Source: Octadecabacter ascidiaceicola
GTDB taxonomy: Bacteria > Pseudomonadota > Alphaproteobacteria > Rhodobacterales > Rhodobacteraceae
Assembly: GCF_900185015.1 (NCBI RefSeq)
Contig: NZ_FXYD01000002.1
Location: 434,001 to 498,000, forward strand
Reading direction: 5' to 3'
Length of the DNA stretch: 64,000 nucleotides
This document shows, piece after piece, positions 1 through 64,000 of the stretch (position 1 is the first letter of the stretch; every line of letters starts with the position of its first letter). Position numbers and translations under genes: made by a program. The notes below the pieces were generated by a model, which was given only the letters and a program-made list of their open reading frames with translations, did no database searches and was not told the DNA's origin.

Positions 1-905
1 CCACGCGATGTCACGCGCTCTCGGTGGATCATATAGACCCCAGCACCAATGATCAGGGCGATACCACCAAGCGCAATTGAGTTGGGGAAATCCTGAAACA
101 CCATGTACCCCAGCACAGCGGCCACCGGAATTTCGAAATACTGCATCGGCGCGAGCGTGGAAGAGGGGGCGAACGTCAGCCCATAGGTCATCATCATGTG
201 GCTGACCGTGGCAAAGAACCCGACACCAAGCAGCCATGTCCAATAGATTCCCGTCGGCCAAACAGGGTCCAGCATTTCAATTCCCGATCCGTTGGCAAGC
301 CAGATGACGGGAACGCTCATAACGGTTGCGATTGCGCCTGTGTGGAATTGCATCATCACAGGGTGCAGACGCCCGCGCATTCCGCGCGTAACCAAGACAT
401 AGCCCGCAAAGGATACAGCCGTGCCCAACGGAAACAGAGCAACGGCGCCAAAGGTTGCAAAGGACGGTTGGATCACCAGCACCACGCCGAAAAAGCCAAC
501 AACCGCCGCCCCGATCCGGCGCGGCCCGACGTCTTCTCCAAAGGCGTATTTTCCAACAAGCATGACGATGAAGGGTTCGATAAACACAATCGCCAGAGCA
601 TCCGCCAAGGGCATCACGCGGATCGCGGCGATAAAGAAGAACGTTGAGAACAGTAAAAGCAGGGCGCGAAGCGACAGCAAGCCAAGCAACCCATTCATGC
701 GAAAAGACAATCCCATCATCAGACACACTGGTAACATCAAACCAAGCTGCACCAAGAACCGTGCGGCGGTGATCTGCCCCACAGGTATCTCGATAGACGC
801 AAGTTTCGCGGCGACATCAAGCAGTGGGGCGGTTAGGCAAAATCCCAGCATCAGCAAAACGCCAAGCATGATCCGGTCGGGTGTGTCTGTGTTGTTTGTC
901 ATCAT
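1..905 (-). CDS. EamA/DMT family inner-membrane transporter (3' end missing)
   Basis: Translating the minus strand from the ATG pair at 905/902 gives an unbroken frame to the window edge. It is a chain of hydrophobic helices typical of the drug/metabolite (EamA) exporter superfamily, with about 300 residues visible, close to full length. Recognisable stretches are LADALAIVFIEPF in the first EamA half, and in the second half GYMVFQDFPNSIALGG, the usual last-helix pattern. The substrate cannot be told from sequence; family members export amino acids, nucleotides or other metabolites through the inner membrane. Only the last residues should be missing. No strong ribosome-binding site is seen, so either of the two adjacent ATGs may be used. 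It is divergent from the GrpB gene. Confidence 0.85.
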   Translation of the reverse strand, partial: MMTNNTDTPDRIMLGVLLMLGFCLTAPLLDVAAKLASIEIPVGQITAARFLVQLGLMLPVCLMMGLSFRMNGLLGLLSLRALLLLFSTFFFIAAIRVMPLADALAIVFIEPFIVMLVGKYAFGEDVGPRRIGAAVVGFFGVVLVIQPSFATFGAVALFPLGTAVSFAGYVLVTRGMRGRLHPVMMQFHTGAIATVMSVPVIWLANGSGIEMLDPVWPTGIYWTWLLGVGFFATVSHMMMTYGLTFAPSSTLAPMQYFEIPVAAVLGYMVFQDFPNSIALGGIALIIGAGVYMIHRERVTSR

Positions 906-1014
906 AAGGCCGACCTAGCTTTGCACACCACGGCTGTCACGCCCAAAACCGACACGCCGCGCGTAATTTGAACATTCCAAAACGCCGCATGCTGTTGTCC
1001 TTAACGCGGCTGCG

Positions 1015-1557
1015 ATGCAATCTAAGCAAATGGTTGATCTTGTTGTTGCGCATGACCCTAACTGGAAAGCTGATTTTGACGCAGAGAAACGCGCGATCAA
1101 GGCATGTTTGCGAGGCGTGGACATTATGCTTCACCACATCGGAAGCACGGCAATTGAAAGGATATTGGCTAAACCAATCATCGACCTGCTTGGCGTTGTT
1201 TCCGATCTCAGCCAAGTCGATGCCAATGCGAGGGCGATGGAGGGGCTAGGCTATGAGGTCATGGGCGCGTTTGGAATTGAAGGTCGGCGCTATTTCCGAA
1301 AGATAACGGCGGACGGGCGTCGCACGCATCAACTTCATATCTATGAGAAAAACTCACCTCATATTGAGCGTCACTTGGCGTTTCGCGAGTACTTGCGAGA
1401 ACATGCAAACGTTGCTTCGGCTTACTCGGACCTTAAAGAAACATTGGTGTCTGTCGAGGGGCAGACTTGGGGTGGGTACTTGGACGGGAAAGACGCATTT
1501 ATCATAGAGACCGAAAAAGACGCGCTAGAATGGTATCAGGGTAGCCAATCTATCTAA
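1015..1557 (+). CDS. GrpB family protein (UPF0157)
   Basis: This 180-residue protein matches the GrpB/UPF0157 family, which has a nucleotidyltransferase-like fold. The family signature is visible as HHIGSTAI around residues 40-47, followed by AKPIIDLL, and later by RTHQLHIYEK. Members occur alone or fused to dephospho-CoA kinase; the reaction of stand-alone members is not settled, so no substrate is claimed. Translation could also begin at the in-frame ATG at 1030, which would put the conserved VAHDPNW motif nearer the N terminus as is usual. It stands alone between the divergent exporter gene and the convergent sdaA. Confidence 0.8.
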   Translation: MQSKQMVDLVVAHDPNWKADFDAEKRAIKACLRGVDIMLHHIGSTAIERILAKPIIDLLGVVSDLSQVDANARAMEGLGYEVMGAFGIEGRRYFRKITADGRRTHQLHIYEKNSPHIERHLAFREYLREHANVASAYSDLKETLVSVEGQTWGGYLDGKDAFIIETEKDALEWYQGSQSI

Positions 1558-1580
1558 TGGTACTTTTGTCGCCATCCATT

Positions 1581-2954
1581 TTAGCAGTTCGGTATATTCA
1601 CAGCCAATCCGCCGAGCGCGGTTTCTTTATACTTTTCAGACATATCCGCGCCAGTCTGGCGCATAGTTTCAATGGCAGCGTCCAGTGGAACCAAATGTGT
1701 TCCGTCCCCGCGAATAGCAAGGGACGCGGCTGAGACAGCCTTAATCGCACCCAGCCCGTTGCGTTCGATGCAGGGGACCTGAACCAGCCCGCGCACGGGG
1801 TCGCACGTCATGCCTAGGTGGTGTTCGAGTGCGATTTCCGCGGCGTTTTCGATTTGCTCAGGCGTGCCGCCAAGGACAGCACATAGACCCGCTGCTGCCA
1901 TTGCCGCGGCTGATCCGACCTCGGCCTGACATCCGGCTTCAGCACCACTTATTGAAGCGTTGAATTTCACTAAACCACCAATCGCCGCGGCAGTAAGAAG
2001 AAAATCAGAAATCTTAGCGGTGGTCGCGCTGGGCACATGGTCTATGTAGTAACGGATTGTCGCGGGGACCACGCCAGCCGCACCGTTGGTCGGGGCGGTC
2101 ACAACCTGCCCACCGGCAGCGTTTTCTTCGTTCACAGCCATCGCATAGGTCGACATCCAGTCATTGATCGTGTGCGGCGCTGTCAGGTTCACACCAGCCT
2201 CGGCTTCAAGCGCATCATGGATGCCCTTGGCGCGGCGTTTGACGTGCAATCCGCCCGGCAAAATTCCATCCGTTGTAAGCCCACGATCAATGCACTCGTT
2301 CATGACTTGCCAGAGGCGACCCAACCCTTTGTCGAGGTCCGCAGCAGAAATCCGGCTGAGCTCATTCTTGCGCTTCATCTCTGCGATGCTCAGCCCACTT
2401 TCGGCCGCCATATCAAGCATTTCCACGGCACTCTTAAACGGGAATGGGACTGGCGCGCCGTCTTCCTTGTCAGCACCATCGGCGAGTTCGTCTTCGGTAA
2501 GGACAAAGCCTCCCCCGATGGAATAGTAGGTAACCTGCGTGACCACATCGCCCTGCGCATCGGTGCCCATCAGAATCATGCCATTCGCATGGCCTTTTAG
2601 TGCGGGGCCATAGTCAAATTCCAAGTGTTCCTTCGGGCGAAACGTTAGCGTCCCTAGCCCATCGGGATGCACCGTCCCTTCGGCCGCAATACGTTCCATT
2701 TCAGCATCCGCTTTGTCGCGGTCGTAATCGTCCGCGCGAAACCCAGCGAGGCCGAGGATCGTCGCGCGGTCTGTGGCGTGGCCAACGCCCGTAAATGCGA
2801 GCGAGCCATGCAAGGAGGCTTTAACACCTGCAACCTTGAACGGCTGGGCGCGAAGGTGGTCTAGGAAACGCGCGGCGGCGACCATTGGGCCGATTGTGTG
2901 CGACGATGACGGGCCGATCCCAACTTTGAACATATCGAAGACGGAGAGAAACAT
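1581..2954 (-). CDS. sdaA: L-serine ammonia-lyase, iron-sulfur type
   Basis: The 457-residue protein is a single-chain [4Fe-4S] L-serine dehydratase, converting L-serine to pyruvate and ammonia in the cytoplasm. The beta-domain start [20 protein letters not shown] and the alpha-domain cysteine contexts [16 protein letters not shown] and [14 protein letters not shown], which supply the cluster ligands, are all present. The length is normal for fused-domain members. The frame stays open upstream to 2999, but the ATG at 2954 is preferred: it has an AAAAGGCG ribosome-binding site just upstream and gives the canonical N terminus. It is monocistronic, with a GST gene downstream of its start on the same strand but 93 bases apart. 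Confidence 0.95.
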
Positions 2955-3046
2955 GTGCTGACGCCTTTTTGGTTTTCTAGAAGATAGATCGACGTACATT
3001 GGGCTGTCGGTGTGGAAAACGACACCATACCGCGCGTTTGCGAGGG

Positions 3047-3736
3047 CTAGACCGCTGATCCTTCAGGGGGTTGGGCATAGTTTGGGGCCGTGAAGGGGGT
3101 TTTGCCAAGGCCCTCTGCGATGATCGCTGAGGCCGTTGAGGCATAGGTTTCGTTCAGAGCGGCGACACGCTGAAGTGTTGGGTAGTCCGAAAGGTTCGGT
3201 CGAGACGGGGCGTCGATGGGGTAAAGCTGCATCCAGCGCAACAACGGGCACAGATAACAATCTAGGATACTTGGGGTTTTGCCCCCAATGTAATCCGCGC
3301 CGGTCAGGCCAATATCAAGGATTGCAAGTTGTTCACAAAGGCGCGTTCTGGTGTGTTCAGACAGGGCGTTTTGACCTTCCTTGGTGGTGAACTGATCAGC
3401 GTAAAACAACATACGCAGGGTGGGGTGTAGCGTATTCGACATCCAGATCAGCCACTTGACCGCTTGCGCACGCTCAGCGCTTTGGCTCGGCAGCAGGTAC
3501 GGCTTCTGCTCTGCAAGCCAGAGCAAAATCGCGGCCGTTTCAAACAACGTTCCATCCGGTGTCTCAAGAACTGGGATTAACCCATTGGGGTTCAACGCGC
3601 GGTAGCTCTCGGATTTATGGGCGGATGACGCGCGATCTACGAGGCGGGTCTCGAATGGTAGGCTAGCCGCTTCAAGCGCGAGGCGGATGCACAACGAGGC
3701 ATTGTCTGGTGCGTAGTGAAGAACGAGGTTGGACAT
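3047..3736 (-). CDS. Glutathione S-transferase family protein
   Basis: This 229-residue cytosolic protein has the two-domain GST layout: a thioredoxin-like N-terminal half with the motif NPNGLIPVLETPDGTLFETAAI (here split as NPNGLIPVLE and FETAAILLWLAE, residues about 49-75), then an alpha-helical C-terminal half. The cis-proline of the glutathione site is in GLIPVLE. The exact substrate is not predictable. The second residue is Ser, followed by NLVLHYAPDN, so the catalytic residue may be a Ser or Tyr near the start. Divergent from rpiA across a 164-base gap that contains a short AGCGCC/GGCGCT hairpin near 3770-3787. Confidence 0.88.
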   Translation of the reverse strand: MSNLVLHYAPDNASLCIRLALEAASLPFETRLVDRASSAHKSESYRALNPNGLIPVLETPDGTLFETAAILLWLAEQKPYLLPSQSAERAQAVKWLIWMSNTLHPTLRMLFYADQFTTKEGQNALSEHTRTRLCEQLAILDIGLTGADYIGGKTPSILDCYLCPLLRWMQLYPIDAPSRPNLSDYPTLQRVAALNETYASTASAIIAEGLGKTPFTAPNYAQPPEGSAV

Positions 3737-3900
3737 AGTCGTAACATCGCAGAGTTTAGGCGATTGGCCAGCGCCTTCACGGCGCTAAATGCAGCGTTTC
3801 CGAATAATTAAATCGTAGCGACTAACCATTCCGCCTCGCTCCGTGGCGTTTGCGCGCTTATAAGGGCACAAGTAACGATTCAAACCGCAGGAGCTGCCCC

Positions 3901-4689
3901 ATGCCGTCCGAATTATCCCCCATCGACAAAGCCAAATTCGTCGCGGCGAAACAAGCAAGCAGCTATGTCGAAGACGGTATGAAAGTCGGCCTTGGGACTG
4001 GGTCCACAGCAGCGTGGTTGGTGAAGTGCCTTGGTGAGCGTGTTGAGAAAGAAAGTCTGAATATCAAAGGCGTGCCAACGTCATCGCGCACTGCTGCTTT
4101 GGCGCGAGAGGTCGGGATCGAGGTGATTTCACTCGACGAAGCCAAGTGGCTGGACCTGACGATTGACGGGGCAGACGAATATGACGGTAACCTGAACCTG
4201 ATCAAAGGCGGCGGCGGCGCGTTGCTACAAGAAAAGATCGTGGCGACAGCAAGCGACCAAATGATTGTGATCGCCGATGCGTCAAAACAAGTGGAAACAT
4301 TGGGTGCCTTCCCGCTGCCGATTGAAGTTATCCCCTTTGGTTGGCAAACCACGAAAACATTGGTTGAGGAAACGCTGATCGGCATGGATGTGCTGGGTCG
4401 CCGTGTGTCTTTGCGAATGAACGGGGATGCACCGTTTTACACGGACGAAGGCAACCATATTCTTGATATGCACCTGAACCGGATTGGAAATGCGCGTCAA
4501 TTATCGCTTGTTATCAATCAGATGCCGGGCGTTGTTGAAAACGGTTTGTTCATTGATATCTGTGATGTTGTCATTGTCGGGTTCGGTGATGGCCGGGTCG
4601 AAACTCGCGACATTAATGAAGGATCGATTGAGGAAGACCGGATTGAGTTCGTCGAGACGGAAAACTTGTTCGCCGATCTGAACGATTAG
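3901..4689 (+). CDS. rpiA: Ribose-5-phosphate isomerase A
   Basis: The 262-residue protein is RpiA, interconverting ribose 5-phosphate and ribulose 5-phosphate in the pentose phosphate pathway. Family motifs are complete: GLGTGSTAAW near residue 30, LTIDGADEYDG with the catalytic aspartates near 85-90, and LIKGGGGALLQEKI with the lysine and glutamate of the active site. The ATG at 3901 is chosen because CAGGAGCTG precedes it at normal spacing and the protein then starts MPSELSP; an upstream ATG at 3850 would add 17 non-conserved residues. Glutathione reductase follows 107 bases downstream on the same strand, possibly co-transcribed. Confidence 0.95.
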   Translation: MPSELSPIDKAKFVAAKQASSYVEDGMKVGLGTGSTAAWLVKCLGERVEKESLNIKGVPTSSRTAALAREVGIEVISLDEAKWLDLTIDGADEYDGNLNLIKGGGGALLQEKIVATASDQMIVIADASKQVETLGAFPLPIEVIPFGWQTTKTLVEETLIGMDVLGRRVSLRMNGDAPFYTDEGNHILDMHLNRIGNARQLSLVINQMPGVVENGLFIDICDVVIVGFGDGRVETRDINEGSIEEDRIEFVETENLFADLND

Positions 4690-4796
4690 CGCGGATCGAA
4701 TATCGCTCCATTTTGCACGACCCTGTGACTGGTCATCATCGCAGGGCTGTGCTTTATCCAAATCCCGAACCAAAATAGCGCTAAAGGACGACTGGC

Positions 4797-6155
4797 ATGG
4801 CTGATTTTGACTATGATCTTTTTGTAATCGGCGGCGGGTCCGGCGGGGTACGTGCTGCACGCGTTGCTGCTGCGACGGGTGCTAAAGTTGGTCTGGCCGA
4901 AGAGTTCCGCATGGGCGGAACCTGCGTGATCCGCGGCTGTGTTCCCAAAAAGCTGATGGTTTTCGCATCCGAGTATCAGGAGATGTTCGCAGACGCGCGT
5001 GCCTACGGTTGGGATGTTCAGGACGGCACGTTTGAGTGGTCTGGGTTTCAAAAGAAACTGCACGCAGAGCTGGAACGCCTCGAGGGGATTTATCGCAAAT
5101 TGCTCGGGAATTCTGACGTTACCATACACGATAGCCGCGCAACGGTTTCTGGCACGCATGAGGTCACACTGGCAGATGGCAAAACCTACAGCGCCAAGCA
5201 CATTTTGGTTGCAACAGGTGGGCGGCCGGTACTGCCAGACATGAAGAATGCTGACTTGGGAATTACATCAAACGAGATTTTCCTGTTACCGGAGCTTCCG
5301 AAGAAAATACTGATCGTTGGTGGTGGATATATCGCGTCTGAATTTGCCTGTATTCTCAACGGTCTTGGGGTTGAAGTCACTCAGTTTTATCGCGGCGCAC
5401 AAATCCTGCGTGGCTTTGATGATGAGGCCCGGGGTCTTGTGTCCGAGATGATGATTGAAAAGGGCGTTGGCCTGCATCTGGGCACAAATGTGCTTGAAAT
5501 GGAAAAGCGCGACGGCGGCGTTTGGGTGAAATGCACCAACGGGTCCGAAAATGTTTTCGACCAAGTCATGTTCGCGACAGGGCGCGTACCAAACACTGAT
5601 GGGCTGGGCCTTGAAGACGTTGGTGTTGAGGTCGGTCGCAAATCCGAGATCGTGGTTGATGACTACAGCCAGACCAAAGTGCCGAGCATTTATGCGATCG
5701 GTGATGTAACCAACCGCGTTCAACTGACTCCTGTCGCCATTCGCGAAGGCATGGCGTTTGTTGAAACCGTGTTCAAAGGCAACCCAACGAAAGTGGATCA
5801 CGAATTGATCCCGTCCGCGATTTTCACTCAGCCGGAAATGGGCACTGTCGGCCTAAGCGAAGAAGCAGCCGCCGAGCAGGAGCCCGTTGAAATTTACGCG
5901 ACCAGCTTCCGCCCAATGCAGTCCGCCTTCGCGGATCGCCCTGATCGCGTGTTGATGAAACTCGTCGTGTCCAAAGAGTCCCGAAAGGTGCTAGGATGCC
6001 ATATCGTCAGCCCACATGCCGGCGAGATGATCCAACTGGCGGGGATCGCGATCAAGATGGGGGCCACCAAGGAACAATTTGACGCAACTTGCGCGGTGCA
6101 CCCGACGATTTCGGAAGAACTGGTTACAATGAAGGAACCGGTGAGAACTGCTTGA
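4797..6155 (+). CDS. gor: Glutathione-disulfide reductase
   Basis: This 452-residue FAD enzyme reduces glutathione disulfide with NADPH in the cytoplasm. The N-terminal dinucleotide site GGGSGG lies at residues 12-17, the redox-active disulfide is GTCVIRGCVPKK with Cys43 and Cys48, and the NAD(P) fold starts with ILIVGGGYIASEFA near residue 170. The C-terminal catalytic His-Glu region is AVHPTISEELV. Length is normal for plant/proteobacterial-type GR. A run AAAGGACG precedes the start. The stretch after the stop contains GGGGCC-AAA-GGCCC (about 6160-6174), a short hairpin before hflK. Confidence 0.95.
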   Translation: MADFDYDLFVIGGGSGGVRAARVAAATGAKVGLAEEFRMGGTCVIRGCVPKKLMVFASEYQEMFADARAYGWDVQDGTFEWSGFQKKLHAELERLEGIYRKLLGNSDVTIHDSRATVSGTHEVTLADGKTYSAKHILVATGGRPVLPDMKNADLGITSNEIFLLPELPKKILIVGGGYIASEFACILNGLGVEVTQFYRGAQILRGFDDEARGLVSEMMIEKGVGLHLGTNVLEMEKRDGGVWVKCTNGSENVFDQVMFATGRVPNTDGLGLEDVGVEVGRKSEIVVDDYSQTKVPSIYAIGDVTNRVQLTPVAIREGMAFVETVFKGNPTKVDHELIPSAIFTQPEMGTVGLSEEAAAEQEPVEIYATSFRPMQSAFADRPDRVLMKLVVSKESRKVLGCHIVSPHAGEMIQLAGIAIKMGATKEQFDATCAVHPTISEELVTMKEPVRTA

Positions 6156-6237
6156 ATCTCGGGGCCAAAGGCCCATTTATAGTACAAGTTAATTCGGACC
6201 CGCGAAATTCGGGTCGCAACAAAGGAAGACAGGCTTA

Positions 6238-7488
6238 ATGGCTGGAAACAACGGCGGCCCCTGGGGGGGCGGAGGCAATGGTGGAGGCGATGACGATGAC
6301 CGTTTTCGCCCGAACGGAAATGGCGATCGCAATGGCGGGCGTCGTCCGACCAACGAACCGCAAATCCCTGAGTTTGATGAAATCATAAACAAAACCAAAG
6401 ACCAGCTGCGCGATCTGCTGGGCGGCGGCGGTGGAAACCGCCGTGGCGCTGGCGGCAGCGGTGGGTCAGGTGGCCCAGCCGTTTCACGCGGTATGATTGG
6501 CCTTGGTGTTTTGGCGGCTGTCGCCCTTTGGGGTTTCAACAGCTTTTACCGCGTTTTGCCTGAACAACAGTCGGTTGAACTGTTTCTGGGTGAATGTAAT
6601 GACCCCTGCATCGGGTCCGACGGTCTAAACTTTGCGCCGTGGCCGCTGGTAACTTATGAGATCGTTCAGGTGACGCAGGAACGCGTGATTTCGATCGGTG
6701 AAGATCCTGTGCCGCAAGAGCTTTCCGAAAGCCCATCAGTGCTACGTGCGCTTGAAGGCGATACCGGATTGATGCTGACGGGTGACGAAAACATCGTCGA
6801 TATCGATTTTCAGGTGGTTTGGAATATTAACCGCGCTGACCAATTCTTGTTCAACTTGGCTGAGCCATCTGAAACCATCGAAGCGGTGTCTGAATCTGTG
6901 ATGCGTGAAATTATCGCGACGTCGCAACTGGCCAACCTGAACCAGGATCGTGCGTCTATTGAACAGCGGATGCGTGAACTGACCCAAGCAACGCTGGACA
7001 GCTATAACTCCGGTGTGAATATCGTCCGTATCAACCTTGGTGCTGCCGATCCGCCCGCAACGCGCGTGGACACGCAGAACATCGATGGCGAAAATATCTC
7101 GACATCCCCACTTGCGGCTTACCGCGACGTTCAGGATGCCGAACAAGAACGCATTCAGCTACAAAACCAAGCGGACGCTTACGCCAACCGAGAAACGGCG
7201 CGTGCCCGTGGTAATGCAGCCCAAATCCTAGAAGATGCGGAAGGCTACCGTGCCCGCGTCGTCAACGAGGCCCAAGGTGAGGCGGCGCGTTTTGTGTCCG
7301 TTCTGGAAGAATACCAGAAAGCACCCGAAGTGACGCGTGAGCGTCTGTATCTTGAAATGGTCGAAGAAGTCTTTGGATCAGCGAATATCATTCTGCTGGA
7401 CGAAAACTCTGATGGCAGCGGCGGCGCGGTACCGTATTTGCCACTAGATCAACTGCGCACACCGTCAAACAGCGGAGGGTCAAACTAA
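6238..7488 (+). CDS. hflK: FtsH protease modulator HflK
   Basis: HflK (416 residues) is one half of the HflKC membrane complex that surrounds and restrains the FtsH protease. The N-terminal 80 residues are rich in glycine, asparagine and aspartate (GGPWGGGGNGGG), as in other HflK proteins. One transmembrane segment follows at about 84-103 (GMIGLGVLAAVALWGF), then the SPFH/band 7 domain, a charged helical stretch (NQADAYANRETARARGNAA) and a short C-terminal tail. Its TAA stop overlaps the hflC ATG by one base, showing translational coupling. The complex sits in the inner membrane with the SPFH part in the periplasm. Confidence 0.95.
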   Translation: MAGNNGGPWGGGGNGGGDDDDRFRPNGNGDRNGGRRPTNEPQIPEFDEIINKTKDQLRDLLGGGGGNRRGAGGSGGSGGPAVSRGMIGLGVLAAVALWGFNSFYRVLPEQQSVELFLGECNDPCIGSDGLNFAPWPLVTYEIVQVTQERVISIGEDPVPQELSESPSVLRALEGDTGLMLTGDENIVDIDFQVVWNINRADQFLFNLAEPSETIEAVSESVMREIIATSQLANLNQDRASIEQRMRELTQATLDSYNSGVNIVRINLGAADPPATRVDTQNIDGENISTSPLAAYRDVQDAEQERIQLQNQADAYANRETARARGNAAQILEDAEGYRARVVNEAQGEAARFVSVLEEYQKAPEVTRERLYLEMVEEVFGSANIILLDENSDGSGGAVPYLPLDQLRTPSNSGGSN

Positions 7489-8375
7489 TGAATAAGTCAG
7501 TCTTTATTTTACCGGTTATTGTGATCCTGATTGCAGCGATCCTAAGCTCGATCTTTATCGTAGACGAACGCGAAAAAGTGTTGGTCCTGCGGTTTGGTCG
7601 CGTGGTTCAAACCATCGATGAGCCCGGTTTGAATTTCCGTATTCCACTGATGGATCAGGTTGTGACTTATGATGACCGGATCATTTCCATCGACATGGCT
7701 GCACAGGAAGTTATCCCAAGCGATGACCGTCGTTTGATTGTTGACGCCTTTGCGCGCTACCGGATCGTTAATCTGGAACGTATTCGCCAGGCGACTGGTG
7801 CAGGCGGGGATCAGGCGATTGCGATTGCAGATCAACGGCTTGAAAACATCCTGAACGCAGAAACACGTACCGTGCTGGGTGAGGTGACTTCTGGTGACAT
7901 CCTTTCCACTGACCGCGACGCCCTGATGTTACGCATCCGGAACGCCGCGATTGCCGAGGCTTCTGCCCTGGGGATTGAGGTGATCGATGTGCGTCTAAAA
8001 CGCACTGACTTGCCGTCTCAGAACCTTGAACGCACGTTCGAGCGCATGGTGTCGGAACGTCAGCGTGAAGCAGAAGACGAACGCGCCCGTGGTCGTGAAG
8101 CCGCGACGCGCATCACTGCCCTCGCGGATCGTACCGTGGTGGAACTTGAATCCGATGCGAGCCGTGAAGCGCAAATCGTTCAAGGTGAAGCTGACGCCAG
8201 CCGCAACGCAGTCTTCGCACAGGCTTATGGTCAAGACACTGAGTTCTTTGAATTCTACCGGTCTCTAGAAGCCTACCGTGAAGGTCTTGCGACGGGGAAT
8301 GCGCGTCTTGTCATGACGCCTCCAGAAGACTTCTTTGACTACTTGCGCTCACCAAACGGCAATGTCGCCGAGTAA
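7488..8375 (+). CDS. hflC: FtsH protease modulator HflC
   Basis: HflC (295 residues) is the partner of HflK in the SPFH complex that regulates FtsH. A single N-terminal membrane segment covers roughly residues 4-24 (FILPVIVILIAAILSSIFIV), followed by VDEREKVLVLRFGRV, the standard opening of the band 7 domain. The alpha-helical region with QREAEDERARGREAATRI matches the HflC coil. Both ends overlap neighbours by one base (TAATG at 7488 and 8375), so hflK, hflC and the following DUF2065 gene form one tightly coupled operon. Confidence 0.95.
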   Translation: MNKSVFILPVIVILIAAILSSIFIVDEREKVLVLRFGRVVQTIDEPGLNFRIPLMDQVVTYDDRIISIDMAAQEVIPSDDRRLIVDAFARYRIVNLERIRQATGAGGDQAIAIADQRLENILNAETRTVLGEVTSGDILSTDRDALMLRIRNAAIAEASALGIEVIDVRLKRTDLPSQNLERTFERMVSERQREAEDERARGREAATRITALADRTVVELESDASREAQIVQGEADASRNAVFAQAYGQDTEFFEFYRSLEAYREGLATGNARLVMTPPEDFFDYLRSPNGNVAE

Positions 8376-8575
8376 TGGGTACCGCGCTTTTAGCCCTCGG
8401 GCTGGTGCTAATCGTGGAGGGGCTGGTGTACGCACTGGTCCCTTCGCTTGTTGAAGACATGCTCGCAGCACTGCGTCAAATGACACTCGAGACACGACGC
8501 TTGGTCGGTTTTGCTGCACTGTGCATCGGCGTTGCGTTGGTTTGGCTGGCGGCAAACCTTGGGGTATTGAGCTAA
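8375..8575 (+). CDS. DUF2065 family small membrane protein
   Basis: A 66-residue protein with two hydrophobic helices (about residues 3-25 and 43-63) separated by a short amphipathic linker. It matches the DUF2065 (YjeT-like) family, commonly found right after hflC in proteobacteria. It starts in the TAATG overlap with the hflC stop. Function is unknown; the conserved position suggests a link with the HflKC-FtsH complex, but that is inference. The next gene, a periplasmic protease, is 138 bases downstream and may have its own promoter. Confidence 0.8.
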   Translation: MGTALLALGLVLIVEGLVYALVPSLVEDMLAALRQMTLETRRLVGFAALCIGVALVWLAANLGVLS

Positions 8576-8712
8576 GCGCATCAACGCTCTGAAATCCTCA
8601 CAAGCTGTTGACGAACGCGTGTTAGACGTTGCGTTGGCGCTGTCGTCCCCTACATTCTAACGCAAAGGCTGAAATTCAGTCGTTGAATTGCTACCCTCTG
8701 AAGGAGAGACAC

Positions 8713-10209
8713 GTGAAACCCCAATCGGTTACAAAGCCACAGGTTATCGCCGCAACACGGACCCAAGATGCTACGCGCCAGAAATGGATCGCCGCGCTGA
8801 TGGTTGGCCTTGCGTTGTCGTTGTTGACGGTCGTTCGCGCTGATGCACAAAACCGCCCCGCGACATTTGCGGACTTGGCAGAACAGATCAGCCCGTCTGT
8901 GGTGAATATCACTACAAGTACCGTGATTGCAGGGCGCACTGGCCCGCAAGGCGTTGTGCCGGAAGGGTCCCCGTTTGAAGACTTTTTCAATGAATTCGGG
9001 GATAACGGGCCCAGCCGCTCCTCAGCACTTGGGTCTGGTTTTGTGATCTCTGCTGACGGTTACATCGTGACGAACAACCACGTTATTGAGGGCGCGGACG
9101 AGATCGAGATCGAGTTTTTTCCTGGCGACGGCCAGCCGTCCGAACTGCTGCCTGCTGAATTGATCGGGACGGATCCGAACACCGACATCGCGCTTTTGAA
9201 GGTCGAATATGAAACGCCACTGGCCTTCGTCAGCTTTGGCGACAGCAATGGCCCCGGTTCGCGCGTTGGCGACTGGGTCATGGCAATGGGTAACCCGTTG
9301 GGGCAGGGGTTCTCTGTGTCTGCTGGCATTATCTCGGCGCGTAACCGGTCGCTTCAGGGCACCTATGATGACTACATCCAGACTGACGCCGCGATTAACC
9401 GCGGGAACTCTGGTGGGCCGTTGTTCAACATGGACGGCGACGTGATTGGCGTGAACACGGCGATCCTGTCCCCGAATGGCGGGTCCATCGGGATCGGCTT
9501 TGCGATGTCCTCGGCGGTTGTTACAAACGTCGTCGATCAGCTGGAAGAGTTCGGGGAAACACGTCGCGGCTGGCTTGGTGTGCGCATTCAGGACGTCACC
9601 GTTGATATGGTCGACGCGATTGACGGGTTAGAGGAAGCACGCGGCGCGATGGTGACCGATGTGCCAGCTGGCCCAGCGGAAGACGCGGGTATGGTGTCTG
9701 GCGACATTATCCTGCTGTTTGACGGTGTCGCGATAGAAGACACACGTGAGCTGGTGCAGATCGTTGGTAACTCCCCTGTTGGCAAAGAAGTCCCCGTTCA
9801 GGTGCTGCGCACCGGTGAAATGGTTGACCTAACAGTTGTGCTTGGTCGCCGCGAAACTGCCGAATCCGCAGCCTTCCCAGAGGACGGCGACACACCTGAT
9901 GAAGGCACACCAGATACAACCAACATGCTTGGTATGACGCTTTCTGAAATCTCACCAGACATGGAAGAAAGCCTTGGCGTTGAGGCTGGCAGTGGCTTGG
10001 TCGTGGTTGAGGTTGAAGAAGGGTCCGAGGCAGAAACCAAGGGGTTGCTTGCCGGGGATCTGATCACCGAAGCAGGGCAGCAAAAGCTGACAGGAATCGC
10101 TGATTTTGAAGCCCGTGTGGAAGAGGCCCAAGAAGCAGGGCGCAAGTCGCTTCTGTTGCTGGTCCGCCGCGATGGTGCGCCACGGTTTGTCGCACTCGGC
10201 CTCGAGTAA
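8713..10209 (+). CDS. Do family periplasmic serine endopeptidase (DegP/MucD type)
   Basis: The 498-residue protein is a trypsin-like HtrA protease with a catalytic triad visible as His in TNNHVIEG (about 122), Asp in NTDIALLKV (about 157) and Ser in GNSGGPLF (about 232), followed by two PDZ domains (about 280-370 and 400-490). An N-terminal hydrophobic segment ending in RADA marks a signal peptide, placing it in the periplasm, where it degrades misfolded proteins. The start is taken as GTG at 8713 because AAGGAGAG lies four bases upstream; the open frame extends further without conserved sequence. Its position behind hflKC groups envelope proteolysis functions together. Confidence 0.92.
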   Translation: MKPQSVTKPQVIAATRTQDATRQKWIAALMVGLALSLLTVVRADAQNRPATFADLAEQISPSVVNITTSTVIAGRTGPQGVVPEGSPFEDFFNEFGDNGPSRSSALGSGFVISADGYIVTNNHVIEGADEIEIEFFPGDGQPSELLPAELIGTDPNTDIALLKVEYETPLAFVSFGDSNGPGSRVGDWVMAMGNPLGQGFSVSAGIISARNRSLQGTYDDYIQTDAAINRGNSGGPLFNMDGDVIGVNTAILSPNGGSIGIGFAMSSAVVTNVVDQLEEFGETRRGWLGVRIQDVTVDMVDAIDGLEEARGAMVTDVPAGPAEDAGMVSGDIILLFDGVAIEDTRELVQIVGNSPVGKEVPVQVLRTGEMVDLTVVLGRRETAESAAFPEDGDTPDEGTPDTTNMLGMTLSEISPDMEESLGVEAGSGLVVVEVEEGSEAETKGLLAGDLITEAGQQKLTGIADFEARVEEAQEAGRKSLLLLVRRDGAPRFVALGLE

Positions 10210-10227
10210 TCAGTTAGACAGTCTAGC

Positions 10228-10260
10228 AAAGGGGCGTTCCGGTTGGGGCGCCCTTTTCGT
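10228..10260 (+). terminator. Intrinsic terminator after the Do protease gene
   Basis: AAAGGGGCG and CGCCCTTT form a stem (one bulged G) around a 10-base loop, running into TTTTCGTTT. It starts 19 bases after the protease stop codon on the same strand. Confidence 0.75.
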
Positions 10261-10307
10261 TTCGGGGTGATGTTGCGTCACCCAATTGATCGCGGTAAGC
10301 CTTGGTT

Positions 10308-10484
10308 ATGAAACATGTACCCAAAGACACCACAGACGAAGACCTTATTCAGCAATATCTGAATAAGGGCGGCAAGGTCACCAAAGGCAAAACCAAACCG
10401 CTGGACCCAGCCTTAGGGATTAGTAAAAACGTTTGGAACCAGACACTGACCAAAGAAGAAAAAGCCGCACGCGACAAGAAATGA
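10308..10484 (+). CDS. Small conserved hypothetical protein (58 aa)
   Basis: A short basic protein of 58 residues (about 13 lysines) beginning MKHVPKDTTDEDLIQQYL and ending in KEEKAARDKK. It contains no signal peptide or membrane segment, so a cytoplasmic location is likely. The ATG at 10308 is preferred over a TTG two codons upstream. The steady reading frame, wild-type-looking codon use and position after a terminator support a real gene; I do not recognise a named family. It ends 26 bases before the convergent lipoprotein gene. Confidence 0.6.
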   Translation: MKHVPKDTTDEDLIQQYLNKGGKVTKGKTKPLDPALGISKNVWNQTLTKEEKAARDKK

Positions 10485-10510
10485 TCGCCTAGGCTGTTTT
10501 GGTGAGACGT

Positions 10511-11059
10511 CTATAGCTGATCACGCGACAGCGCGACCAGACCTAATGTTTGGGCTGTTTTGAGCGTCAGTGTGCCGGTATGCACATCATCCTGAGCCGC
10601 CTGAAAACGTTCAATTGCAGTCGTAGTACGCGCATCTAATGTGCCGTTAACACCACCGCGATAATACCCACGCGCGATCAACGCACGCTGGATCGAGGCG
10701 ATGAACTGTGGCGTCATTAGGGATGCGCAAGGTGTCTCAAATTCCACTTCACGGCGCTCGCGCAGGATTTGCTGGCGCGTTACCGTGCGAAAGATGGCGG
10801 GCGTATCAACGCTGCCGTCGCTGCGAACGCTGGCGGGTTGCACCATGATCTGTTCGGTCAAAGTTTCAATGATGGCAGGGGTCGTCGCGCGGGCAAAACA
10901 GGTTCCGGTTTGTGCGTCTACAGTGGCAGGGTCTGCCAGTGGCCCAATCGAGTCGCTATCCGCGCGGGTGACCTGCGGCGCGTCCATACAACCCGTCAAA
11001 ACGAATAGCCCAAGGGCTGCAAGCACGAGGTGCGTAGGTCGAAGGGTCTGTGTCGTCAT
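10511..11059 (-). CDS. Lipoprotein with C-terminal peptidoglycan-binding domain
   Basis: This 182-residue protein has a lipoprotein signal peptide with lipobox LTGC (Cys24) and a C-terminal PG_binding_1-like domain, seen as IQRALIARGYYRGGVNGTLDARTTTAIERFQ (split: ALIARGYYRGGVNGTL, TTTAIERFQAAQ) near residues 120-155. The middle part has conserved-looking cysteines in GTCFARATTPAI and ETPCASLM, which may form a periplasmic disulfide. Likely anchored in a membrane and touching the cell wall; the exact role is unknown. It is convergent with the small gene before it and divergent from the ferredoxin gene 216 bases away. Confidence 0.78.
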   Translation of the reverse strand: MTTQTLRPTHLVLAALGLFVLTGCMDAPQVTRADSDSIGPLADPATVDAQTGTCFARATTPAIIETLTEQIMVQPASVRSDGSVDTPAIFRTVTRQQILRERREVEFETPCASLMTPQFIASIQRALIARGYYRGGVNGTLDARTTTAIERFQAAQDDVHTGTLTLKTAQTLGLVALSRDQL

Positions 11060-11248
11060 CTGCTCATCCTCGGGCTCTTATGGCCCGTTTTACGGATTTG
11101 TACCCGAGCGAACTGAGCCCGCAAAGCGTGATGCGACTGTAAGAGGTAATTCAGGTGCCAATGGTGTCGTTTACGTGCCACCCCATCAACGACTTCGTGA
11201 GTAAAAGGGGCTGGAATGGCAGCGCCGCGCGGCCTATCTATCGGGTAA

Positions 11249-11599
<351 letters not shown>

Positions 11600-11600
11600 G

Positions 11601-12344
11601 ATGGCACCGCGTCTGGCGTCGTGGATGTTGCAAGGTCTTTTGCGCGGCGCGTCGCTGACGTTGTGCGTGGGGTTGGCTGGGACCAGCGCGGCTGAGACGA
11701 TAGTTGGTGCCACGTTTGACGGGCCAACGACGCGATACGGGCATGGTATCCTTGGCGATGCGGTCGAGTTCACTGAGTTGGTGATCGAAACCGAGGATTG
11801 GGCGCATAAAACACGCTATCGCGTGAGCCTGCCCGAAGATCATGTTTTCGAAGATATCGCGCCGCGACTGTGGGACATCACGGGTGATGGTGCCCCCGAA
11901 GTTGTCGTGATCGAAACCGACCTGGCGCGAGGCGCGTCTTTGGCCGTTTACGACGAGACAGGCAAGATTGCCGAAACGCCCCATATCGGTCGCACGAACC
12001 GCTGGCTTGCCCCAATTGGGGCTGTTGATCTGGATGGGGATGGGCGCGTAGAAGTCGCATTTATTGACCGTCCACATCTGACCAAAACCTTGAGAGTTTT
12101 TGAATGGGACGGATCGGACTTAGTGTTGGATGCTGAGTTGAGTGGGCTGACGAACCACCGTATTGGACAGGACTTCATTTCTGGCGGTGTGCGGGACTGT
12201 GGCGATGGGCCCGAACTTGTGACGGCGAACAGTGACTGGTCTGACGTTATGGTCACGCGGTTGGAAGGAGGGGCGTTAGAGACGCGCTCGGTTGCTGCGT
12301 TTTCACCTGAGCAATTGGCGGCAGTGCTTAACTGCGCGCTTTGA
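11601..12344 (+). CDS. Periplasmic protein with VCBS/FG-GAP-like repeats, function unknown
   Basis: The 247-residue protein has an N-terminal signal peptide (hydrophobic stretch ending GTSAAET). The body contains blade-like segments with acidic calcium-loop style motifs, LWDITGDGAPEVVVIE and AVDLDGDGRVEVAFID, typical of FG-GAP/VCBS beta-propeller blades. It is probably a periplasmic propeller of few blades; a binding partner cannot be named. It begins one base after the ferredoxin stop, so the two are translationally close although one is cytoplasmic and the other exported. Its stop is followed by a repeated 3'-end element shared with the convergent cobS. Confidence 0.7.
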   Translation: MAPRLASWMLQGLLRGASLTLCVGLAGTSAAETIVGATFDGPTTRYGHGILGDAVEFTELVIETEDWAHKTRYRVSLPEDHVFEDIAPRLWDITGDGAPEVVVIETDLARGASLAVYDETGKIAETPHIGRTNRWLAPIGAVDLDGDGRVEVAFIDRPHLTKTLRVFEWDGSDLVLDAELSGLTNHRIGQDFISGGVRDCGDGPELVTANSDWSDVMVTRLEGGALETRSVAAFSPEQLAAVLNCAL

Positions 12345-12345
12345 A

Positions 12346-12387
12346 GCCTCCGGCGGGGATATTATCAAAACAAAGACAAAGCTAAGT
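12346..12387. repeat. Rhodobacteraceae-type 3'-end repeat, copy 1
   Basis: The string GCCTCCGGCGGGGATATT followed by AAAACAAAGACAAAGCTAAG lies exactly between two convergent genes. A closely similar string is found at 31554-31590, also between convergent stops. The position suggests an RNA 3'-end signal used from one or both strands; the Rho-independent form (hairpin plus T tract) is weak here. Confidence 0.55.
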
Positions 12388-13158
12388 GAGAAGTGCCGCG
12401 AGCGTGAGCAGGGCAGTGATTTCTGTGAGCTGTTGTGTCGCTCCGAGGATGTCACCGGTTTGACCCTCTATCTTTGACTTTGCGATCGCAATACACCCGA
12501 GCGTTGAAATCGCGCATGCTGCAACAAGCCAAACAGCCCAGAATTGAACTAGGACGAGGGATGCAACGGCGGCGATCGCCAGTGCTATATAGGCTGTTTG
12601 CATGGTGGGGCGGCCTACGGAATGGCTGAGGCCTTCGGTGCGGGCATGGGGTAGAGTTGCCATAATTGGAACCATCACGGCACGGCTGACCATTGCGCTG
12701 GTCAGGATAGCGGGCCAGAGCATGCCATGGTCAATTATGACAGTGTACGCGCTCCACCTGAGGAGCAGGCTGAGGGCGAGCGCGAGTACACCGTAGGTGC
12801 CGATATGACTGTCTTTCATGATTTTCAGACGATGTTCTTTGTCCCACCCGCCCCAAAGCCCATCGGCGGAATCGGCCAAGCCATCTTCGTGCATGGCACC
12901 TGTTGCAATGATCAGCGTGGCGAGTGTGAGCGCCGCTGCTAATGTGGCGGGAAGGACTAGCAAAAGCGCGATTTGCGTGACGGCACCTGCGATCAACGCG
13001 AGGGCTAAGCCTGCAATCGGATAAGCCCATGATGCCAAGGCCCCGCGTTGCATCGCGCGATCAGTATCTACGGGAATCGATAAGCGACTGAGCAACCCAA
13101 GGGCTGCGGCAATATCCGACAAAGAAAGAGGCGCTGTCTTGTCGTTGTTTTGTGTCAT
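12382..13158 (-). CDS. cobS: Adenosylcobinamide-GDP ribazoletransferase (cobalamin synthase)
   Basis: This 258-residue integral membrane enzyme joins adenosylcobinamide-GDP and alpha-ribazole in the last steps of cobalamin synthesis. The family signature [15 protein letters not shown], with its acidic metal-binding residues, is present near residue 85, followed by [15 protein letters not shown]. The rest is hydrophobic helices. The ATG at 13158 gives the normal N terminus [13 protein letters not shown]; the frame is open far upstream but overlaps the divergent cobT there. Divergent arrangement with cobT (76 bases between starts) suggests a shared promoter region. Confidence 0.92.
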
Positions 13159-13234
13159 GACGCCGCTTCCTCTCTGGTCATTCCCACCCCATTGGGTAGA
13201 GAGTGCGGTAAATGTTTGCAATGAGGCCTGTGCC

Positions 13235-14245
13235 ATGACCGCTCCTTTCTCGACACTTTCCGAATTTCGCGCCTTACTTGAGGCGGCGACAGGGCCTGAC
13301 ATGGCTTCAATCGCTGGTGCCAAGGAGCGCAATGGGCAGCTAACGAAACCTCCGGGAGCGTTGGGGCGCCTTGAAGAGCTGGCTATCTGGTATGCTGGGT
13401 GGCGCGATACGGATCGGCCTAGCATCGAAAAACCACAGGTAATTATTTTTGCGGGTAACCACGGTGTTTGTGCGCAAGGTGTTTCGGCGTTTCCGCCGGA
13501 AGTCACCGTTCAGATGGTCGCGAATTTTGAACATGGCGGTGCGGCGATCAACCAATTGTCCAAAGCGGCGGGGGCGTCTTTGGACGTTGTCGCCCTTGAT
13601 CTGGATATGCCAACGCAGGACTTTACCGTTGCCCCAGCGATGAGCGAAGGCGAGGTTGTGCTGGCGCTGATCGCAGGTTGGGCGGCTGTTGAACCTGAGA
13701 CCGATCTGTTGGTCACGGGCGAAATGGGTATCGGTAACACGACATCTGCAGCGGCCGTTGCTGCGGCGGTGCTGGGTGGCGATGCGGCTGATTGGACGGG
13801 TCGTGGCACAGGCGTGGATGACGAAGGGCTCGCGCGCAAGACAGATGTCGTTGCGCGTGGTTTGGCATTGCATGACACGACTGACCCGCTTGAGGCATTG
13901 CGCTGTCTTGGCGGACGCGAATTGGCGGCAATGGCGGGCGCGATTGCCGCGGCGCGTCATCACCGTATTCCGGTGATCTTGGATGGCTTCATCTGCAGTG
14001 CGGCTGCCGCGACGCTCGAAAAGGCTGTAGCGGGATCATTGGATCACACGGTTGCGGGGCATTTGAGCGCGGAAGGCGCGCATGAAAGATTGCTGGACGC
14101 TCTTGGTAAAAAACCACTGTTGTCGCTGGGTCTACGTTTGGGCGAGGGTTCTGGCGGGACGCTGGCAATCAACGTGTTGAAGTCCGCGATTGCGTGTCAT
14201 TCTGACATGGCGACATTCGCCGAAGCAGGTGTAGCGGCTGGCTAA
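13235..14245 (+). CDS. cobT: Nicotinate-nucleotide--dimethylbenzimidazole phosphoribosyltransferase
   Basis: CobT (336 residues) makes alpha-ribazole 5'-phosphate for the lower ligand of cobalamin. Recognisable motifs are [15 protein letters not shown] near residue 34, [17 protein letters not shown] near 72, and the glycine-rich [13 protein letters not shown] near 165; the C-terminal [14 protein letters not shown] region carries the catalytic glutamate. The start at 13235 (MTAPFSTL) is the usual one; the frame continues upstream into cobS on the opposite strand without conservation. Its stop is directly adjacent to the stop of the convergent antiporter gene. Confidence 0.94.
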
Positions 14246-16156
14246 TTAACGTTTTGAGGCATGGCGAAACGCGGGGCTGTCGCTGCCGCGCGTCGCCTTG
14301 CGTTCGGCCTCATCCAGGGTTTGGGTGAGCGCGCTTTCCAAATCGCGGTTCGCCGCCTTTGCCCGTTCAATATAGGCGTTATTTTCCGCGATTGGGGTTT
14401 TGGGATCCCAAACTTCGGCTAGGTCTCGCAGGATGCGGCGATCGTGGTGATAGAAAGACATTTCCGCCTCTGAAGCTTCGAATTCTGTTAGCCCGAGGTT
14501 TTCCAGCACGTACCGGCCTGCCCTCAGCGAACTGTCGAAGAGTTCACGCACGATGTCATTCGCGCCTGCCTCGTAGAGTTCATAAACATGAACGCGGTCG
14601 CGTGCGCGGGCGACGATATGCAGGTCGGGATTGTGCAAGCGAGCGTATTTTACCAATTTGACGGCGGCTTCTTTGCTGTCTAGCCCAACAACAAGCACCG
14701 AGGCCTCATCCAACCCAGCGGCATGCAGAATATCGGGGCGGGTCGGGTCCCCAAAGAAGCCTTTGAAACCGAAAGTCCGCATGAGCTGAACAGTCTTAAG
14801 GTCACTATCAAGGACGACGGTGCTAAACCCGTTGGATTGCACGAGGCGGTTAACCACCTGTCCAAATCGCCCGATGCCGGCAATAATGACGGTGCCCTTT
14901 TCGTCGATTTCGTCCTCAGGATGATCTGCAGTTTCTGATTTGATGCGTTTGGATAGGACCTCATATAGAATGAACAGAAGCGGGGTGACGAGCATGGACA
15001 GTGCCACGATCAGCAAAAGTTCAGCTCCAAGGGATTGTGTTAGGACGCTCTGCTGTAGCGAGAAAGCGATCAATACAAACCCAAATTCACCCGCCTGGGC
15101 AAGGCCGAGGGTGAACAGCCAGCGTGCGCGGTGCTTCAGTTTGAAAATGGTCGCCAGAACGTAAAGGACAGACCCTTTGATCAGGATGACAGCAAGCGTC
15201 AGTCCGAGAATGCGGTAGATGTCGTTAAAGAGTGTGTCAAAGTTGATGCCAGCGCCGACCGTGATGAAAAACAGGCCAAGCAACAGGCCCTTAAACGGCG
15301 CAAGGTCACTTTCCAGTTCATGGCGGAATTCTGAGTTCGCAAGGACCACGCCAGCAAGGAACGTCCCCAGCGCAGCGGACAGCCCAACAAGGCCCATGAG
15401 CGCTGCGATTGAAACAACGATAAGCAGCGCGAGGGCAGTGTACATTTCACGCAGGCGGCTGTGGTGAATATAGCGAAACAGTGGGTTGGTTAGGAATACG
15501 CCAGCAAATATTACGGCAACGACGGCGCCCAGCGTTACGAGCGTGACCCCCCATGCGGGTAGGCCTTCTACAAGACTCATAGCGTGGTGGGCCGTCTCCA
15601 CTGTTTCAATCCCTCGCGTCACGGACCCGTCGGGGTTGATTGACACAGGCGAGCGCAGCGCGAGAAGGGGGAGAAACGCAAGCATCGGGATCACGGCGAT
15701 ATCTTGCGTGAGCAGTACAGCAAACGTATTTCGCCCGCCGCTTGTTTGCATAAGGCCCTTTTCGTCTAAGGTTTGCAGGACTATCGCGGTGGACGATAGG
15801 GCGAAGATCATGCCGATGGCCAAGGACGTTTGCCACGGTTGCCCTAGCCACATAAACAGTCCCATGAGCAAAAGGGTCGTTACACCGATCTGCAAACCAC
15901 CTAGCCCAAGAAGGCGATGGCGCATTCCCCATAATGCGCGCGGTTCAAGCTCAAGCCCGATGAGAAACAGCATCATCACAACGCCAAGTTCGGCAACATG
16001 CTGTAGTTCGGCAGCTTCAGCGCCAATAAGTGGGGCAATCACAACACCAGCGAGCAAATATCCTAGAACAGACCCAAGACCCAGACGCGCAGCCAAAGGC
16101 ACCGCGATAACCGCAGCACCCAGCAGAACTGTCGCTAGAATTAGGGTTTGTTCCAT
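14246..16156 (-). CDS. CPA2 family cation:proton antiporter, KefB/KefC type
   Basis: The 636-residue protein has an N-terminal Na+/H+ exchanger domain of about 12 helices (residues 1-385) with the CPA2 motif MLFLIGLELEPRALW, and a cytosolic TrkA-N (RCK) nucleotide-binding domain at about 410-530 with GTVIIAGIGRFGQVVNRL. A charged tail follows. Such proteins exchange K+ or Na+ for protons; glutathione gating is a property of the E. coli Kef proteins and cannot be assumed here, although gor and a GST are nearby in the window. It sits alone, 39 bases after the start of the large gene upstream on the same strand ends. Confidence 0.9.
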   Translation of the reverse strand: MEQTLILATVLLGAAVIAVPLAARLGLGSVLGYLLAGVVIAPLIGAEAAELQHVAELGVVMMLFLIGLELEPRALWGMRHRLLGLGGLQIGVTTLLLMGLFMWLGQPWQTSLAIGMIFALSSTAIVLQTLDEKGLMQTSGGRNTFAVLLTQDIAVIPMLAFLPLLALRSPVSINPDGSVTRGIETVETAHHAMSLVEGLPAWGVTLVTLGAVVAVIFAGVFLTNPLFRYIHHSRLREMYTALALLIVVSIAALMGLVGLSAALGTFLAGVVLANSEFRHELESDLAPFKGLLLGLFFITVGAGINFDTLFNDIYRILGLTLAVILIKGSVLYVLATIFKLKHRARWLFTLGLAQAGEFGFVLIAFSLQQSVLTQSLGAELLLIVALSMLVTPLLFILYEVLSKRIKSETADHPEDEIDEKGTVIIAGIGRFGQVVNRLVQSNGFSTVVLDSDLKTVQLMRTFGFKGFFGDPTRPDILHAAGLDEASVLVVGLDSKEAAVKLVKYARLHNPDLHIVARARDRVHVYELYEAGANDIVRELFDSSLRAGRYVLENLGLTEFEASEAEMSFYHHDRRILRDLAEVWDPKTPIAENNAYIERAKAANRDLESALTQTLDEAERKATRGSDSPAFRHASKR

Positions 16157-16195
16157 ATGCCAGCTATCCGTTTGTGGCGTGGGAAATTCAAGGTC

Positions 16196-19100
16196 TTAGC
16201 CCGGTACTTGCAAGGTAATCGCACGTCCGCGCTTGGTATAGCTAAGTGCGCTGGCGCTGATGGCTGTGACGCGTCCACCATCTAGGCGGTCGCCAACAGT
16301 TACACGCAGATACCGGCCATTGCCCATCCGCACGAGCGCGCGTCGATCACCTGATCCGCCATAGATCCCGATGAGGTTCACTTCGCGCAGGTTGATCGCG
16401 TTATCTAATGTCGCGGCTTGCGCAACCGAACCGGCTGTTGGTCCGCTTGGAGCGACGGAACGCGGTGCAACGGCGGCGACTTGGGTCGCGGCGCGTTCTT
16501 GCGCTTGTGCAGCCCGTGCTACAATCCGGTCCATGTTGCGCGGACGCGTATCAGGGCGTGAAGACTGTGGCACAGCCTGCGCTGTCGGGTTTACGATCGG
16601 GTTCGGGCGGTTTGCGGCGGCTTGTACCGCGGCGGCGATTTCAGGGGCAATCTGAAGGCCGGCTGGCGCGGCAGGCTCTGGTGCGGGCTCAACTGCAGCT
16701 TCATCGGGCTCAGGATTTGGCGTCGGGGTTGGTGTGGGCGCAAGGCCAGCAGGACGCGTTCGTGGGCGGAAACCAGCGGCTTGGGATGCGGTAAGCGCCC
16801 CAAGAATTGGCGTGTTTGCGGCGGCGGCGGCTTCGGCAGCCGCGACTGCGGCCTGTTGAATGCTGGCGGGGCGGGTTGACGGGCGGCGCGTATCAGCGGT
16901 CGGCGTTTGCGCGGTGCTGGTGTTCAGCGCGGCGGCGATATCCTGAGATAGCCTATCAAGGCCTTCCTGCGGAGCGACGGTTCCCGGGCGGGCTGGTGGT
17001 AGGATCGGCGGCGGGCCTGCAATAACGTTCAAACCGTCAACAGGCGCATTGGTCGTCGGGACCTCTGTTGTTGAGGTTACATCAACAGAGGCTTCGGGGG
17101 TTGCAAGCGCGGAGGGCGCGACCGTGCCGGGGCGTACCGGAGGAAGAATGGAGGGCGAACCTGCGAGAACCAACAGATTATCCGTGGCGACGAGTGGTGC
17201 ATCACCGCTGGCCAAAGCTTCGGTTTCAGGTGCGGGGGCGGGGGCGGCTGTGCCTGGGCGAACGGGTGGTTCAATGGACGGGCGGCCTGCAATAATGATG
17301 ACGCCGTCAGGTGCATCGCTCACAGGTGCGGCTTCTTCTGGGATGACGGCCGCAAGCTGGTCTTGTGGTGTAACTTCTGGCGCTACAGTTCCAGGGCGTG
17401 TTGGTGGGTTTAGCGCGGGGCGTCCTACGATCACCAAGATTCCATCAGGCGTGACAGCGCCCTCTGTCGTTGCGACTACGAGACCTTCTTCATTGAAATT
17501 AAACTGTTGGCTAGGTGGTGGTGGGTCAATCGGGGTTGCGATTACTGCATCACCGGCCACACTGCTGGCAGTGGCCAAGGGGCTAGGCGGTACACGAACG
17601 ACAGGCGTCGGCGCCGACGTTAGCGTAAGCCCATCAAGTGAAGTTGTACGGGGATTTAGGGGAATTCTGGGGGCCCTTTGCCACACACCGGTGGCGGCGT
17701 AGATACGCGCGGCTTCCTCAGGGGTAAGGACCTGTCCCCCTGTGAGCGCAATGGGAGCGGCTAAAGCATCGGATGCATCCGATGCAGCCACTTGTGCGGC
17801 GTCGTCAGCTTGCGCTGCGGCCACCTCCGAAGCCGATGTCGGATCGGCAGGGTCGGCTGCGATTTGTGTTTCAGAAGAGCCAAATCCGAACCAGCTGGCG
17901 ATGCCTTCTTCGGAGAGCGCGGCAAAAGCGGCGATTGCTAAAAGGAACAGCAACAACACTGCCGTTAGGATCAACCCGAGGAAGCGTGGCTTACCACCAA
18001 CAACAATTTTTTCCTTTTTCTTCGGCGGCTTACGCGCACCAAAGACCGTTAATCGTGACTTTTCATCTGGCTTGGCTGCCGTTTCGGACTCTTTAGCCGC
18101 CTCAGCCGCCTCAGCCGCCTTTGCTTCCGCGCGGGCCATGCGTCGGCTGGCAAACATACCACCAACAGCACCGCCAACTGCCGTGGCCGCACCTAGCGCC
18201 GTTGCAGCTGCGCTTTTCTTCTCGTCGGAAGTTTGATCCGCCTGATCGTCACTGGGAACGTGAATACCGTCTTCGTGCTGCGCCGTAAGTGAAGCTGCTG
18301 CAACTGCCGCATCAGGTGACAACGCCGTCGGAGCCTCACCCGTAATGGCGATATCTGCTGCTGGGGCCTGAACATCGGGTGTTTCGGTTGTGATTGGCGC
18401 AACAACCGGAGCAGCATCAGCATTGCGGCTTGGTGCCGACAATGGTGGCATCGGATCGGTACGTTTGCCCGTCGGAACAGCCAAAGACGCGGAGGTCTGC
18501 CTGCTAAAGGTCGGCTCGGTACGCCCTGTATCTTGTTTAACTGTGTTAGGTGCCGGAGGAGGGTGCCCTTTCGTGCGATCCGCGCGCAAGCGTGAGGCAA
18601 ACATCGGAGCTGGTGCTTCGTCTGCGGGATTGTCTTCGACCGGAGTTTCATCTTCTTGAACGGTTTCGTCGGGCGGGTTTTCCACCGGAGCCTCAGCGGC
18701 AAGCTCTTCTGCTATTGGCTCGTCCGCGACGACGTCTTCGACCTCTGCAGAGGAAACAGCTTCGATTTCTGTTTCTGTAACGTCTTCGGGCGTATCAACG
18801 ACAGGTTCTTCTTCAGTCGGTTCAGCCTTAGGTGTTTCGCTCTGCGTTGCTTCGGTAGCAGCTTTTTCAGCAGGCGCGTCAACGTCTGGTTCGGCAGCAG
18901 GAACAGGCGTTTCTTCCTCAACCGCATCTGCTGTCGCTTCTTCAAAAGGTTCAGGAAACGAAACATCCGCGTTCCCGATAATCACAACTGCGTCGTCATC
19001 GCGTTCCACAGTCTGCCCATCGACAGCGCCAAAAAACGCTTCGCCGACAAACGTGAAGGGTTCTGGAACCGCTGCAAAGCTATTTGGGTTAAACCCATGC

Positions 19101-19480
19101 TCCGTCGCGAACTGTTGTGCTTCGCCCAGCGTTTCCTTGGCGACAGCCGCAACATAGGTTCGCCCGCCACCTTTGGTGAAATCGTAAACAAGCTCATCGA
19201 CGCTGTATGGGGTCGCGCCATGAAGCGCTTCACGTACATCGTCGACTTCGGCACGCGTGGTATCAAGGGCGAGGTACTTAATTTGATCGTTTGGAATCAA
19301 AAGCTTGGTCGATATGCCGTCAGGCTCAAGCCCTTCGGCGGCTTTCCGTAACCGTTCAAGAGAACCGGTCAAATCGGCCACATCCAACGCCACTTCACCA
19401 ACAAGATGCCACCCGCCAGACACGCGGTGCATCAAGCGCAGTCCGTCAAAGGACAATGACAAGGCGAAATTTGGTTTCAT
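16196..19480 (-). CDS. Large envelope protein: GspL/PilM-like head, TM segment, Pro-rich repeats, GspC/PilP-like tail
   Basis: A 1094-residue protein. Residues 1-155 look like the actin-fold cytoplasmic domain of GspL/PilM (LLIPNDQIKYLALDT, then REALHGATPYSVDELVYDF). Residues about 180-480 are acidic and low-complexity, rich in E, A, P and T. One transmembrane segment is at about 498-522 (FLGLILTAVLLLFLLAIAAF). Then come proline-rich repeats with the core RPGTxAP (four copies, about residues 677-837) and looser RPxTRP copies. The last 65 residues (REVNLIGIYGGSGDRRALV ... YLRVTVGDRLDGGRVTAI) resemble the GspC/PilP homology domain. No secretion or pilus genes adjoin it. It may be an envelope-spanning scaffold; function is unknown and the domain calls rest on pattern recognition. 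Confidence 0.7.
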   Translation of the reverse strand: MKPNFALSLSFDGLRLMHRVSGGWHLVGEVALDVADLTGSLERLRKAAEGLEPDGISTKLLIPNDQIKYLALDTTRAEVDDVREALHGATPYSVDELVYDFTKGGGRTYVAAVAKETLGEAQQFATEHGFNPNSFAAVPEPFTFVGEAFFGAVDGQTVERDDDAVVIIGNADVSFPEPFEEATADAVEEETPVPAAEPDVDAPAEKAATEATQSETPKAEPTEEEPVVDTPEDVTETEIEAVSSAEVEDVVADEPIAEELAAEAPVENPPDETVQEDETPVEDNPADEAPAPMFASRLRADRTKGHPPPAPNTVKQDTGRTEPTFSRQTSASLAVPTGKRTDPMPPLSAPSRNADAAPVVAPITTETPDVQAPAADIAITGEAPTALSPDAAVAAASLTAQHEDGIHVPSDDQADQTSDEKKSAAATALGAATAVGGAVGGMFASRRMARAEAKAAEAAEAAKESETAAKPDEKSRLTVFGARKPPKKKEKIVVGGKPRFLGLILTAVLLLFLLAIAAFAALSEEGIASWFGFGSSETQIAADPADPTSASEVAAAQADDAAQVAASDASDALAAPIALTGGQVLTPEEAARIYAATGVWQRAPRIPLNPRTTSLDGLTLTSAPTPVVRVPPSPLATASSVAGDAVIATPIDPPPPSQQFNFNEEGLVVATTEGAVTPDGILVIVGRPALNPPTRPGTVAPEVTPQDQLAAVIPEEAAPVSDAPDGVIIIAGRPSIEPPVRPGTAAPAPAPETEALASGDAPLVATDNLLVLAGSPSILPPVRPGTVAPSALATPEASVDVTSTTEVPTTNAPVDGLNVIAGPPPILPPARPGTVAPQEGLDRLSQDIAAALNTSTAQTPTADTRRPSTRPASIQQAAVAAAEAAAAANTPILGALTASQAAGFRPRTRPAGLAPTPTPTPNPEPDEAAVEPAPEPAAPAGLQIAPEIAAAVQAAANRPNPIVNPTAQAVPQSSRPDTRPRNMDRIVARAAQAQERAATQVAAVAPRSVAPSGPTAGSVAQAATLDNAINLREVNLIGIYGGSGDRRALVRMGNGRYLRVTVGDRLDGGRVTAISASALSYTKRGRAITLQVPG
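16970..17450 (-). repeat. Four tandem ~45-residue Pro-rich coding repeats
   Basis: Within the large envelope protein, four units share the pattern DGxxVIAGxPxIxPPxRPGTxAP: cores at GRPALNPPTRPGTVAP, GRPSIEPPVRPGTAAP, GSPSILPPVRPGTVAP and GPPPILPPARPGTVAP. They are separated by variable Ala/Pro/Thr linkers and lie on the periplasmic side of the membrane segment. Confidence 0.85.
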
Positions 19481-19649
19481 CTGCGTGGCTTAGCATCCTG
19501 TAGCGGGGCTGAAAACTCCCCTTTTTCTTATCCTCGAAAGGTACAGCAAGCTTTCGCCCACGCCAAGCGCGACTTTCCCCGAATTAATTTCCAAGGATGG
19601 CGAAGCGAGCCACGTCAGATATGATGAAGCATCAATAATGGAGTTACTC

Positions 19650-20366
19650 ATGCGTTCGTACATTGCCCTTAGCCTTTTGACCGGTACCCTTGCGGTCGCC
19701 GCCCTGTCAGCACCCGTCGCTGCGCAAGAGCGCACAATTACTGTCACGGGGCGCGGTGAAGTCAGTGTTGAGCCGGATATGGCGACCGTTATCATCGGTG
19801 TACAAACCGAAGCGGAGGTCGCAGCAACAGCGCTTGATGAAGCCAGCGTTGCGACGGCCGCAATTTTAGCCTCTCTGGACGGGGAAGGGGTGCTGGACGA
19901 AGACATTCGCAGTGGCGCGATCCGTTTAAACCCGCGCTACAGCCAAAGCGTGTTAAGTTCGGGGACACAGATTACCGGATATCAGGCGATCAATTCCGTC
20001 GAAGTGCAGGTGAATGACCTGGACCGTTTGGGCAGCCTGTTGGCCGCCGTTGTAGGCGATGGCGCTAATCGCTTGGATGGCGTGCGTTTCGGACTTCAAG
20101 ATCCAACGGAAGCGACTGATGAAGCGCGCCGCCGTGCGGTTGCAGAAGGCGTACGGTTGGCTGAGCTTTATGCACAAGCGGCAGACGTCACTGTTGGCGA
20201 GCTTACTATGCTGAGTGAAACTGGTGGTGGCGGGTATCGCCCAGTTCAGGCCGAAACGCGCCAGATGGAGCTTGCTGCGTCTTCACCGCAATACGATGTG
20301 CCGGTGTCACCCGGTAAGATCGAACTGAATTCATCGGTCACGATGGTTTATGCAATCGCTGACTAA
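19650..20366 (+). CDS. SIMPL domain (DUF541) periplasmic protein
   Basis: This 238-residue exported protein has a signal peptide ending APVAAQE and then the SIMPL/DUF541 domain, starting RTITVTGRGEVSVEPDMATV and continuing with DIRSGAIRLNPRY and the typical ITGYQAINSVEVQV. It ends with GKIELNSSVTMVYAI, the usual last strand. Members are periplasmic or outer-membrane associated and their biochemical role is not established. The ATG at 19650 is preferred over one at 19638 because the GGAG within the upstream codons gives good spacing. A strong terminator follows. Confidence 0.88.
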   Translation: MRSYIALSLLTGTLAVAALSAPVAAQERTITVTGRGEVSVEPDMATVIIGVQTEAEVAATALDEASVATAAILASLDGEGVLDEDIRSGAIRLNPRYSQSVLSSGTQITGYQAINSVEVQVNDLDRLGSLLAAVVGDGANRLDGVRFGLQDPTEATDEARRRAVAEGVRLAELYAQAADVTVGELTMLSETGGGGYRPVQAETRQMELAASSPQYDVPVSPGKIELNSSVTMVYAIAD

Positions 20367-20375
20367 GAATTGCAT

Positions 20376-20407
20376 CGGGGTGCCGCAATATGCGGCACCC
20401 CGTTTTT
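20376..20407. terminator. Bidirectional intrinsic terminator
   Basis: A perfect 12-bp stem (CGGGGTGCCGCA / TGCGGCACCCCG) closes a 3-base loop and is followed by TTTTT on the plus strand. It separates the convergent SIMPL and metY genes; the minus strand lacks a long T tract, so its effect on metY is less sure. Confidence 0.9.
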
Positions 20408-20414
20408 AAACCGA

Positions 20415-21707
20415 TTAAGCGCTTGCTTTCGCTAGCGCCTGATCCAGATCCGCGATCAAGTCGTTTACGTCTTCAAGACCGATAGAAACACGCACAACGC
20501 CAGGTCCGGCGGATGCGGCCTCTTGCTGTTCCGCGGTCAGCTGGCGGTGCGTCGTGGATGCTGGGTGAATGATAAGCGAACGCGTATCACCCAAGTTCGC
20601 TACATGGCTGAAGATTTCCAATGAATCCACAAGTTTAACGCAAGAATCGTACCCGCCTTTGACCGCGAATGTGAACAGTGCAGATGCCCCACGTGGGCAA
20701 ACATCTTTCACGCGGTGGAAATACGGTGACGATTCCAAACCAGCATAGGTGACGTAATCAACGCGCGCGTCAGCCTCTAGCCATTTGGCCAGCTTGGTTG
20801 CGTTTTCAACGTGGCGATCCATGCGCAAGGACAGGGTTTCAACGCCCATAAGCGTGTAGTGCGCCGCCTGTGGGTTCATTGTCATGCCAAGATCACGCAG
20901 GCCGATGGCGATGCCGTGGAACGTATAGGCCAATGGGCCGAACGTCTCGGCGAACTTCATGCCGTGATATGCTGGCTCTGGCTCACTAAGGGATGGGAAC
21001 TTGTCGGATGCAGCCCAATCAAATTTACCGCTATCCACAACACAACCACCTGTCACAGACCCGTTGCCTGTCAGGTATTTGGTGGTGGAATGCACAACAA
21101 GCGTCGCACCCAGTTCAATCGGGCGGCACAGGTACGGCGTGGCTGTGGTGTTGTCGATGATCAGCGGAATGCCGGCAGCATCCGCAATATCGGCAATCGC
21201 GCGGACGTCCATGATATAGCCACCCGGGTTTGCGATGGCTTCGCCAAATATCGCGCGGGTGTTGTCGTCAATGGCGGCTTTCACAGCTGCGGTATCGTCC
21301 ATGTCTACAAATTTAGCTTCCCAACCAAACCGTTTGATTGTCTGGGAAAACTGCGTGATGGACCCACCGTAAAGACGTGTAGAAACGACAACATTCTTGC
21401 CCGGCGACATGATCGGGAACAGCGCCATGATCTGCGCCGCGTGACCGGAAGAACAGCAAACCGCGCCAGCACCGCCTTCGAGGGTTGCGATGCGTTCTTG
21501 TAGAACTGCAACCGTTGGGTTCGTCAGACGGGAATAGATGTAGCCAACTTCTTGCAAGTTAAACAAAGCTGCAGCGTGGTCTGCATCGCGAAACACATAG
21601 GCTGTTGACTGGTAAATCGGCGTATTGCGAGCGCCAGTTGCAGGGTCTGGACGTGCGCCTGCATGGATTTGCAGCGTATCAAAGCCGTAGGATGGGGTGT
21701 CGGACAT
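20415..21707 (-). CDS. metY: O-acetylhomoserine aminocarboxypropyltransferase (sulfhydrylase)
   Basis: The 430-residue protein belongs to the Cys/Met-metabolism PLP enzymes and is closest in pattern to MetY, which makes homocysteine from O-acetylhomoserine and sulfide. The N terminus YGFDTLQIHAGARPDPATGA is typical of MetY. The PLP lysine is in VVHSTTKYLTGNGSVTGG near residue 209, and the C-terminal substrate arginine region is DTRSLIIHPASTTHRQL. A GGAGAG ribosome-binding site precedes the ATG. The leader has two hairpins, listed separately, which might regulate it. Confidence 0.92.
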   Translation of the reverse strand: MSDTPSYGFDTLQIHAGARPDPATGARNTPIYQSTAYVFRDADHAAALFNLQEVGYIYSRLTNPTVAVLQERIATLEGGAGAVCCSSGHAAQIMALFPIMSPGKNVVVSTRLYGGSITQFSQTIKRFGWEAKFVDMDDTAAVKAAIDDNTRAIFGEAIANPGGYIMDVRAIADIADAAGIPLIIDNTTATPYLCRPIELGATLVVHSTTKYLTGNGSVTGGCVVDSGKFDWAASDKFPSLSEPEPAYHGMKFAETFGPLAYTFHGIAIGLRDLGMTMNPQAAHYTLMGVETLSLRMDRHVENATKLAKWLEADARVDYVTYAGLESSPYFHRVKDVCPRGASALFTFAVKGGYDSCVKLVDSLEIFSHVANLGDTRSLIIHPASTTHRQLTAEQQEAASAGPGVVRVSIGLEDVNDLIADLDQALAKASA

Positions 21708-21727
21708 GTGGTCTCTCCAAAGGTAAA

Positions 21728-21825
21728 GTTGGCGCGACGTTAAGTGTAAAGCGCGACAACCTCAATGTAATTGGACGTTTTGGAACGGCGTTCGCGTTTG
21801 GGTGCACCCGAAACGACACCCGTTC
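21728..21825 (-). promoter_or_regulatory. Two hairpins in the metY leader
   Basis: Reading the minus strand, a long hairpin comes first: GAACGG/CCGTTC outer arms (21820-21825 and 21783-21788) enclose an inner CGTTT/AAACG plus GGG/CCC stem with a TGCA loop. A second hairpin, GTTGTCGCG/CGCGCCAAC (21728-21760, one mismatch), ends 20 bases before the metY ATG. They do not fit the SAM-II pattern I know, so no riboswitch class is assigned. The structure near the start could act on translation initiation. Confidence 0.4.
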
Positions 21826-21869
21826 TCGGAATCAGAAAAAAAGCGGGACAGGATTCTTGCGCTAAATGC

Positions 21870-22910
21870 CTAGCGCATCCAGAACCCTTCCCGTTTGATC
21901 GTGTTTCGGACCTGACGCTCACGCGGGGGCATGTCGTTTTGGTCAAACAAGGCGCGTACTTTGTCGCCGCGTTTTTGGTAAATCATCCGCTTGAATGGGT
22001 CGTATTGTTTGAGCAGCTTTTTGATCTTGTTAGGCGCGGTGACAGCTTCCAACGCCGCAACAACAGCATCGCTTTCACGCGCGTAAAGCAGGGGCAACAT
22101 GCGGTAGTGGCAGGTCAGGTCGCCGTCTAAACCGGCTAGGTCGTCGCCGGGCCGTCCGCCGCCAAAGCTGTGAATCACCAGCGGCAATGTCACTTGGTCT
22201 AACCACGGATCAAGCGATTGCAGAACCAATTCATCGGGCCGATTATCGCGCACATCCAGCGCCCATTCTTTCCAGCGCTCACCAAACGCAGGCGCGTCAT
22301 GGCCTGTTATCCAACCCGCGTTGAAGTAGAGGTAGCGTTGCCAGTATTCGTCAGGCTGGTCGGTGTCCAAGGTGCTGTCAAAATCCAGACCGAAGCGGTC
22401 ATAAAGTGACTTCCATGTCGCGGAATATCCGGGCCAGTATAGCTCTTCTTCGGGCCATGTACCGGTGCGGCGCATGGATGCGCTTGGTTTGGTGAAGTCC
22501 GTCTCAAGCGTTGCAATATCGCCAACGATCAGTGTGTCGGTGTCCAAGAACAGGAAGTTGCGACCAGTGGGCATCGCGCAAAGCGCTTCGATCTTATTAC
22601 CATAGGGGTAGTCAGCGCCGAAGGCTTGATTTTCAAACGGCAAGATCACCGCGCCAAGTTCCTCCAGCGCCGTCTTTATGTCGCCCGGCATGGTAGGGTC
22701 TTTGGGCCAAAGGCTGCTTTTTTGTGGCTCGGCGATATACAGGGTTCCGGCGAAATCAGGCGCATTCGTTTGCAAAGATGCGGCCAAAAGTAGGGCTTCG
22801 TACTGCAGTCGGCCTGCTTGACCGACGATGACAATATCAAAGTCGGAGGACATCGCCGTAGGCGCCTTTGCCTTTTTCGATGTCTTTTTAGGAGTGGTCT
22901 TTTTCGCCAT
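21870..22910 (-). CDS. Glycosyltransferase-like protein with Lys-rich N-terminal tail
   Basis: A 346-residue soluble protein. The segment NFLFLDTDTLIVGDIA (residues about 133-148) is a DxD-type metal/nucleotide-sugar motif as in GT8-like glycosyltransferases, preceded by YGNKIEALCAMP; WITGHDAPAFGERWKEW matches the later part of that fold. The first 19 residues (AKKTTPKKTSKKAKAPTA) are strikingly basic; a second possible start is the ATG at 22853. The acceptor is unknown. The gene is monocistronic and divergent from the next. The GCGCTA/TAGCGC hairpin over its stop codon may help end the message. Confidence 0.65.
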   Translation of the reverse strand: MAKKTTPKKTSKKAKAPTAMSSDFDIVIVGQAGRLQYEALLLAASLQTNAPDFAGTLYIAEPQKSSLWPKDPTMPGDIKTALEELGAVILPFENQAFGADYPYGNKIEALCAMPTGRNFLFLDTDTLIVGDIATLETDFTKPSASMRRTGTWPEEELYWPGYSATWKSLYDRFGLDFDSTLDTDQPDEYWQRYLYFNAGWITGHDAPAFGERWKEWALDVRDNRPDELVLQSLDPWLDQVTLPLVIHSFGGGRPGDDLAGLDGDLTCHYRMLPLLYARESDAVVAALEAVTAPNKIKKLLKQYDPFKRMIYQKRGDKVRALFDQNDMPPRERQVRNTIKREGFWMR

Positions 22911-22995
22911 TTTGCTTGCCTGCTTGCTCGATGTTGCCACTATAGGGGCGCAGCGGGGCGCAAGGGAAGGCCCGTTTGCCGCATAGGAGACCAAG

Positions 22996-23532
22996 ATGAT
23001 TGATTTATTTCTACCGCTTATTATTGGCGTAGGTATTGGGATTACGCCCCCACAGGACGATTTCGACGAAGTCGAAACACCTGAGGTTGTGGCTGAGGTA
23101 TTACTGCCCATTGACCAAGGGTCTGGCGATGATCTGAGTGCCGCGCGCGAACCGGAACCACAAATTCCAACGGGGAAGTATACCACGGCAATTGAAATTC
23201 GCCCGATCCTAGGGATGACGAAGAACAGCTGGGTGGGTGTTCGCGAATACGAAGGGCAGGACCTATTGTACTTTTCGCACCTCATGGCATGGCGTTGCGG
23301 GCTTTGGGATATCCGCTATGGCATCAACGGTGAATCGGCGGACATCGTGGTGCCAATGGAACCCTGCAACGAAGAATTCGCCCAGCCTAACGTCATGGTA
23401 GATGTCGAAAACTATCTTCCATACGTGACTTACCCGCTCGGCTCGATCGAAAGTGTCTACGTTGAAATCGTTTATGACGATGGCACAGAAGACTTCGGCC
23501 AGTTTGAGCGAAACGAGGTTCGTATTCCCTAG
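22996..23532 (+). CDS. Exported conserved hypothetical protein (178 aa)
   Basis: This protein starts with a hydrophobic stretch (MIDLFLPLIIGVGIGI) that may serve as a signal or anchor, then an acidic linker (DDFDEVETPEVVAEVLL), then a globular domain of about 120 residues with two cysteines (AWRCGLWDIRYG and VPMEPCNEE) that could form a disulfide. TAGGAGACC precedes the start. I do not recognise a named family. It overlaps by four bases the end of the convergent RND pump gene. Confidence 0.65.
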   Translation: MIDLFLPLIIGVGIGITPPQDDFDEVETPEVVAEVLLPIDQGSGDDLSAAREPEPQIPTGKYTTAIEIRPILGMTKNSWVGVREYEGQDLLYFSHLMAWRCGLWDIRYGINGESADIVVPMEPCNEEFAQPNVMVDVENYLPYVTYPLGSIESVYVEIVYDDGTEDFGQFERNEVRIP

Positions 23533-26500
23533 CTGACACCTGCTGCTGGTTCGTGACGTCGCCTTTCGCCAAGCATCAACATGGCTGGCGTGACAACCAG
23601 CGTCAGGATCGTCGCGATCACTAAGCCACCCGCGATGGCAGAGGACAGTTCAGTCCACCACTGTGTAGACGGTGCGCCGTAAACGATCTCGCGCGTGAAG
23701 AAGTTGAGATTGAGGCCGATCACCATTGGCATCAAGCCAAGCGCTGTCGTTACCGACGTCAGGATTACGGGGCGCAAACGCTGCGCCCCGGTTCTCAATG
23801 CAGCTTCCAGAGGGGACTGGCCCGCCTTCTTTAGGTCGTTGAACGTGTCTATCAGCACGATATTGTTGTTTACAACGATCCCCGCCAACGCGATGACGCC
23901 GATCCCGCCCATGACCACGCCAAAGGGGCGGCCCGTCACGAGAAGGCCAAGCAGCACGCCGGCAATCGAAAAGACAATTGCGCTCATGACGATGACGGCT
24001 TGGTAGAAGTTGTTGAACTGGATCACGAGAATCACGAACATCAAAAAGATCGCGGTGATGAACGCGCCAATGAGGAAGGTCATGCTTTCCTCTTGGTCTT
24101 CGGCTTCGCCACCAAAGCTAAAGTCGACGCCATCAGGCAGCTCAGCCGCATTCAGTGCGGCAGTCAGTGCGACAACCTGATCGTTGACTAAAACACCGGG
24201 GGCGACATTTGCCTCAATCGTTGCAACGCGCTTTTCATCAATACGCCGGATAACGCCGGTGCGGTCAGTTGGTTCGAAGGTCACGAAGTTGGAGATCGGC
24301 ACAAGGCCGGACGTTGTCGGCACGCGCAGGCTGCTCAGCTCAGCAAGCGAACGTTCTTCACGGGGGAAGCGCACGCGAATGTCCAAGGACCCGTCAATAT
24401 CACCGGGGCGATAGTCGGCAACCGTGATCCCTTGGGTCAGCAACTGCACCGCTTGCCCGAGCAAGCTAACATCAGCCCCAAACCGCGCCGCTTCTGCGCG
24501 GTTCACAAGGATCGAAACTTCGACGCCGGGGACTGGGCGCGTGTCGGTGACGTCCGTAAAGCCACCCATCGCGTCCATGATATCGCGTACCTGTTGCACG
24601 GTGTCATTTTGCACATCAGGGTTTTGCGCAGTAATTTGCAGGTTCACGGGCTTGCCCGCTGACGGGCCGCCGTCCTCGGTTTGGACCTGAACGTCGATGC
24701 CTGCGATGTCTGAAACGCTTTCGCGGATATCAACGCCAATCTCAGCGGCAGTGCGCCGCGTGTCCCACGGCATCAATTCCAATTGCAGCGTGCCGATGGT
24801 TTCTTCGTCGCCTTGTCCTGCACTCATGGCGGAGCGGGCGTAGATGCTCTTGATTTCATCATACCCCAGAAGGCGGTCTTCGACGGCGCGTACCAATGCG
24901 TCGCGTTCGAAGATTGAAAAGTTGTCACGCGCACGCACTTGGACTTGCATGAAATCAGGTTCAATATCGGGAAAAAAGGTCATACCTTTGCCAAATTGCA
25001 CATAAAGGCTGAACCCACCAAGTAGCAACCCAATGGCAAGCAGCAGGGTCGCGGCAGGGCGCATGATAGCCCAATGAAGCACGCGAACGTACGCCCCTGT
25101 AAACCCGCCGATATCACGAGGATCACCAACTTCAGCCGCATGCAGCGCGGCCTTGGCGTTGGCGGATTGTGCTTGGCGTTTCCCGATCAAGCCGCCGACC
25201 ACTGGGATGAAAATTAGGGCCATAAACAATGACGCTGAGAGCGTGAAGATCACGGTAATGGGGAGGTATTTCATGAATTCCCCAACCATGCCGGACCAGA
25301 ACAGTAGCGGGAAAAACACCGATAGGGTCGTTGCGGTTGACGCGATAATGGGCCACGCCATGCGTTTGGCAGCAAAAGAATAGGCCTCTTTCGGTTCCGC
25401 GCCTTCTTGCAGCTTTCTGTCCGCCAATTCGGTGGTCACAATCGCACCGTCAACCAGCATGCCAACCACGAGGATAAGCGCGAACAGCACGATGATGTTC
25501 ATTGAATAATCCAAAGCCCAAAGCGCGACGACACCTGCAAAAAACGCGCCCGGAATAGAAAGCCCAACAAGGATCGCCGACCGCGTCCCAAGGGCGAATA
25601 CGATCACGATCATCACAAGGATCACCGCAGCGATAACATTGGCCTCAAGGTCGCTTAGCAGGTCTTCGACGGTTTTAGATTCGTCCTGAAGGAATGTAAC
25701 TTCGATACTTTCCGGCCAATCCGCTTGAAGTTCAGCTACCACGGATTTGATAGCGGCGACGGTTTCAATGATGTTTGCACCGGATCGCTTTGTGACCTCC
25801 AACGCCAAAGCAGGCTGGCCATTGATGCGTGCAAAGGAACTCGGGTCTTCAAAAGTGCGCCGGATGGTGGCGACATCGCCGAACGTCACAACTGCGTTTC
25901 CGCGGACCTTTACCGGCATTGCCATGACGTCCTCGAGATCCTCGATCAGCCCCGGAACCTTAAGCACAATGCGCCCGGACCCAGTTTCAATCGCGCCAGC
26001 AGCGATCAGCATGTTGTTGCGTTGGATTTGGCCGATGAGTTCGTCGAATGACAGGTTATAGGTTTGAAACACTGTGGGGTCGATCAGCACCTCAAGGAAC
26101 TCGAACCGCTGCCCTCCGATGCTGACTTCCAGGACGCCTGGCAATCCATCGATTTCTTCCTGAAGCGTTTCAGCCAGATTGTTCAGAGTGCGTTCAGGGA
26201 CGGGGCCAGACAGAATTGCAGTGATGATCGGGAAGAGGGCGGTGTTGATTTCGGTAATTGTGATGTCACGCGCATCGGTTGGTAGGTCACTTTGTGCACG
26301 ATCAGCCGCTTCGCGGACTTTATCAAGCGCCTCGGCCGTGTCGCCGCCTGCGCTGAATTCCAGCTGAATACTGGCGAATCCTTCGGTTGCATCGGAATTC
26401 ATGCTTTGAAGACCCTCAATGGAGGCAAATTCTGTCTCCATCGGTTCAAGCAACAGCCGTTCAGCGTCCGTCGGGCTGATGCCGTCTAGACCTGTTGAGA

Positions 26501-26642
26501 CATAGAAAAATGGTAGCGGGATTTCCGGATTTGCCTCCTTTGGGATGGAAACATAGGCGTAGGCCCCCACCGCAAGGATCATCAGGAGCGCCATAACAAC
26601 AACGCGTGAGCGCGAGAAGGCGGCGTCAATGAGCGTGTACAT
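23529..26642 (-). CDS. RND efflux transporter permease (AcrB/HAE-like)
   Basis: A 1037-residue inner-membrane pump of the resistance-nodulation-division superfamily. It shows the duplicated layout with helix 1 near the start, a large periplasmic loop, helices 2-7 (GLSIPGAFFAGVVALWALDY, VVGMLVDGAIVTTELADRK with the proton-relay acidic residues), a second loop and helices 8-12 ending GLVIATILTLVVTPAMLML. It works with the adaptor encoded just upstream; the outer-membrane channel is not encoded here. Substrates are not predictable. Its ATG overlaps the adaptor stop by one base, so the two are coupled. Confidence 0.94.
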   Translation of the reverse strand: MYTLIDAAFSRSRVVVMALLMILAVGAYAYVSIPKEANPEIPLPFFYVSTGLDGISPTDAERLLLEPMETEFASIEGLQSMNSDATEGFASIQLEFSAGGDTAEALDKVREAADRAQSDLPTDARDITITEINTALFPIITAILSGPVPERTLNNLAETLQEEIDGLPGVLEVSIGGQRFEFLEVLIDPTVFQTYNLSFDELIGQIQRNNMLIAAGAIETGSGRIVLKVPGLIEDLEDVMAMPVKVRGNAVVTFGDVATIRRTFEDPSSFARINGQPALALEVTKRSGANIIETVAAIKSVVAELQADWPESIEVTFLQDESKTVEDLLSDLEANVIAAVILVMIVIVFALGTRSAILVGLSIPGAFFAGVVALWALDYSMNIIVLFALILVVGMLVDGAIVTTELADRKLQEGAEPKEAYSFAAKRMAWPIIASTATTLSVFFPLLFWSGMVGEFMKYLPITVIFTLSASLFMALIFIPVVGGLIGKRQAQSANAKAALHAAEVGDPRDIGGFTGAYVRVLHWAIMRPAATLLLAIGLLLGGFSLYVQFGKGMTFFPDIEPDFMQVQVRARDNFSIFERDALVRAVEDRLLGYDEIKSIYARSAMSAGQGDEETIGTLQLELMPWDTRRTAAEIGVDIRESVSDIAGIDVQVQTEDGGPSAGKPVNLQITAQNPDVQNDTVQQVRDIMDAMGGFTDVTDTRPVPGVEVSILVNRAEAARFGADVSLLGQAVQLLTQGITVADYRPGDIDGSLDIRVRFPREERSLAELSSLRVPTTSGLVPISNFVTFEPTDRTGVIRRIDEKRVATIEANVAPGVLVNDQVVALTAALNAAELPDGVDFSFGGEAEDQEESMTFLIGAFITAIFLMFVILVIQFNNFYQAVIVMSAIVFSIAGVLLGLLVTGRPFGVVMGGIGVIALAGIVVNNNIVLIDTFNDLKKAGQSPLEAALRTGAQRLRPVILTSVTTALGLMPMVIGLNLNFFTREIVYGAPSTQWWTELSSAIAGGLVIATILTLVVTPAMLMLGERRRHEPAAGVS

Positions 26643-27832
26643 TAACTTGCATCCCCTGTGCTGGGCGCAACGGTTTCTGTTGCATTAACAAAACCTTGGC
26701 CTACTGTGATGATGTCCACACTTTCTGGTAGCCCGATGACCCAGATACCGTCGATCTGTGCCTTAACAACCTGAATCGCATAGAACTCTACGACGTTGTC
26801 TCCGTTCACGGTCTTAACCCCAAGATCGCCTTCGGTGTTCAGCGAAACAATGGACGGAGACAGGAAATGCGCTGTCACTTCACCAGTCGGGATGATGACC
26901 TCTGCGGAAATGCCAGCAGGAATGGCGCCGTCCTCATTGTCGACTTCGACTTCAGCTAAAAACGTACGCGTTTCAGCCGCCGCAGAGGTCCCGACGAATG
27001 TGACGACGCCTGTTTTCTCTTCGCCCGTGATGAAGCGCACTGTCGCGGGTTGGCCGACAGCTAGGCGGGTCAAGGACTGTTGGGGGACCTGAATGGCGAT
27101 TGTAAGCGGCGTAATATCCACCAGACGACCCACTTCCGTTCCAGCAGAGACAAATTCACCCTCATCTAAGTCGAGCGTTTCAATGCGCCCACCAAAGGGT
27201 GCAGTGATCGTCAGTGCATCAGCGGCCTGTTGTACGGCGGTCATTTGTGCCTGCACCGCAGCAAGGCTCGCACGGGCTTCCACCACGCGATCTGTCGTCG
27301 CTACGCCACGCTCAAGTAATTGTTGTGCGTTCTGAAGCTCACGTTCCGCGCTGGCGAGGTCTTCGGCCGCGCGGTTGGCATCGGCCTCATTGCTGGTCGG
27401 ATCAAACCGCGCGATGACATCGCCAGCGGACACATCTTGTCCTTTGCGCACCAAGACCTCGGCAATGTCGCCAGACGTTTCGGCCCGCATCATGGTGTCG
27501 CGATCGGGTAGGGCTTGGCCTTCGGCCTGATAATACTGGGTGACGACTTCAGCGGTTGATGTCTCAATCGCGACGGCAATAGGTTTTGGGGCTTCGCGTG
27601 CGACAGGCGCGTCTTCGCCTTCGGACGGGAAGATAAACCCGCTACCCAGCCAACCAACGATGATCAGAACCAAAACCGCGGCGATCCATGTCGCTCGCGA
27701 TGCGCCCTTGTCTGACGCAAAGGTTAATCGCTGACTCTCTGGCGTTGGCGTGTCAGCTTCTGGTAGCACCGCACTTTCGTCAGTTTTTGTATCTACTTTA
27801 AGCTTGGTGGCTTTTTTAGGCGTACTGGTCAT
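26642..27832 (-). CDS. RND efflux periplasmic adaptor subunit
   Basis: This 396-residue membrane-fusion protein has a cytoplasmic N-terminal tail, one membrane segment (ATWIAAVLVLIIVGWLGSGFI, about residues 50-70), the lipoyl-like halves (DIAEVLVRKGQDVSAGDVIARF and TITAPFGGRIETLDLDEGEF), an alpha-hairpin between them and a beta-barrel region. It links the pump to an outer-membrane channel. The ATG at 27832 is chosen because AAAGGA precedes it at good spacing; another ATG at 27886 lacks this. It is the first gene of the two-gene efflux operon; no adjacent regulator gene is seen. Confidence 0.92.
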   Translation of the reverse strand: MTSTPKKATKLKVDTKTDESAVLPEADTPTPESQRLTFASDKGASRATWIAAVLVLIIVGWLGSGFIFPSEGEDAPVAREAPKPIAVAIETSTAEVVTQYYQAEGQALPDRDTMMRAETSGDIAEVLVRKGQDVSAGDVIARFDPTSNEADANRAAEDLASAERELQNAQQLLERGVATTDRVVEARASLAAVQAQMTAVQQAADALTITAPFGGRIETLDLDEGEFVSAGTEVGRLVDITPLTIAIQVPQQSLTRLAVGQPATVRFITGEEKTGVVTFVGTSAAAETRTFLAEVEVDNEDGAIPAGISAEVIIPTGEVTAHFLSPSIVSLNTEGDLGVKTVNGDNVVEFYAIQVVKAQIDGIWVIGLPESVDIITVGQGFVNATETVAPSTGDAS

Positions 27833-28042
27833 TGGGTCAGTCCTTTGGAACTGCAGCTGAAGAAGGGGCCATTGTTCAGTTTTCACTGCACAAAGGCGAC
27901 AAAAAATAATAGGGCCCTATGAAAGGCACTTTCCAGTCTGAAATAGGTTAAGTTTTGCGGAATTAAACAGGAGGGGTGCAGTTCTTTTTACAATTACAGT
28001 TGGAAAGCCAGTGGAATGGCCGTTTGTGAAAAAAGGAGTAAG
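27833..28042. other. Intergenic region between the efflux operon and the tRNA-Tyr element
   Basis: This AT-richer stretch should hold the efflux operon promoter. Near its left end of the element side it has a T/A tract (GTGAAAAAAGGAG; on the minus strand CTCCTTTTTTCAC) that directly follows the duplicated tRNA end, and probably was the original downstream flank of tRNA-Tyr. I see no gene here. Confidence 0.5.
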
Positions 28043-28065
28043 TGGTGGGCGACCCTGGAATCGAA
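28043..28065. repeat. Left attachment-site copy (distal direct repeat)
   Basis: Identical over 23 bp to the tRNA-Tyr 3' end at 29039-29061 (begins TGGTGGGCGACCCTGGAATC). The match stops after GAA, where the tRNA continues CCAGGC and this copy continues TTCTCC, so this is a tRNA-end duplicate and not a second tRNA. Confidence 0.85.
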
Positions 28066-28132
28066 TTCTCCATTTGGGCTAAGTTCGAAATTTTATCCTT
28101 ATTTGTAAGGTAATATCTGTTTTTTGTGAATC

Positions 28133-28945
28133 TCAATAACCTGCCATTGTATCGATAAGTGTCCGAATTGTATCGAAAACAGTGTAGCTATTCGGGTCCG
28201 GTGAGAGTTCTGATATCTTGCGTTCCAGCTTCTTTTTGATGAAATCGAATTCGTCCTTGTCGTCTGGATCAGAAGGAGCTTCGATCTCTGGGTCAAATCC
28301 CAGTACATAGGCATCAACTAGCCTTACCAAATAGAGTTCAGGCTCCATCGGTAAAGCATCCCTTCTGATCTCTATCTTTGCGCTTTTTACGGCTTCCAGA
28401 TCGAGTGTGTTGATGTATTCGCGAAGACCTGGCAGCCCAGGCAATGAAAGTGCCCTTTTGGGTCGCTCGCCATTGGATGCATCGCGTAGGCGGATAGCAA
28501 TTTGACGCTTGACGACGTCTAGAGATATATTGCCAGAGAAGTCTGCCTCCGCTTCCTGAAGCAACTTCGCGGCGGCTTGCCAGGGGCGGGGAAGGGTTTC
28601 TCGCGGATAAAACTGTTTTTCGCCTGCAAGCCGCGTTGTCATCTCGTAAAACTTGGGAAGTCCCAGATCGGAATAGGCTGCATCTTTTCTTAACTTGGTT
28701 GCTTTGGCCGCAGCCACTCCAGCGGTCCGCAGTTTGTCTGGGTCTCGCATCTCGGCGATAAGAGCGTCGTGTTCCTCAGCCCAAGTCACGACCAACTGAA
28801 CAGCTTTCGAATAACTCACATCACCGCAAGGTAACTGCCAACGTTTAACACCTAAGTGAGCTTGTAAACGCTTTGGAACACGCCGCTGGTAGAAGTACCG
28901 ACCTCGGTCAATCTTCAGGTATGGGATCTTCTCTTCATCACTCAT
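28133..28945 (-). pseudogene. Tyrosine recombinase (phage-type integrase), N-terminal part only
   Basis: The 270-residue product starts like integrases with a DUF6538-type N terminus: YLKIDRGRYFYQRRVPKRLQ followed by LPCGDVSYSKAVQLV. Helical core-binding-like sequence continues, but the R-H-R-Y catalytic domain, expected after about residue 230, is absent. Complete relatives run to roughly 400 residues. The last 15 codons (VFDTIRTLIDTMAGY) are read from the left-end repeats TTGTATCGAWA, so the gene seems to have been fused by a deletion to the far end of the element. The start ATG overlaps a right-end copy of the same repeat, hinting at autoregulation of the ancestral gene. It could still make a DNA-binding protein. 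Confidence 0.72.
28147..28178. repeat. Left pair of 11-bp arm-type repeats
   Basis: TTGTATCGATA at 28147-28157 and TTGTATCGAAA at 28168-28178, same orientation, start-to-start spacing 21 bp (two helical turns), 82 bp inside the left attachment copy. Confidence 0.75.
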
Positions 28946-28976
28946 TGTATCGAAAGTTGCGCTGTTTGTATCGAAA
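28945..28976. repeat. Right pair of 11-bp arm-type repeats
   Basis: TTGTATCGAAA at 28945-28955 and again at 28966-28976, same orientation and same 21-bp spacing as the left pair, 62 bp inside the tRNA-side attachment copy. The first copy overlaps the recombinase start codon. Confidence 0.75.
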
Positions 28977-29038
28977 ATGGGCTATATAGGGTGCATCATA
29001 GCACCACAGGCTCAATAAAAACAGCTATTTGGGTATAA

Positions 29039-29061
29039 TGGTGGGCGACCCTGGAATCGAA
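29039..29061. repeat. Right attachment-site copy (inside tRNA-Tyr)
   Basis: The tRNA-proximal 23-bp direct repeat. It covers the CCA end, acceptor 3' strand and T arm, so integration rebuilt an intact tRNA on this side, as usual for integrases using tRNA 3' ends. Confidence 0.85.
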
Positions 29062-29122
29062 CCAGGCGTGCGTTTCCGCGAGAGAGTTACAGTCTCCTGC
29101 CACACCTTGCGGCCTGACGCCC
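29039..29122 (-). tRNA. tRNA-Tyr (anticodon GTA)
   Basis: The minus strand folds as an 84-nt class II tRNA. The anticodon loop is CTGTAAC (GTA), the anticodon stem GGAGA/TCTCT, the variable arm has GCG-GAAA-CGC, the T arm is CCTGG-TTCGATT-CCAGG, and CCA is encoded. The acceptor stem GGGCGTC/GTCGCCC has a T:T mismatch at pair 6-67. Position 8 reads A where bacteria nearly always have T, and the D loop is short. Either this lineage's tRNA-Tyr is unusual or my alignment of the core is off. Its 3' end serves as the attachment site of the neighbouring element. Confidence 0.9.
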
Positions 29123-29234
29123 ACTGGCGGCGTGAATAGCTTTGCGCCCTTGGGGCGTCAACCTCAATTCTGCGCTGCACCTTGCGGTTTTTGCATAAGC
29201 CGCGCATGAGGGGGCAAGGACAAAGGAAAAGACC

Positions 29235-30011
29235 ATGAAAAAACCGACTTGGGTTGTTGAAAAAGAACGCAACAAACGCATTGCTGCCAATGAAACGGTT
29301 TGGCTGTTTGGTATCCATGCTGTTCGAGACGCGCTTTTGAATCCTGCGCGTGAAAAATTGCGCTTTGTGGTGACTAAAAACGCCTTTGATCGTCTTGGTG
29401 ATGCTGTTCAGCACGGCCCTGAGCCTGAAATGAGCGATCCGCGCCGTTTTGCAGCGCCCATCGACCCGCAATCTGTCCATCAAGGGGCCGCCCTTGAGGT
29501 GAAACCGCTGGATTGGGGGAAGATTGAGGACCGCTGCATGGGGGATGGAACGAATCCGCCGCGTGTTGTGCTTCTGGATCGCGTTACGGACCCACATAAC
29601 GTTGGGGCGATTCTTCGCTCGGCGGAAGTATTCGGCGCACAGGCCGTTGTCGCGATGAGCCGTCACGCCGCCCCAGAAACGGGCGCTTTGGCGAAAACCG
29701 CAAGCGGTGCAATGGAGCGCCAGCCATATTTGCGGGTCCGCAACTTGGCCGATGCAATCGTAGAGCTGCAAGGGATGGGGTATCTGGTGCTTGGGCTGGA
29801 CGGTGAAGCTGAGCAGACCATTGAACAAGTCGTAGAGGGCAAGCGCGACCGCGCAATTGCACTGGTTTTGGGGGCCGAGGGGCCAGGCTTGCGCGAAAAG
29901 ACCAAAGAAACCTGCGATGCACTGGTGAAGATCGACTTCGCGGGTGAATTTGGTTCACTGAACGTCTCAAACGCGGCGGCGGTGGCGCTTTATGCAAGTC
30001 GCGCGACCTAG
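29235..30011 (+). CDS. rlmB: 23S rRNA 2'-O-methyltransferase, RlmB/TrmH (SpoU) family
   Basis: The 258-residue protein has the SPOUT methyltransferase fold with an N-terminal substrate-binding domain (WLFGIHAVRDALLNPAREK). The three SpoU motifs are visible: LDRVTDPHNVGAILRSAEVFGA, VLGAEGPGLREKTKE and GSLNVSNAAAVALYA (each split at 20 or fewer residues in reading). RlmB methylates G2251 of 23S rRNA using SAM; closely related enzymes act on tRNA, so the symbol is the best match rather than certain. It is divergent from tRNA-Tyr and followed after eight bases by a zinc-ribbon gene. Confidence 0.88.
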   Translation: MKKPTWVVEKERNKRIAANETVWLFGIHAVRDALLNPAREKLRFVVTKNAFDRLGDAVQHGPEPEMSDPRRFAAPIDPQSVHQGAALEVKPLDWGKIEDRCMGDGTNPPRVVLLDRVTDPHNVGAILRSAEVFGAQAVVAMSRHAAPETGALAKTASGAMERQPYLRVRNLADAIVELQGMGYLVLGLDGEAEQTIEQVVEGKRDRAIALVLGAEGPGLREKTKETCDALVKIDFAGEFGSLNVSNAAAVALYASRAT

Positions 30012-30019
30012 GAGCCAAG

Positions 30020-30331
30020 ATGCCTGCCCGTAAGATCGCGACCTGTTGCTATTGTGGCACCCGCGCGGTGCTGGTTCTGGCCGGATCTGAGCGCCATGAG
30101 TTGAACTGTTCAAACTGCGGCGCGCCGCTGCATGACCTCAAAATGTTACCGATTGCTGTCGTGCAGGGCACCGCGCGTTCCGCGACGCCCGCCCGCCCGA
30201 CACCCAAACCGACCCACCCCAAGCAGCCACACCCGAGGCCGCGGAAGGTGAAAAAATACAAGAAACGTAAAGGGTTACTGCGGCATCTTGTTGAAGAGAT
30301 TTGGGACGAAATCGAAGATGTCTTCGATTGA
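30020..30331 (+). CDS. Zinc-ribbon protein with Pro/Lys-rich linker
   Basis: A 103-residue protein with two CxxC pairs, CCYCGTRA and CSNCGAPL (residues about 9-12 and 33-36), forming a probable zinc ribbon. A proline- and lysine-rich stretch (KPTHPKQPHPRPRKVKKYKK) follows, and the acidic helix EEIWDEIEDVFD ends the protein. Such ribbons bind nucleic acid or proteins; no specific function can be given. It starts eight bases after rlmB and is probably in the same transcript. Confidence 0.72.
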   Translation: MPARKIATCCYCGTRAVLVLAGSERHELNCSNCGAPLHDLKMLPIAVVQGTARSATPARPTPKPTHPKQPHPRPRKVKKYKKRKGLLRHLVEEIWDEIEDVFD

Positions 30332-30432
30332 AACATTTGCGCACGCGCTGTCACAGATAGGCGAGGCGGGTATTTTTTAGCAGTCGAATACGCCAGATAA
30401 GGTTCAACGCAATTGAACTTTTGGAGTCCCCG

Positions 30433-30888
30433 ATGCTGACACGCCGCATGTTACTTAGCGCTGCCGCTGCTGCCCCAGCTGCCGCATTCTTCACACGCCC
30501 GGCCATGGCCGCTGAACCCTATGTCTTTTCTGAGGACGGCGTTGCTATTCGTGGAGCGGACCCTGTTGCTTATTTCACCGAAGCGGCACCCGTAATCGGC
30601 AGCGCTGGGCATGCGCTGATGTGGGAAGGCACCACGTGGCATTTCGCCAGTGCCGAGAACATGGAAATGTTTATGGCCAACCCGACGGCCTATGCGCCGC
30701 AATATGGCGGCTATTGTGCCTTCGCCCTTTCCAAGGGCTCGCTGGCGAGCACGGTGCCTGAGGCCTGGACCATTCATGACGACAAGCTTTACCTGAATTA
30801 TTCCGTGAATGTGCGTCAGGTGTGGTCGGAAGATATTCCAGGAAATATCGCCTTGGCAGATGTCCAATGGCCCGCGATTTTGGGTTGA
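30433..30888 (+). CDS. YHS domain protein with Tat-like signal
   Basis: This 151-residue protein starts LTRRMLLSAAAAAPAAA, a twin-arginine style signal peptide ending AMAAE. The mature part is a YHS-like domain: IRGADPVAYFTEAAP, then WHFASAENMEMFMANP and YAPQYGGYCAFALSKG. YHS domains are found in metal-related or oxidoreductase contexts, and this form occurs as a stand-alone periplasmic protein of unknown function. The start at 30433 follows GGAG; the frame opens slightly upstream at a TTG. Confidence 0.82.
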   Translation: MLTRRMLLSAAAAAPAAAFFTRPAMAAEPYVFSEDGVAIRGADPVAYFTEAAPVIGSAGHALMWEGTTWHFASAENMEMFMANPTAYAPQYGGYCAFALSKGSLASTVPEAWTIHDDKLYLNYSVNVRQVWSEDIPGNIALADVQWPAILG

Positions 30889-30953
30889 TCTGAATGATCA
30901 CGTTTTCCTGATCCCCCTTAAAATACGTACCTTCGTGCCTATTTCTAAGATGT

Positions 30954-31036
30954 GAGCAAGGGTTGGAACCCCCTTGCGCAAACTCACTGTCCCTCGTTCC
31001 GAACTTAGCGCCCGGTTTTGTCCGGGCGCCTTTTTT
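30954..31036 (+). ncRNA. Possible small RNA or structured 3' UTR ending in a terminator
   Basis: A GCAAGGG/CCCTTGC hairpin (around 30957-30977) is followed by an unpaired stretch and then by an intrinsic terminator (31008-31036). No start codon or frame is evident. It could be the 3' UTR of the YHS gene or an independent transcript; no promoter is convincing. Confidence 0.3.
31008..31036 (+). terminator. Intrinsic terminator
   Basis: GCGCCCGG/CCGGGCGC, an 8-bp perfect stem with loop TTTTGT, followed by CTTTTTT. It lies 120 bases after the YHS gene and 30 bases before the CoA-binding gene. Confidence 0.92.
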
Positions 31037-31065
31037 ATGGTGAAATGATCGGGTAGGGAGGCTGT

Positions 31066-31530
31066 ATGTACAGTGATCAGATGCTCAAAGATGTGTTAAA
31101 ACGCGCCAAGGTGGTGGCGATTGTTGGTGTGTCCGCCAATCAAGTGCGTCCGAGCTTCTTTGTCGCCCGTTACCTTAAGCTGAAAGGGTACAAGATTGTG
31201 CCCGTGAACCCCGGGCTTGCGGGGCAAGAGCTGTTGGGGGAAACGGTCTACGCGACGCTGGCGGATATCCCGTTTGATGTTGATATGGTTGATATTTTCC
31301 GCCGTTCAGACGCCGTTCCTGCGATTGTAGATGAGGCACTGGCCCGTTGGCCCAAGTTGCTGACGATCTGGATGCAGCTCGGCGTTGAACATAGTGAAGC
31401 AGCCGCAGTGGCGCAGGCGCGGGGTGTGACGGTAATTGAAAACCGCTGCCCGAAGATTGAGTATCAGCGTCTGTTTGGGGAATTGCGGATGGGCGGGTTC
31501 GCTACGGGCGTGATTTCGTCAAAGCTGTAA
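31066..31530 (+). CDS. CoA-binding domain protein (YccU-like)
   Basis: The 154-residue protein is a stand-alone Rossmann-like CoA-binding domain, as in succinyl-CoA synthetase alpha. Motifs: VVAIVGVSANQVRPSFFVAR near residue 15, GYKIVPVNPGLAGQELLGE, and the C-terminal VIENRCPKIEYQRL. Members bind CoA or nucleotides; the cellular role is not established. GTAGGGAGG gives a strong ribosome-binding site. It lies downstream of a terminator and so probably has its own promoter between 31036 and 31066 or inside the terminator region. Confidence 0.85.
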   Translation: MYSDQMLKDVLKRAKVVAIVGVSANQVRPSFFVARYLKLKGYKIVPVNPGLAGQELLGETVYATLADIPFDVDMVDIFRRSDAVPAIVDEALARWPKLLTIWMQLGVEHSEAAAVAQARGVTVIENRCPKIEYQRLFGELRMGGFATGVISSKL

Positions 31531-31538
31531 CGTCGGAT

Positions 31539-31590
31539 CGGGGCGCTGCCCCGAACCCCGGGATATTTTTAAAACAAAGGCAAAGTTAAG
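31539..31590. terminator. GC hairpin plus 3'-end repeat, copy 2
   Basis: CGGGGC-GCT-GCCCCG (31539-31553) is followed by AACCCCGGGATATTTTT and AAAACAAAGGCAAAGTTAAG. The second half matches the element at 12346-12387. It lies between convergent genes and has a T tract on the plus strand. Confidence 0.65.
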
Positions 31591-31885
31591 CAGGGTCTTC
31601 GATCAGAAGGTCGGCCGCGACGCGGATATCGCGCAAAGGGCGCACGCGGCGGATGGATTCGGCGTAAAGCGGGTGGGCTTTGTAGGCGGCGAGGGCCGTT
31701 TCGTCTTTGATTTCGGCAGTGACGACGAAATCGGGGTGCGGACCCGGGATTTCATCAAGGTTCAAGTTGCGCGAGACGTTGAAGGTTTCGGCATGTGGGT
31801 TGTCCTTCAGGATCCAAAGACCGGCTTCGATTTCATCCAGATCGCTTGGATCGATTGCGGAAAAGAAGGCAATGTGGCGGATCAT
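31586..31885 (-). CDS. Dabb (stress-responsive alpha-beta barrel) family protein
   Basis: A 99-residue dimeric alpha-beta barrel domain, starting MIRHIAFFSAIDPSDLDEIE and ending DIRVAADLLIEDP; HPLYAESIRRVRPL matches the conserved histidine region of Dabb proteins. The biological function is not known. Its ATG overlaps the hisE stop by four bases (ATGA), so it is the last gene of the hisF-hisE transcript. That placement is unusual enough to note but does not prove a role in histidine synthesis. Confidence 0.85.
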   Translation of the reverse strand: MIRHIAFFSAIDPSDLDEIEAGLWILKDNPHAETFNVSRNLNLDEIPGPHPDFVVTAEIKDETALAAYKAHPLYAESIRRVRPLRDIRVAADLLIEDPA

Positions 31886-32184
31886 CTGCTGGCTTTCTCG
31901 GCAAGGCCGCTTTGATGGGTGCGATTGGCGAGTTCGGCTTCGATGTCAGCCAGCGTGACGCCATGTGCCGCGCACATGACCAAAAGGTGGTACATGACGT
32001 CGGCCGCCTCCGAGGTAAGGCGGGTTTTGTCGCCTTTTGTGGCCTCAATAATGGCTTCCACGGCTTCTTCGCCGAACTTTTCCGCAGCCTTGTCCGGATC
32101 GGCCAGCAATTTCGCTGTCCAGCTTTCGCTGGGATCAGTACCGGCGCGGTCTGCAATGGTTTTCGCGAGGTCTTTTATCGACAT
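31882..32184 (-). CDS. hisE: Phosphoribosyl-ATP diphosphatase
   Basis: HisE (100 residues) hydrolyses phosphoribosyl-ATP to phosphoribosyl-AMP, the second step of histidine synthesis. It is a MazG-like all-alpha enzyme; KFGEEAVEAIIEATKGDK and SEAADVMYHLLVMCAAHGV carry the E-x2-E and E-x2-D metal ligands. It is a stand-alone HisE, not fused to HisI; hisI is not in the window. It follows hisF by one base and overlaps the Dabb gene by four. Confidence 0.94.
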   Translation of the reverse strand: MSIKDLAKTIADRAGTDPSESWTAKLLADPDKAAEKFGEEAVEAIIEATKGDKTRLTSEAADVMYHLLVMCAAHGVTLADIEAELANRTHQSGLAEKASR

Positions 32185-32185
32185 A

Positions 32186-32944
32186 TCAGAGCCTTACAGG
32201 GACGCCAGCGGCATCCATATGTGCCTTGGCTTGTGGGATTGTGTAGGTGCCAAAGTGGAAGATCGAGGCCGCGAGGACGGCAGAAGCGCCGCCTTTGGTG
32301 ACACCATCCACGAGGTGGTCAAGCGTGCCAACACCGCCAGAGGCAATCACTGGAATGGAGACCGCATCGGTGATGGCTTTTGTTAGGGGCAGGTTGAAAC
32401 CTGCCTTTGTGCCGTCCCGATCCATCGAGGTCAGAAGGATTTCTCCAGCGCCTTTGGCCTGTGCGGTCAGGGCGAACTCGACGGCATCAATGCCGGTGGC
32501 GCGCCGCCCACCATGGGTGAAGATTTCCCAACGTCCCGGTGCGACGGTTTTGGCGTCAATCGCGCAGACGATACACTGCGAACCAAAGCGCAGGGCGGCT
32601 TCGGTTAGTACATCAGGGTTGGCCACAGCGGCAGAATTAAAGCTGACCTTGTCCGCACCCGCGAGCAGCAGGTTGCGCACGTCAACATGGGTGCGCACTC
32701 CGCCACCAATAGTGAGTGGCATGAAGCAGGCCTCTGCAGTACGGGTCGCGAGGTCGTACATGGTTCCGCGGTTTTCTTCCGTGGCCATGATATCAAGAAA
32801 GCACAGCTCATCCGCGCCCATGTCATTGTAACGAATGGCGGATTCCACAGGGTCGCCTGCGTCAACGATATCAACGAAGTTCACGCCTTTGACGACGCGC
32901 CCGTTGGCGACATCTAGGCAGGGGATGATGCGTGTTTTTAACAT
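32186..32944 (-). CDS. hisF: Imidazole glycerol phosphate synthase, cyclase subunit
   Basis: HisF (252 residues) is the TIM-barrel half of IGP synthase, using ammonia from HisH to make IGP and AICAR. The N terminus [20 protein letters not shown] contains the catalytic Asp11, and [14 protein letters not shown] contains the second catalytic Asp near 130. Phosphate-binding glycines are in IGGGVR and ASGGVG. It is separated from hisA by a gene on the opposite strand, so hisF-hisE-Dabb probably has its own promoter. Confidence 0.96.
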
Positions 32945-33065
32945 GGGCGTGGTTTAGCTGGCGAAAAGCGCCTGCGCAATGCGTCTACCAAAGTTGCACT
33001 TTGCTTGCAGTACGAGCCGGATTGCACTTTAGTTCAGCTTGGGGTTGTTTTTTGTAAGGCCAGCA

Positions 33066-33845
33066 GTGATCAAAACGTTCAGGAAAAAAATCTTCGCAGC
33101 GGAATATTTGGCTGTTATCGTATCGGTGGCAGCTTTTTCCGTATCACTTTATCAACCTTTGTCTGATCTGTTTTCAGGGCCAAAACTAGAAGTCATTCTA
33201 CCGGTCGCGATGACGGCAACAACTAACCTAGGCATTGTTGAACTCACGCCGTTCCTTGCCATTGTGAATGACGGAAATGCGCCCGGTAGCGTGGCTGAGA
33301 TCAAATGCAGCCTTACCCGAGATGAACAAGTACAAGAAATGCGGGCAGCGACGTTCAATTTGCCGGATGGTACCGGAAACTACCTCGGAAAACAGGTTAT
33401 CGGCGCTGTTTCACTCAACATCTCCGAGGAGTTTATGAATCCGGTTAACTGTCTTTCTGAAACCTATTCGACGGATTTAGAAGTGATCGATCGTCATGCT
33501 GAGCTTCGCGCGCGCGCTGGAGCAGACATACAAAGACTGGGTGGAGTCGACTGCAAGCGACAGTGGTTTGAGAGGCGACCCGTTTTGAACGTTGCTCTAG
33601 CCCGCGATCTCGAAGCGTTCTTTGACGAAAACTTCAGCCTTACGGTCGGAGACTACGAATTTGAGGTTTCTATCGCAAATGCCAAAAGAGAGATCGTGGC
33701 TTCAGATAGGGCACTGATTTCTATAAGTGAATCGATGATTCAACGACTCAATGAGCAACGTGAGCTTCTTCAATTTGGGTTCGGAACCGTTTGTCCGCTT
33801 GGGGCAGTTGGCCTGACCGAAATAGTTTTGCAGCGAACGGATTAA
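33066..33845 (+). CDS. Membrane-anchored hypothetical protein inserted in the his cluster
   Basis: A protein of about 259 residues with one N-terminal membrane segment ([19 protein letters not shown], about residues 14-33) and a soluble part with beta-rich features ([20 protein letters not shown], conserved-looking cysteines in IKCSLTR, VNCLSE, VDCKRQ and TVCPLG). The start is taken as GTG at 33066 with AAGG upstream; a TTG at 33039 is also possible. I do not recognise the family. It lies on the opposite strand between hisA and hisF and its sequence looks more AT-rich, which suggests a late arrival. It overlaps the hisA 3' end by four bases. Confidence 0.6.
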
Positions 33846-34564
33846 TCGCTTGCCAGCGTCGTTAGTGCTAAACCCAGATCAATCGCGCCATCATAAAGCG
33901 CACGGCCGGAAATCGCGCCGGAGATCACGCCAGTGGCTTTCAGCGCTTCAAGATCCGCCATAGACGACACGCCGCCAGATGCGATGACCGGAATATCGAC
34001 CGCACGGGCCAAGGCCTCGGTTGCGTCAATGTTAGGGCCCTTCATCGCACCGTCACGCAGGATGTCGGTATAAATGATCGCGGAAATGCCCGCGTCCTCA
34101 AAGGATTTGGCGAGGTCGGTCACTTGGATGTCCGTTTCCGTCGCCCAGCCTTTCGTGGCCACAAACCCGTTACGCGCATCAAGGCCCACGGCGACATGAC
34201 CGGGGAATTCTTTGGCGGCTTCTCGCACTAGATCGGGGTTTTCGACGGCCACTGTGCCAAGGATCACACGGGCGAGGCCCTTGTCGATCCAAGTTTCGAT
34301 TGTTTTCAAATCGCGAATACCACCGCCTAGTTGTGCGGGGACGGGGCAAGCTTTCAGGATCGCCTCAACGGGGGCGGCGTTCACAGGTTCGCCTGCAAAG
34401 GCACCGTTCAGGTCGACCAGATGCAACCATTCACAGCCGGCCTCGACGAATTCACGGGCTTGCGCGGCGGGGTCGTCGTTGAAGACGGTGGTTTGCTCCA
34501 TGTCGCCATGCACCAGCCGTACGGCTTGTCCGTCTTTAAGGTCGATTGCTGGGTAAAGGATCAT
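33842..34564 (-). CDS. hisA: Phosphoribosylformimino-5-aminoimidazole carboxamide ribotide isomerase
   Basis: HisA (240 residues) opens the ribose ring of ProFAR, giving the HisF/HisH substrate. The TIM-barrel motifs [20 protein letters not shown] (Asp8 general base) and [16 protein letters not shown] (the second aspartate near 130) are complete, with GGGIR and ASGGVS phosphate sites. The gene stands between two opposite-strand genes, so it is likely transcribed from its own promoter in 34565-34724 or by read-through from hisH across the antisense gene. Confidence 0.96.
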
Positions 34565-34724
34565 GGCGGCACCTGTGTTTACGTTTGGCGCGTTTATGCA
34601 CGGGCAGGCGGGGGATGCAACGTGGGGCGTTCAACGGGAGGGACCGGCGCGACCCTACGTTACGCTTGCGTGGAATCGCAGTTCGCGGGCAAGATTTGCT
34701 CAATCTCAGGGAGGAGATACGAAA

Positions 34725-35111
34725 ATGAAGACTTTTGCACTTACACTTGCGGCTGTTGTCGGCTTCGCTGGCGCGGCTGCTGCTGACCCGCTTGAAGGCA
34801 ACTGGCGCACGCCATCAGATGACAACGGAAACTCAGGGATCGTGCAGGTTGCACCCTGTGGTACCGCGCTTTGTGGAACACTTATTCAAGCGTTTGATAG
34901 CTCAGGCGCGTCGATGGATTCCGCAAACATTGGTCGACAGATTATCTTTGACACTACACCAAGTGGCGGCGGCGAATATCGTGGTCAGGTGTACTCACCA
35001 GATCGCGACAAAACCTACAATTCACGCCTGCAGCTGAACGGTAATTCGTTGTCCGTTTCAGGGTGTGTTTTGGGCATCTGCCGCGACGGTGGTACGTGGA
35101 CACGCAATTGA
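34725..35111 (+). CDS. DUF2147 domain exported protein
   Basis: The 128-residue protein has a clear signal peptide (MKTFALTLAAVVGFAGAAAA) and a DUF2147 domain starting PLEGNWRTPSDDNGNSG and continuing VAPCGTALCGTLIQAF; the C-terminal SGCVLGICRDGGTWTR is typical. Four cysteines could form two disulfides in the periplasm. GGGAGGAG precedes the ATG. Although the frame opens upstream at 34563, that part overlaps the divergent hisA start and is not conserved. A gene of this family next to his genes is common in the Rhodobacteraceae; a functional link is not known. Confidence 0.87.
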   Translation: MKTFALTLAAVVGFAGAAAADPLEGNWRTPSDDNGNSGIVQVAPCGTALCGTLIQAFDSSGASMDSANIGRQIIFDTTPSGGGEYRGQVYSPDRDKTYNSRLQLNGNSLSVSGCVLGICRDGGTWTRN

Positions 35112-35160
35112 AGTATCACTTTAGCTTCGGTTGATACCTATTTGATATAAAGTATAAAAG

Positions 35161-35192
35161 CCGCGCTTATCTTAATGCCTGCGCGGTTTTTT
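35161..35192. terminator. Intrinsic terminator between DUF2147 gene and hisH
   Basis: CCGCGC (35161-35166) pairs with GCGCGG (35181-35186), followed by TTTTTT on the plus strand; AAAA precedes it so it can also work for hisH on the minus strand. Confidence 0.85.
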
Positions 35193-35831
35193 CTATGGCG
35201 CCCACTGCAAGAAGTTTGCAATCATCCGCAGCCCAGCGTCTTGACTTTTTTCGGGGTGAAATTGCGCGCCGATGATGTTGTCACGCCCGACGATTGCGGT
35301 GACGTCGCCTGCGTAATCGCAATGGGCCAAGCGCTGTGTTGGATCGTTCAAAACCATCTGCCATGAGTGAACGAAATAGACGTGGTCACCCGTTTTTATT
35401 CCGTCCAGAACGGGGTGCGCAGTGTCGATAACAAGGTCGTTCCACCCCATGTGCGGAACCGGCAGGCTTGGGTCTGCTGGCGTGATCTTTTGGACTTCGC
35501 CGTCGATCCAACCAAAGCCCTCAGTCTCTTGGTACTCATAGCCCTTTTGGGCAAGCAGCTGCATGCCGACGCAAATGCCCATGAACGGCACTGCACGCAC
35601 TTCAACGGACTCAATGATCGCATCGGCGAGGCCGGAAATACCGTGAAGTTCGTCGCGGCAATGGGGGTAGGCGCCGTCACCGGGCAGAACCACGCGGGAC
35701 GCTTTGGCGACAACATCGGGGTCGCCTGTGATGATAACGTCGCCAGCGCCAACCTCGGCCGCCATGCGCTCAAACGCCTTTTGTGCCGAGTGCAGGTTGC
35801 CGCTGTCGTAATCGATAAGAACTGTGGTCAT
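35193..35831 (-). CDS. hisH: Imidazole glycerol phosphate synthase, glutaminase subunit
   Basis: HisH (212 residues) is the class I glutamine amidotransferase that feeds ammonia to HisF. The nucleophile is in FMGICVGMQLLAQKG near residue 88, and the His-Glu pair is in GAQFHPEKSQDAG near the C terminus. The N terminus MTTVLIDYDSGNLHSAQKA is standard, which fixes the ATG at 35831 even though the frame runs open upstream through hisB. It lies five bases after the hisB stop region, so the two are co-transcribed. Confidence 0.95.
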   Translation of the reverse strand: MTTVLIDYDSGNLHSAQKAFERMAAEVGAGDVIITGDPDVVAKASRVVLPGDGAYPHCRDELHGISGLADAIIESVEVRAVPFMGICVGMQLLAQKGYEYQETEGFGWIDGEVQKITPADPSLPVPHMGWNDLVIDTAHPVLDGIKTGDHVYFVHSWQMVLNDPTQRLAHCDYAGDVTAIVGRDNIIGAQFHPEKSQDAGLRMIANFLQWAP

Positions 35832-35835
35832 AGGA

Positions 35836-36423
35836 TCAAAGTGCGCCTTTGGTCGACGGAATCGCATCCGCCTTGCGCGGATCAGTCTCAACCGCGATGC
35901 GCAACGCACGGGCCACGGATTTGAACGCGGCCTCAACGATGTGGTGGCTGTTAAAGCCGTGCAAACGGTCGATGTGCAGCGTGATGCCCCCCGCGCTGGA
36001 CAGCGCTTGGAAGAATTCGCGCACCAGTTCAGTGTCAAACGTGCCGATCTTGGCTGTAGGAAGCTCAAGATTGCAGATCAGATAGGCACGGCCAGACAAG
36101 TCCAGGGCACAACGCACCTGCGCATCATCCATGGCAAGGTGGCAGTCGCCGTAACGGTTGATGCCGCGCTTGTCGCCCAAAGCGTCCGCAAGCGCCTGAC
36201 CAAGGGCGATGCCTACGTCCTCAACGGTGTGATGGTCGTCAATGTGCAGATCACCCGTCGCGCGGATCGTCATGTCGATCAGAGAGTGACGCGCCAACTG
36301 GTCCAGCATGTGGTCAAAGAACCCAACGCCGGTCTGATTGTCGTAAACGCCTGTTCCGTCGAGGTTAATTTCAAGCGAAATGTCTGTTTCCGCAGTTTTG
36401 CGGGTAATGGTGCTGGTGCGCAT
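35836..36423 (-). CDS. hisB: Imidazoleglycerol-phosphate dehydratase
   Basis: HisB (195 residues, monofunctional) converts IGP to imidazole acetol phosphate. The manganese-binding motifs [17 protein letters not shown] (about residue 70) and [19 protein letters not shown] (about 165) are present, together with [15 protein letters not shown]. The ATG at 36423 is supported by AAGGAAAAC upstream and by the usual length. It is the first gene of the hisB-hisH pair and faces a divergent GNAT gene, so the promoter should lie in 36424-36568. Confidence 0.96.
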
Positions 36424-36568
36424 GGGATTGTTTTCCTTGATATTGGCGCCCTTATAGGCCGCCAGTGGGCTGTCGAGCAACCATGGTTCAACAGGGTGTG
36501 GTTTTCAGTCTCGGAGTGTGGTTTCAAGTGCCTCAAAGACGGATCATCAGCATTGGAAAGGTGCGGTT

Positions 36569-37156
36569 ATGCAGTCAGAGTATTGGGATGTACCTAAAGG
36601 CAAAATTGCCGCGGTGGTCACACATTTGCAGATGTTTGAACGCCCTGCGCCGCGCAAAGTGCCTGTAGTGAATGCTGAATTGGTTTTCCATGAAAAGCCG
36701 GATCTTGAATGGTATCGCGACCTGTTTTCGCGGGTTGGTGGAAATGACTGGATGTGGTTTTCCCGCCTTGGAATGGATGATGCAGCCTTAACCGATGTCA
36801 TTCATAACGCGGACGTTCAGATATATTCAGTGCGCATTGATGGGCGCGACGAGGGGATGTTGGAACTTGATTTCCGCGCGCCGGACGAATGTGAACTTGG
36901 TTACTTCGGCCTTACGGCTGCAATGGTTGGCACAGGGGCGGGGCGTTGGCTGATGGAACATGCGCTTGATAAGGCGTGGGAACACCCGATCAGCCGCTTT
37001 CATGTTCATACCTGCACGTTGGATAGCGCGCAGGCGTTGCCATTCTATATGCGGAGCGGGTTTGAAGCCTACAATCGACAGGTCGAAATCGCAGATGACC
37101 CGCGTCTGAACGGCGTGCTGCCCCGCGACAGCAGCCCGCAAGAACCGATTATCTAA
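36569..37156 (+). CDS. GNAT family N-acetyltransferase
   Basis: This 195-residue protein is a GNAT acetyltransferase. The acetyl-CoA site is in CELGYFGLTAAMVGTGAGRW (residues about 110-130, with the motif G-T-G-A-G-R) and the C-terminal part CTLDSAQALPFYMRSGFEAY is the normal motif B. The substrate is unknown. ATG at 36569 follows GGAAAGG; the frame is open further upstream but lies in the hisB promoter region. It overlaps the end of the convergent DUF1801 gene by four bases. Confidence 0.88.
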   Translation: MQSEYWDVPKGKIAAVVTHLQMFERPAPRKVPVVNAELVFHEKPDLEWYRDLFSRVGGNDWMWFSRLGMDDAALTDVIHNADVQIYSVRIDGRDEGMLELDFRAPDECELGYFGLTAAMVGTGAGRWLMEHALDKAWEHPISRFHVHTCTLDSAQALPFYMRSGFEAYNRQVEIADDPRLNGVLPRDSSPQEPII

Positions 37157-37476
37157 GCGAACGCTTGGCTTAGGAAACCGACAACGTTTTTGAAATCAAG
37201 GTCCCCAAGGCTACGCAGTTTGACATGGCGTCGTGCTTTGCCTTTGCCTTCTAGCAGGCCGTTCGGGTCGTCAAATTCCGCACCTTTTGAAAACTCGACG
37301 GAAACGTAGTCTTTGTAGGCGTAGACGCCTCCGACCAGACTTATCGAATCTGGTTGTGCAGGGTCCGTCACAAAGGTGGTGCCGCCATATTTGGACCCAA
37401 TGTATATGCCCGGGCGCAGGTCTTTGGCGCGGGCGACGACGGTTTCTATGATTGTTGATTTGGTTGTTTCATCCAT
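37153..37476 (-). CDS. DUF1801 family protein
   Basis: A 107-residue cytoplasmic protein matching DUF1801 (a fold shared with bacterial frataxin-like iron chaperones). Visible features are GIYIGSKYGGTTFVTD near residue 22 and YAYKDYVSVEFSKGAEFDDP near 53, with the C-terminal LRSLGDLDFKNVVGFLSQA. No biochemical role is assigned. It is a single gene lying upstream of the tRNA-Gly terminator region on the same strand, convergent with the GNAT gene. Confidence 0.78.
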   Translation of the reverse strand: MDETTKSTIIETVVARAKDLRPGIYIGSKYGGTTFVTDPAQPDSISLVGGVYAYKDYVSVEFSKGAEFDDPNGLLEGKGKARRHVKLRSLGDLDFKNVVGFLSQAFA

Positions 37477-37540
37477 AAGTTACCTTAGGCTGGCACTGCA
37501 CAGCAGGCAACGCAGGGGAAATGGCTTGCTGTAGAAAAGC

Positions 37541-37562
37541 AAAAAGCCACCCGATGGGTGGC
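37541..37562 (-). terminator. Intrinsic terminator for tRNA-Gly
   Basis: On the minus strand GCCACCC-ATC-GGGTGGC (37546-37562) is followed by TTTTTGCTTTT, 33 bases downstream of the tRNA 3' end. Confidence 0.9.
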
Positions 37563-37594
37563 CTGTGCTTCCAACTGGGTGAACTGGATCGAAA

Positions 37595-37669
37595 TGGAGC
37601 GGGCGAGGCGATTCGAACGCCCGACCCTAACCTTGGCAAGGTTATGCTCTACCCCTGAGCTACGCCCGC
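37595..37669 (-). tRNA. tRNA-Gly (anticodon GCC)
   Basis: The minus strand reads GCGGGCGTAGCTCAGGGGTA at the 5' end, with anticodon loop TTGCCAA (GCC), T arm with GTTCGAATC, acceptor 3' strand CGCCCGC, discriminator T and encoded CCA. All arms pair well. A terminator follows, so it is a single-tRNA transcript. Confidence 0.97.
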
Positions 37670-37755
37670 ACCGTTTCGTGAGGCAGCATCTATAAACTCT
37701 CGCCAAACCCCGCAAGAGGAAAAGTTGCCAATCTGACTACTTTTTTTCGATGCGG

Positions 37756-38142
37756 TTATGTCCAGATGAATGCAAAGAACAAAAGGCAATAAACACTGAC
37801 GAGGTATGACGCGAATGTCAGCATCATGCCGGCTTGGCGCATAAGCATAATCGGGGGAGATGTGGAAAATCCGTACCCGTGAACGATGCGGCCCAAAAGC
37901 AGGGTTGCGCCGATTAAGTGCACAGCACTGGGATCGGCGTCTTGTAATTCAACCAGCGCCATCAAAAGCAATCCGAATGGCGCGTATTCTGCACAATTGG
38001 CCTGTGCGCGCATGCGTTTCATCAGGCTTTTGTCGCCATGATCCCCCAACCCAAGTTGGTTTTTGCGACGATACAGAATAACCCTAACGCTTAACGTTAA
38101 GAAAATAAGGGCGACGGCGGAGGCATAGACGCCTGTGATCAT
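37756..38142 (-). CDS. MAPEG family membrane protein
   Basis: The 128-residue protein has four predicted membrane helices and the MAPEG pattern: RKNQLGLGDHGDKSLMKRMR, then AQANCAEYAPFGLLLMALVE near residue 55 and LLLGRIVHGYGFS near 90. MAPEG proteins include microsomal GST-like enzymes; bacterial members are mostly uncharacterised. The ATG at 38142 has GGAGTCTCCT upstream; the longer frame to 38220 overlaps a hairpin and is not conserved. Confidence 0.85.
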   Translation of the reverse strand: MITGVYASAVALIFLTLSVRVILYRRKNQLGLGDHGDKSLMKRMRAQANCAEYAPFGLLLMALVELQDADPSAVHLIGATLLLGRIVHGYGFSTSPPIMLMRQAGMMLTFASYLVSVYCLLFFAFIWT

Positions 38143-38182
38143 AGGAGACTCCAGTTCTGGTTTCCCCGCCGAACATGAAAGA

Positions 38183-38205
38183 GGTGGCTGCATGATGCAA
38201 CCGCC
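38183..38205 (-). terminator. Hairpin downstream of the outer-membrane pseudogene
   Basis: GGTGGCTGC and GCAACCGCC pair imperfectly around ATGAT. On the minus strand it is followed by TCTTTC, 29 bases after the stop of the DUF481 gene. Possible weak terminator. Confidence 0.45.
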
Positions 38206-38233
38206 CCGTCCAGCAAACACGTTTTAGAACCGC

Positions 38234-39045
38234 TTAGAAGTTAAAGACGAGCGAGACGCCGTAGGTGTTGTTTGTGTCTTTCAGACCTGCGTCGGGATCT
38301 GTGTGGTATTCCGTTACAACGGATGTGCGCAGTGCCAGAACTTCCGTCATGGCGACGTTCAGGCCCAAATCGTTGTAAACGACTGTATCGCTTTCGGAGG
38401 AAACGATATCGGTGTCCATTGTGACATCCAGTGTTTCAGACAGCTGGTTGGAGTAATCGGATCCAAGCGTGAAGGTACCCTCATCCAGATCACTTGCGGA
38501 CGTCAGGTCCGCCACACGGTAACCAACACCCGCCTGAACAGCCCAATAGACGTCTGCGGTGTTGTGGATGCGATACCCTGCACCGAAACCAAGGAAGTTA
38601 TCAGATGTGTCAAACGGGATGCTTTTTACGTTACCTTGCAACGTGGCAAATCCGAAATATGACGCGCTAAAGTCTCGTGTGTATTCCAGATCGTACAGCA
38701 AGCTGTCTTCGTCTGTTGTGCCATCGTTTTCGGAGTACTGGTAGCCCAGCTGAAGTTTGTAGCCGTTTGTGCCGTCATAGTATCCCAAATCAGCGCCGAT
38801 ACCGAGGGATGCAGTGTCTGTGTTGCCAGATGCAGCGGGCCCCTGAAGCGACATAGAGCTTTCAAATCCAAATGCGCGGCCTGTGTTGCCAAAGGCGCCG
38901 ACGTACGGTTGAAGTCATCAGCGATGTTCTCTGCGAGCTGCTCATTGCGGGGGTCGACGGCGCTATCGCCGAAGGTTTGCGCGACGGCGCCAGTCGCCAT
39001 CATGGACAATGCAGTGCCTGCAAGAAGGAGGGTCGTGTTTTTCAT
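38234..39045 (-). pseudogene. DUF481 outer-membrane beta-barrel protein, frameshifted
   Basis: The first part (from 39045) has a signal peptide (MKNTTLLLAGTALSMMATGAVA) and then reads QTFGDSAVDPRNEQLAENIADDFNRTSA (split at A and Q; about 50 residues). The family-type continuation FGNTGRAFGFESSMSLQG is in another frame and runs to 38234 with strong barrel strands ending GVSLVFNF. The switch occurs at about 38891-38900 and would be repaired by one added base. The DUF481 (YdiY-like) family forms small outer-membrane barrels of unknown function. It is either a real frameshift or a base error in the sequence. The minus-strand gene otherwise looks intact. Confidence 0.8.
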
Positions 39046-39229
39046 TGTTACATACTTTCAAGTCATTGATCCGCACACAAAATATGCACGGTGACTTGTT
39101 AGTTTCATGATTTGAGCGTGCGGATTTAGGGGGGGAGAAATGCGTGTAGAAATCCATGACGATATACCGCCGACGGGTCGGTATTCGATGGGCAACAAAA
39201 GGCCGATAATTGCTTAACGTCGGGTTAGG

Positions 39230-40039
39230 CTAGTGGTCGGGTAGGGCGTCCGCCCCCGACATTGGCGGAAAGTTCAGCCCGACATCTTCACTATGCGCGG
39301 TCACGCCGCCCTTAGCCAAAAGCAAAAGGCCGTAAGCGCCTGGTTCAGCGTTCGACAATGTGCTGTCCGCGTCATGCAAATCAAGCGGTGCTTGATGACA
39401 GGGGCTCTTGAACATCGTGAAGGGTACGCCCTGTGCTTGGCCTGAAATCGTGCGATGCACATGTCCGCAAAACAGATGTGCTTTGGTGCAGGCCAGTCGT
39501 TCCAACAAATCAGAGCCATTCGTTAGTTTAATCGCGTCCATTCCGGGTAGGCCGATCGTGTGAGGTGGATGATGGGTGAACACCAATGGCATCCGTCCAT
39601 TTGCGCCGGCTAGTGCGGCATCCAGCCAAGACAAGCGATCATCGCACAGGAACCCCGAATGGGCCGGAACCACGTCTGCCTGATGGGTGTCTAGCGTGAT
39701 GATCCGGTGATCCGGCAGGTCGATGATGTGTTGAATGTGGCCTTGCGGCGTTACGGGAACATCGGGAAAGACGGACCGAAACGGCGCGCGCAGGTCGTGA
39801 TTGCCAAGCATATAGGTCACGGGAATTGGGCAATTCCGCATCATATCACGCAGGAGTTCGTATTCTTCCTTAAATCCTGAATGAGTCAAATCCCCCATCA
39901 GGATGAAAGCTTTGGCGTCAGGATGATCGCCAAGTGCAGCATCCAGCGCCTCGCCCAACCGCGCAATAGGGTCCAACCCAATAATGGTTTGGCCCTGAAG
40001 GCGAAGATGTAAATCAGTTAGGACGAGGATCTTATCCAC
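39230..40039 (-). CDS. Class III calcineurin-like phosphoesterase (CpdA-type)
   Basis: The 269-residue protein is a metallophosphoesterase with all family motifs: VLTDLHL near residue 7, FILMGDLTHSG near 47, YMLGNHDLRAPF near 78, FTHHPPHT near 155 and FCGHVHRTISG near 192. These supply the two-metal centre. It resembles CpdA-type 3',5'-cyclic nucleotide phosphodiesterases, which act in the cytoplasm, but substrate preference is not settled by sequence. It is three bases downstream of the DUF2314 gene on the same strand, so probably co-transcribed. Confidence 0.87.
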   Translation of the reverse strand: MDKILVLTDLHLRLQGQTIIGLDPIARLGEALDAALGDHPDAKAFILMGDLTHSGFKEEYELLRDMMRNCPIPVTYMLGNHDLRAPFRSVFPDVPVTPQGHIQHIIDLPDHRIITLDTHQADVVPAHSGFLCDDRLSWLDAALAGANGRMPLVFTHHPPHTIGLPGMDAIKLTNGSDLLERLACTKAHLFCGHVHRTISGQAQGVPFTMFKSPCHQAPLDLHDADSTLSNAEPGAYGLLLLAKGGVTAHSEDVGLNFPPMSGADALPDH

Positions 40040-40042
40040 GGG

Positions 40043-40600
40043 TTAGTTCCAGTCGGCAGGCACGGGATCAGGGGACAGCATCTGGCCAAGCATTGCCGCT
40101 GTTTCCTCATCCAAGTTGGGCAGCATCACGCGTGTTGTGTAGTTGCCAAACATTTGCCCATCAGCGGTGGAGTAAGACCAGTCGCGCACCATGTCAGTGG
40201 TGAACGTGACCTCGTCACCGGCGTTAAGACCTTCCATGCCGTTTGGTTGGTTCGCTAGAAATCCTTTGAATTCGCCCGCGGATGTTTGCTGGAACGCCGC
40301 TACCCAAATCACTTCGGCGTTGTTTGGGCCAGCGATTGGAAACGCAACTTTGATCAATGTATTGTCAGTGGCCACGCCATTCGCATCCAAGGCGCGGGGT
40401 AGAAACGCCTGAAGCGTAGATTGTGCTTCGGCTTCAGCTGCAGACATTGTTGCGTCATCGGATGCGAACTCAGTTATTGGGTCGCCACTGCCTGTGGAAA
40501 CATAATCAGGGGCTACGCTGCCGATAATGCTGTCTAGATGACCCCCATTATAAAGAAACAACCCACCCAGCACGACTACTGCAATAACCAAACGTCTCAT
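40043..40600 (-). CDS. DUF2314 domain protein with N-terminal membrane anchor
   Basis: A 185-residue protein with an N-terminal hydrophobic segment (RLVIAVVVLGGLFLYNGG) and a C-terminal DUF2314 domain: VIWVAAFQQTSAGEFKGFLA then GDEVTFTTDMVRDWSYSTAD and GNYTTRVMLP. The domain function is unknown; the segment likely anchors it in the inner membrane or acts as a signal. GGGGAGAG precedes the ATG at 40600. It is the upstream partner of the phosphodiesterase gene. Confidence 0.82.
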   Translation of the reverse strand: MRRLVIAVVVLGGLFLYNGGHLDSIIGSVAPDYVSTGSGDPITEFASDDATMSAAEAEAQSTLQAFLPRALDANGVATDNTLIKVAFPIAGPNNAEVIWVAAFQQTSAGEFKGFLANQPNGMEGLNAGDEVTFTTDMVRDWSYSTADGQMFGNYTTRVMLPNLDEETAAMLGQMLSPDPVPADWN

Positions 40601-40672
40601 AAATACTCTCCCCAAATTGTTGGGAGGATATAGAGCAGGGAGGACGTGAGGCTGCAACCGATGATCACAACC

Positions 40673-41053
40673 TTAGGTGAATTCGATCAGGTCCCAGCGG
40701 TTGCCGAAAGGGTCGTTGAACACCGCAACTGTACCGTAGGGTTCATGGCGCGGGTCTTCTTCGAACGTGATGCCCGCCGCGAGATAGGCCGCATGATCGC
40801 GGACGAAGTTATCCGTCTCCAAGATCAACCAAACACGCCCGCCGCCTTGGTTGCCAATCGCAGCGATCTGTTCAGGAGTTGAAGCGCGGGCCAGTAGGAA
40901 AGCGGTTTCAGCCCCCTTTGGCGCGACCTTTACCCAACGCTTATGGCCTTGATCGGTGTCTTCCAGAAGCTCAAACCCCAGCTGGTCCACGAAAAACGCA
41001 AGGCCAGCCTCGTAGGATGGTACAAGTATGGAGAGGGTCGAAAGGCGCTGCAC
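40673..41053 (-). CDS. VOC (glyoxalase/bleomycin resistance) family protein
   Basis: The 126-residue protein has the two beta-alpha-beta-beta-beta units of the vicinal oxygen chelate fold: LSTLSILVPSYEAGLAFFVD at the start, LGFELLEDTDQGHKRWVKVA, and VAVFNDPFGNRWDLIEF at the end. The reaction is unknown. The start is taken as GTG at 41053 since an upstream reading would run through the adjacent lipoprotein gene; the ribosome-binding site is weak. It begins one base after the lipoprotein stop on the same strand. Confidence 0.82.
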   Translation of the reverse strand: MQRLSTLSILVPSYEAGLAFFVDQLGFELLEDTDQGHKRWVKVAPKGAETAFLLARASTPEQIAAIGNQGGGRVWLILETDNFVRDHAAYLAAGITFEEDPRHEPYGTVAVFNDPFGNRWDLIEFT

Positions 41054-41054
41054 G

Positions 41055-41375
41055 TTACCAAACTCGCTCCGTGCATGGTTCCTTGAAGTTATCTCGCGCG
41101 CTCGACAGTTTTTGTTCTTCAAATACAATATGAAGATAGCGTGGACCGTATATCTCCGAATAAAGCCAGCTAAGACATGACGATTGGAACCTCTCAAAAG
41201 TCGGGTTCCCCCCATGCGTTGGTGGCCCGAGTAAGGCAACGACGTCTTCGTAGGGCATTTGATATGTAAGGTCGCGAATTCCTGACCGTAGTGATCCATT
41301 CGCAACAAGGACTTGGCACCCGCTCAGAACCAGAACGCTTAGGGTTGCGACAATAGTTTGAACGGGTGTGAGCAT
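41055..41375 (-). CDS. Small lipoprotein, BamE/SmpA-like fold
   Basis: This 106-residue protein has a lipoprotein signal with lipobox LSGC (Cys20). After that, IRDLTYQMPYEDVVALLGPP resembles the G-M-x-x-x-x-V-x-x-x-L-G-x-P pattern of BamE/SmpA-type domains, though the usual glycine is replaced. Two later cysteines (SSCLSW, EPCTERV) may pair. It is nine bases after the pyc stop, in the same direction, so may share its transcript. A link to the BAM complex is not shown. Confidence 0.68.
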   Translation of the reverse strand: MLTPVQTIVATLSVLVLSGCQVLVANGSLRSGIRDLTYQMPYEDVVALLGPPTHGGNPTFERFQSSCLSWLYSEIYGPRYLHIVFEEQKLSSARDNFKEPCTERVW

Positions 41376-41383
41376 GTTGGAGC

Positions 41384-44300
41384 TTACTCTATTTCCACCA
41401 AAAGATCCTTGGCATCGATTTGCCCACCAGCTGCAACATGGACGGTTTTGATTACTCCGTCACGTTCGGCGTGGATGCCGGTTTCCATCTTCATCGCTTC
41501 AATTGTCAGCAATAGATCGCCTTCTTTGACGGATTGGCTATTTGCAACCGCGACGCTGGCGACAACACCGGGCATTGGTGCGCCAATGTGGTGTTCGTTG
41601 CCTGCTTCGGCTTTCGGGCGCTGAACGGTTGTTGCCTTAACCATGCGGTTTGGAACACGGATCGTGCGGGGCTGACCGTTGAGTTCGAAAAAGACCTTCA
41701 CTTCGCCTTCTTCATTGGTGTCAGCGACGGCTTGCAAGCGAATTTCCAACGTCTTGCCTGGGTCGATTTCCGCTGCGATCTCCTCGGATGGTTCCATGCC
41801 GTAGAAGAACGTCTTTGTCGGCAGGGTGCGCACGGGACCATAGGTTTCGTGGCGTTGGGCGTAATCGGTGTAGACCTTTGGGTACATCAGGTAGCCGTTC
41901 AGGTCTTCGTTGTCGATTTCCGCGCCATCCAACTTGGTCGAAAGTTCCTTGCGAACCTCTTCTAAATCCACTGCTTTCAAATGCTTGCCCGGACGGGACA
42001 GGTTCGGCTTCTCGTCCTTAAGCACCTTTTTCAGGATGGTGTCAGGGAACCCGTTTGGTGGTTGGCCAAGGTTGCCGCGCATCATATCTACGACGGAATC
42101 GGGGAAGGAAACGTCTGTTTCAGGGTCTTCAACCTGCGCACGTGTCAGGTTTTGGGACACCATCATCAGGGCCATGTCACCCACCACTTTTGAGGATGGC
42201 GTGACCTTTACGATATCGCCAAACATCTGGTTCACATCCGCATAGGTTTGCGCAACCTCATGCCAGCGCTCTTCCAGACCCAAGGAACGCGCTTGCGCCT
42301 TAAGGTTGGTGAACTGACCTCCGGGCATTTCGTGCAAGTAAACTTCGGACGCTGGGGCCTGAAGACCGGATTCAAACGGCGCATAGTGGGCGCGAACCGT
42401 TTCCCAGTAGTTCGAAATCTCGCGGATGGCGGAAATATCGAGGCCCGTGTCACGTTCAGACCCGCGCAGGGATTCAACGATAGACCCAAGCGTCGGCTGG
42501 GATGTGTTGCCCGAGAAGCTGTCCATCGCCGCATCAATACAATCTACACCTGCAGCGGATGCCGCCAGAACGGTCGCTATCGCGGCACCGGATGTATCGT
42601 GTGTGTGGAAGTGGATCGGCAGACCGACCTCTTCTTTCAAGGTTTTAACCAATTGCGTCGCTGCCTGTGGTTTTAGCAGGCCGGCCATGTCTTTCAGGCC
42701 CAATACGTGCGCGCCGGCTTTTTCCAATTCCTTGGCCATGCCGACGTAGTATTTTAGGTCATACTTGGAACGATCTGGGTCCAGCATGTCGCCTGTGTAA
42801 CAGATCGTGCCCTCACAGACTTTTTCAGCCTTGATCACCGCGTCCATCGCAACACGCATGTTTTCGACCCAGTTTAGGCTGTCAAATACGCGGAATACAT
42901 CGACGCCGGATGTGGCGGCTTGGCGCACAAATTCTTGAACGACGTTGTCAGGGTAGTTGGTGTAACCAACACCGTTGGACGCACGCAAAAGCATCTGCGT
43001 CATGATGTTTGGCATCTTGGCGCGAATGTCGCGCAGGCGCTGCCACGGGCATTCCTGCAAGAAGCGGTAGGCCACATCAAACGTCGCACCACCCCAGCAT
43101 TCCATAGAAAACAAGCCGGACATATTGGCAGCATAGCTTGGGGCGACCCGCACCATATCAATCGAACGCATGCGCGTGGCCAGCAGGGACTGGTGACCGT
43201 CGCGCATTGTGGTGTCAGTGATCAACAGCTGCTTCTGGTCACGCATCCAATCGGCCACAGCTTTTGGGCCGAACTGATCAAGAATTTGGCGCGTGCCGGG
43301 AATGGTGTCTTTTGTGCGCGGGGTGGGGGCCTTTGGAGCAATCGCTTCAGCCCCAGGTTTCGGGCGATCAGCGGTTTCAGGATGCCCGTTTACTGTGATG
43401 TCCGCGATGTAGGTTAGGATTTTCGTCGCACGGTCACGGCGCGGTTTGAAGTCAAACAAGTCCGGAGTCTCGTCGATGAATTTGGTATGGTAGGTATTAT
43501 CAAGGAACGTCGGGTGTTTCAGTAGGTTTTCCACGAACGCGATGTTGGTCGACACACCACGAATACGGAATTCACGCAACGCGCGGTCCATACGGGAAAT
43601 CGCGGCTTCGGGTGTTGGGGCCCATGCGGTCACTTTGGTCAACAAGCTATCATAGTAGCGCGTGATGACCGCGCCGGAATAGGCGGTGCCGCCATCCAAA
43701 CGGACGCCCATGCCCGTTGCGCTGCGATAGGTCTGAATGCGGCCGTAATCGGGAATAAAGTTGTTAGATGGGTCTTCGGTGGTAACGCGGGTTTGCAGCG
43801 CATGACCGTCGAGTTTGACGTCATACTGGCTCGCACAGCCCGTGGCTTCGACCAGTGATTTGCCTTCGGCGATCTTGATCTGTGCTTGAACGATATCGAT
43901 GCCAGTGACTTCCTCAGTCACAGTGTGTTCCACCTGCACGCGGGGGTTCACCTCAATGAAGTAGAACTCGCCGCTGTCCATATCCATCAAGAATTCGACC
44001 GTACCAGCGCATTCATAGTTCACGTGTTCGCAAATCTTTTTGCCTAGCGCGCAAAGCTGTTCACGCTGGGTGCCCGAAAGATACGGGGCAGGGGCGCGTT
44101 CGATAACCTTTTGGTTGCGGCGCTGTACAGAACAGTCACGTTCCCAAAGGTGGTAAATCTGGCCGTGGCTGTCGCCAAGGATTTGCACTTCAACGTGACG
44201 CGCTTTCACGATCATCTTCTCAAGGAAACCTGCGCCGTTGCCAAACGCAGCCTCAGCCTCGCGGCGGCCCTCAAGCACCTTTTCCTCTAGTTCGCCCTCG

Positions 44301-44827
44301 GAATTGATGGCGCGCATCCCGCGGCCACCACCACCCCATGACGCCTTGAGCATCAACGGGTAGCCAACCTCTGCCGCTTCCTTTTTGATAGCATCCATGT
44401 CGTCGCCCAACACGTCTGTTGCGGGAATGACAGGAACGCCGGCTGCAACTGCAACATCACGTGCACTGGCTTTGTCGCCTAACATGCGCATGGTTTCGGC
44501 CTTTGGGCCGATGAATTTGATGCCGTTGGATTCACAGGCGTCTACGAACTCAGGGTTCTCAGACAACAATCCATAGCCGGGGTGAATGGCATCCGCACCG
44601 GATTCGATTGCCACGCGGATGATTTCTTCGATGGACAAGTATGCAGCTACAGGGCCGAGGCCTTCGCCAATCCGGTAGGCTTCATCCGCTTTGAAACGGT
44701 GCAGGCCAAGTTTGTCTTCTTCGGCAAAAACAGCGACAGTTTTCTTACCCATTTCGTTAGCGGCGCGCATGATACGGATGGCGATTTCACCCCGGTTTGC
44801 GATCAGGATTTTTTGAAAGTCAGCCAT
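41384..44827 (-). CDS. pyc: Pyruvate carboxylase
   Basis: The 1147-residue protein is a complete single-chain pyruvate carboxylase, making oxaloacetate from pyruvate, ATP and bicarbonate. Domains: biotin carboxylase (1-460; KASWGGGGRGMRAI and EVNPRVQVEHTVTEE), carboxyltransferase (about 540-830; LITDTTMRDGHQSLLATRMR), the allosteric linker region, and a C-terminal biotin carrier with EAMKMETGIHA, whose lysine carries biotin. The ATG at 44827 gives the standard MADFQKILIANRGE. It refills the TCA cycle and is a major anaplerotic enzyme in roseobacters. Confidence 0.97.
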   Translation of the reverse strand: MADFQKILIANRGEIAIRIMRAANEMGKKTVAVFAEEDKLGLHRFKADEAYRIGEGLGPVAAYLSIEEIIRVAIESGADAIHPGYGLLSENPEFVDACESNGIKFIGPKAETMRMLGDKASARDVAVAAGVPVIPATDVLGDDMDAIKKEAAEVGYPLMLKASWGGGGRGMRAINSEGELEEKVLEGRREAEAAFGNGAGFLEKMIVKARHVEVQILGDSHGQIYHLWERDCSVQRRNQKVIERAPAPYLSGTQREQLCALGKKICEHVNYECAGTVEFLMDMDSGEFYFIEVNPRVQVEHTVTEEVTGIDIVQAQIKIAEGKSLVEATGCASQYDVKLDGHALQTRVTTEDPSNNFIPDYGRIQTYRSATGMGVRLDGGTAYSGAVITRYYDSLLTKVTAWAPTPEAAISRMDRALREFRIRGVSTNIAFVENLLKHPTFLDNTYHTKFIDETPDLFDFKPRRDRATKILTYIADITVNGHPETADRPKPGAEAIAPKAPTPRTKDTIPGTRQILDQFGPKAVADWMRDQKQLLITDTTMRDGHQSLLATRMRSIDMVRVAPSYAANMSGLFSMECWGGATFDVAYRFLQECPWQRLRDIRAKMPNIMTQMLLRASNGVGYTNYPDNVVQEFVRQAATSGVDVFRVFDSLNWVENMRVAMDAVIKAEKVCEGTICYTGDMLDPDRSKYDLKYYVGMAKELEKAGAHVLGLKDMAGLLKPQAATQLVKTLKEEVGLPIHFHTHDTSGAAIATVLAASAAGVDCIDAAMDSFSGNTSQPTLGSIVESLRGSERDTGLDISAIREISNYWETVRAHYAPFESGLQAPASEVYLHEMPGGQFTNLKAQARSLGLEERWHEVAQTYADVNQMFGDIVKVTPSSKVVGDMALMMVSQNLTRAQVEDPETDVSFPDSVVDMMRGNLGQPPNGFPDTILKKVLKDEKPNLSRPGKHLKAVDLEEVRKELSTKLDGAEIDNEDLNGYLMYPKVYTDYAQRHETYGPVRTLPTKTFFYGMEPSEEIAAEIDPGKTLEIRLQAVADTNEEGEVKVFFELNGQPRTIRVPNRMVKATTVQRPKAEAGNEHHIGAPMPGVVASVAVANSQSVKEGDLLLTIEAMKMETGIHAERDGVIKTVHVAAGGQIDAKDLLVEIE

Positions 44828-45439
44828 GCGTTTGGCCCCCCGTTTGAATGGTGCATTTTGCAGTTGCAGCATTTATGGGGATTTTTTTGTGGGTGTAAAC
44901 TAGCTGTCGTGATGAATTTATAGCGCCAACACATGCAGGAATAGCTATCTGTTCTGAGTGTTGGGCAATTTCGTAGTTGCGATTGCCGAGGCTTTCCCGG
45001 CAACCGCATGAGTTTCAGAATTTCCAAGCGATCATTAAACTCTAGCTTAGGTATTCCGACATCGGAGCGCCACCGCCGCCTCTCGACGCTAGAAATACCC
45101 AAAGCGTAAAGATGATAATCGGCACCAGCGCCCACGCAGAATTTGACCCGACAGAGGTCTGATTTTTGATGGCGCTTTCGTCCATCTGCATGACTGGTAA
45201 GTTTTTGTCCGCAAATGACGCGGATGCAAAAAAGGCTAAATGCCAAAGTCGTACTAATAATAGATTTTTTTCATGTTACCCTCCAAGCTAATGCATTGAT
45301 TGCCGCACAAGTTGACCCATACGCCAAGAAAACCAGCCTAAAACGACCTCAGACACGCAGGTTTCGCGTGTGGATGCTGCATGAACAGAAAGTGAACACA
45401 GGGTTTGCGGTGGGCGCAGATGCGGGATAAACAAACGGC
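44828..45439. other. Intergenic region between pyc and the helicase gene
   Basis: Apart from the broken small-protein gene at 45042-45274, I see no supported gene. The segment 44828-45041 probably holds the pyc promoter on the minus strand; 45275-45439 should hold the helicase promoter. Confidence 0.5.
45042..45274 (-). pseudogene. Small exported membrane protein gene with two homopolymer frameshifts
   Basis: TTGGAGGGTAAC is followed by ATG at 45274 on the minus strand. As written the frame stops after six codons. Dropping one A from the A7 run (45265-45271) and one T from the T6 run (45228-45233) gives a clean 76-residue protein: signal peptide starting MKKSIISTTLAFSLFASASFA, mature part ADKNLPVMQMDESAIK (the first segment is one residue over the cleavage site), one membrane segment WALVPIIIFTLWVFLA, then GGGG and a short tail ending EYLS. 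Such small Gly-rich one-helix proteins are common in the Rhodobacteraceae. It is a decayed gene or has two base-count errors in the sequence. Confidence 0.6.
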
Positions 45440-47926
45440 ATGAGCAATTTTTCCGATGAAGACGCTTTTGAAAGCGCTGCAGTAGCCAAGCCATCCCTAT
45501 CCCAACGGGCGATGGCAGCCCCTGCCATTGATTATTTGAGCGGCTTGAACGATGCGCAACGCGAGGCCGTTGTGCAGTTGAACGGGCCTGTGTTGATGCT
45601 TGCGGGGGCAGGGACAGGCAAAACCAAGGCGCTGACCTGCCGGATTGCGCATTTGCTGGCCACCAAATCGGCGCGACCTGACGAAATTCTGGCGGTGACA
45701 TTCACCAACAAAGCCGCGCGTGAGATGAAGACGCGTATCGGGTCACTGACGAATGGCGTTTCTGAAGGGATGCGCTGGCTGGGAACATTCCACGCGATTT
45801 GTGTAAAGCAACTGCGCCGCCATGCGGAACTTGTTGGGCTGAAATCGAGCTTCACCATCTTGGACACCGACGACCAGCTGCGCCTTTTGAAACAGCTCGT
45901 TCGGGCCGCGGATATTGACGAAAAACGTTGGCCGCCGCGCATGTTGGCGGGGATCATTGATGGCTGGAAAAACAAGGCATGGATGCCGAGCCAAGTTCCT
46001 GTTGATGAGGCATCGGCCTATGATGGTATGGGGGTTGAGCTTTATACGGCCTACCAGCAACGCCTGAAAGACCTGAACGCCTGTGATTTTGGCGACTTGC
46101 TGTTGCATATGGTGACGATTTTCCAAACCCATGCAGACGTGCTGGAAAACTATCAGCGCTGGTACAAATACATCCTTGTTGACGAGTATCAGGATACCAA
46201 CGTCGCGCAGTATTTGTGGCTGCGACTGTTGGCGCAGGGGCACAAAAACATTTGCTGCGTGGGCGATGATGACCAGTCCATCTATGGCTGGCGCGGGGCC
46301 GAAGTGGGCAACATCCTGCGGTTCGAGAAAGATTTTCCAGGCGCCCATGTGGTGCGGCTTGAACAAAACTACCGCTCAACCGGACACATCTTAGGCGCTG
46401 CGGCGGGGGTGATCGACGCCAACAGAAACCGCCTTGGCAAGACGTTGTTCACAGCCGGCGAAGACGGTGAACAGGTCCGCTTGATTGGGCATTGGGACGG
46501 TGAGGAAGAAGCGCGTTGGATCGGTGAGGAAATCGAGTCCCTGCAACGCGGCACACGTGGACTTGATCCTATTCCTTTGAATTCAATGGCGATATTGGTG
46601 CGGGCATCCCATCAGATGCGCGCGTTCGAAGACCGTTTTCTAACCATCGGTTTGCCCTACCGCGTAATCGGTGGGCCGCGCTTTTACGAACGTTTGGAAG
46701 TGCGCGATGCGATGGCCTATTTCCGGCTGGCCGTGTCCCAAGATGATGATTTGGCGTTTGAGCGGATCGTAAACACGCCCAAACGCGGGTTGGGCGATAA
46801 AGCGGTACAAACGATCCAGATGACCGCGCGGTCAAACGGCGTGAACTTGGTCGAAGGCGCACGGATGTGTGTTGAGGGCGGGCTGATTAAGGGCAAGGGT
46901 GGCAATGCCTTGCGCGAGTTGGTTCAGGGGTTGGACCGTTGGAATCAGAAGCTGCGCGGGCCTCTTGTCCGCGTAAACGAAAATGAACGTCTCGTAGTCA
47001 TTGATGACGACGCTGGTTCGGTTGCCGCTGAATATGAGTATGGGCCGCCCGAGATTACGCATATTGAGTTGGCCGAAATGATTTTGGACGAGTCCGGCTA
47101 CACGGGTCATTGGCAAAACATGAAAACGCCCGAGGCTCCGGGACGGTTGGAGAACCTCAAGGAACTGGTTAACGCGCTGGAAAACTTTGAGAACCTGCAA
47201 GGATTCCTCGAACACGTCAGCCTGATCATGGACAACGCCAAAGAAGACGAGGGCGACATGGTTACGATCATGACGCTGCATGGCGCCAAAGGTTTGGAAT
47301 TTCCGGCGGTGTTCTTGCCTGGTTGGGAAGACGGAATTTTCCCGTCCCAACGCAGCATGGATGAAAGCGGTCTCAAGGGCCTCGAGGAAGAGCGTCGTTT
47401 GGCCTATGTTGGCATCACGCGGGCGGAACGCCACTGCACGATTTCCTTTGTGTCGAACCGTTTGATTTTTGGCCGCTGGCAGTCCCAAATGCCGAGCCGC
47501 TTCATTGATGAGCTGCCCGAAGAACATGTCGAGGTTCTCACGCCGCCCGGTTTGTACGGTGGCAACTTTGGCGCGGCGGGCATGGCAGCACAGGCTAATC
47601 CGGCCAGCGATGGTATGGCGTCAGACCTGCATGAGCGTGTTGCGAGTGCGGATGTCTACAACTCCCCCGGATGGCGGCGTTTGCAGCAGCGCAGTCAACA
47701 ACGCCCGATGAGCCAGTCTAAAGAATCCCGCAGCATGACCATCGACATGACCGCGACATCATCCTTCACCACGGGTGAACGGGTGTTCCACCAAAAATTC
47801 GGCTATGGCGAAGTGATGCAGATCGAGGGGGACAAGCTGGTGATCGAGTTCGACAAAGCCGGTGAGAAAAAGGTTGTCGGCAAGTTTATCGTCAGCGCGC
47901 ACAAAGCCAATGATGTGCCGTTCTGA
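45440..47926 (+). CDS. UvrD/PcrA family ATP-dependent DNA helicase
   Basis: An 828-residue superfamily 1A helicase acting 3' to 5' in repair and replication. The motifs are complete: Q motif and Walker A (LNDAQREAVV, AGAGTGKTKAL near residue 57), VDEYQDTN (motif II, near 250), GDDDQSIYGWRGAE (motif III), the arginine motif IV in QNYRSTGHIL, MTLHGAKGLEFPAVF (motif V) and VGITRAERH (motif VI). A C-terminal Tudor-like tail starting GERVFHQKFGYGEVMQIEGD is typical of PcrA/UvrD. Which of the two names applies cannot be decided. It stands alone. Confidence 0.95.
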   Translation: MSNFSDEDAFESAAVAKPSLSQRAMAAPAIDYLSGLNDAQREAVVQLNGPVLMLAGAGTGKTKALTCRIAHLLATKSARPDEILAVTFTNKAAREMKTRIGSLTNGVSEGMRWLGTFHAICVKQLRRHAELVGLKSSFTILDTDDQLRLLKQLVRAADIDEKRWPPRMLAGIIDGWKNKAWMPSQVPVDEASAYDGMGVELYTAYQQRLKDLNACDFGDLLLHMVTIFQTHADVLENYQRWYKYILVDEYQDTNVAQYLWLRLLAQGHKNICCVGDDDQSIYGWRGAEVGNILRFEKDFPGAHVVRLEQNYRSTGHILGAAAGVIDANRNRLGKTLFTAGEDGEQVRLIGHWDGEEEARWIGEEIESLQRGTRGLDPIPLNSMAILVRASHQMRAFEDRFLTIGLPYRVIGGPRFYERLEVRDAMAYFRLAVSQDDDLAFERIVNTPKRGLGDKAVQTIQMTARSNGVNLVEGARMCVEGGLIKGKGGNALRELVQGLDRWNQKLRGPLVRVNENERLVVIDDDAGSVAAEYEYGPPEITHIELAEMILDESGYTGHWQNMKTPEAPGRLENLKELVNALENFENLQGFLEHVSLIMDNAKEDEGDMVTIMTLHGAKGLEFPAVFLPGWEDGIFPSQRSMDESGLKGLEEERRLAYVGITRAERHCTISFVSNRLIFGRWQSQMPSRFIDELPEEHVEVLTPPGLYGGNFGAAGMAAQANPASDGMASDLHERVASADVYNSPGWRRLQQRSQQRPMSQSKESRSMTIDMTATSSFTTGERVFHQKFGYGEVMQIEGDKLVIEFDKAGEKKVVGKFIVSAHKANDVPF

Positions 47927-47953
47927 GCACGTTTAGCAAGTTGTGAGACAGTA

Positions 47954-48580
47954 TTAGGGGCCGAGTAGGTTTGGAAAAACCACAGGCACCAATGTCGCGA
48001 CCAAGAGCAAAGCCATGATTATGTTAAAAGTGCGCAAGCGGGCTGGCGATGTCAGGAAGCGGCGCATTTGTTGGCCCAAAGTCGTCCATACCGTCACTGA
48101 CGGGAAGCTCACTGCGAAGAAGGCGAAGGACACAATTCCGACAGCCAATAGGGACCGTGCGCCATCAGCATCCGTTGCAAACCGCGTGATTGCATAGCCC
48201 GCCATGCTCCATGCTTTGGGGTTTACCCATTGAAATGCAGAGGCCTGCAGAAACGTAAGCGGCTTGCCACCAGTCTTAGGTACATCTGGCAGTTTTGGTG
48301 CTGCCGTCGCGATTTTGTAGGCGAGCCATAAAAGATAGGCGATCGAGACGACTTTTAGTGTTCTGTCGACCACCGGAAAGGCGTCAAAAATCTGCATCAG
48401 GCCGAAGCCTACCAGTACGATCATGATGGGAAACCCAAGCGTGATCCCCATCATATGCGGGATCGTGCGCCGCAACCCGAAGTTCGCGCCAGATGCCATC
48501 AACATCGCATTGTTCGGCCCCGGTGTGACGGTTCCGACAAATGCAAACGTGATTAGGGTAAGGAAAACGTCAGAACTCAT
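47954..48580 (-). CDS. LysE/RhtB family amino-acid exporter
   Basis: The 208-residue membrane protein has six helices and the LysE family start FAFVGTVTPGPNNAMLMASG, followed by LGFPIMIVLVGFGLMQIF and later QWVNPKAWSMAGYAITRF, which is the conserved second half motif. It exports amino acids or related compounds; the substrate is unknown. Monocistronic, convergent with the helicase gene and downstream of the sRNA array on the same strand. Confidence 0.92.
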   Translation of the reverse strand: MSSDVFLTLITFAFVGTVTPGPNNAMLMASGANFGLRRTIPHMMGITLGFPIMIVLVGFGLMQIFDAFPVVDRTLKVVSIAYLLWLAYKIATAAPKLPDVPKTGGKPLTFLQASAFQWVNPKAWSMAGYAITRFATDADGARSLLAVGIVSFAFFAVSFPSVTVWTTLGQQMRRFLTSPARLRTFNIIMALLLVATLVPVVFPNLLGP

Positions 48581-48641
48581 CAGGCATTTCTACGCCTAGC
48601 GTTGCGAAAGGCCAGAGAAAACAATGCCCCTAAAACGAAGA

Positions 48642-48842
48642 AACGACGAGCCCGGGAGGAGGGAACTCGTCGTTCTGTTCGTTGGCCAACTCGTGGGAGG
48701 ACGGTTGACCGTGTCGCGTTTCAAGTGCGGCGATGTCAGGGAGGAGGAAGACATCGCCGCGTCTTGATCGCTGCGCCCAATCCTGGGAGGAGGAGGTGGG
48801 CGCGATCACGGGGCAACTTTCTGGGAGGAAGAGAAAGCCCCG
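48642..48842 (-). ncRNA. ccsR: CcsR-type sRNA array: five hairpins with CCUCCUCCC-like loops
   Basis: Read on the minus strand, five stem-loops follow the DUF1127 gene. Their plus-strand limits are 48809-48842, 48773-48803, 48727-48760 (11-bp perfect stem), 48684-48710 (one mismatch) and 48642-48674 (9-bp perfect stem). Each loop carries CCTCCTCCC or its core TCCTCCC. This is the known arrangement of the CcsR sRNAs of Rhodobacter, processed from the message of the small DUF1127 protein CcaF1 and induced by RpoHI/RpoHII under stress. The exposed C-rich loops can pair with G-rich sequences such as ribosome-binding sites. The last hairpin is followed by TTTCTTCGTTTT and may end the transcript. 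Individual sRNA borders cannot be set. Confidence 0.82.
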
Positions 48843-48852
48843 ATTTCGGTAA

Positions 48853-49071
48853 TTAGTTAGTGCCGTATGCCGCTTTGCGAGCGATGGATACGATTGCACT
48901 TGGGTGCATGCCGAGGTCGGCCAGATCACGGGTGGACAGGGACTGAAGCTCAGCCAATGTTGTGCGGTAAACGCGGTATTGTGCGTAGCGTGCCGCGAGT
49001 GCGTCGCGCAGCGCTGCGATGTTTGAGAACACAGATGCGTTGCTGATGCGAACGTCAGTAATATGTGCCAT
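48853..49071 (-). CDS. ccaF1: DUF1127 small protein, CcaF1-like
   Basis: A 72-residue basic protein with the DUF1127 core YRTTLAELQSLSTRDLADLG near residues 35-54 followed by MHPSAIVSIARKAAYG. Its stop is 11 bases from the first hairpin of the CcsR-like array, the same order as ccaF1-ccsR in Rhodobacter, where the protein is reported to bind RNA and the sRNAs are cut from its message. Here it is on the minus strand, divergent from the mrp gene, with a heat-shock-type promoter candidate about 80 bases upstream. Confidence 0.85.
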   Translation of the reverse strand: MAHITDVRISNASVFSNIAALRDALAARYAQYRVYRTTLAELQSLSTRDLADLGMHPSAIVSIARKAAYGTN

Positions 49072-49377
49072 GTCTTAGTCTCTTTTCAGTGTTGAGCCCG
49101 ATTGTATGGGCCGTCGGTTAGGACGCCGTATTGCGTCTTCGAGATTGAAAATAGGCAATTGCTGCACTTGCACAATCCCTTGCATGATCAATACCGCTAT
49201 GCAGAAAATGCATGGATAATGTCTTGAAACTGTTACGGATTGCGCAAACAGGTTGTCTGACGCTAGGTAATTAGTCGCTTTTACGTAGTGTCAATTTTCA
49301 ACATGTGCAAAATATCAGCACTGTTGTCTCAAACTTGGTCAGTCTAGATAGTCCAAGAAAACTACTGGGTGATCCAA
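49072..49377. other. Divergent promoter region of ccaF1 and mrp/apbC
   Basis: 306 bases without a gene. It contains a GACGC/GCGTC hairpin (49123-49138) in the ccaF1 leader, an RpoH-like promoter candidate (next entry) and AT-rich sequence near 49280-49320 that may serve the plus-strand gene. Confidence 0.5.
49150..49175 (-). promoter_or_regulatory. Candidate RpoH-type promoter for ccaF1-ccsR
   Basis: On the minus strand TTGTGC (49170-49175) and CCTATT (49150-49155) are separated by 14 bases, the short spacing used by RpoH-type factors. It would give a leader of about 70 bases. The -35 match is partial; support comes mainly from the known control of the Rhodobacter counterpart. Confidence 0.35.
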
Positions 49378-50472
49378 ATGGCGCAAACTAATGAATTGAT
49401 TCTGGCCGCGTTGAGCACAATCGGCCTTCCTGATGGGGGTGATCTGGTTTCACGGGATATGATCCGTGCGCTTTCCGTCGAAGGAAGCACCGTACGCTTT
49501 GTTATTGAGGCGCCGGATGCAGCGATGGCTGGCCGGATGGAGCCGATCCGGCAAGCCGCCGAGATGATTGTCGCTAAGATGGATGGCGTTGAGACCGTGT
49601 CAGTCGTTTTGACAGCCCACAGCGGCGGCCCGTCCAAGCAGCCCCCGCCACCGACAGATAAAACGCCTCCGAACCTGACAATCGGACGTCACCCAACGCC
49701 GCAAGCGGGCCCTGAAGGGATCCCCGGTGTTGCGCGTATTATTGCGGTGGGTTCTGGGAAGGGCGGCGTTGGTAAATCGACGGTCTCTAGCAACCTTGCC
49801 GTCGCGCTTGCCAAACAAGGCCGTAAGGTCGGCCTGTTGGATGCCGATATATATGGGCCCAGCCAGCCGCGCATGATGGGCACAACCAAGCGCCCTGCAT
49901 CGCCGGACGGCAAAACCATTATTCCATTGCAGGCCCATGGTGTGACGCTGATGTCTATTGGCCTGATGTTGGACCCAGCAAAGGCCGTCGTTTGGCGTGG
50001 TCCTATGTTAATGGGCGCGTTGCAACAGATGTTGACGCAGGTCGAATGGGGTGAGCTGGATGTTCTGCTGGTCGACTTACCGCCCGGAACGGGTGATGTG
50101 CAGCTGACCCTGTGCCAGAAAACCAACCTGACCGGCGCGATTGTTGTGTCCACGCCGCAGGACGTCGCCCTTTTGGATGCACGCAAGGCGATTGATATGT
50201 TCAACACGCTTAAAACCCCTGTGTTGGGGCTGATCGAAAACATGTCTACTTATATATGTCCTGAATGCGGACATGAGGCGCATCTGTTTGGCCATGGCGG
50301 TGTTGAGGCTGAGGCTGAAACCATTGGAGCACCTTTCTTAGGTGCGCTGCCCCTTGATCTGGACACGCGGCTTGCCGGTGATGCTGGCACACCAATTGCC
50401 GCGGGCGAGGGGCCAATGGCGCAAGCTTACGCGACACTCGCAAAGCGTCTTATCGACGGCGGCATGGGCTGA
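49378..50472 (+). CDS. apbC: Mrp/ApbC iron-sulfur cluster carrier ATPase
   Basis: The 364-residue protein is a P-loop NTPase that carries Fe-S clusters. It has an N-terminal MIP18/DUF59-like domain (residues about 1-80), the deviant Walker [21 protein letters not shown] near 125, [14 protein letters not shown], and the [12 protein letters not shown] cysteine pair at about 300 that holds the shared cluster. The ATG at 49378 is chosen; a GTG three codons upstream is possible. No clear ribosome-binding site is visible. A hairpin follows the stop. Confidence 0.92.
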
Positions 50473-50480
50473 AGATCCAG

Positions 50481-50505
50481 CGCGTCGTCTTTCACGGACG
50501 GCGCG
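50481..50505 (+). terminator. Hairpin after apbC
   Basis: CGCGTCGTC pairs with GACGGCGCG (nine pairs, one G-T) around TTTCACG, nine bases after the stop. No T tract follows, so it is a weak terminator or RNA stabiliser. Confidence 0.5.
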
Positions 50506-50538
50506 GCTATGAAAAATACATTAAGCGGCGATATGGGA

Positions 50539-50594
50539 AATCATGGGCTAGGCCCGTAGTTCTCGAATCAATTTCAAGGAAAATACCCATGATT
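50539..50594. repeat. 9-bp inverted repeat upstream of the dcw cluster
   Basis: AATCATGGG (50539-50547) and CCCATGATT (50586-50594) are perfect inverted copies 38 bp apart. They may form a long stem or a protein binding site. Confidence 0.4.
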
Positions 50595-50934
50595 CGTCCG
50601 TGAAGGGCGGGTTTTTGCGTGAATTGGAATGGGGTTTGCTGAAAATTTCTAGTTTTTCTGGGAATTTCTGGAACTTTTTTAAAAAAAGTGCGTTCTCTAT
50701 ATCTTGTGCTTAATTTGGCAAAAATACGCAAATTTTCCCCATATATGCCAATCTGAACACACGCCCTAGTGTGGGGGAGGTTCAAAAACACCATGTTGTG
50801 CCATAAATTCCCAAAAAGTACTTGGCGGACCATGAATTCCCATGCATAAACATCTCAAGAAGACGGGCAGACAATACGGGGCACCAAACGACCCCACCGA
50901 CACTAAGAAAACTTAGGTCAGGTTTCATACAGGC

Positions 50935-51070
50935 ACCCAATTCTTGAACGAAGAGATCCGGCGCGCGAGCGAGCAGACATCCCCCCAGGTGGCGCGCGCA
51001 GCTGGACTAACCCGGAAACGGGAAGGAGAGGGCGGATTGGTCAGTGGCAGCAGACTAATCCGCCTCTTTT
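50935..51070 (+). ncRNA. Candidate structured RNA ending just before mraZ
   Basis: Going toward mraZ: a GCGCGCG/CGCGCGC stem (around 50963-51000) with a loop containing CATCCCCCC, a CCCG-GAAA-CGGG tetraloop hairpin (51011-51022), and a 12-bp terminator stem (51031-51064). No reading frame fits. It does not match the RNase P RNA, 6S, SRP or tmRNA features I know. It might be an independent small RNA or an attenuating leader of the dcw cluster. The 5' end is unknown, so the left coordinate is approximate. Confidence 0.4.
51031..51070 (+). terminator. Intrinsic terminator upstream of mraZ
   Basis: GGCGGATTGGTC pairs with GACTAATCCGCC (one G-T) around AGTGGCAGCA, then TCTTTTCGTT. It ends 52 bases before the mraZ start. 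Confidence 0.85.
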
Positions 51071-51121
51071 CGTTAAAAAACAGCGATTTATCGGGGGAAG
51101 AGTAGTAGGAGCCGCGGGACA

Positions 51122-51625
51122 GTGGGTTTGAGCTTCAGAGGCGAATTCAACCAGAAGGTTGACGGAAAGGGACGCATGTCGATCCCTGCCGATTTTCGCG
51201 TTGTGCTCACCGATGGCGATCCGCGTTGCCCTGAAAATCCCCTCCCACGTATGGTCGTTTTGCACGGCCCACATCTGAAAAATTGTCTCCACGCCTATAC
51301 GATTGAAGCGATGGAAGAGATCGAAGAGGGCATTAAGGCCCTGCCGCGTGGCTCTGAAGCCCGCAAACGTGCCAGCCGGATGATCCTTGGTAAATCATGG
51401 GACACTGAAGTTGATAAAGATGGGCGCATCGTGCTGCCCCAGCGTCTGCGTCAGCAAATCGGTCTAACCGGTGAAGCAACAATGGCCGCGATGGGCGACT
51501 TCTTTGAGATCTGGAACGCCGAGACCTACGCCGAAGTTGAGGCAGCAGAAGCCGCAGCGATGGAAGCAGAGTTTGACGGTGACTTTGATCCACTCTCGCT
51601 AATTTACCCACCAGGGTCTGAATAA
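51122..51625 (+). CDS. mraZ: Division/cell wall cluster regulator MraZ
   Basis: MraZ (167 residues) is a DNA-binding protein with two AbrB-like (SpoVT) domains that represses the dcw cluster promoter in bacteria where it has been studied. The N-terminal [20 protein letters not shown] and the second-half [20 protein letters not shown] are the paired DGKGR/DxxGR signatures. The start is GTG at 51122 with TAGGAGC nine bases upstream; a TTG at 51128 is possible. I did not find a clear set of the spaced TGGG boxes it binds elsewhere. First gene of the dcw cluster. Confidence 0.93.
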
Positions 51626-51626
51626 G

Positions 51627-52604
51627 ATGGAGACTGCTGCCGCCTCTCCCCCCCATGTTCCCGTGCTGATCGGACCGCTTATCGCGGCCTGTTCGCCTGT
51701 TCAGGGTACATGGTTGGACGGCACTTTTGGCGCGGGCGGCTACACCCAGCGCCTTTTAGATGCCGGTGCTGACAAAGTAATTGGTGTCGACCGCGACCCA
51801 GCCGTTTTCAAAATGGCACAATGGACAATCGAAAACCCAGCAATTGAGCTGGTAGAAAATACATTTTCCAACCTAGACGCGATTGCGACTGATTTAGACG
51901 GGGTTGTCCTCGACCTCGGTGTGTCTTCCATGCAGTTGGACCAGGCTGAGCGTGGATTTTCTTTTATGAGGGACGGTCCGCTAGATATGCGGATGGGACA
52001 GGAGGGACGAAGTGCAGCTGACATTATCAATGAAGCAAACGAGACCGATCTTGCTGACATTCTCTTTACCTATGGTGAAGAGCGTGCGTCGCGACGGATC
52101 GCAAGGAAAATCGTCTCCGAACGTGACCGTGAGCCTATTGAAACGACACTTCGCCTCGCAAAAATAATTGAAGGGTGTTTGCCGCGCTCGAAGCCCGGGC
52201 AAAGCCATCCGGCAACGCGGTCATTTCAGGCCATTCGCATCGCGGTAAATGATGAATATGGCCAGCTTGCCGAAGGGTTGGAGGCCGCCGAACGCGCCCT
52301 GAAACCCGGCGGTTATTTGGCCGTCGTGACCTTCCATTCTGTTGAAGACCGCATGGTGAAACGGTTCTTGCAGCAGCGCGGGGGCGGGATGGGCAATGCA
52401 AATCGCTATTCCCCCGTAATGGAAACGGAAAAGCCTGCGTTTGAAATCACCTCAAAGAAAGCCATCGGCCCTGATGCCGATGAGCTGGAAATGAACCCGC
52501 GTTCGCGGTCCGCCAAGCTGCGCGTTGCACGGCGCACGGATGCGCCAGCGGGCGCTGTGGATCGCTCGAAACTCGGTATGCCTCAATTGAAAGATAAACG
52601 GTAA
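51627..52604 (+). CDS. rsmH: 16S rRNA (cytosine1402-N4)-methyltransferase RsmH
   Basis: RsmH (325 residues, formerly MraW) methylates C1402 of 16S rRNA with SAM. Motifs: [20 protein letters not shown] at the start, [19 protein letters not shown] (SAM site, about residue 30), [20 protein letters not shown] near 90 and [19 protein letters not shown] near 230. It starts one base after the mraZ stop and its own stop overlaps ftsL by one base, so the genes are coupled. Confidence 0.96.
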
Positions 52605-52957
52605 TGCGTTCAATTTTTTACATTATTTCCGGTTTGATGGTTATGGGTCTTGCCTATTGGGCGTACCATGAAAACTACGAAACGCAGGCATCTTTGAGTG
52701 ATGTGCGCAGCCTGCACCGCCAGATTGGTGCCGCGCATGAACGTCTGAATGTCTTGGAGGCTGAATGGGCCTACCTGAACCGTCCCGATCGTCTGCGCGA
52801 CTTGGCGGAGTTGAACTTTGATCGCCTGGGATTGCTGCCTTTGATGCCGGACGCATTTGGACGGATCGAACAGGTGGCTTACCCAACCGAGATTGTATTC
52901 GACATTTCCAATTCCATCGAAGTGTCCTCAGATAATGCTCCCGAGGCGACCCAATGA
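52604..52957 (+). CDS. ftsL: Cell division protein FtsL
   Basis: A 117-residue bitopic protein: short N terminus, one membrane helix (IFYIISGLMVMGLAYWAYH), then a coiled-coil-like periplasmic part (SDVRSLHRQIGAAHERLNVL) and a C-terminal segment with LRDLAELNFDRLGLLPL. This matches FtsL by size, topology and position; the sequence itself is poorly conserved in the family. It joins FtsB and FtsQ in the divisome. TAATG overlap with rsmH and a four-base overlap with ftsI support co-translation. Confidence 0.87.
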   Translation: MRSIFYIISGLMVMGLAYWAYHENYETQASLSDVRSLHRQIGAAHERLNVLEAEWAYLNRPDRLRDLAELNFDRLGLLPLMPDAFGRIEQVAYPTEIVFDISNSIEVSSDNAPEATQ

Positions 52958-54747
52958 TCCGCACACCACTGCGCCCACTTGCCCGTATCCTGAAAGCCCG
53001 CGCACAGGGCCAAAACCCTGACGCTATTGAGGCGGAAAACATTCGCTTGCGTCACGAGGAAGACCGTGACCGCGCCCGCAACCGTGCCGAGGGGCGCTTG
53101 TTGGTAATGGGACTTGCGTTCTTTTGTGCGTTCGGTGTGATCGGTGTGCGCATGGCGGCGCTTTCCGGTTCGGTTCCCGAGGAACCTACGGCGCAGGCGT
53201 CCGGTTCGCCTATTATCGGGCAACGTTCTGATATTGTAGACAGAAATGGCCGCGTTCTGGCAACCAATCTTGATACGCACAGCCTATATGCACAGATTCC
53301 AGACATGATAGATCCGGCAAAAGCCGCGACTGACTTGGCGGCGATTTTCCCCGAGCTAGATGCCGAAGAGCTGTTGAAAGACTTCACTGGAGAGCGCCGT
53401 TTCCTTTGGATTCGCCGTGAAATTTCACCAGAGCAGATGCAAGCCGTGCATGACATTGGCGATCCGGGCCTGCTGTTTGGCCCACGTGAAATGCGTCTGT
53501 ACCCGAACGGTTCCGTTGCAGCCCACATTCTTGGTGGCGCGACTTATGGGCGTGAAGGTGTGAGTTCGGCGGAAGTCGTCGGCGTGGCTGGCGTCGAAAG
53601 CTACTATGACGATTTCCTGCGTGATCCCGCAAATGAAGGCGCACCGTTGGAACTGTCCATCGATCTCACCGTGCAAGCAGCGTCCGAACGTGTGTTGCAA
53701 GGCGGCATGATGTTGATGTCCGCCAAAGGTGCGTCATCCGTTTTGATGGACGTTCACACAGGCGAAATCATCTCAATGGTGTCTTTACCAGATTTTGATC
53801 CGAACGACCGCCCACGCGTTTTGACCGCTGAAGACGGCGCAGGGGACCAATCCGACAGCCCGCTGTTTAACCGCGCGGTGCAGGGGGTCTATGAGCTTGG
53901 TTCTGTATTTAAGATTTTCACCGTGGCGCAAGGCATGGAACTTGGTCTGATCAACGCCAATACGATGATCGACACAACTGGGCCGCTTGAATGGGGCCGC
54001 TTCCGCATCCGTGACTTCCATAATTACGGTCCCGCTTTGAGCGCAGAAGATGTAATTGTGAAATCGTCCAACATCGGCACCGCGCGTATTGCGATGATGA
54101 TTGGCGGCGAACGCCAACGCGCATTCCTTGGAACGTTGGGTTTGCTGGAAGAAACCACAGTCGAAATGGTCGAGGCCCCAACAGGTGACCCGTTGTTGCC
54201 AGCGAATTGGTCAGAAATTTCAACGATGACAATATCTTATGGGCACGGTCTTTCGTCTTCGCCCGTGCACCTTGCGACGGCCTATTCCAGCCTTTTGAAC
54301 GGTGGCTACCGCGTTGAGCCGACGATAATACGCCAAGACGGCCCGCAATACGGTGATCGTATCGTCAGCGAGCGAGTTTCAGCAACGTCCCGTAACATGC
54401 TACGCGCTGTTGTTGACCACGGCACCGCGTCCTTTGGCGATGTGGTTGGTTATGAGGTTGGCGGTAAAACAGGCACGGCGGATAAGCCGCGCCCAACAGG
54501 TGGCTATTACGAAGACCGCACCATCGCGACATTTGCTTCCGTTTTCCCAGCCTCTGATCCGAAATATGTTTTGATCGTCACGCTTGACGAACCATCCATC
54601 GAAACTCTTGGTGAGGAACGCCGCACCGCAGGTTGGACGGCCGTTCCAGTTGCCGCAGAAATGATCCGCCGCGTTGCACCGCTGTTGGGCATGCGACCGG
54701 ACGTTGAAACCCTGACGCCAACAGGTGTAACACTGACTTCAAATTGA
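52954..54747 (+). CDS. ftsI: Peptidoglycan transpeptidase FtsI (PBP3)
   Basis: The 597-residue divisome transpeptidase has a cytoplasmic tail, a membrane helix (LLVMGLAFFCAFGVIGVRMA, about 50-70), a pedestal domain (VDRNGRVLATNLDTHSLYA) and a penicillin-binding domain with the active-site motif SVFK (in YELGSVFKIFT, about residue 318), SSN (about 371) and KTG (GGKTGTADKP, about 505). The usual EPGS before the catalytic serine reads ELGS here. It builds septal peptidoglycan with FtsW. Confidence 0.96.
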   Translation: MIRTPLRPLARILKARAQGQNPDAIEAENIRLRHEEDRDRARNRAEGRLLVMGLAFFCAFGVIGVRMAALSGSVPEEPTAQASGSPIIGQRSDIVDRNGRVLATNLDTHSLYAQIPDMIDPAKAATDLAAIFPELDAEELLKDFTGERRFLWIRREISPEQMQAVHDIGDPGLLFGPREMRLYPNGSVAAHILGGATYGREGVSSAEVVGVAGVESYYDDFLRDPANEGAPLELSIDLTVQAASERVLQGGMMLMSAKGASSVLMDVHTGEIISMVSLPDFDPNDRPRVLTAEDGAGDQSDSPLFNRAVQGVYELGSVFKIFTVAQGMELGLINANTMIDTTGPLEWGRFRIRDFHNYGPALSAEDVIVKSSNIGTARIAMMIGGERQRAFLGTLGLLEETTVEMVEAPTGDPLLPANWSEISTMTISYGHGLSSSPVHLATAYSSLLNGGYRVEPTIIRQDGPQYGDRIVSERVSATSRNMLRAVVDHGTASFGDVVGYEVGGKTGTADKPRPTGGYYEDRTIATFASVFPASDPKYVLIVTLDEPSIETLGEERRTAGWTAVPVAAEMIRRVAPLLGMRPDVETLTPTGVTLTSN

Positions 54748-54793
54748 TACGGGCGATGGGGGGCCCCCATCACGCCCTAACTTGAGGTCGGAT

Positions 54794-56287
54794 ATGAGCA
54801 GCCAAGCAGACCAGAAAACATCCACTTTGGCGGGCCTCGGCTTGCATGCGCAGGGTGGTCAGGAAGCGACTATAACGGGGTTAACCGTTGATAGCCGCGA
54901 GGTGGGCGAGGGAACGTTGTTCTTCGCGCTTCCAGGTAGCACGGTGCATGGCGGTGAATTCATCCAGTACGCGCTGCGCATGGGGGCGGCCGCTGTTCTA
55001 ACGGATGCGCAAGGCGCTGAAATTGCAGCCAAAGAGCTGGCCGAAAGCGATGCCGCCTTGATCATAGCTGAAGACCCGCGCGGTGCCTTGGCGCAAACCG
55101 CGTCCCTTTGGTTTGGCGCACATCCTGAAACGGTTATTGCGGTCACAGGCACCAACGGCAAAACATCGGTGTCTACCTTCGCCCGCCAAATCTGGGTCGA
55201 GATGGACCTTGCGGCGGTGAACCTTGGCACCACAGGGGTTGAAGGCGCGTGGACCCATCCGTTGAAACACACAACACCCGAACCCATCACGCTGCACCGC
55301 ACCATGGCGCAGGCGAAGGCCGAAGGGATCACCCATGTCGCGATGGAGGCGTCAAGCCACGGCTTGGACCAGCGCCGCCTTGATGGGGTGATTTTGGCGG
55401 CGGCGGGGTTCACGAACTTCACGCAAGACCACCTTGATTATCACGAAACCTTCGAGGCCTATTTCGATGCCAAGATGGGGTTGTTCACGCGGCTTTTGCC
55501 CGAAGAAGGCGTGGCAGTCATCAACATTGATGACCCTAAGGGGCCAGAGGTCGTTGCATTGGCCGAGGCCCGCGGGCTGGAAACCATCACCGTTGGCCGC
55601 AGAGACGAGGCGCGTTTGCAACTGACTGCACAGCGGTTTGACGCAACGGGGCAGGAAATATTGTTTGATTGGCAACGCGGCAGTCATAAGGCGCGCCTGA
55701 ACCTGATCGGTGGCTTTCAGGCGGATAACGTTTTGCTTGCCGCTGGGTTGGTGATTGCCGCGGGCGGCGATCCTGAGGAAGCCTTTGATACCCTGCCATA
55801 TTTGACTACCGTTCGCGGCCGCATGCAGCACGCCGCGACGCGCAAGAACGGCGGATCTGTGTTTGTCGATTATGCCCACACGCCTGATGCGGTTGCTACG
55901 GCCCTGAAAGCGATGCGCCCGCATGTGATGGGCAAGCTGATCGCGATTGTCGGGGCCGGCGGGGATCGTGATGCATCCAAGCGGCCTTTGATGGGGCAGG
56001 CCGCAGCTGAAAACGCGGATATCGTTTTCGTAACCGACGACAACCCGCGCTCGGAAGACCCTGCCACAATTCGCGCCGCTGTTATGGCTGGATGTCCTGA
56101 AGCTATCGAAATCGGCGATCGCGCCGAGGCAATCCTGCGCGGCGTTGATGCGCTTGGGCCGGGGGATGCGCTTTTGATCGCCGGTAAAGGCCATGAAAGC
56201 GGACAGATCATCGGGGATGATGTGCTGCCATTTGACGATGTAGAACAAGCCAGTGTCGCCGTGGGCGCCCTTGACGGAGATTTGTGA
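54794..56287 (+). CDS. murE: UDP-N-acetylmuramoyl-tripeptide synthetase MurE
   Basis: MurE (497 residues) adds meso-diaminopimelate to UDP-MurNAc-L-Ala-D-Glu with ATP. The P-loop is AVTGTNGKTSVSTFARQ near residue 118, and the DNPR-type DAP recognition motif is in VTDDNPRSEDPATIR near 415, supporting DAP as the amino acid. The ATG at 54794 has GAGGTCGG upstream; a TTG at 54782 would add four residues. Its TGA overlaps the murF ATG. Confidence 0.96.
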   Translation: MSSQADQKTSTLAGLGLHAQGGQEATITGLTVDSREVGEGTLFFALPGSTVHGGEFIQYALRMGAAAVLTDAQGAEIAAKELAESDAALIIAEDPRGALAQTASLWFGAHPETVIAVTGTNGKTSVSTFARQIWVEMDLAAVNLGTTGVEGAWTHPLKHTTPEPITLHRTMAQAKAEGITHVAMEASSHGLDQRRLDGVILAAAGFTNFTQDHLDYHETFEAYFDAKMGLFTRLLPEEGVAVINIDDPKGPEVVALAEARGLETITVGRRDEARLQLTAQRFDATGQEILFDWQRGSHKARLNLIGGFQADNVLLAAGLVIAAGGDPEEAFDTLPYLTTVRGRMQHAATRKNGGSVFVDYAHTPDAVATALKAMRPHVMGKLIAIVGAGGDRDASKRPLMGQAAAENADIVFVTDDNPRSEDPATIRAAVMAGCPEAIEIGDRAEAILRGVDALGPGDALLIAGKGHESGQIIGDDVLPFDDVEQASVAVGALDGDL

Positions 56288-57711
56288 TGACGCTTTGGAC
56301 ATCAAGTGACGCTGCCGCCGTATCAGGTGGAACATCAGCCGTAAAATGGACCGCGAATGGTGTGTCCATCGATACGCGCACCATCCAAGAGGGCGATCTG
56401 TTTGTCGCGCTCAAGGCGGAACGCGATGGCCATGACTTCGTAAAGATGGCGTTAGAAAAAGGGGCCGCTGCGGCGCTGGTGACGCATCGGCCTGACGGTG
56501 TCGCCGATGATGCGCCGCTGTTGGTTGTTACAGACGTCTTAGCAGCACTCGAAGCTTTGGGGCAGGCAGCACGCGCGCGCACCAAGGCCAAGGTCCTTGC
56601 GATTACGGGGTCGGTTGGCAAGACCTCGGCCAAGGAAATGGCGCGCACTGTTTTGCAGCGCCAAGGCAAAACCCATGCCGCCGAAGCCAGCTATAACAAC
56701 CATTGGGGCGTGCCGCTGACCTTGGCGCGTATGCCGCAAGACACGGAATTTGCCGTTATCGAAATCGGCATGTCCAACCCCGGAGAGATCGCGCCGCTGT
56801 CACGCATGACACATCCTGATGTTGCGATGATTACGACCGTCGCGGCAGCCCACCTTGAAGCGTTTGATGACATTTCGGGTATTGCCCGTGAAAAGGCATC
56901 GATCCTTGATGGGTTGGAAAAGAATGGTGTCGCCGTTTTGAATGCAGACATTGAAACAAGCGCCGTATTGCAGAAATATGCCGCCCGTTGCCAAGTTACG
57001 CAGGTACTGTTTGGCCAAATGTCGCGGACTTGGAAACTGGATCATGTAGCCCTATCTGAGGGGCAAACCATGGTTCAAGCGGACACGCCCAATGGCCCGC
57101 TGATGTTCAAACTCTCCACCGCTGGGCGTCACTTTGCGATGAACGGGCTTGGCATTCTGGCGGCCTGTGATGCAATGGGTGCGGACCCTGTGCAGGCGGC
57201 GATGGACCTTGGCCTTTGGCAGCCCCCTGCGGGGCGCGGTACGTTGGAAACAGTGACCACGGATCCTGCAAATGTCGGCGAGAGTCTTGCGTTGTTGGAT
57301 GACGCGTTTAACGCTAACCCGACGTCGCTGACTGCGGCGCTTGAAGTTTTGGCGTCTTACACCCCACGCGACAATGTTGGGCGCGTTGTAAAAGGGCGGC
57401 GTGTTGCGATCCTTGGGGATATGCTAGAACTTGGCCCCGATGAAATGGCAATGCACGCCGATGTGGTCAATGACCCCTCCGTTCCGGCATTGCAGCTGAT
57501 TCACTGTGCCGGCCCGCGAATGCGCCATTTGTACGACGCACTCCCCGAAGGGCAACGCGGGGAATGGGCGCAAACCGCGCAACAACTGGCAACGCAAGTG
57601 TCACAGCTTGTGGATGCAGGCGATGTTGTGCTTGTAAAGGGGTCAAAAGGCTCAAAAATCAGCCTTGTCGTTGACGCCATCCGCAAACTGGGGCATCCCG
57701 ACACGATCTAG
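56287..57711 (+). CDS. murF: UDP-N-acetylmuramoyl-tripeptide--D-alanyl-D-alanine ligase MurF
   Basis: MurF (474 residues) adds D-Ala-D-Ala, completing the cytoplasmic pentapeptide precursor. Motifs: [20 protein letters not shown] at the start, [20 protein letters not shown] (P-loop, about 105), [13 protein letters not shown] and [17 protein letters not shown] near 345. The start is in the TGATG overlap with murE. It is followed by mraY after 25 bases. Confidence 0.95.
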
Positions 57712-57736
57712 TGATAACGCGATAAGGTTTACGTAT

Positions 57737-58819
57737 ATGTTGTATTGGCTCACGGCACTTTCTGACGGCGGGGACTTTTTCAACCTGTTCCGCTATATCA
57801 CGTTCCGTGCAGGTGGTGCATTTCTGACGGCCCTGATTTTTGGCTTTGTGTTCGGCCCTTCGTTGATCCGCGTGTTGCGTGCCCGTCAGGGCAAAGGCCA
57901 ACCGATCCGTGATGATGGCCCTGAAAGCCACCTTGCCAAGGCGGGCACCCCGACGATGGGTGGTTTGTTGATTGTTGGCGCGTTGCTGACGTCGACCTTG
58001 CTGTGGGCCCGTCTGGATAACCCGTTCATTTGGATGGTTTTATTCGTCACCATGTCGTTCGCCCTGATCGGTTTTGCCGATGATTATGCCAAGGTGTCCA
58101 AGCAGAATACAGCAGGCGTGTCCGGTAAATTGCGTCTTGCGCTGGGCTTTCTGATTGCTGGCGTTGCCGCCTATTGGGCCGCGCAATATCACCCAGATGA
58201 GCTGACAAACCAACTGGCGTTGCCAGTTTTCAAGGACGTATTGGTCAACCTTGGCGTGTTGTTCATTCCTTTTGCGATGATCGTTATCGTAGGTGCGGCG
58301 AATGCTGTGAACATGACCGACGGTCTGGACGGCCTTGCGATTATGCCCGTTATGATCGCTTCCGGTGCCTTTGCGATTATCGCCTATTTCGTTGGCCGTA
58401 CCGACTTTACGACAGAACTTGGACTGCACTACGTGCCCGGGACAGGTGAACTGGCGATCTTTGCAGCGGGTATCATCGGCGGTGGTTTGGGTTTCTTGTG
58501 GTACAACGCCCCGCCTGCTGCCGTGTTTATGGGTGACACTGGTTCGCTGGCACTTGGCGGCGCGCTGGGCGCGATTGCTGTCGCGACGAAACACGAGATC
58601 GTCCTCGCAATCGTTGGAGGCCTTTTTGTCGTCGAAGCTATGTCCGTCATAATCCAAGTGCTGTACTTTAAACGTACAGGGAAACGCGTTTTCCTAATGG
58701 CGCCAATTCACCATCATTACGAGAAAAAGGGATGGGCCGAACCGCAAATTGTTATCCGGTTTTGGATCATTTCTTTGATCCTCGCGGTGATTGGTCTTGC
58801 AACGCTGAAAGTGCGCTAA
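57737..58819 (+). CDS. mraY: Phospho-N-acetylmuramoyl-pentapeptide transferase MraY
   Basis: MraY (360 residues) moves phospho-MurNAc-pentapeptide onto undecaprenyl phosphate to make lipid I at the inner membrane. Motifs include [15 protein letters not shown] near residue 67, [27 protein letters not shown] near 196, [16 protein letters not shown] and [14 protein letters not shown] near 325; the rest is about ten helices. ATG at 57737 gives the normal start. Its last four bases overlap the stop of an antisense gene. Confidence 0.96.
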
Positions 58820-59259
58820 ACGGGCATATTGTCCGTTGGATCATCTTCCTCTTCTTCAACCAGCACAGTCGCACCAGTAAGCCAAGCTTCAGCAGCGGGT
58901 TCGTCCTTGGTATCAAATGCCTTTACCTCAAGGCCTGGCATAAGTGCGCCTTCAATCTCTGCAGCGGTTTGCATCCACTTCGCGTCAGTTAAAACGGCGA
59001 GCTTTTGAAAACGGTGCATCGTTTTAAACAACGACGGCAGCCGTGCCATCTCAATCATTATTGCACCAAATGTCGGCATCGCAAAATCCGCAACCTTTAT
59101 GAGCATTTGACCATTTGAAATCCCCTCGGACTTTTCGAACAAATCTTCGAGGCCGAGTTTCATCATTTCCGCGTCAAGCGGGCCACCTACTAGGATGTCG
59201 AGACGATCGGATTTGGTTTTGTGAACCAATAACACCGCGTGTCCTCCTCTTTTGATCAC
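58816..59259 (-). CDS. SpoIIAA-like (STAS-type) protein antisense within the dcw cluster
   Basis: A 147-residue soluble protein with a pattern like SpoIIAA-like/STAS proteins: [20 protein letters not shown] near the start, [20 protein letters not shown] mid-protein, and [20 protein letters not shown]. The C terminus is acidic ([13 protein letters not shown]). Function is unknown. It lies between mraY and murD on the opposite strand, which splits the dcw operon, so murD and later genes should have a promoter of their own near 59260-59404. Confidence 0.65.
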
Positions 59260-59404
59260 GCTTTCATTGTACGTTATTCGCAGCTACGCCGCCTTGATCT
59301 GGCGCAATTGCACAAGATTGAACAAACTCGGCGGACGGCGATCCTGAGCTTGCGAAACCGGCGCGCGCACTGCACTCTGCGCGCCAATAAAAGGGGCAGA
59401 AAAC

Positions 59405-60796
59405 ATGATTCCAGTGCAAGGCTATTCTGGCAAGACCGTCGCGGTTCTCGGTCTAGGACGCTCGGGGCTCGCGACCGTTACGGCGCTACAGGCTGGTGGC
59501 GCCGATGTGATCGTTTGGGACGACAGCCCTGAAGCCGCCGACAAAGCCAATGACGCGGGCGCAACGTTGCGCGACCTGACCAAGCAAGGCGCGTTTGCGG
59601 ACGTTTCAGCGTTGATCACGTCTCCTGGAATCCCGCATCTTTACCCTGAGCCGCACCCCGCGATTGCCCGTGCGATGACTGAGGGCTGCCCCGTCGACAA
59701 CGACATCGGGTTATTCTTTCGCAGCTTTGCAACGGGTGGTTGGGACAATTTCGAAACCATCCCGAAGGTCATTGCGATAACGGGTTCAAACGGTAAATCA
59801 ACGACCTCCGCGCTGATCCATCATATCCTCGAAGAAGCAGGCCGCCCTACACAGCTGGCCGGAAACATCGGGCGCGGTGTTTTGGACATTGATGAAGCCC
59901 ATGACGGAGAAGTCATCGTGCTTGAGCTGAGCAGTTACCAAACCGACCTTGCTCGCGCGTTGACGCCGGATGTGGCCGTGTTCACTAACCTCTCGCCAGA
60001 TCATCTGGATCGCCACGCCGGGCATGGAGGTTACTTCGCCGCCAAACGCCGCCTGTTCGCTGAAGGCGGCCCTGACCGCGCGGTGATAGGCGTGGATGAA
60101 CCTGAAGGGAACTACATCGCCAACCAACTCTCCGAAGGCCCAACAGATGATCGCGTGATCCGCGTCTCGTCTGGCACGAAACTTGGCGGGGACGGCTGGA
60201 ACATCTTTGCCCGCAAAGGGTTTCTGAGCGAAACGCGAAAGGGGCGGCAAATTGGGTCAATCGATCTACGACAAATCGCCGGACTGCCCGGCGCACATAA
60301 TCACCAGAACGCTTGTGCGGCCTACGCTGCCTGCCGGTCCTTGGGCATCGGGCCGCGGGTGATCGAACAGGCTTTGCACAGCTTTAAGGGCCTTCCGCAC
60401 CGCAGCCAGTTGATCGCGCAACGCGATGGTGTGCGGTTTGTGAATGACAGCAAAGCCACCAACGTGGACTCAGCCGCCAAAGCATTAGCCGCCTTTGATA
60501 AGGTCCGCTGGATTTGCGGCGGTTTGGAAAAAGAGGGCGGCTTGGATGCCTTGCTACCGGCACCAACCGTCGTCAAAGCCTATGTCATCGGGCGTGAGGC
60601 CGCAGCTTTCGCCATGAAGCTTAAGGGTGTGGATGTTGAAATCTGCGGTGACATGAAAACAGCCGTAACCAAGGCCGCAGCCGAGGCTCAGTCGGGTGAA
60701 ACCGTCCTCCTTGCCCCAGCAGCCGCATCGTTTGATCAATACGACAGCTTCGAGAAACGCGGTGAGGACTTCACCGACTGTGTAAACGCGCTCTAG
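59405..60796 (+). CDS. murD: UDP-N-acetylmuramoylalanine--D-glutamate ligase MurD
   Basis: MurD (463 residues) adds D-glutamate to UDP-MurNAc-L-Ala. Motifs: [20 protein letters not shown] at the N-terminal Rossmann domain, [20 protein letters not shown] (P-loop, about 125), [25 protein letters not shown] and [17 protein letters not shown] near 350. The start ATG at 59405 fits the usual N terminus. It is not directly coupled to mraY because of the antisense gene, and the flanking antisense gene after it also separates it from ftsW. Confidence 0.96.
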
Positions 60797-60832
60797 TACC
60801 TTCATCTTGGCCAAAAAACTCAGATCCCGACC

Positions 60833-62020
60833 TTAGCCCTCACGCGCCGCAATCGCCGTTCCTGCGGCATGCCCTGACGCCCACGCCCATTGGAAGTTAT
60901 ACCCGCCGAGCCAGCCTGTGACGTCCACCGCTTCGCCAATGAAATAAAGACCGTTTTGCGTTTTGGCTTCCATGGACTTTGACGACAAGCCGTTCGTGTC
61001 CACGCCACCCGCCGTGACTTCGGCGGTGCGGTAACCTTCGGTGCCCGATGGTTTGAGGGTCCAGTTGCGAAGGTCTGCGATCAACGCTTCGATGCGGACA
61101 TCTGACAGATCGCCCGTGTTTCCGCTCAGTTTGAGTTCGGAAGCAATAAATTCGATCAAACGAGCAGGCAGGTACTTGGCCAATGTTGTCGTTAGTGCCT
61201 TACGGCCTTCTGAGGTACGGTCGGCCTTTAATGCGCTGGCAAGGTCAAAGCCTGGGGACAAGGAGACAGCTATATCTTCGCCATCCACCCAATAGGACGA
61301 TGCCTGCAAAACAGCAGGGCCAGACAGCCCGCGATGCGTGAACAACAGCGCTTCATCAAAGGCTGTGCCGTCATTTGTTGTGACGCGCGCGGGGGTGGCG
61401 ACGCCTGCCAGCGGTTTGAATTTTTCATCCGAGAACGTGAACGGCACAAGGGCAGGGCGCGTTTCTGTAACGGCCAGCCCGAACTGATCCGCAATGTCAT
61501 AAGCCAGCCCCGTCGCGCCCATTTTCGGGATGGATTTGCCGCCCGTCGCGACGACCAGATTGGCGGCCGTTACCAATTGCGCCTGCCCGTGTCGTTTCAG
61601 CGCGACCTGAAACTGCGCCCCGTCGTGACGAATATTGCCAATGCTGGTTTGTGTCCAAACCTCGCCGCCAGCGTTTGCAACCTCGGCCAGAAGCATCGCG
61701 ATGATGTCTTTGGCTGTGTCGTCACAAAACAGCTGGCCCAGCGTTTTCTCGTGCCACGCGATTTTGTAGCGATCCATCAGGTCAATGAAATCCCACTGCG
61801 TGTAGCGTGCCAATGCGGACTTCGCGAAATGCGGGTTCCGGCTGATGAAATTCGCCGCCGTCGTGCCAAGGTTGGTGAAATTGCAACGCCCACCACCCGA
61901 AATGCGGATTTTTTCACCCGCGGATTTGGCGTGATCGACAACCAATGTGCTGGTCCCCGCGAAGGCGGCGCAGTGAAGTCCAGCGGCGCCAGCGCCAAGA
62001 ATAAGAGTGTTTACATGCAT
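60833..62020 (-). CDS. BaiN/RdsA-type (HI0933 family) FAD-dependent oxidoreductase
   Basis: The 395-residue flavoprotein starts VNTLILGAGAAGLHCAAFAG, the dinucleotide-binding site, then IRISGGGRCNFTNLGTTAAN, the signature of the HI0933/YhiN/BaiN family. The C terminus has TAEVTAGGVDTNGLSSKSME and FIGEAVDVTGWLGGYNFQWA, both conserved in the family. Substrates in most bacteria are unknown. The ATG at 62020 is used, with AAGGCACC upstream. It lies antisense between murD and ftsW. Confidence 0.88.
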   Translation of the reverse strand: MHVNTLILGAGAAGLHCAAFAGTSTLVVDHAKSAGEKIRISGGGRCNFTNLGTTAANFISRNPHFAKSALARYTQWDFIDLMDRYKIAWHEKTLGQLFCDDTAKDIIAMLLAEVANAGGEVWTQTSIGNIRHDGAQFQVALKRHGQAQLVTAANLVVATGGKSIPKMGATGLAYDIADQFGLAVTETRPALVPFTFSDEKFKPLAGVATPARVTTNDGTAFDEALLFTHRGLSGPAVLQASSYWVDGEDIAVSLSPGFDLASALKADRTSEGRKALTTTLAKYLPARLIEFIASELKLSGNTGDLSDVRIEALIADLRNWTLKPSGTEGYRTAEVTAGGVDTNGLSSKSMEAKTQNGLYFIGEAVDVTGWLGGYNFQWAWASGHAAGTAIAAREG

Positions 62021-62158
62021 GCAGTTCAGGTGCCTTGAAAACGTCTCGTGCACAAGAGGGCTAAAGAAGCGTCATTTCACTGGAAACGTGATGCTTTTGA
62101 CGTTACAGTTGAAACCAGACCCGGCAAACGGGCGTTTTGAGGCAGTAAGGCAGTCGCC

Positions 62159-63325
62159 ATGACAGAAATGGTTTTCGGTGCGATCCCCGTGCAATCGGGC
62201 GATCCGGTTCTTCCACGTTGGTGGAGAACGGTTGATAAATGGACGCTGTCATGCGTCATCATTTTATTCGGAATTGGAATGTTGTTGGGGCTGGCCGCTT
62301 CGCCGCCTTTGGCTGCTAAGAACGGGTTTGAACCTTTCCACTATGTGCAACGTCAGGCGTTGTTTGGCTCCATCGCCATGGTTGTATTGGTCGTCACCTC
62401 GATGATGTCCCCGACTTTGGTGCGCCGATTGGCTACGCTTGGCTTTTTGGCAGCGTTTATTGCCCTTGCTGGTTTGCCGTTCTTGGGAACGGACTTTGGC
62501 AAAGGTGCCGTGCGTTGGTATTCCTTGGGCTTTGCATCTGTGCAGCCGTCCGAATTCCTAAAGCCTGGATTTATCGTTGTGGCCGCATGGTTTATGGCTG
62601 CGAGCCAAGAGATTGGCGGCCCGCCTGGTAAGTCATATTCCCTTATTCTGACCGCGGTGATCGTGTTGATGCTGGCCATGCAGCCTGACTTTGGCCAATC
62701 CGCGTTGATCCTGTTTGGCTGGGGCGTGATGTATTTCGTTGCCGGTGCGCCGATGCTTATTCTCGTCGCGCTTGCTGGTGTTGTCACCTTTGGCGGCACG
62801 GTTGCCTATTCGAACTCCGAACACTTTGCGCGTCGTATTGACGGTTTCTTGAACCCTGACGTCGACCCGACCACGCAGCTTGGCTATGCCACAAACGCCA
62901 TTCGCGAAGGCGGGTTCTTTGGTGTTGGTGTGGGCGAGGGGCAGGTGAAATGGTCTCTGCCTGATGCGCATACAGACTTCATTATTGCAGTCGCGGCCGA
63001 GGAATACGGATTGATCTGTGTTCTTGCGATCATCGGGCTTTATGCAACTGTCGTCGTACGGTCCCTGATGCGTTTGATGAAAGAACGGGACCCGTTCATT
63101 CGTTTGGCTGGCTGTGGGCTTGCCTGCATCGTTGGTGTTCAAGCGATGATTAACATGGGGGTGGCGGTGCGTTTGCTTCCTGCAAAAGGCATGACATTGC
63201 CGTTTGTTAGCTACGGTGGTTCGTCCGTGATCGCGTCCGCGATTGCGGTCGGCATGTTGCTGGCGTTCACGCGCACGCGTCCACAGGGCCAAATCGGTGA
63301 CATTTTGCTACGGCGGGGCCGGTAA
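62159..63325 (+). CDS. ftsW: Peptidoglycan glycosyltransferase FtsW
   Basis: FtsW (388 residues) is the SEDS-family polymerase that makes glycan strands at the septum with FtsI. About ten helices; conserved pieces are [20 protein letters not shown] near residue 120, [18 protein letters not shown], and the loop region [20 protein letters not shown] with the catalytic aspartate around 270; the end [20 protein letters not shown] is standard. Its TAA overlaps the murG ATG by one base. Confidence 0.96.
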
Positions 63326-64000
63326 TGTCTGATCCACTTTTGATTATCGCGGCAGGTGGCACTGGTGGCCATATGTTCCCAGCCCAAGCTTTGGCCGAAG
63401 CGATGCTGGCACGCGGCTGGCGGGTTAAGCTGTCCACGGATGTGCGCGGCGCGCGCTACACGGGCGGCTTTCCCCATGCGGTTGAAATCGAACAGGTCGG
63501 ATCGGCCACCTTCGCGCGGGGCGGTTTGGTGGCCAAGCTCAGGGCACCGTTCACGATCGCAGGTGGGGTGGTTTCGGCAGTGTTTAAGATGCTGCGCGAC
63601 AAGCCCAGCGTCGTTGTCGGCTTTGGTGGTTATCCAACTATTCCGGCGATGTCTGCGGCGTGGATTTTGCGCAAGCCCACGATGATCCACGAACAAAACG
63701 GCGTGCTGGGCCGTGTTAACAAGATTTTCTCAAAGCGCGTGAACAAGGTTGCCTGCGGAACATGGCCGACAGAATTGCCCGCCGGTGTCGAAGGCGTGCC
63801 CGTGGGCAACCCCGTGCGTAATGCAATTTTGGAACGTGCGGGGGCGGGATACATCGCACCGGGTGATTACCCGATGTCCATTCTGGTGATGGGCGGCTCG
63901 CAGGGCGCACGTATCCTGTCAGACATTGTGCCGCCTGCGGTTTCGGGGCTTCCCTCGGCCATTCGTCGCAACATCCGCGTCAGCCATCAGGCCCGCGCCG
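63325..64000 (+). CDS. murG: Undecaprenyldiphospho-muramoylpentapeptide beta-N-acetylglucosaminyltransferase MurG (5' part)
   Basis: The frame runs from ATG at 63325 (TAATG overlap with ftsW) off the window end, giving 225 residues of about 360. It begins [20 protein letters not shown] with the GGTGGH motif, and later contains [32 protein letters not shown] and [12 protein letters not shown]. MurG adds GlcNAc to lipid I to make lipid II on the cytoplasmic face of the membrane. Confidence 0.96.

Follow-up and report, generated by a model that had tools for sequence, protein, structure and literature searches.

Decayed islands that are still flanked by att sites are an established concept. Cis-mobilizable elements (CIMEs), as set out in the available part of PMC5704250, are decayed ICEs or IMEs in which attL and attR are kept and the integration and transfer genes have been lost. 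Aux3 of pandemic Vibrio cholerae is described in the accessible text of PMC7721734 as a reduced prophage-like element, which keeps its att sites, carries a truncated integrase and shows reduced excision. A further system is KplE1 at argW, whose integrase, IntS, is full-length, functional and autoregulated according to the portion of PMC2951348 that was available. More generally, tyrosine integrases with an arm-binding domain have arm sites (PMC8138268, available part). No paper in the literature searched names DUF6538, and none of the entries listed on tRNA-Tyr islands in Roseobacter concerned a DUF6538-like island family.

Here, a 996-bp element at a tRNA-Tyr gene of Octadecabacter ascidiaceicola is compared with these systems. 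It lies in the window, which is the whole 64,000-nucleotide stretch of DNA that was analysed, and it is an extremely short CIME-like case. As in a CIME, both att sites are retained, the functional integration gene has been lost (neither a core-binding nor a catalytic domain is present), the origin is a larger island at a tRNA gene, and the element is a possible target of accretion or trans-mobilisation. A possible difference is that CIMEs are defined as decayed ICEs or IMEs, and 28 proteins (part of the ORFs) of three intact relatives gave no Pfam match to conjugation or mobilisation functions; the element also differs in being cargo-free at 1 kb. Aux3 is likewise shrunken, with att sites retained and a truncated integrase, but in the available description it has kept its cargo and its integrase is blunted at the C-terminal tail only. 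In KplE1, as far as that source describes it, the tRNA, attL and integrase are co-oriented and arm sites lie over the integrase promoter region, an arrangement shared by the window with its putative arm sites; IntS differs in being full length and functional, and autoregulation in the window is hypothetical.

The integration target is a tRNA-Tyr gene (GTA) at 29039..29122 on the minus strand, called by ARAGORN. Its 3' end, including CCA, is the 23-mer TGGTGGGCGACCCTGGAATCGAA, which is present at 29039-29061 and again, 100% identical and 996 bp away, at 28043-28065 (both minus strand). The tRNA-proximal copy corresponds to the attL core and is found as the same 23-mer at the left end of the relatives' islands, whereas the distal copy corresponds to the attR core. 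With up to three mismatches allowed, exactly two copies are found in the window, and none was found in 100 dinucleotide shuffles of it. Thus, the perfect 23-bp repeat of the tRNA-Tyr 3' end that the original prediction had read from the sequence is borne out by exact matching and by ARAGORN. The entire stretch, 28043-29061, occurs once in this genome (G000). The reads are not visible in the assembly data, and a longer island could in principle have been collapsed into 1 kb during assembly. Such an artefact is very improbable, as the stretch is present in that single copy and is internal to a contig whose length is 498 kb or more; the assembly has 11 contigs and is 99.99% complete.

A comparison of the tRNA-Tyr junction among relatives had been suggested, and it yielded both a matching empty site in a sister species and full-length islands that share the ends. 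A query made of the tRNA and its flank matched 18 of the 19 genus genomes. When the window flanks were joined without the element and aligned to G407, a single 1105-bp alignment of 79.6% identity resulted, with one att copy and homology that continues through both flanks. The G407 assembly is 79% complete, and its tRNA contains an N gap. As the G407 alignment runs uninterrupted without the element, the 996-bp element is an insertion. G418 also has one att copy; its aligned part next to the tRNA is 668 bp long at 91.9% identity, and that on the far side is only 51 bp long at 86%. In addition, the T-rich flank beyond the distal copy, CTTACTCCTTTTTTC on the minus strand, had been proposed to be the original sequence downstream of the tRNA; it does match what directly follows tRNA-Tyr at the empty sites, namely CTTACTCCCCC in G407 and TTTACTCCCC in G418.

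Matches to the ORF that lies between the att copies were found in 3 of the 19 genus genomes: G000 itself; G403, where the match (58% over 74 residues) belongs to an island whose integrase is cut off; and G407, where it is on a different contig (38% over 66 residues). The idea that repeat and ORF form a conserved locus shared with element-free relatives finds no support in the 19 genomes, as neither G403 nor G407 has the window form. It is also barely conceivable that the distal repeat comes from a second, decayed tRNA or from segmental duplication of the tRNA end, with no element involved. The genus does have partial duplications of tRNA-Tyr (G145, G406), but these are 47-48 bp long and come without arms or integrase, whereas the distal copy in the window is adjoined by sequence that matches island right ends and, unless the G407 contig is misassembled, the empty site lacks the whole segment. 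The partial copies at L026 (G145) and L052 (G406) extend for ~47-48 bp to the CCA end. Such copies lie 92-212 bp downstream of the tRNA-Tyr gene, with L093 (G277) at 163 bp, and the one at L051 (G413) is more diverged; no arm pair or integrase was seen beside the copies in G145, G406, G277 and G413.

The longest ORF between the att copies is 28133-28945 on the minus strand and encodes 270 residues. The first ~252 are those of a DUF6538-like tyrosine integrase of ~546 residues, and the last ~18 are foreign to the family. Pfam gave only a sub-threshold DUF6538 match (residues 9-67, 21.4 bits against a cut-off of 27), and no family was found for the ORF at E <= 1 in PHROGs, PADLOC or NCBIfam. The ORF aligns with the first ~252 residues of intact integrases, which are 539-564 residues long when counted from the ATG, and then the alignment stops; against eight intact integrases it ends after SPDPN. 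In four full integrases scanned with Pfam, matches to the SAM-like core-binding domain start at residue 250-270 (several of these below the cut-off) and the catalytic Phage_integrase domain begins at about residue 360. No catalytic-domain match was found within the 996-bp element. The window ORF therefore lacks the core-binding and catalytic domains that define this group of tyrosine recombinases with an AB domain, and it is truncated at ~252 rather than having the ~540-565 residues of a full-length integrase. This agrees with the earlier claim that the only gene between the repeats is a recombinase that ends before its catalytic domain. As both the core-binding and the catalytic domain are missing, the encoded protein is incapable of DNA recombination and the element is unable to excise itself. 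Judged from its sequence, the element is a defective derivative of the tRNA-Tyr island family and not an intact member.

The putative deletion junction is placed at 28179..28190 (minus strand), between the stop of the integrase alignment and the start of right-end homology by an arm-like repeat pair, where integrase codon ~252 is joined to the right-hand end. It coincides with a domain border and is just short of the right-hand repeats, and this position could hint at selection. In the predicted structure, residues ~5-250 mostly have pLDDT values of 70-90 and the tail beyond the junction is below 50. A Foldseek search of this model against the PDB returned 0 solved structures at E <= 0.001. 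The first reading had overlooked that the last ~18 codons of the ORF are not integrase and cross one arm-like repeat pair, and that a pair of ~10-bp repeats is retained at both ends of the element.

Intact relatives of the element are found at the same target. A contig search gave 10 loci encoding relatives of the ORF, nine of which have a tRNA-Tyr just upstream; the tenth, L023, begins at a contig end. A full-length integrase is encoded at 7 of the 10, and G341 and G156 add two more. Where both ends are on one contig (n = 7), the intact islands span 13.1-21.5 kb and their two att copies share 20 to 23 bp. The islands with a DUF6538-like integrase at tRNA-Tyr come from Lentibacter sp. XHP0401, Yoonia litorea, Roseicyclus mahoneyensis and other Rhodobacteraceae. 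They share with the window the target, the 23-bp core, the arm repeats and their geometry (Roseicyclus with a variant repeat word) and a homologous integrase N-half, and differ from it in having a full integrase, a size of 13-22 kb and cargo. This cargo includes type I restriction with DarT and macro-domain proteins, an NgoMIV-type restriction enzyme, and sugar-nucleotide and ATP-grasp enzymes.

Across the bacterial family, the 20-bp core is present in 281 of 394 genomes and is found twice in 15, four of which (G131, G207, G284, G290) have the copies on different contigs and were left out. The arm-pair pattern matched 8 of 394 genomes; arm pairs in G316 and G026 had no att within the surrounding 12 kb and were dropped as chance occurrences or other elements. 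The ORF had a match in 9 of 295 family genomes, G000 included, and weak or distant integrase matches were seen in G202, G206, contig 24 of G407, and G408. Among viral contigs, four stretches fitted the pattern of ORF relatives and none of the four was confirmed, and the arm-pair pattern matched one contig. The Lentibacter integrase returned 24 plasmid records, none with one place covering at least 80% of the query and all below 60% identity, and 18 phage records, none of which covered at least 80% of it.

The ends of the element carry the family's architecture. At each end, all of the islands with an intact integrase (9/9) have a short repeat pair spaced 21 nt apart. In the set measured together, which does not include G156, the left pair begins 84-98 bp (mode 86) after the start of the left att, and the distance from the right pair to the right att is 109-112 bp. 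In most islands of this set, the second left repeat coincides with the integrase start codon or adjoins it. In the window, the left pair is at 28966..28976 and 28945..28955, both TTTCGATACAA on the minus strand; the core of the first, TTCGATACA, starts 86 bp after the att start, and the second overlaps the first base of the ATG of the ORF. The right pair, on the same strand, is at 28168..28178 (TTTCGATACAA, with the core starting 112 bp before the distal att) and 28147..28157 (TATCGATACAA, one mismatch). These pairs, which may also be written TTCGATACAA, have the 21-nt spacing and the offsets from the att sites (~86 bp inward from the left one, ~111 bp ahead of the right one) that mark the family. 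The element also shares the family's integration at the 3' end of tRNA-Tyr, flanked by a direct repeat no shorter than 20 bp. By analogy with tyrosine integrases that have an arm-binding domain, the ~10-bp repeats are putative arm sites for the N-terminal domain of the integrase.

The right-hand end segment of the window (28066..28178, minus strand) is similar to other right ends by local alignment. Compared with 12 of these, it scored above all 300 mononucleotide shuffles in 10; the exceptions were Roseicyclus, where three shuffles reached the score, and G341, where five did, and the arm pair contributes much of the alignment score. Upstream of the integrase, an inverted repeat, GGTGCTATGATGCACC (28990..29005, minus strand), was seen by eye to be partly conserved in the left-end alignment and is a possible promoter or operator. 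This GGTGC-TATGAT-GCACC block is a conserved candidate regulatory block; a promoter scan called nothing upstream of the ORF, the block included.

The word of the arm repeat is TTCGATACA in most islands, TTCGCTACA in Roseicyclus, TTCGGTAC in G335, TTCTGTAC in G156 and TTTAG(A/C)CACA in G049, the att distances being about equal in all of these. The word thus varies while spacing and att distance are nearly fixed (L027, L030, L033, L034, L094, L096), which makes these islands a possible data set for decoding the specificity of the arm domain. The nearly invariant geometry can also be used to find islands and their remnants from sequence alone.

Taken with the intact 13-22 kb relatives and the empty site, this end architecture upholds the claim that an element entered at tRNA-Tyr and then lost everything except its ends and half of its integrase. 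The locus is very probably what remains of a genomic island that carried its own integrase, sat at the 3' end of tRNA-Tyr and underwent one large internal deletion. A member of the Rhodobacteraceae island family of 13-22 kb would have entered when its copy of the tRNA 3' end recombined with the chromosomal one. One large deletion would then have removed the interior, from about the start of the core-binding domain to ~11 bp before the right-hand arm repeats. With core sites and arm pairs intact, a related integrase supplied in trans might in principle still act on what is left. That a single event made the junction is inferred and not shown, because the closest sampled relatives are 58-63% identical over the N-half and the parent is unsampled.

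Further islands of the family have been reduced. The state of the integrase was read at 22 places: it is intact at nine (seven of the original loci, G341 and G156), broken or lost at nine (the window, G403, G049, G294, G151, G335, G081, G187 and the C3 locus of G063), and it runs into a contig end at four (G302, Actibacterium contig 43, G056 and G378). Sizes were compared for the 13 elements with both ends on one contig. This leaves out JRDAM, LoktM9, G378 and G302, whose ends are on different contigs; G294, G151, G056 and two G063 loci, where one or no att was found; G197, which has another type of integrase and is bounded on either side by a complete tRNA copy; and the short partial tRNA duplications in G145, G277 and G406. 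Islands without the catalytic domain measure 1.0 (window), 2.4 (G187), 4.2 (G335), 5.6 (G049), 9.6 (G081) and 10.7 kb (G403), and those with it 13.1, 13.2, 14.3, 15.8, 19.1, 19.9 and 21.5 kb. The sizes of the six defective and seven intact islands do not overlap (exact Mann-Whitney P = 0.0012), in a set that is no random sample, as its members were found by mixed routes (ORF similarity, arm pattern, att pairs), several of them via the features compared. In a control search, catalytic parts taken from eight intact integrases gave no match better than E = 0.008 in the six defective islands, versus E below 1e-60 in each of four intact islands. A clean cut in G335 is called into question by some queries (R908, LoktM9), which gave tblastn pieces past its stop, but the catalytic part alone gave only E = 0.43.

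The 13 elements are suggestive of a decay series, and the window element, which is the shortest and is cargo-free, likely stands at its short end. Both arm pairs are kept in four of the six defective islands (window, G403, G335, G049), G187 keeps the right pair only, and G081 has only a slightly altered left pair. At a single tRNA, one family thus offers islands that are intact, reduced in part or almost empty, and the remnant in the window is a clean end point for the decay of integrase-borne islands. The 2.4-kb island of G187 (L068, 1283-3704, reverse strand) has no integrase, an intact right arm pair and three ORFs, which by eye we take to be an HxlR-type regulator, a nitroreductase and a DJ-1/PfpI-like protein. 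In the 9.6-kb tRNA-Tyr island of G081 (L097, reverse strand), the integrase is unrecognisable beyond ~14 residues, and a frame near the right end presumably encodes a CueR/MerR-type regulator.

The N-half of the window integrase keeps 39 of the 40 columns that are invariant in the eight intact integrases; when each intact integrase was left out in turn, 40-46 columns were invariant in the remaining seven, and it kept 40 of these. Identities of the window N-half to the four most distant integrases are 0.49, 0.40, 0.33 and 0.36, compared with 0.48, 0.37, 0.32 and 0.36 for Lentibacter. The window is below Lentibacter in identity to R908 (0.49 versus 0.55) and G302 (0.63 versus 0.70), and slightly so to the other three. 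Hence the ORF is little decayed and both att copies are perfect, which would not be expected of a long-dead relic. As there is no clear drift in ORF or sites, the deletion must be of recent date unless selection still acts on some part of the element. A general retention of the N-half in reduced islands was considered and rejected, as the integrase breaks off at widely different points: after residue ~14 in G081, at ~252 in the window and at ~300 in G335, with the gene absent from G187. This scatter speaks against general selection on the N-half, and a recent deletion is therefore favoured over ongoing selection.

Selection would be expected if the truncated protein were kept as an arm-binding regulator, which binds the repeats at its own start codon and on incoming relatives, represses its own promoter and blocks or poisons recombination at tRNA-Tyr. 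The confidently modelled N-half with its low-confidence tail, the retained invariant residues and the arm repeat over the start codon would suit such a role, and negative autoregulation is known for IntS and other tRNA-associated integrases whose promoter overlaps attL (PMC2951348, available part). According to the survey in that same source, as far as it could be consulted, autoregulation is not to be expected for most integrases next to tRNA-Tyr genes. Moreover, other defective islands (G081, G187) do without the N-half, no conserved 270-residue form was seen elsewhere, and neither the structure search nor the promoter scan gave any hit. A retained regulator is thus highly unlikely, and a recent deletion in a former island remains the preferred reading.

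Intact sites would also be expected if the 996-bp segment were a minimal non-autonomous unit, dependent for excision and integration on the integrase that a related island brings into the same cell. Both att copies and all four arm-like repeats at the family geometry are what such a unit would need, and the two arm pairs kept by most islands without a catalytic domain point the same way. Intact sites also fit a recent deletion, however. There is no second copy in G000, the ORF matches are as few as given above for genus and family, and no second truncated form with the window junction was seen, although a few matches end at contig ends. Nor is a catalytic half of the DUF6538-like integrase family found in the 19 genus genomes, where the search with the C-terminal half gave nothing above 37% identity. 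G000 has six Phage_integrase matches, five of them over the family cut-off and none of the window integrase family. A cognate integrase in this genome is unsupported, since the best match there to the C-terminal half of the Lentibacter integrase is only 26% identical, in a 335-residue frame. The genome thus has no visible helper integrase now, and an incoming island could supply one. Such a mobile minimal unit is, on balance, unlikely, and the deleted island is the better account of the locus.

It is a little less probable still that the locus is a living minimal element, with complete attP ends and an arm-binding protein that regulates or blocks related islands while hitchhiking on their integrases. 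If still mobilisable, the element would rank as a very small integrative unit with a tRNA target, and trans-mobilisation would become open to direct testing.

A separate observation concerns G404, a 5.5-Mb genome of the same genus. Here, 15 of 20 matches to the C-terminal half of the integrase are in open frames of 329-334 residues, which suggests a multi-copy, recombinase-borne element.
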